A DNA stretch of 11,291 bases from an uncultured Eubacteriales bacterium (lineage in GTDB: Bacteria > Bacillota > Clostridia > Oscillospirales > QAKW01). The translations under genes and the position numbers were made by a program. Positions 1 through 11,291 of the stretch are shown in pieces; within the stretch, counting starts at the first letter, position 1, and the number at the start of each line of letters is the position of its first letter. Below the pieces are notes generated by a model. It saw only the letters and a list, made by a program, of their open reading frames with translations, made no database searches and was not told the DNA's origin. The stretch lies in NCBI GenBank assembly GCA_934378025.1, contig CAKRPM010000017.1, positions 1 through 11,291 on the forward strand. Direction: 5' to 3'.

Positions 1-485
1 CTGCCGGAGTGGATCACCAGGTAGAAGGTTCCGTCCGACGCCTGATCCACTTCGATAAAATGATTGCCTCCTCCCAATGTTCCCAGAGAGCACCCCAGTC
101 TTTTTGTATTTTTCAAAGAACGATAACACCGGAGCTCCTGTAAGCCAAAGCCTTCCTTTCTCCCGCCCCACACTTGCTTTCCGGAGGGAATATAATGGCA
201 TGCTTCGTCTATCTTCTCAAAATCCAGCATTTTATCTGCCAGTTTCACGGTGTACATCCCGCAGCCTATATCCACTCCGACAATGTTTGGGCAGGCTTTA
301 TCCAAAACGGTCATTGTAGTTCCGATGGTACATCCCTTGCCGGCGTGAACATCCGGCATAATTCTTATTTTGGATTTTTCAAATGCCGCTTCATTACAAA
401 CGGTTTCGATTTGAGCATACGCTTTAGGCTCCAAATTGTCTGTAAAACACTCGGCCGTATTAAACATACCGATTATCTTAACCAT
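1..485 (-). CDS. rtcB: RNA-splicing ligase RtcB, N-terminal part (cut by window edge)
   Basis: RtcB joins RNA 2',3'-cyclic phosphate (or 3'-phosphate) ends to 5'-OH ends using GTP and Mn2+, and acts in tRNA splicing and RNA repair. The first 161 codons are visible, read by translating the complement of 485 to 1 without any stop. Family motifs appear in order: MPDVHAGKG (residues 43-51), GVDIGCGM (70-77), LGTLGGGNHFIEV (134-146) and VIHSG (157-161). Asp72, Cys75, His142 and His159 match the metal-binding residues known for the family; the guanylated histidine lies further on, outside the window. The start ATG follows a GAGAGGGG ribosome binding site six bases away. The gene begins 18 bp after the SPFH gene, so the two are almost certainly co-transcribed. 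It is partial only because of the window edge. Identification is firm; whether an archease, Ro60 or RtcA follows cannot be seen. Confidence 0.96.
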   Translation of the reverse strand, partial: MVKIIGMFNTAECFTDNLEPKAYAQIETVCNEAAFEKSKIRIMPDVHAGKGCTIGTTMTVLDKACPNIVGVDIGCGMYTVKLADKMLDFEKIDEACHYIPSGKQVWGGRKEGFGLQELRCYRSLKNTKRLGCSLGTLGGGNHFIEVDQASDGTFYLVIHSG

Positions 486-503
486 ATATATCCCCTCTCA
501 AAA

Positions 504-1604
504 TTAAGTATTGCCCCGTAAAATACCCGTGAGCTGTGAGAGAACATCGGTATTTCCGTTTAAATTGATATTCCCGACATTCTCGCAAATTCGTTCGACA
601 TATTCTAATTCTTTGAGCTTATACAGGGTTTGGTTTTCATCCATCAATTTTGCAGTATTCAGCAGAGATCGGGTTGAGGCCACCTCCTCGCGCCGCGTAA
701 TCACATTGGCTTGCGCCCGCTTTTCGGCGACAAGCACCGTGTTCATGATTTCACGGATTTCCCCCGGAAGAATGATATCTTTTACACCGGCATCCGTAAT
801 TTCAACGTAAAGCGCCTTCCCCTTTTCTTTTAACTTAGCAAATACAAATTCTGACATTTGAGATTTGTTTTCAAGGATCTCATCCAGTCTGTATTTGCCG
901 ACATACTCGCGAAGCGCAAGTTGCGCGGCAACATGCATTTGTTCGGCAAAATCGTCGATCTCCGTCAAAATCTTTACATAATCGGTCACGCGATAATTGC
1001 AAACAAAATTAATCCGGAGAGAGACTTTATCCCGCGTTAAAATTTCCTGACCGACTATGTCCATCTGCGTGCATCTGGTATCAACAAATTCTATATCGAT
1101 TTTTACGCCGTTTTTCCAAAAATAATATGTGCCGGCGTCCAAAATCTTGAATAATTTTCGATTGAAATAAAGTCTTGCCTTTTGGTATTCCGAAACCTCG
1201 ACCTTTGTATAATAAACCGTCGGAATTTTTGCAAAAATGTATTGCGGAACATCTGCCGATACTTCGGGGGTAGAAATATCCACCCTTTTATACTCGTGCT
1301 TATCAAATTGCGTCCAAAACGCATATTTACCATGATGTAAAACCGAATCGAACTTCCCGTTTACGAAATGAAGCGCCAGCTCTTGATCGGCCACCTCGAT
1401 CACCGATACATTTTTTGCAATTCCTTGATCTCTTAAAAGAATATCCAACGTACATTTGTCGGATACGATCGGTTGATCCAAATTTTGCACTTCAATTACT
1501 TTTCCGCCATAAGAATGATATTTGCCCGCCTCCAGCATCTTAACATACTTTCCGTTTTTGAACAGCAATCCTCTTTGGTTTTCATTGATAATTACCTTTT
1601 TCAT
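504..1604 (-). CDS. SPFH/band-7 (slipin-like) protein of an RtcB operon
   Basis: This 366-residue protein belongs to the SPFH/stomatin-prohibitin superfamily and resembles the slipin-type proteins seen next to RtcB. The likely SPFH core is about residues 170-300 (DIVGQEILTRDKVSLRINF, then VKDIILPGEIREIMN). A charged helix rich in Ala, Glu and Arg (about 290-345) is typical of the coiled-coil part. Classical slipins have an N-terminal membrane helix, but none is visible here. The first 173 residues instead hold three related beta-rich modules (about 4-39, 67-110, 134-173), each with a Gln, a hydrophobic run, (N)GK or NRK, and an aGkYxfw-like end. The start ATG has AGGAGG 11 bases upstream. SPFH proteins form oligomeric scaffolds; a role in organising or localising RNA repair is inferred from the neighbouring rtcB. 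The family call is strong, the exact job unknown. Confidence 0.9.
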   Translation of the reverse strand: MKKVIINENQRGLLFKNGKYVKMLEAGKYHSYGGKVIEVQNLDQPIVSDKCTLDILLRDQGIAKNVSVIEVADQELALHFVNGKFDSVLHHGKYAFWTQFDKHEYKRVDISTPEVSADVPQYIFAKIPTVYYTKVEVSEYQKARLYFNRKLFKILDAGTYYFWKNGVKIDIEFVDTRCTQMDIVGQEILTRDKVSLRINFVCNYRVTDYVKILTEIDDFAEQMHVAAQLALREYVGKYRLDEILENKSQMSEFVFAKLKEKGKALYVEITDAGVKDIILPGEIREIMNTVLVAEKRAQANVITRREEVASTRSLLNTAKLMDENQTLYKLKELEYVERICENVGNINLNGNTDVLSQLTGILRGNT

Positions 1605-1685
1605 AATATGTATTCCCTCCTACAGGTTTCATTTCGTTTGCAATTGCTCATGCACCTCTTGCGGTCGGAATTTTCAGTGGTCGTA

Positions 1686-1719
1686 CCGATCAGCGGAAAG
1701 AAACCTTTTGGCTGATCGG
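1686..1719 (-). promoter_or_regulatory. 9-bp inverted repeat upstream of slipin-rtcB (operator or RNA hairpin)
   Basis: CCGATCAGC (1686-1694) and GCTGATCGG (1711-1719) are perfect inverted copies separated by 16 bases, lying about 80-115 bp before the SPFH start codon. A second small inverted repeat, GATAC-ACG-GTATC, is next to it at 1723-1735. No T-run follows on the minus strand, so it is not an intrinsic terminator. It could be a protein-binding operator, for example for the WYL proteins encoded just upstream, or an RNA hairpin in the leader. The symmetry is certain, the function is not. Confidence 0.35.
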
Positions 1720-1827
1720 CTTGATACACGGTATCCGATTCCGAACAAGGCAAAAAGATACATTGCCGACAAAAAGGAATGTTGCGTTCTTCGGCCGAGC
1801 AATTGCGCTTTTAAAATTAAAACAATC

Positions 1828-1860
1828 GTGCTTTCGCACACTTTTTTTGCCGTTTCCGGC
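1828..1860 (-). other. Tandem GAAA-tetraloop hairpins
   Basis: On the minus strand GCCG-GAAA-CGGC (1860-1849) is followed by seven A and then GTGC-GAAA-GCAC (1839-1828). Both are four-pair stems capped by a stable GNRA loop. The plus-strand reading is a short hairpin followed by seven T, which could be taken for a weak terminator, but no plus-strand gene exists here to need one. They are probably part of the slipin-rtcB leader. Confidence 0.35.
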
Positions 1861-1899
1861 TGTCACCAAACCACTGGCGGATATCGGCCCGCAATTAAT

Positions 1900-2041
1900 A
1901 AGCGAGCAAATCCTATGGGAGTCGAACCCGTCTGTTTTACAGCTTATCGCAAAACAGACTGCCAAAAACGCAAGAAATTCTTTTGGCATACACTTTGGCA
2001 TTGCCTTGTGCACCGCAGTGAGAAATGTAAAACACTCGCTC
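1900..2041 (-). ncRNA. Candidate structured RNA with a tRNA T-arm-like hairpin
   Basis: On the minus strand, 2041-2033 (GAGCGAGTG) can pair with 1908-1900 (TGCTCGCTT), nine pairs of which three are wobble, closing a domain of about 142 nt. Inside are CAC/GTG around 2020-2011, TGCCAAAA/TTTTGGCA (1988-1981 with 1967-1960), a perfect 9-bp stem GTCTGTTTT/AAAACAGAC (1959-1951 with 1938-1930), and GGG-TTCGACT-CCC (1929-1917). The last is a T-loop of seven bases with the TTCRANY pattern, although its stem has only three clean pairs plus one mismatch and one pair. No acceptor stem, D-arm or anticodon arm of a normal tRNA could be completed. Bacterial Y RNAs are known to mimic tRNA arms and to lie near RtcB/Ro60 genes, so a Y-RNA-like or pseudo-tRNA element is plausible. 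I did not find the exact Ro-binding motif and no Ro60 gene is in view. Confidence 0.4.
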
Positions 2042-2091
2042 TAAGAACCCTTGCAAGAATATTTTACCAACACCCTTTGTATAAAACACGG

Positions 2092-2130
2092 AAAAAAAGC
2101 TGCGAACTCAAATGAGTTTGCAGCTTTTTT
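2092..2130 (-). terminator. Intrinsic terminator overlapping the end of the second WYL gene
   Basis: On the minus strand a stem of up to 18 positions with one mismatch (arms 2130-2114 and 2109-2093, loop 2113-2110) is flanked by an A-run and followed by seven T (2098-2092). The left arm encodes the last residues of the WYL protein and its stop codon lies in the loop region. The A/T runs make it nearly symmetrical, so it could stop transcription on either strand. It marks the end of the upstream operon and implies that slipin-rtcB has its own promoter or depends on regulated read-through. Confidence 0.88.
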
Positions 2131-3019
2131 GACTTTTCAGACGTGCAATTATTAAATTTTTAAATTCATTTGGCGCAACCGCTTCCACCAAAGGGCCGAA
2201 ACTTAAAGTGCGAATGACCATTTCTATTTCATCCGATTTTTGATATTTGATATGAACCAGATACTTTTTTTCATCAACCCGTTCCACCCGCTTTGCAAAA
2301 TGTGCAAAATGCAGTAAAACTCTCTCGAGCGCATTACGCTCATTATAAACGCATAAGGTTAGCGCCTTATTTGCCTGCATGGAAACAGCGTGCGGTTTAT
2401 ACCCCTCAGCATGACACCGCTTGCATGCCGTAATACGTCCGAGATTTACCATTCCGGCATAACGGCACCTTGAACTGATCAGTCTGAATTTGTCATCCTT
2501 TTCGGAATATTCCAACCATTGCGGCATAACTTTCGCCGAAACCAAATTGCCGTTTCGATTTTTCATTTGTATTTGCAGAGGTTGATGATCCTTTAGTGCG
2601 GATAAAATCGTTCGAAACCTTTTTATATACTCCTCATCATAAAACGGATCACCGTCGTTATATTTATCGTATATGTAATAATCCTCAGAAGTAAAGAGCG
2701 GTTGTATATCTTCCAATCCTTGAAAGTCAATATCAAACAGCTTGATCCGCGGATCAAGCGAAATGGCTTTTAACCACTGCTTTTCAATGGTGGTAAGCGG
2801 TAGGGTCGGAATATGCCGCAGAGGGGTCGTCAAATTTTCCTTTACCAGTTGCCACTTTTCATTTTTCAGTGCCGGCCAGACGGCAAGCATGCTCTCGCCG
2901 AAAGCGTTTTCACAGATGATTTTCCGAATATTTTCCTCATCCGCTTGACCGCTGATTATACTTGTAATGATTTTTGCCACCGCATTGTAATAGGCGGAAT
3001 AGATTTCGTTAAATATCAT
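2108..3019 (-). CDS. WYL-domain protein (second of a pair)
   Basis: This 303-residue protein is a WYL-family protein. WYL domains are Sm-like beta folds that bind nucleic acid or nucleotide-type ligands and usually control transcription. The core lies at about residues 140-215, with the characteristic stretch VMPQWLEYSEKDDKFRLISS, where aromatic and Leu residues take the place of the classical WYL triad. The C-terminal part (about 245-300, with RTLSFGPLVEAVAPNEF) resembles the WCX extension. I see no clear helix-turn-helix at the N-terminus, which is mainly helical, so it may work with the upstream WYL protein rather than bind DNA alone. An ACKRC pair of cysteines follows the core. Its ATG overlaps the stop of the upstream WYL gene (ATGA), indicating translational coupling. 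Pairs of such proteins near slipin and RtcB suggest control of the repair operon; that role is inferred. Confidence 0.85.
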   Translation of the reverse strand: MIFNEIYSAYYNAVAKIITSIISGQADEENIRKIICENAFGESMLAVWPALKNEKWQLVKENLTTPLRHIPTLPLTTIEKQWLKAISLDPRIKLFDIDFQGLEDIQPLFTSEDYYIYDKYNDGDPFYDEEYIKRFRTILSALKDHQPLQIQMKNRNGNLVSAKVMPQWLEYSEKDDKFRLISSRCRYAGMVNLGRITACKRCHAEGYKPHAVSMQANKALTLCVYNERNALERVLLHFAHFAKRVERVDEKKYLVHIKYQKSDEIEMVIRTLSFGPLVEAVAPNEFKNLIIARLKSQKSCKLI

Positions 3020-4269
3020 TCTCCCGCCTCCTCAATGCCGTACATACAGTACATTTTTTTAAGATCATTTTTAAACTGCTCTTCAAGCGTTCTGTTAGAA
3101 AAATGCAGATCGGTGATTCTGCAAATAAAGGTTCTGATCCAAGGAATCATTTCGTTTATATCATAAACATCGGCGGTAAAACGGTAGGCGTGCTCGTCAA
3201 TTTTCTCGACGGTTCCGACGCGCTTTTCCCGTATAAGTCTGCGGACGATATACCCCTCATCTTCGGCGACCTTAACCGTAAATTCAACATGTTCGACGCA
3301 GTCTTTTCGATGATGGCCGGCATTTACCATAACCCCCCACATTTTCGGCTGCATCTCATGAAGCTCTGCCCTGAGTTCATCAAAACGAGGCGTGGGCTCC
3401 TCTATTTTAACATCCGCCAGATAATCCATCCTAAAAGACCTAAATGCATTAAAGGCCGGATGATACGCAATCAAGTGCTGCCTGCCGTTTTGAACACTTA
3501 TAAAAATCCGCAGCGGGATGATTCTGTTTTTTCGCGGTTCGTTGGTGCGGCGGCTCATGTTGCTCACAGTTACAACACGTTTTTCCCGCATCGCCTTAAA
3601 TAATGTTGCCGCTATATTACTGTCTATTGCCGAGGTAATATAGTGGTGCTTAAAACAAAAGTTGTCCTCTTGCAACGCTTGCTTATCAAGTAAAAAAGAA
3701 CCGATCGCTCCGCACGGAGCAATCTCGGAGAAAAAGTTCAACGCGTCCGTGATTCTCGGCAAATCGGTGTCTTTCGCACGATGATATAGCAATTTTCTGC
3801 CGTCTTTTTGACTCACAATCAGCCCCTGGGCGATGTACTCCTTGAGCTTTTTTCTGACCGTGGATTCATCAAATACCATCGGATTTTCAAATACGGAAAG
3901 ATACCCATCAATCTGCTGGAGTATTTCAGGAAGTGATAAAATTACTTCGGGCGAATAAAGAATATCAAACAAAATAAAATGCAGCGTAATATCCCCGTCG
4001 GTAAAACTTTTTGCTTTCAGCGCTTTATAAAAAGGATTATGTTGGGACACTCGGCTATCAATCGAGATGAACACATTTTTGCCTTCCGGCGTACGAACAA
4101 AGCTCATGTGATCCCCCAGCAAGCTTTCTATCCTACGTCGCTCATTATCATAAGAACGTGCGCTTTTCCGATTGTATTCATCTCTGTTTTTAAATCCGTA
4201 AACATAAAATTCGCGCATATAGTTTCGGATTTTCTCAAAGTTTTTTACCAGCTCGTTATAGGATGACAA
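3016..4269 (-). CDS. WYL-domain transcriptional regulator (first of a pair)
   Basis: This WYL-domain protein has about 417 residues. The N-terminal half is helical and probably holds a divergent winged-helix DNA-binding region: about residues 120-165 include DESTVRKKLKEYIAQGLI, which reads like a recognition helix and wing. The WYL core is around 230-300 (KNRIIPLRIFISVQNGRQHL, then AYHPAFNAFRSFRMDYL), and the WCX-like C-terminal region reaches the end. The frame is open from a GTG at 4278, but that GTG is part of the AGGAGGTG ribosome binding site. The in-frame TTG at 4269, eight bases after AGGAGG, is therefore the more likely start. The stop overlaps the next WYL gene by 4 bp. A small 9-bp hairpin (4319-4339) without a T-run lies between it and the acetyltransferase gene. 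It is a candidate sensor-regulator of the slipin-rtcB operon, inferred from position. Confidence 0.87.
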   Translation of the reverse strand: MSSYNELVKNFEKIRNYMREFYVYGFKNRDEYNRKSARSYDNERRRIESLLGDHMSFVRTPEGKNVFISIDSRVSQHNPFYKALKAKSFTDGDITLHFILFDILYSPEVILSLPEILQQIDGYLSVFENPMVFDESTVRKKLKEYIAQGLIVSQKDGRKLLYHRAKDTDLPRITDALNFFSEIAPCGAIGSFLLDKQALQEDNFCFKHHYITSAIDSNIAATLFKAMREKRVVTVSNMSRRTNEPRKNRIIPLRIFISVQNGRQHLIAYHPAFNAFRSFRMDYLADVKIEEPTPRFDELRAELHEMQPKMWGVMVNAGHHRKDCVEHVEFTVKVAEDEGYIVRRLIREKRVGTVEKIDEHAYRFTADVYDINEMIPWIRTFICRITDLHFSNRTLEEQFKNDLKKMYCMYGIEEAGE

Positions 4270-4277
4270 TGTATTCA

Positions 4278-4283
4278 CCTCCT
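4278..4283 (-). promoter_or_regulatory. Ribosome binding site that sets a TTG start
   Basis: AGGAGG sits eight bases before TTG at 4269 and overlaps the alternative GTG at 4278, which rules that GTG out as the start of the first WYL gene. Confidence 0.75.
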
Positions 4284-4345
4284 ATTTGTCAGGCACAACA
4301 GACCCGATCATAAACATTTTGTTCTTCGGCGAAAAACAAGTGATT

Positions 4346-4945
4346 TTACGCTTTAATTTTTCTGTTTTTGTAGTAATACGTTTGATCGCGTTCGCTAATC
4401 GGGCGCATAACACGGCACGGATTTCCCACCGCCACAACATCGGATGGTAAATCTTTTGTGACCACGCTACCGGCACCGATTACGGTATTATCGCCGATGG
4501 TAACCCCCGGAAGAACAATAACGCCCGCACCCAGCCAGCAGTTTTTGCCGATATGAATCGGCAAATTGTACTGATACGCCTGACGACGAAGCTGCGGACA
4601 AACGGGATGCCCGGCGGTTGCCAGTGTTACATTCGGTCCGATCATTGTATAATCTCCCACAAATATATGGGTGTCATCTACCGCCGTGAGGTTAAAATTG
4701 GCATACACAAATTTTCCGAAATGAATATGTTTTCCGCCCCAATTGGCCGAAAAAGGAGCTTCAACAACACACCCCTCCCCGATTTCCGCAAACATTTCCT
4801 GCAGCATAGTTTCTCTTTTTCGGCGTTCTCCGGGTCTTGTTTGGTTATAATCATAAAGTTTCTCAAGACATTTGGTTTGCTCGTCAATAATCGCCGGATC
4901 CCCCGGCAAATAAAGCTCGCCTGTATGCATTTTATCTATTTCCAT
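4346..4945 (-). CDS. Maltose/galactoside O-acetyltransferase family protein
   Basis: This 199-residue enzyme of the LacA/Maa type has a left-handed beta-helix fold and transfers acetyl from acetyl-CoA to a hydroxyl of a sugar or sugar-like molecule in the cytoplasm. The N-terminal helical part carries the typical HTGELYLPGDPAI (residues 7-19) and YNQTRPGERRKR (33-44). Hexapeptide repeats run from about 55 to 185. His113 in TAGHP matches the catalytic histidine of LacA. VIVLPGVTIGDNTVIGAGSV and VAVGNPCRV near the end are the acetyl-CoA-binding coils. Length is normal for the family (LacA has 203). AGGAGG lies nine bases before the ATG, and the gene follows the deaminase after 36 bp. The true acceptor is not predictable; members often act as detoxifying acetylases. 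Without more evidence I leave the gene symbol empty. Confidence 0.93.
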   Translation of the reverse strand: MEIDKMHTGELYLPGDPAIIDEQTKCLEKLYDYNQTRPGERRKRETMLQEMFAEIGEGCVVEAPFSANWGGKHIHFGKFVYANFNLTAVDDTHIFVGDYTMIGPNVTLATAGHPVCPQLRRQAYQYNLPIHIGKNCWLGAGVIVLPGVTIGDNTVIGAGSVVTKDLPSDVVAVGNPCRVMRPISERDQTYYYKNRKIKA

Positions 4946-4981
4946 ATTGCTTTTCCTCCTCTATCTGTACATATTGCATTT

Positions 4982-5374
4982 TTATATCCACCACTGCGGC
5001 GTCAATTCACCGAGTGTCGCCACCTTGCCCTGTTCATAGTCCAACATAATTTCAATATTCTTATAATTTTCCGGCATAAGCTGCGTCATCAACTCGCGGC
5101 ATGCCCCGCAAGGCGGCATCGCTTTTCCATGCCGATTCACTGCGATGACCCGCCGAATATCACTTTCGCCCCGGGTAATCATATTAAAAATTGCATTTCT
5201 CTCGGCGCATATTCCCAGTGTACAAGCACTGTCTACGCAAACGCCGACATATATTTTTCCTGTTCCCGATTCAACTGCGGCGGCAACGCCGCCCGCTTCC
5301 ACAACTTTTGAAATTTCTCGCGGATAAAGCACTTTCATCGCCTCATCATACAGTTTGTCCCAAACTTCTTGCAT
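4982..5374 (-). CDS. Cytidine deaminase family protein
   Basis: This is a zinc-dependent nucleoside deaminase of the small tetrameric cytidine deaminase type, which converts cytidine or deoxycytidine (or a similar amino-pyrimidine compound) to the uridine form. Using the start at 5374 it has 130 residues. The first zinc motif is CAERNAI (Cys56, Glu58 as the proton shuttle), the second PPCGACRE (Cys89, Cys92). An in-frame ATG at 5389 also exists, but GGAGG at 5383-5387 is eight bases before the ATG at 5374 and overlaps codons of the longer form, so the shorter start is preferred. It sits between the small membrane protein and the acetyltransferase, probably in one transcript. The family also contains blasticidin-S-type deaminases of similar size. 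The pairing with an acetyltransferase allows a drug-modifying role, but salvage of pyrimidines is the default. Confidence 0.9.
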   Translation of the reverse strand: MQEVWDKLYDEAMKVLYPREISKVVEAGGVAAAVESGTGKIYVGVCVDSACTLGICAERNAIFNMITRGESDIRRVIAVNRHGKAMPPCGACRELMTQLMPENYKNIEIMLDYEQGKVATLGELTPQWWI

Positions 5375-5382
5375 ACCCATTT

Positions 5383-5387
5383 CCTCC
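5383..5387 (-). promoter_or_regulatory. Ribosome binding site deciding the deaminase start
   Basis: GGAGG, eight bases before the ATG at 5374, lies inside the coding stretch of the longer alternative beginning at 5389. It favours the shorter protein. Confidence 0.65.
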
Positions 5388-5451
5388 ATTTTTATAATCT
5401 CTCCCCAAAAATCGCTGTCCGATTATATGGAGATTGATCCATTCGTTCATA

Positions 5452-5886
5452 TTATTTAGCATTTTTATAGGAAATCATAATATGGCTCGGTGCAAAAAGC
5501 ACCGAAAATACAATCAGCAATACCGACCTGCTCATGATTCCGCTGAACAAAAATAAAACGGACGGTATTACAGAAAGAGCCAGCGCACGAAAAACACTGC
5601 TTTTATTAAAACACACCATCCATATCAAGCAATAACTCAACACCAAAAGCGCATTTACCATCAGATATACCGCAAAAGCCTCATCAGAGCACCATCCAAA
5701 GTAAGTGCCGGGAATATTGATGATCATAAAAATAAAGCAACCAAATCGACTGATCTGTTCGATAATCTCTGCAAATTTGTTATTCCATTTATTTGCAAAC
5801 CCATCCTTGCATTTTACTGCAAAAACAATATTGGGAATCATAATGATGATTATAAAAATCAGTCCAAAGATATTTAGCCATTTCAT
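5452..5886 (-). CDS. Small four-helix membrane protein of unknown function
   Basis: This is a 144-residue protein that I do not recognise. It has about four hydrophobic helices (roughly residues 5-24, 47-65, 71-91 and 100-135, the last possibly two short ones), separated by short polar loops. A charged cytoplasmic-type loop (KCKDGFANKWNNKF) follows the first helix. No catalytic motif or signal-peptide cleavage site is visible. It is the first gene after a consensus promoter (5920-5948), and GGAGAG precedes its ATG by a suitable distance. The deaminase gene follows 77 bp after its stop. Similar small unannotated membrane proteins are common in Clostridia. The gene is very probably real because promoter, ribosome binding site and hydrophobic periodicity agree. 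Confidence 0.8.
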   Translation of the reverse strand: MKWLNIFGLIFIIIIMIPNIVFAVKCKDGFANKWNNKFAEIIEQISRFGCFIFMIINIPGTYFGWCSDEAFAVYLMVNALLVLSYCLIWMVCFNKSSVFRALALSVIPSVLFLFSGIMSRSVLLIVFSVLFAPSHIMISYKNAK

Positions 5887-5919
5887 AAAACTCTCTCCAA
5901 ATCATATTTACTATTATTC

Positions 5920-5948
5920 ATTATAATCGTTCACATCATCAAAGTCAA
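5920..5948 (-). promoter_or_regulatory. Sigma-A-type promoter
   Basis: On the minus strand TTGACT (5948-5943) and TATAAT (5925-5920) are separated by exactly 17 bases, almost the full housekeeping consensus. Transcription would begin near 5912, about 25 bases before the ATG of the membrane protein at 5886. It lies directly after the terminator of the surface operon, so it starts a separate unit: the membrane protein, deaminase and acetyltransferase genes and perhaps the WYL genes. Confidence 0.88.
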
Positions 5949-5984
5949 CGAATCATCTTGCTATTGTTAAACACTGATTTTGTA

Positions 5985-6028
5985 ACAAAAATTCCCTTTG
6001 AGAAAAGAGTTTTTCCTTTCTCAAAGGG
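5985..6028 (-). terminator. Intrinsic terminator of the surface-protein operon
   Basis: CCCTTTGAGAAA (5994-6005) and TTTCTCAAAGGG (6017-6028) form a perfect 12-bp stem. On the minus strand it is followed by AATTTTTGT (5993-5985). It lies 40 bases after the stop of the sortase-anchored protein gene and closes the operon. Confidence 0.92.
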
Positions 6029-6068
6029 CATTTTATCCGACGGTTATAGCAAACCTTAATACATCCGA

Positions 6069-6767
6069 TTACCTACCAAAGAAACGCATATCCATAATTT
6101 TTGTGGATTTTTTCTTTTTGCCGCAAATTGCGGTGATTGCTGCGCATACGCCGAAGGCAACGAGCAAAACAACCCAAACATCCATCCCGCTGTTTTCCCC
6201 GGTTTGAGGAGAAATCATTGCGCCGGTATTGCCGGTTCTCGCCGACGCGATAGCATAGTATCCCCCTTTTTCAATGGTAAAAGCTATTTTTTTATCACCG
6301 CTTTTGGAAGCAAGCTGTGATACCCTGCCGTTTGCGGAAACCTCCGCTGCTTTGAGCGTTCCGTAGCCATTCATTAAAGCGATGCTCACCTCAATGGGCA
6401 TATCCACGTCAACGCGAGTTCCGTATTCGTCCAGAAAATAAATATCGTAAAACAAAAGATCATTTCCGAGATTTGCTGTACAGTCCGAAATCCATCGATA
6501 AGCCTTCTCATCCTGTTCGGTAATCGGAACAATCACCAATTGCAGGTTCGGAGCCGTGGATTTTGGCGTTAATGTAACCTTGACGCCGTCGGGCAATTGA
6601 GCAATATAATTGCCGCCATCATCTTTTTTTGCACCGTAACAGCCGTCGGGAAGCGTATAAACCGATTTTGCTAATACGCTGATCGTCTCATTTTCTGCGG
6701 CAAAAACCGATACAGAACAAAAAACGGACAGTATAACGGTGGCAATGAGAACAGCCGTTTTTTTCAT
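6069..6767 (-). CDS. Secreted, sortase-anchored surface protein with SPQTG signal
   Basis: This 232-residue protein has a signal peptide (Lys-rich start, hydrophobic core, cleavage near VSVFA-AE, residue 23). A probable beta-rich outer domain follows (about 30-175). The C-terminal sorting signal is SPQTG at 186-190, then a hydrophobic stretch (about 196-216) and four Lys (217-220). SPQTG and NPQTG variants are used by some clostridial sortases, which link the Thr to the cell wall. The tail after the Lys cluster is about 12 residues longer than usual. The central region is not recognised, but its last part (FTIEKGGYYAIAS) is common in clostridial surface proteins. It starts 3 bp after the stop of the gene before it, with a GGAGGG ribosome binding site inside that gene's last codons, so translation is coupled. 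It is the last gene of the operon. No sortase gene is in view. Confidence 0.85.
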   Translation of the reverse strand: MKKTAVLIATVILSVFCSVSVFAAENETISVLAKSVYTLPDGCYGAKKDDGGNYIAQLPDGVKVTLTPKSTAPNLQLVIVPITEQDEKAYRWISDCTANLGNDLLFYDIYFLDEYGTRVDVDMPIEVSIALMNGYGTLKAAEVSANGRVSQLASKSGDKKIAFTIEKGGYYAIASARTGNTGAMISPQTGENSGMDVWVVLLVAFGVCAAITAICGKKKKSTKIMDMRFFGR

Positions 6768-6770
6768 ATT

Positions 6771-7256
6771 TTACCCTCCCACAGTAGTATTCAGCGTTAC
6801 AGTTCCGGCACTGTAATAGGTGTCCGGCTCGTACGCCATGATTTTGATTTTAATGGTTGCTCCGTTTTCGGGGACGGTGTCAAATGTCACCGCCCGAATA
6901 TATTCATTGGGCTTTAAAAGTCCTGTTTCGGCAAGAATGTTGTCCTCTTGATCAAGAATACGCAGTTTTAACCAGACCTTGTTGCTGTCATCGTTGGTAA
7001 AGAACACATCCGCCGCGCTTCCATTCAAAGTGACTTTGCCGCATATATGAGCCGAGAAATTCATGCCGTCCCGATAAATTTTCGTCCAGCTCTCGTCCGC
7101 CACGTCCGGCATACCGCTTTGCGCCGCTTTCTCAAACGGCGGTGGAGTAAACGCTGCCTGCTTGGATTTTCCGCCTGTCAGAGCAAGAGACAAAATCATT
7201 CCGGCAACCGAAAGAACGCAAACTGCGGCAGAGAAATAAATGGCTTTACACTTCAT
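6771..7256 (-). CDS. Membrane-anchored extracellular protein (relative of the 8552-9088 product)
   Basis: This 161-residue protein has one N-terminal membrane helix (about 5-27), a Pro-containing spacer and an outer beta-rich domain (about 55-161). An ATG at 7286 is in frame, but AGGAG at 7266-7270 lies nine bases before the ATG at 7256 inside that longer form, so the shorter start is chosen. The outer domain resembles that of the membrane-anchored protein encoded at 8552-9088: both read as VFFTN or LLFAN, then a strand with LKLRIL or LQLAID, (L/R)LxPxxx, and a VTLN or VTVTV end. The N-terminus could be an uncleaved signal anchor, since no clear cleavage site follows it. Function unknown; presumably it holds or assembles the secreted partners at the membrane. 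Confidence 0.78.
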   Translation of the reverse strand: MKCKAIYFSAAVCVLSVAGMILSLALTGGKSKQAAFTPPPFEKAAQSGMPDVADESWTKIYRDGMNFSAHICGKVTLNGSAADVFFTNDDSNKVWLKLRILDQEDNILAETGLLKPNEYIRAVTFDTVPENGATIKIKIMAYEPDTYYSAGTVTLNTTVGG

Positions 7257-7265
7257 ATTTTCAGA

Positions 7266-7270
7266 CTCCT
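7266..7270 (-). promoter_or_regulatory. Ribosome binding site deciding the start at 7256
   Basis: AGGAG is nine bases before the ATG at 7256. The upstream ATG at 7286 has no comparable site. Confidence 0.6.
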
Positions 7271-7318
7271 GTACAGCTTCTATCATTCTTCATGTTTGCT
7301 CACCATCGTCTTGATGAG

Positions 7319-7378
7319 CAAAAATCAGGGATGATTTTTGTCGGAACACAGACCGCATATCGACGGCCTGTGTTCCGA
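7319..7378 (-). other. Two abutting intercistronic hairpins
   Basis: On the minus strand a 15-bp stem with one wobble pair (arms 7378-7364 and 7355-7341) is directly followed by a 9-bp perfect stem (arms 7340-7332 and 7327-7319, loop of four). The first begins six bases after the stop of the upstream gene. Neither has an unpaired T-run behind it, though five T lie in the 3' arm of the second. They could be a leaky terminator or an mRNA-stabilising or processing element that makes the two small secreted proteins more abundant than the genes downstream. Confidence 0.6.
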
Positions 7379-7383
7379 TAACA

Positions 7384-7917
7384 TTAGTTATTTTCGAGGG
7401 TCACTGTCACCATACCGATTTTCGTTTTTTCGACGGTTTCGGTGGAAAGCGCACCGTCCAGGCTGAGGGTGGCGCTCCCCGAAGGTGCATTTAAAGGATC
7501 CGTTTCTACGGCGCTGGCCAGATTCAGTTTTGCATCAGAAAAAGTGCCGACAATGTTGCTGTATCCCGACTCGGAGGCATAGCTGAACTGTACGGCTACG
7601 GCAGTATTGGAATGATTTTTGACCTCGATTTTGTTTGCGTCTGCCGCGCAGCTCCATGCAGCCGGCACGGCACCGTCATATTTATGATTGACGGGGTTCC
7701 AAGTGCCGCTGGACGCATCGGTGTAGGTAAATTCCATACTGCCCCAGGTGATATCAACACTGTAAACTGTTGCAGCAGTGCCGCCCGCAATATAAGTTCC
7801 CTTAACCGCGACGGAATCACTTGAGCCGTTGGCAGTGATAGGACTTGCCGCAAAGGCAGTTACAGACATCAGAGAAAGCAGTGCCAAAGTGAGCATTGTT
7901 GAAAATACTTTTTTCAT
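7384..7917 (-). CDS. Small secreted protein with the locus-specific repeat domain (copy 1)
   Basis: This 177-residue protein has a clear signal peptide (residues 1-23, ending AFA-AS). The mature part is one domain shared with its neighbour at 7952-8479 and with the C-terminus of the large protein. The hallmarks here are SVDITWGSMEFTY (53-65), WNPVNHKYDG, a W...D.NKIEVKNHSN stretch, VAVQFSY, VGTF, TLSLDG and a final IGMVTVTL. No cysteine pattern, membrane helix or anchor is present in the mature part apart from a single Cys. The absence of an anchor suggests that it is released or built into a surface polymer with its relatives. It does not match a family I can name; camelysin/TasA-like and WxL proteins were considered but the motifs differ. 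It starts 34 bp after the related gene. Confidence 0.82.
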   Translation of the reverse strand: MKKVFSTMLTLALLSLMSVTAFAASPITANGSSDSVAVKGTYIAGGTAATVYSVDITWGSMEFTYTDASSGTWNPVNHKYDGAVPAAWSCAADANKIEVKNHSNTAVAVQFSYASESGYSNIVGTFSDAKLNLASAVETDPLNAPSGSATLSLDGALSTETVEKTKIGMVTVTLENN

Positions 7918-7951
7918 TTTCCTTCATTCCTTTCTGAATATAAAATATAAA

Positions 7952-8479
7952 TTAGTTCAGAGAAACGGTGATAGAGCCGACTTTTGTGAATTCGGCAACA
8001 GAACTTGCAAGAGTACCGGAAAGCGTCAGTTTGGTATTTACGCTGTCAGCACCGTCCACATTGCCCACAACACCGGCATCGAGGGTGTCAGCGGCCACGC
8101 TGAACCGACCGGTAACGTCGTTATAGCCCTCGGCGGCCGCATAGGCGAAGTTGACCTTTACATCCATGTTGGAGTGGTTGACGACGGTGACGTCATTGCC
8201 GTCTGCCGTCCAGTTGGCAGTGGTGTTGTCGTCATACTTATGGGTGGCAGGATTCCAATCACGGGTGCCGGAAGCAGAATAGGTAAACTCCATTTTGCCC
8301 CACGTTACGTCCACACTGTATACTTCCGGGGTGGTTGTGCCGCCTGCGTACTTGGCCTTGACATCGATACTCTTGCTGCCGTTTTTACCGGACACTGTTT
8401 CCGCCGAGACCGATACCGCCTGCATAGCCATGAGCATCAGCGCCAACGCCGCAACGACAAATTTCTTTAGTTTCTGCAT
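7952..8479 (-). CDS. Small secreted protein with the locus-specific repeat domain (copy 2)
   Basis: This 175-residue protein has a signal peptide (residues 1-26, ending SVSA-ET) and AAGGAGG eight bases before the ATG. The mature part matches copy 1 along its whole length, including the N-terminal strand region (G.S.S(I/V).VK..Y..GGT) before the domain. Hallmarks: SVDVTWGKMEFTY (55-67), WNPATHKYDD, NDVTVVNHSN, VKVNFAY, VTGRF, KLTLSG and a final VGSITVSLN. The mature protein has no cysteine or anchor. The two copies have diverged well beyond recent duplication, so both are probably maintained by selection. Its role as a structural subunit is an inference from size, secretion, duplication and operon position. 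Confidence 0.82.
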   Translation of the reverse strand: MQKLKKFVVAALALMLMAMQAVSVSAETVSGKNGSKSIDVKAKYAGGTTTPEVYSVDVTWGKMEFTYSASGTRDWNPATHKYDDNTTANWTADGNDVTVVNHSNMDVKVNFAYAAAEGYNDVTGRFSVAADTLDAGVVGNVDGADSVNTKLTLSGTLASSVAEFTKVGSITVSLN

Positions 8480-8551
8480 GAAAAATTCCTCCTTAATTTA
8501 TGCTGTTTTAAATTTTTTATATATTTCACGCTCGTTCAGGCGAAAGAACCT

Positions 8552-9088
8552 TTACGACCTCACCGTTACGGTTACGGGGATCTTTGTATTGATCATGGCT
8601 TTTTCTCCGCTTGTACGGTCATAATACAGGACGATGAAATTCCCATCATAGCCTCCTGCGGCAAGCCGCTTTTCGGCGCCGTCCAAAAGGCTAAGCGTGG
8701 AAACCTTGTTACCGGGCTCCAGTCTTCCAGACTGCAGGATAACAACATCGTCTATCGCAAGCTGCAGTACCATATCCTGATTGGATTTTGAAGGATTGGC
8801 AAACAAAAGGGTTGCACTTTTATCCGAAAGGCTGATGCCGACCTCTTTTGCATAGGTAAGCCCTACGGCGCCGCCGCCCTCGGGCTGCGAAAGTTTTTCA
8901 TCTCCATCGTCACCGATTGGCTCGGCATTTTTCTCAATCTGTTGCGGCGCATAATCGGGAGCGAGGACGGGCGTGCTGTTTCGAAACCATATTGCCCAGA
9001 CGCTGAGGCCCACAGCGGCAATCGTAATCAGCAGCAACAACAAAATCAGCAACCGCTTCTTTTGATTTTCTTTTTTGTCATCGGTCAT
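8552..9088 (-). CDS. Membrane-anchored extracellular protein (relative of the 6771-7256 product)
   Basis: This 178-residue protein has a charged cytoplasmic start (MTDDKKENQKKR), one membrane helix (about 13-34), an acidic Gly/Pro spacer (about 40-75) and an outer beta-rich domain (about 78-178). The outer domain resembles that of the 6771-7256 product in strand order and in its closing VTVTV. The positive charges before the helix fit an N-in, C-out anchor. It starts 2 bp after the stop of the large protein; the GGAGGG ribosome binding site lies in the last codons of that gene, giving coupled translation. No enzyme motif is visible. Perhaps it is a membrane tether or assembly factor for the secreted proteins of the operon. 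Confidence 0.8.
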   Translation of the reverse strand: MTDDKKENQKKRLLILLLLLITIAAVGLSVWAIWFRNSTPVLAPDYAPQQIEKNAEPIGDDGDEKLSQPEGGGAVGLTYAKEVGISLSDKSATLLFANPSKSNQDMVLQLAIDDVVILQSGRLEPGNKVSTLSLLDGAEKRLAAGGYDGNFIVLYYDRTSGEKAMINTKIPVTVTVRS

Positions 9089-9090
9089 AC

Positions 9091-11291
9091 TTAATACCCT
9101 CCAATCGTTACCGTTACCGACCCGAGTACCGATTTATTCATTGATTCGCTCGGTTTCCCGCTTAAAGTCAGCCATGCGGATTTTTCTTCACCGACAGGAA
9201 GGGCAACCGGCGCGGTAATGGCTGCCGCACCATCGGTAAAGCCGCCGGACACCGTACTCTTTGTCGGCGTATAGCCATAAGATACGTTGACCGCAACCTC
9301 ACCGCTGTTGTGAACGGTAATTTTGTTTCCGTCCGTTTGATCCGGGCTCCAGCCGACGCCCTCATAGATATGCGTTGCCGCGTCCCATGTCCCATCCGAG
9401 TAGGTAAATTCCATAGCAGCCCATGTGATATCCACGCTGACAATGTCAACATGAATATCTTTGTAGTCTACAGAACGGTTTCCCGCATGGTCAACGGTGG
9501 TTACAGTTATCCTTGTATCTCCTGCAGGAAGCCCCGTCAGTGTAAAGCTGACATCGGTTTTCTCGCTTGTCGAGACGCTTTCGGTTTTCAGCGTTTCCGT
9601 GCCGTCTTTTATCTCATAAGTGACCGAAGCAAGCCCTGATGAATCTATACTGTTCTTGCTGTCCTTTACCGTCACGGTCATACCCGAATCCACGGAATAA
9701 TCGCCAAAGATAATTTCGGGAGCGGTCTTGTCAATTTGAACAAGCTTAAAGCCCTCGGTTTTATTGGCTTCTCTGCCCGTCTCCGCATCGCCCGCATTAT
9801 CGTAAACCTTGTAATAAACGTAATATTGGCCTTCATCACTCGCGGTTATTGTATTTCCGGCAAGCGCTTTCAGCCCATCAGCGGGAATTTGATCAGCATT
9901 TGAAACAATTTTATACCATTTCTCTCCAACACCGCTTTGGCTATCGCTTGCGGTTATTGTAAAGATCTGATTGTCTTTCGACCAACTGCTCGAACCGCCG
10001 CTTGCGGTCACGGTCGGCGGGTCGAAGTCCAGCTTATCAACTTTTATCGTATCGCTGTTCTCACCGCCGTAGTCAAGATCGCGGACGGTCACCGTATAAT
10101 CGCCGTTCTGCCTTGCCCAGACCTGACCGCTTGACTCCGTGCTTGTTTTGCCGTCCGGCAAAATCACCTCATAATTCTTTCCGGTGTAATTGGAAAGCTG
10201 CCAGTTCAAGGTGGCCATATCATTTGTCCATGCTGTCGGTGCGCCTGTTATGGTGATGGTCGGCGCATGATTCTCTACTGCCGCTTGAGAAATCACCGTA
10301 TAAGGCGATGAATAGGTTGTGCAGGTATGTGCCAAATAATCGGATACCTTGATATGCAGATATAGTGTGGTCGGCGTGCTTTCACTTGCCGTATAGGTCA
10401 CCGTTGTTGCACCGGTCTGAAGCGTACTCCATGAAGTCGGCGTTGCCGTGCCGCCCGTCCACCTGTACTGCACGGTTTTTACACCCGAATGGGCGTCGGC
10501 ATAGGTGATCGGCAAAACAATTTTTGTGTAAACGCCGCTTTTCGGTGATTCAACGGAATCATCCGTCCTCTCTCCGATAGAAGCCGTAGGATTTTCCCGA
10601 TCAATCTTCTCCACCGGAACGGTTTTAGAGATGACGACATCCCCCGCTGTCAGCAAAAACGTATAATAACCGTTTTCGGTAACCGTAGCACTTGTTGCAC
10701 TTGTGCTCAACGTTGTCCAAGCGGTGGCGCCCGACTTGCGGTATTTCAGCGTTTGCGCTCCCGTCACCGAAATGCTTATTTTTCTGCTTGTCGCCCAGTT
10801 TGTATTATCGGCCGTAACCGTAAGCGTCGGCGGTGTACTGCCCGCTGCGGGGCTGGACGCCGTGCCGAAATCCAGGCAGACGTTCTTGTAAGCCGAAGCG
10901 CCCGTTGTAGCGTAAACCGCTTTCACATGAAGATACCACTTGCCGTTCGATGCACCGCTGCCCGGCGCTTTACGAATGGAAAGCGAAAGTCCTGAATTTT
11001 TCGCGGTTGTGAGCTCTGATGAGGAAAGCTCCACCCAGCCGCCGGTGGGCGCTGTCGATGAATCCGACCAAGCATAGCTCATGCCCGTAGTCTTGGTTTT
11101 CACCGCATTTACCGTAATGGTTGCTTTGCCCGTACCGCTGGTAATGCCGTTTGCCGTAACGGTAAAATTCGGCATAGAGGTATCAACGGTTGCCGTTGTG
11201 GTTCCCGAGCCGCTTTCTGTCGCTTTTACCGTATCGCTGTTGCACATATCCTTGATAAGGCTTGGATTTGTAAAGCTGTTGACCGTGAGCG
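9091..11291 (-). CDS. Large secreted Ig-repeat protein, C-terminal part (5' end outside window)
   Basis: The frame is open from the right edge to the stop at 9091 (733 codons visible), so the Met at 11247 is internal and the true start and signal peptide lie outside. Counting from that Met, the protein contains several Ig-like or fibronectin-like beta modules of 80-110 residues, beginning near 137 (PPTLTVTADNTNW), 220 (NPTASI), 328 (APTITITGAPTAW), 411 (PPTVTASGG) and 511 (APEIIFG). Motifs such as LHIKVSD and VYDNAGD are typical of such clostridial and bacillar surface proteins. The last 120 residues are the domain found in the two small secreted proteins (SVDITWAAMEFTY, then WDAATHIYEG, NKITVHNSG, WLTLSG, LGSVTVTIGG). 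There is no LPXTG motif or membrane helix at the C-terminus. It is probably an adhesin or stalk protein joined to the other components by that shared domain. It is the first visible gene of the operon. Confidence 0.85.
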   Translation of the reverse strand, partial: LTVNSFTNPSLIKDMCNSDTVKATESGSGTTTATVDTSMPNFTVTANGITSGTGKATITVNAVKTKTTGMSYAWSDSSTAPTGGWVELSSSELTTAKNSGLSLSIRKAPGSGASNGKWYLHVKAVYATTGASAYKNVCLDFGTASSPAAGSTPPTLTVTADNTNWATSRKISISVTGAQTLKYRKSGATAWTTLSTSATSATVTENGYYTFLLTAGDVVISKTVPVEKIDRENPTASIGERTDDSVESPKSGVYTKIVLPITYADAHSGVKTVQYRWTGGTATPTSWSTLQTGATTVTYTASESTPTTLYLHIKVSDYLAHTCTTYSSPYTVISQAAVENHAPTITITGAPTAWTNDMATLNWQLSNYTGKNYEVILPDGKTSTESSGQVWARQNGDYTVTVRDLDYGGENSDTIKVDKLDFDPPTVTASGGSSSWSKDNQIFTITASDSQSGVGEKWYKIVSNADQIPADGLKALAGNTITASDEGQYYVYYKVYDNAGDAETGREANKTEGFKLVQIDKTAPEIIFGDYSVDSGMTVTVKDSKNSIDSSGLASVTYEIKDGTETLKTESVSTSEKTDVSFTLTGLPAGDTRITVTTVDHAGNRSVDYKDIHVDIVSVDITWAAMEFTYSDGTWDAATHIYEGVGWSPDQTDGNKITVHNSGEVAVNVSYGYTPTKSTVSGGFTDGAAAITAPVALPVGEEKSAWLTLSGKPSESMNKSVLGSVTVTIGGY

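Follow-up and report, generated by a model that had tools for sequence, protein, structure and literature searches.

Genes and features at the locus

The window (the whole stretch of DNA analysed, 11,291 nucleotides) carries a gene cassette in which a domain of about 120 residues, here called D, occurs repeatedly. All features given below lie on the minus strand. The large protein at the tip position (9091..11289) is seen over 732 residues, with its 5' end outside the window, and consists of repeats followed by a C-terminal D. The repeats match an OmpL47-type family below threshold (37.7 bits against a cut-off of 40). The D copy in its tail (9091..9447), whose core begins near residue 615 of the reading frame (base 9447), has no candidate donor motif upstream. 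The adjacent gene, T1 (8552..9088), encodes one N-terminal transmembrane (TM) helix recognised by hydropathy, a conserved APDYAP segment and a C-terminal domain. It falls inside the interval 7384..9455 but is no further D copy; the product is a membrane protein.

Two small secreted D proteins follow, each with a signal peptide and each a putative shaft subunit. Protein B (7952..8479, 175 aa) bears the candidate donor motif IDVKAKY at 8348..8368, while protein A (7384..7917, 177 aa) bears VAVKGTY at 7792..7812 and has its D core at residues 52-175 (7393..7764). T2 (6771..7286), a paralogue of T1, has a TM helix and then an FTPPPFE segment, and the ATG at 7256 is its likelier start. T3 (6069..6767) combines a signal peptide, a domain of its own and a sortase-type anchor, in which the sorting motif SPQTGE (6195..6212) precedes a TM helix and lysines. 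Its donor-like N-terminal segment, ISVLAKS (6663..6683), is degenerate and lacks the last aromatic residue. Downstream of T3 lies a terminator-like hairpin of 15 pairs with a T-rich tail (5994..6028); the count of such sites is by itself no evidence, because the scan found 2 and shuffled sequences gave 4.0.

Domain D and its recurrence in a conserved cassette

The initial annotation had described a domain of about 120 residues that occurs three times in one operon, with a complete order of motifs and no named family, and all of this held up. In BLASTP, A (7384-7917) and B (7952-8479) share 72 of 174 residues (E 5e-41), and the tail of the large protein (9091-9459) shares 52 of 128 with A (E 6e-20). 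The D copies in A, in B and at the end of the large protein (its final ~120 residues) are about 41% identical, and their three-way alignment has 30 invariant columns, with the motifs in the order described. An N-terminal extension is conserved in the small D copies and absent from the tail copy. Matches of D in Pfam and NCBIfam were all sub-threshold, none reaching a cut-off; in PHROGs, A and B had none and D reached no cut-off; matches to PDB sequences were at chance level (best E 0.21 and 1.5). Among the matches listed for the D-protein set A2 there was no fimbrial family. WxL and camelysin/TasA, which had been named as families that could overturn the annotation, gave no clear match by sequence. 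A common family of D and T1/T2 was also rejected, for hhalign aligns no more than the 20 columns of the hydrophobic helix or a stretch of 26 columns.

D belongs to a family of 130 copies in 129 proteins at 58 loci including the window; the 57 other genome loci are largely from Clostridia, as judged by record titles, and commensals such as Gemmiger formicilis and Ruminococcus bicirculans are among the carriers. At least two D proteins are present in 40 of the 58 loci, so D does recur in such operons. The usual gene order is the tip-position D protein, T1, one to three small D proteins, T2 and T3. T1 and T2 are membrane proteins, paralogous to each other, and kin of one or the other are present in 49 of the 58 loci. 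A sortase-type anchor is found on T3 in most loci; in a few its place is taken by choline-binding repeats or by a dockerin. The C-terminus of the small D proteins is formed by D or by an added module. At one locus, L011, a natural tandem D protein has one full-length relative besides itself, and a single sub-threshold match to PF04449 was obtained (E 0.0044).

We also surveyed the neighbours, 529 ORFs within 10 kb, and judged by eye the gene groups found in at least four loci; no chaperone, usher, sortase or signal peptidase was recognised among these recurrent groups. A description of the cassette was not found by title or abstract opening in the literature searched, outside which lie most subscription journals and bioRxiv.

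Distribution of the N-terminal motif

The extension of the small D proteins contains a conserved motif, [VI]x[AG]x[YF], or in its fuller form I/V-x-V-x-G/A-x-Y. It turned out that the motif stands upstream of D in 67 of 83 shaft-position copies and in 1 of 27 tip copies (p 3e-13, for a pattern and protein classes that were fixed only after the data had been seen; L024, L026, L031 and L040, with cut or partial core matches, are left out of the count). The pattern is missing in 16 of the 83 shaft copies. At the aligned N-terminal place of T3, it is present in 14 of 24 proteins and absent in 10, including T3 of the window; two further T3 matches (L021, L027) sit on a later segment. By a 12-column score, 60 of 80 small copies and 8 of 24 T3 proteins exceed the 99th percentile of shuffles. 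Column 40 is G or A in 118 of 118 cases. In the N-terminal extension of chaperone-usher subunits the residues alternate and a Gly position is restricted (PMC3960871), and the extension of the D cassette fits this trait.

Two other placements of the motif were considered and rejected. As an export tag it should occur on all secreted members, yet the pattern is present in 0 of 40 mature N-termini of D proteins with a long pre-core part, so it is not a general tag. In T1/T2, the pattern follows the TM helix in 15 of 82 proteins, against 3.8% in shuffles, and these matches were not accepted as donors: 10 of them fall on the last residues of the TM helix itself (I/VWALF or similar), the other 5 come from scattered places in T2, and the 12-column score found 0 of 84 in residues 40-100 of T1/T2.

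Structure models

AlphaFold2 models D as an Ig fold of the PapD/MSP type. In the model of A, the core has block pLDDT of 95-98, with 85 in the last block, and the extension, with the motif VAVKGTY, is without secondary structure at a block pLDDT of 77. When two neighbouring subunits were modelled together, the motif of the second turned into a strand, which in structural alignments sits as the last strand of the fold of the first. The modelled sequence reads in frame through both adjacent genes, which leaves a signal peptide in the linker, and is not a natural chain; the strand pairing was derived from DSSP and alignment ranges, not from coordinates. The donated strand has a block pLDDT of 68, and the pair model a pTM of 0.46 in a single run, with four alignment rows over its second half. 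Since the 77 of the extension exceeds the 68 of the donated strand, the extension is not simply disordered in the monomer model, which weighs slightly against strand donation. Two structure searches set an A-type monomer against a B-type domain, and Foldseek with the monomer placed Saci_0406 at rank 13 (E 0.066, prob 0.35).

With moderate model confidence, D is predicted to be an incomplete Ig fold that lacks its last strand and has the gap filled by the N-terminal strand of a neighbour, as in chaperone-usher subunits.

A proposed fibre and its alternatives

We consider that D is an incomplete Ig-like domain and that the cassette builds a surface fibre joined by donated strands, with a probability of roughly 0.6. 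By the models and patterns above, the product would probably be an arrangement of tip, shaft and anchor on the surface of gut bacteria. The N-terminal strand of each small D protein would fill the groove of the preceding D domain, shaft subunits both donating and accepting strands. The large protein would occupy the far end, offering a groove without a donor and pointing its other modules outward, while T3, a donor without a D groove, would tie the near end to the cell wall. The membrane-tethered and mutually homologous T1 and T2 would be the likeliest assembly or holding factors, and the succession of genes, from the tip through T1, shaft and T2 to the anchor, would mirror the order of subunits. 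A design of major and minor fibre subunits had been suggested by the initial annotation; the motif pattern and the two-subunit model favour it, while polymerisation itself, the length of the fibre and the parts played by T1, T2 and T3 are what we infer from them. Against the fibre weigh the modest scores of the pair model, the shaft and T3 proteins that lack the pattern, the lack of a recognised chaperone, usher or sortase among the recurrent neighbours, and the two host genomes that gave no sortase match.

The cassette could also be a display platform resembling WxL clusters, in which D binds the wall or partners singly, no chain of donated strands exists and the motif is a docking tag for T1/T2. 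We regard this as rather unlikely. According to PMC10599100 and PMC9772566, WxL (csc) clusters follow the same plan, with a small single-domain protein, a large one ending in that domain, an Ig-like protein anchored in the membrane and, in many cases, an LPXTG protein; an L. garvieae locus holds such a cluster. D loci likewise combine a small protein, a large one that shares its domain at the C-terminal end and an LPXTG protein, an analogy of plan only. The WxL N-terminal segment also resembles the D motif, and the best hhalign match (prob 61, with shallow WxL profiles of 2, then 5 sequences) covers the signal peptide and this segment, but the match that reaches into the D core has a prob of only 37. 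With WxL profiles this shallow, a remote link between WxL and D is possible. Besides, no member of set A2 matches PF13731 better than E 0.095 among the matches listed, and DUF916/DUF3324 had no match in T1 or T2 of the window or in 24 T1 proteins. A general tag would not explain tip copies without the motif, and the pair model forms a donated strand. That D proteins are independent secreted adhesins or sugar-binding proteins merely sharing a stable scaffold is improbable: CBM26 on some shaft-position proteins and choline-binding modules on one D protein favour it, but the gene order recurs with T1, T2 and T3, and the motif pattern tracks gene position.

Membership of D in TasA/camelysin fibres seems very improbable. 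TasA of the Gram-positive Bacillus makes fibres by means of N-terminal donor strands, and the N-terminus of its accessory protein TapA resembles the TasA donor strand (PMC9674648), in parallel to T3. Monomeric TasA complements itself, and the extension of the D monomer, at pLDDT 77, would allow the same. However, TasA is a jelly roll and the predicted D fold matches PapD/MSP-type Ig folds; PF12389 matches no member of set A2 better than E 0.095 among the matches listed, and its matches in 2 of 10 host genomes lie on contigs other than those of the D genes. TasA/TapA also has SipW in the operon, while among the recurrent neighbours no signal peptidase was recognised by eye. A TasA domain is not known from any large tip protein. 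A classical pilus polymerised by sortase is less probable still. T3 bears an LPXTG-like motif, and sortases occur in 8 of 10 host genomes, in one of which a sortase shares a contig with D genes at a distance of about 12 kb (G009 C83); the other two, both drafts, gave no sortase match, and in one of these, that of L011, no T3 was found either. In such a pilus each subunit bears a sorting signal and a pilin sortase lies in the cluster, but among the small D proteins inspected no sorting signal was seen, T3 alone bearing one, and the recurrent neighbours include no recognised sortase.

The logic of the donated-strand fibre would probably resemble that of E. coli pili, but its bacteria lack an outer membrane. 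As in chaperone-usher pili (type 1, P, Saf, F1), an incomplete Ig fold would be completed by the next subunit, through an alternating N-terminal strand with a restricted small residue; at the two ends would stand a two-domain tip without a donor and a subunit that gives a strand but takes none. Unlike them, the D cassette has no usher recognised among the recurrent neighbours and no sequence match to pilins or PapD (with no PapD match in Pfam for the T1 family), T1/T2 are membrane-tethered and unrelated by sequence, and the base of the fibre would be anchored in the wall. The archaeal threads (Saci_0406) are donor-strand filaments of secreted pilin-like subunits with a putative donate-only cap (PMC9715654), but no sequence relation to D was found and the archaeal system is glycosylated.

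Implications for Gram-positive fibres

Gram-negative bacteria provide the best-known pili joined by donated strands, and TasA is a non-covalent case described in Gram-positives. A broader proposal, possible although the odds are somewhat against it, is that the cassette represents an undescribed class of non-covalent pili made without an outer membrane, in which subunits exchange strands, the tethered T1/T2 serve as chaperone and assembly platform, and gene order equals subunit order. The tips of such pili would be interchangeable, bearing either adhesin repeats or a cohesin-like domain that could bind a separate giant protein with a dockerin, and so would the wall anchors at their base.

If the fibre is real, it would be a second Gram-positive design, unrelated to TasA, in which tip, shaft and wall anchor are each defined, and would give gut Clostridia a new route to show adhesins and sugar-binding modules. 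A domain of unknown function would gain a testable mechanism, and the N-terminal motif would let donor and acceptor proteins be predicted.

Occurrence of the shared domain in the window and in other genomes

The initial annotation had claimed that one unnamed domain, here called D (about 120 residues), occurs three times in one operon, and the alignments bear this out. The small secreted proteins A (7384-7917; 177 aa) and B (7952-8479; 175 aa) are identical at 72 of 174 positions, and the tail of the large protein (about 9091-9447) matches A at 52 of 128 positions (E 6e-20). The gene order is large protein, T1, B, A, T2 and T3, all on the minus strand, where T1 (8552-9088) and T2 (6771-7286) are homologous membrane proteins (hhalign probability 98.8) and T3 (6069-6767) belongs to a mostly sortase-anchored family. 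The start of the large protein is out of view because the gene runs past the window edge. A terminator-like hairpin of 15 pairs lies 3' of T3, with a site frequency here not above that of shuffles. Outside the cassette, minus-strand positions 3-485 and 504-5886 hold what we take to be RtcB-, SPFH/slipin-, two WYL-type regulator-, maltose-type acetyltransferase- and cytidine deaminase-like genes.

D gave only sub-threshold matches in Pfam and NCBIfam and only chance-level matches to PDB sequences, while A and B had no match in PHROGs. When 118 D relatives were searched singly in Pfam, the matches were weak and scattered (among the families listed, at most 23 members per family, best E 0.0032). 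In the protein at L011:12103-13182, residues 260-330, which lie within its D domain, match PF04449 (CS1-type fimbrial major subunit) weakly and below the cut-off (E 0.0044). A D profile search of 6260 candidates found 965 proteins with E <= 0.001; none of the 120 listed carries a Pfam domain, and those few that have a name are called "hypothetical protein". As for T1, an alignment of 24 members found weak single-member matches in Pfam (best E 0.0038) and none in PDB.

When a single genome of each species was scanned, 57 of 68 pattern matches were D loci. Their record titles include Clostridiales, Oscillospiraceae and Lachnospiraceae, or just "Bacillota" or "bacterium", and the named strains are Gemmiger formicilis, Ruminococcus bicirculans and Diplocloster agilis. 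The D family is rare: with part of the first-look candidates scored, it had no match in 195 other genomes from the class of one host genome (G001), and two of 390 genomes from the class of another (G005) had a match. With the window counted in, 58 loci hold 129 D proteins, at least two of them in 40 loci. T1 is present in 43 loci, T2 in 37, either of them in 49 and T3 in 25; all five parts occur in 15 loci, window included, and several others end at contig edges. Genes judged by eye to be recombinase-like lie near the cassette at L006:5291-6910, L023:3475-5211 and L057:14262-14861, which agrees with the cassette's patchy occurrence and with the possibility that it is mobile. Besides, a small D gene at L024:10001-10535 looks broken by a frameshift, because its coding sequence is divided between overlapping frames of 126 and 74 aa.

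A donor-like N-terminal motif and the two-subunit model

In small D proteins, the signal peptide and the core are separated by 20-30 residues with a strict alternation: all 118 rows of the alignment have V at column 38, G/A at column 40 and Y/F at column 42, and the positions in between are mostly polar. Separate T1 and T2 profiles served to assign each D gene to a position. Of the shaft copies (position of the small D proteins), 67 of 83 carry [VI]x[AG]x[YF] within the 24 residues preceding the core, as against 1 of 27 tip copies (large-protein position) and 8 of 15 unplaced ones (2.6% in shuffles). The shaft-tip contrast has a Fisher p of 3e-13, with motif and position classes defined on data related to the test data. 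Thinning to a single copy in each 60% identity group leaves 49 of 64 and 1 of 25. A 7-column score over a wider upstream window, trained on the 118-row alignment, three rows of which recur in the loci or window, gave 59 of 84 and 0 of 27. A long part precedes the core in all 27 tip copies; of 10 such shaft copies, five pass the pattern or the score.

The monomer predicted by AlphaFold2 from the 118-row alignment (mean pLDDT 86.9) is folded over residues 54-175, and its extension has no secondary structure (block pLDDT 77). At L013, B-type and A-type genes lie in frame with one stop between, and we read them as a single artificial chain, folded from a 39-row alignment with four rows covering the second half. 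The second subunit's motif (GTKEVTATYVQ) formed an 11-residue strand (block pLDDT 68, less confident than the idle monomer extension), while the first subunit's motif, with no preceding subunit, was unstructured (35). Against the monomer, FimC entries aligned over FimC residues 1-92 in 12 of 13 rows and 1-106 in one; against the pair, all 12 listed aligned over 1-117 to 1-121, with model ranges from 33 to 199-203 that include the donated strand. The top Z rose from 7.8 to 9.9. Foldseek matches at E <= 0.001 rose from 0 to 30, in part because the pair has two domains. The donated strand forms and the alignments extend over it; on our reading of this one model, D has a PapD/MSP-type fold short of its last strand, which the next subunit would supply. 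In PapD this last strand is G1.

Variation of the putative tip, shaft and anchor proteins

Tip proteins range from giants of up to 3036 aa (L001) to others of about 300 aa, which carry a cohesin-like part N-terminal to D (PF00963, sub-threshold, in L009 and L028). L009:1-8417 encodes a 2494-aa LRR/fn3/PKD repeat protein with a dockerin-like C-terminal end (sub-threshold), and the cohesin-like-D fusion is the next gene; the sequences suggest that the giant may dock onto the fibre tip through this pair. Extra modules on shaft-position proteins include CBM26 (L007, L039), a ubiquitin domain (L014) and other C-terminal parts. The secreted 440-aa protein at L014:10541-11863 carries its ubiquitin domain (PF00240, E 2.5e-21) at the N-terminus, then a donor-like motif, then D, a fusion with no description among the literature matches listed. 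At L047:8834-9964, a signal peptide is followed directly by D without the motif and then by choline-binding repeats, a candidate acceptor on a wall-binding protein.

The pattern also occurs in the first 32 mature residues of 16 of 24 T3 proteins (7.8% in shuffles), 14 of the 16 at the aligned place; the T3 of the window (ISVLAKS) and that of L017 fail it because the aromatic residue is absent. By visual inspection of 25 T3 anchors, 18 belong to the sortase type (one PKTS), two are TM helices without such a motif, two are choline-binding repeats, one is a dockerin and two are cut or unclear, and the N-terminus is retained across these changes. Homologues with dockerin or choline-binding repeats replacing the sortase signal lie at L007:11472-12362, L015:11432-12622 and L023:11864-13084.

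Comparison with WxL, TasA and chaperone-usher systems

WxL clusters have the same gene plan as the D cassette, but the domain and partner families are, as far as tested, not common to both. The mature WxL N-terminus (e.g. TTQVTAKFKTG) resembles the D donor motif, and the best WxL-D profile match covers the signal peptide and N-terminal segment (probability 61). At L091:5866-10268, WxL proteins begin with TTQxxAxFxxG, like that motif. From these sequences, strand exchange may occur in WxL clusters too. In Bacillus, the TapA N-terminus is similar to the TasA donor strand, according to PMC9674648.

According to PMC3960871, chaperone-usher pilins combine an incomplete Ig fold with an N-terminal extension in which hydrophobic residues alternate; FimH and PapG, the tip subunits, do without this extension, the P4 site of Pap admits glycine only, and the terminator PapH is a donor unable to accept. 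The cassette would follow the same logic, in which the tip has only a groove, shaft subunits have both groove and donor, and T3 is only a donor. T1 and T2 would be chaperones or a platform, a guess from position and membrane anchor. A short tip-B-A-T3 stalk would fit as well as a long fibre.
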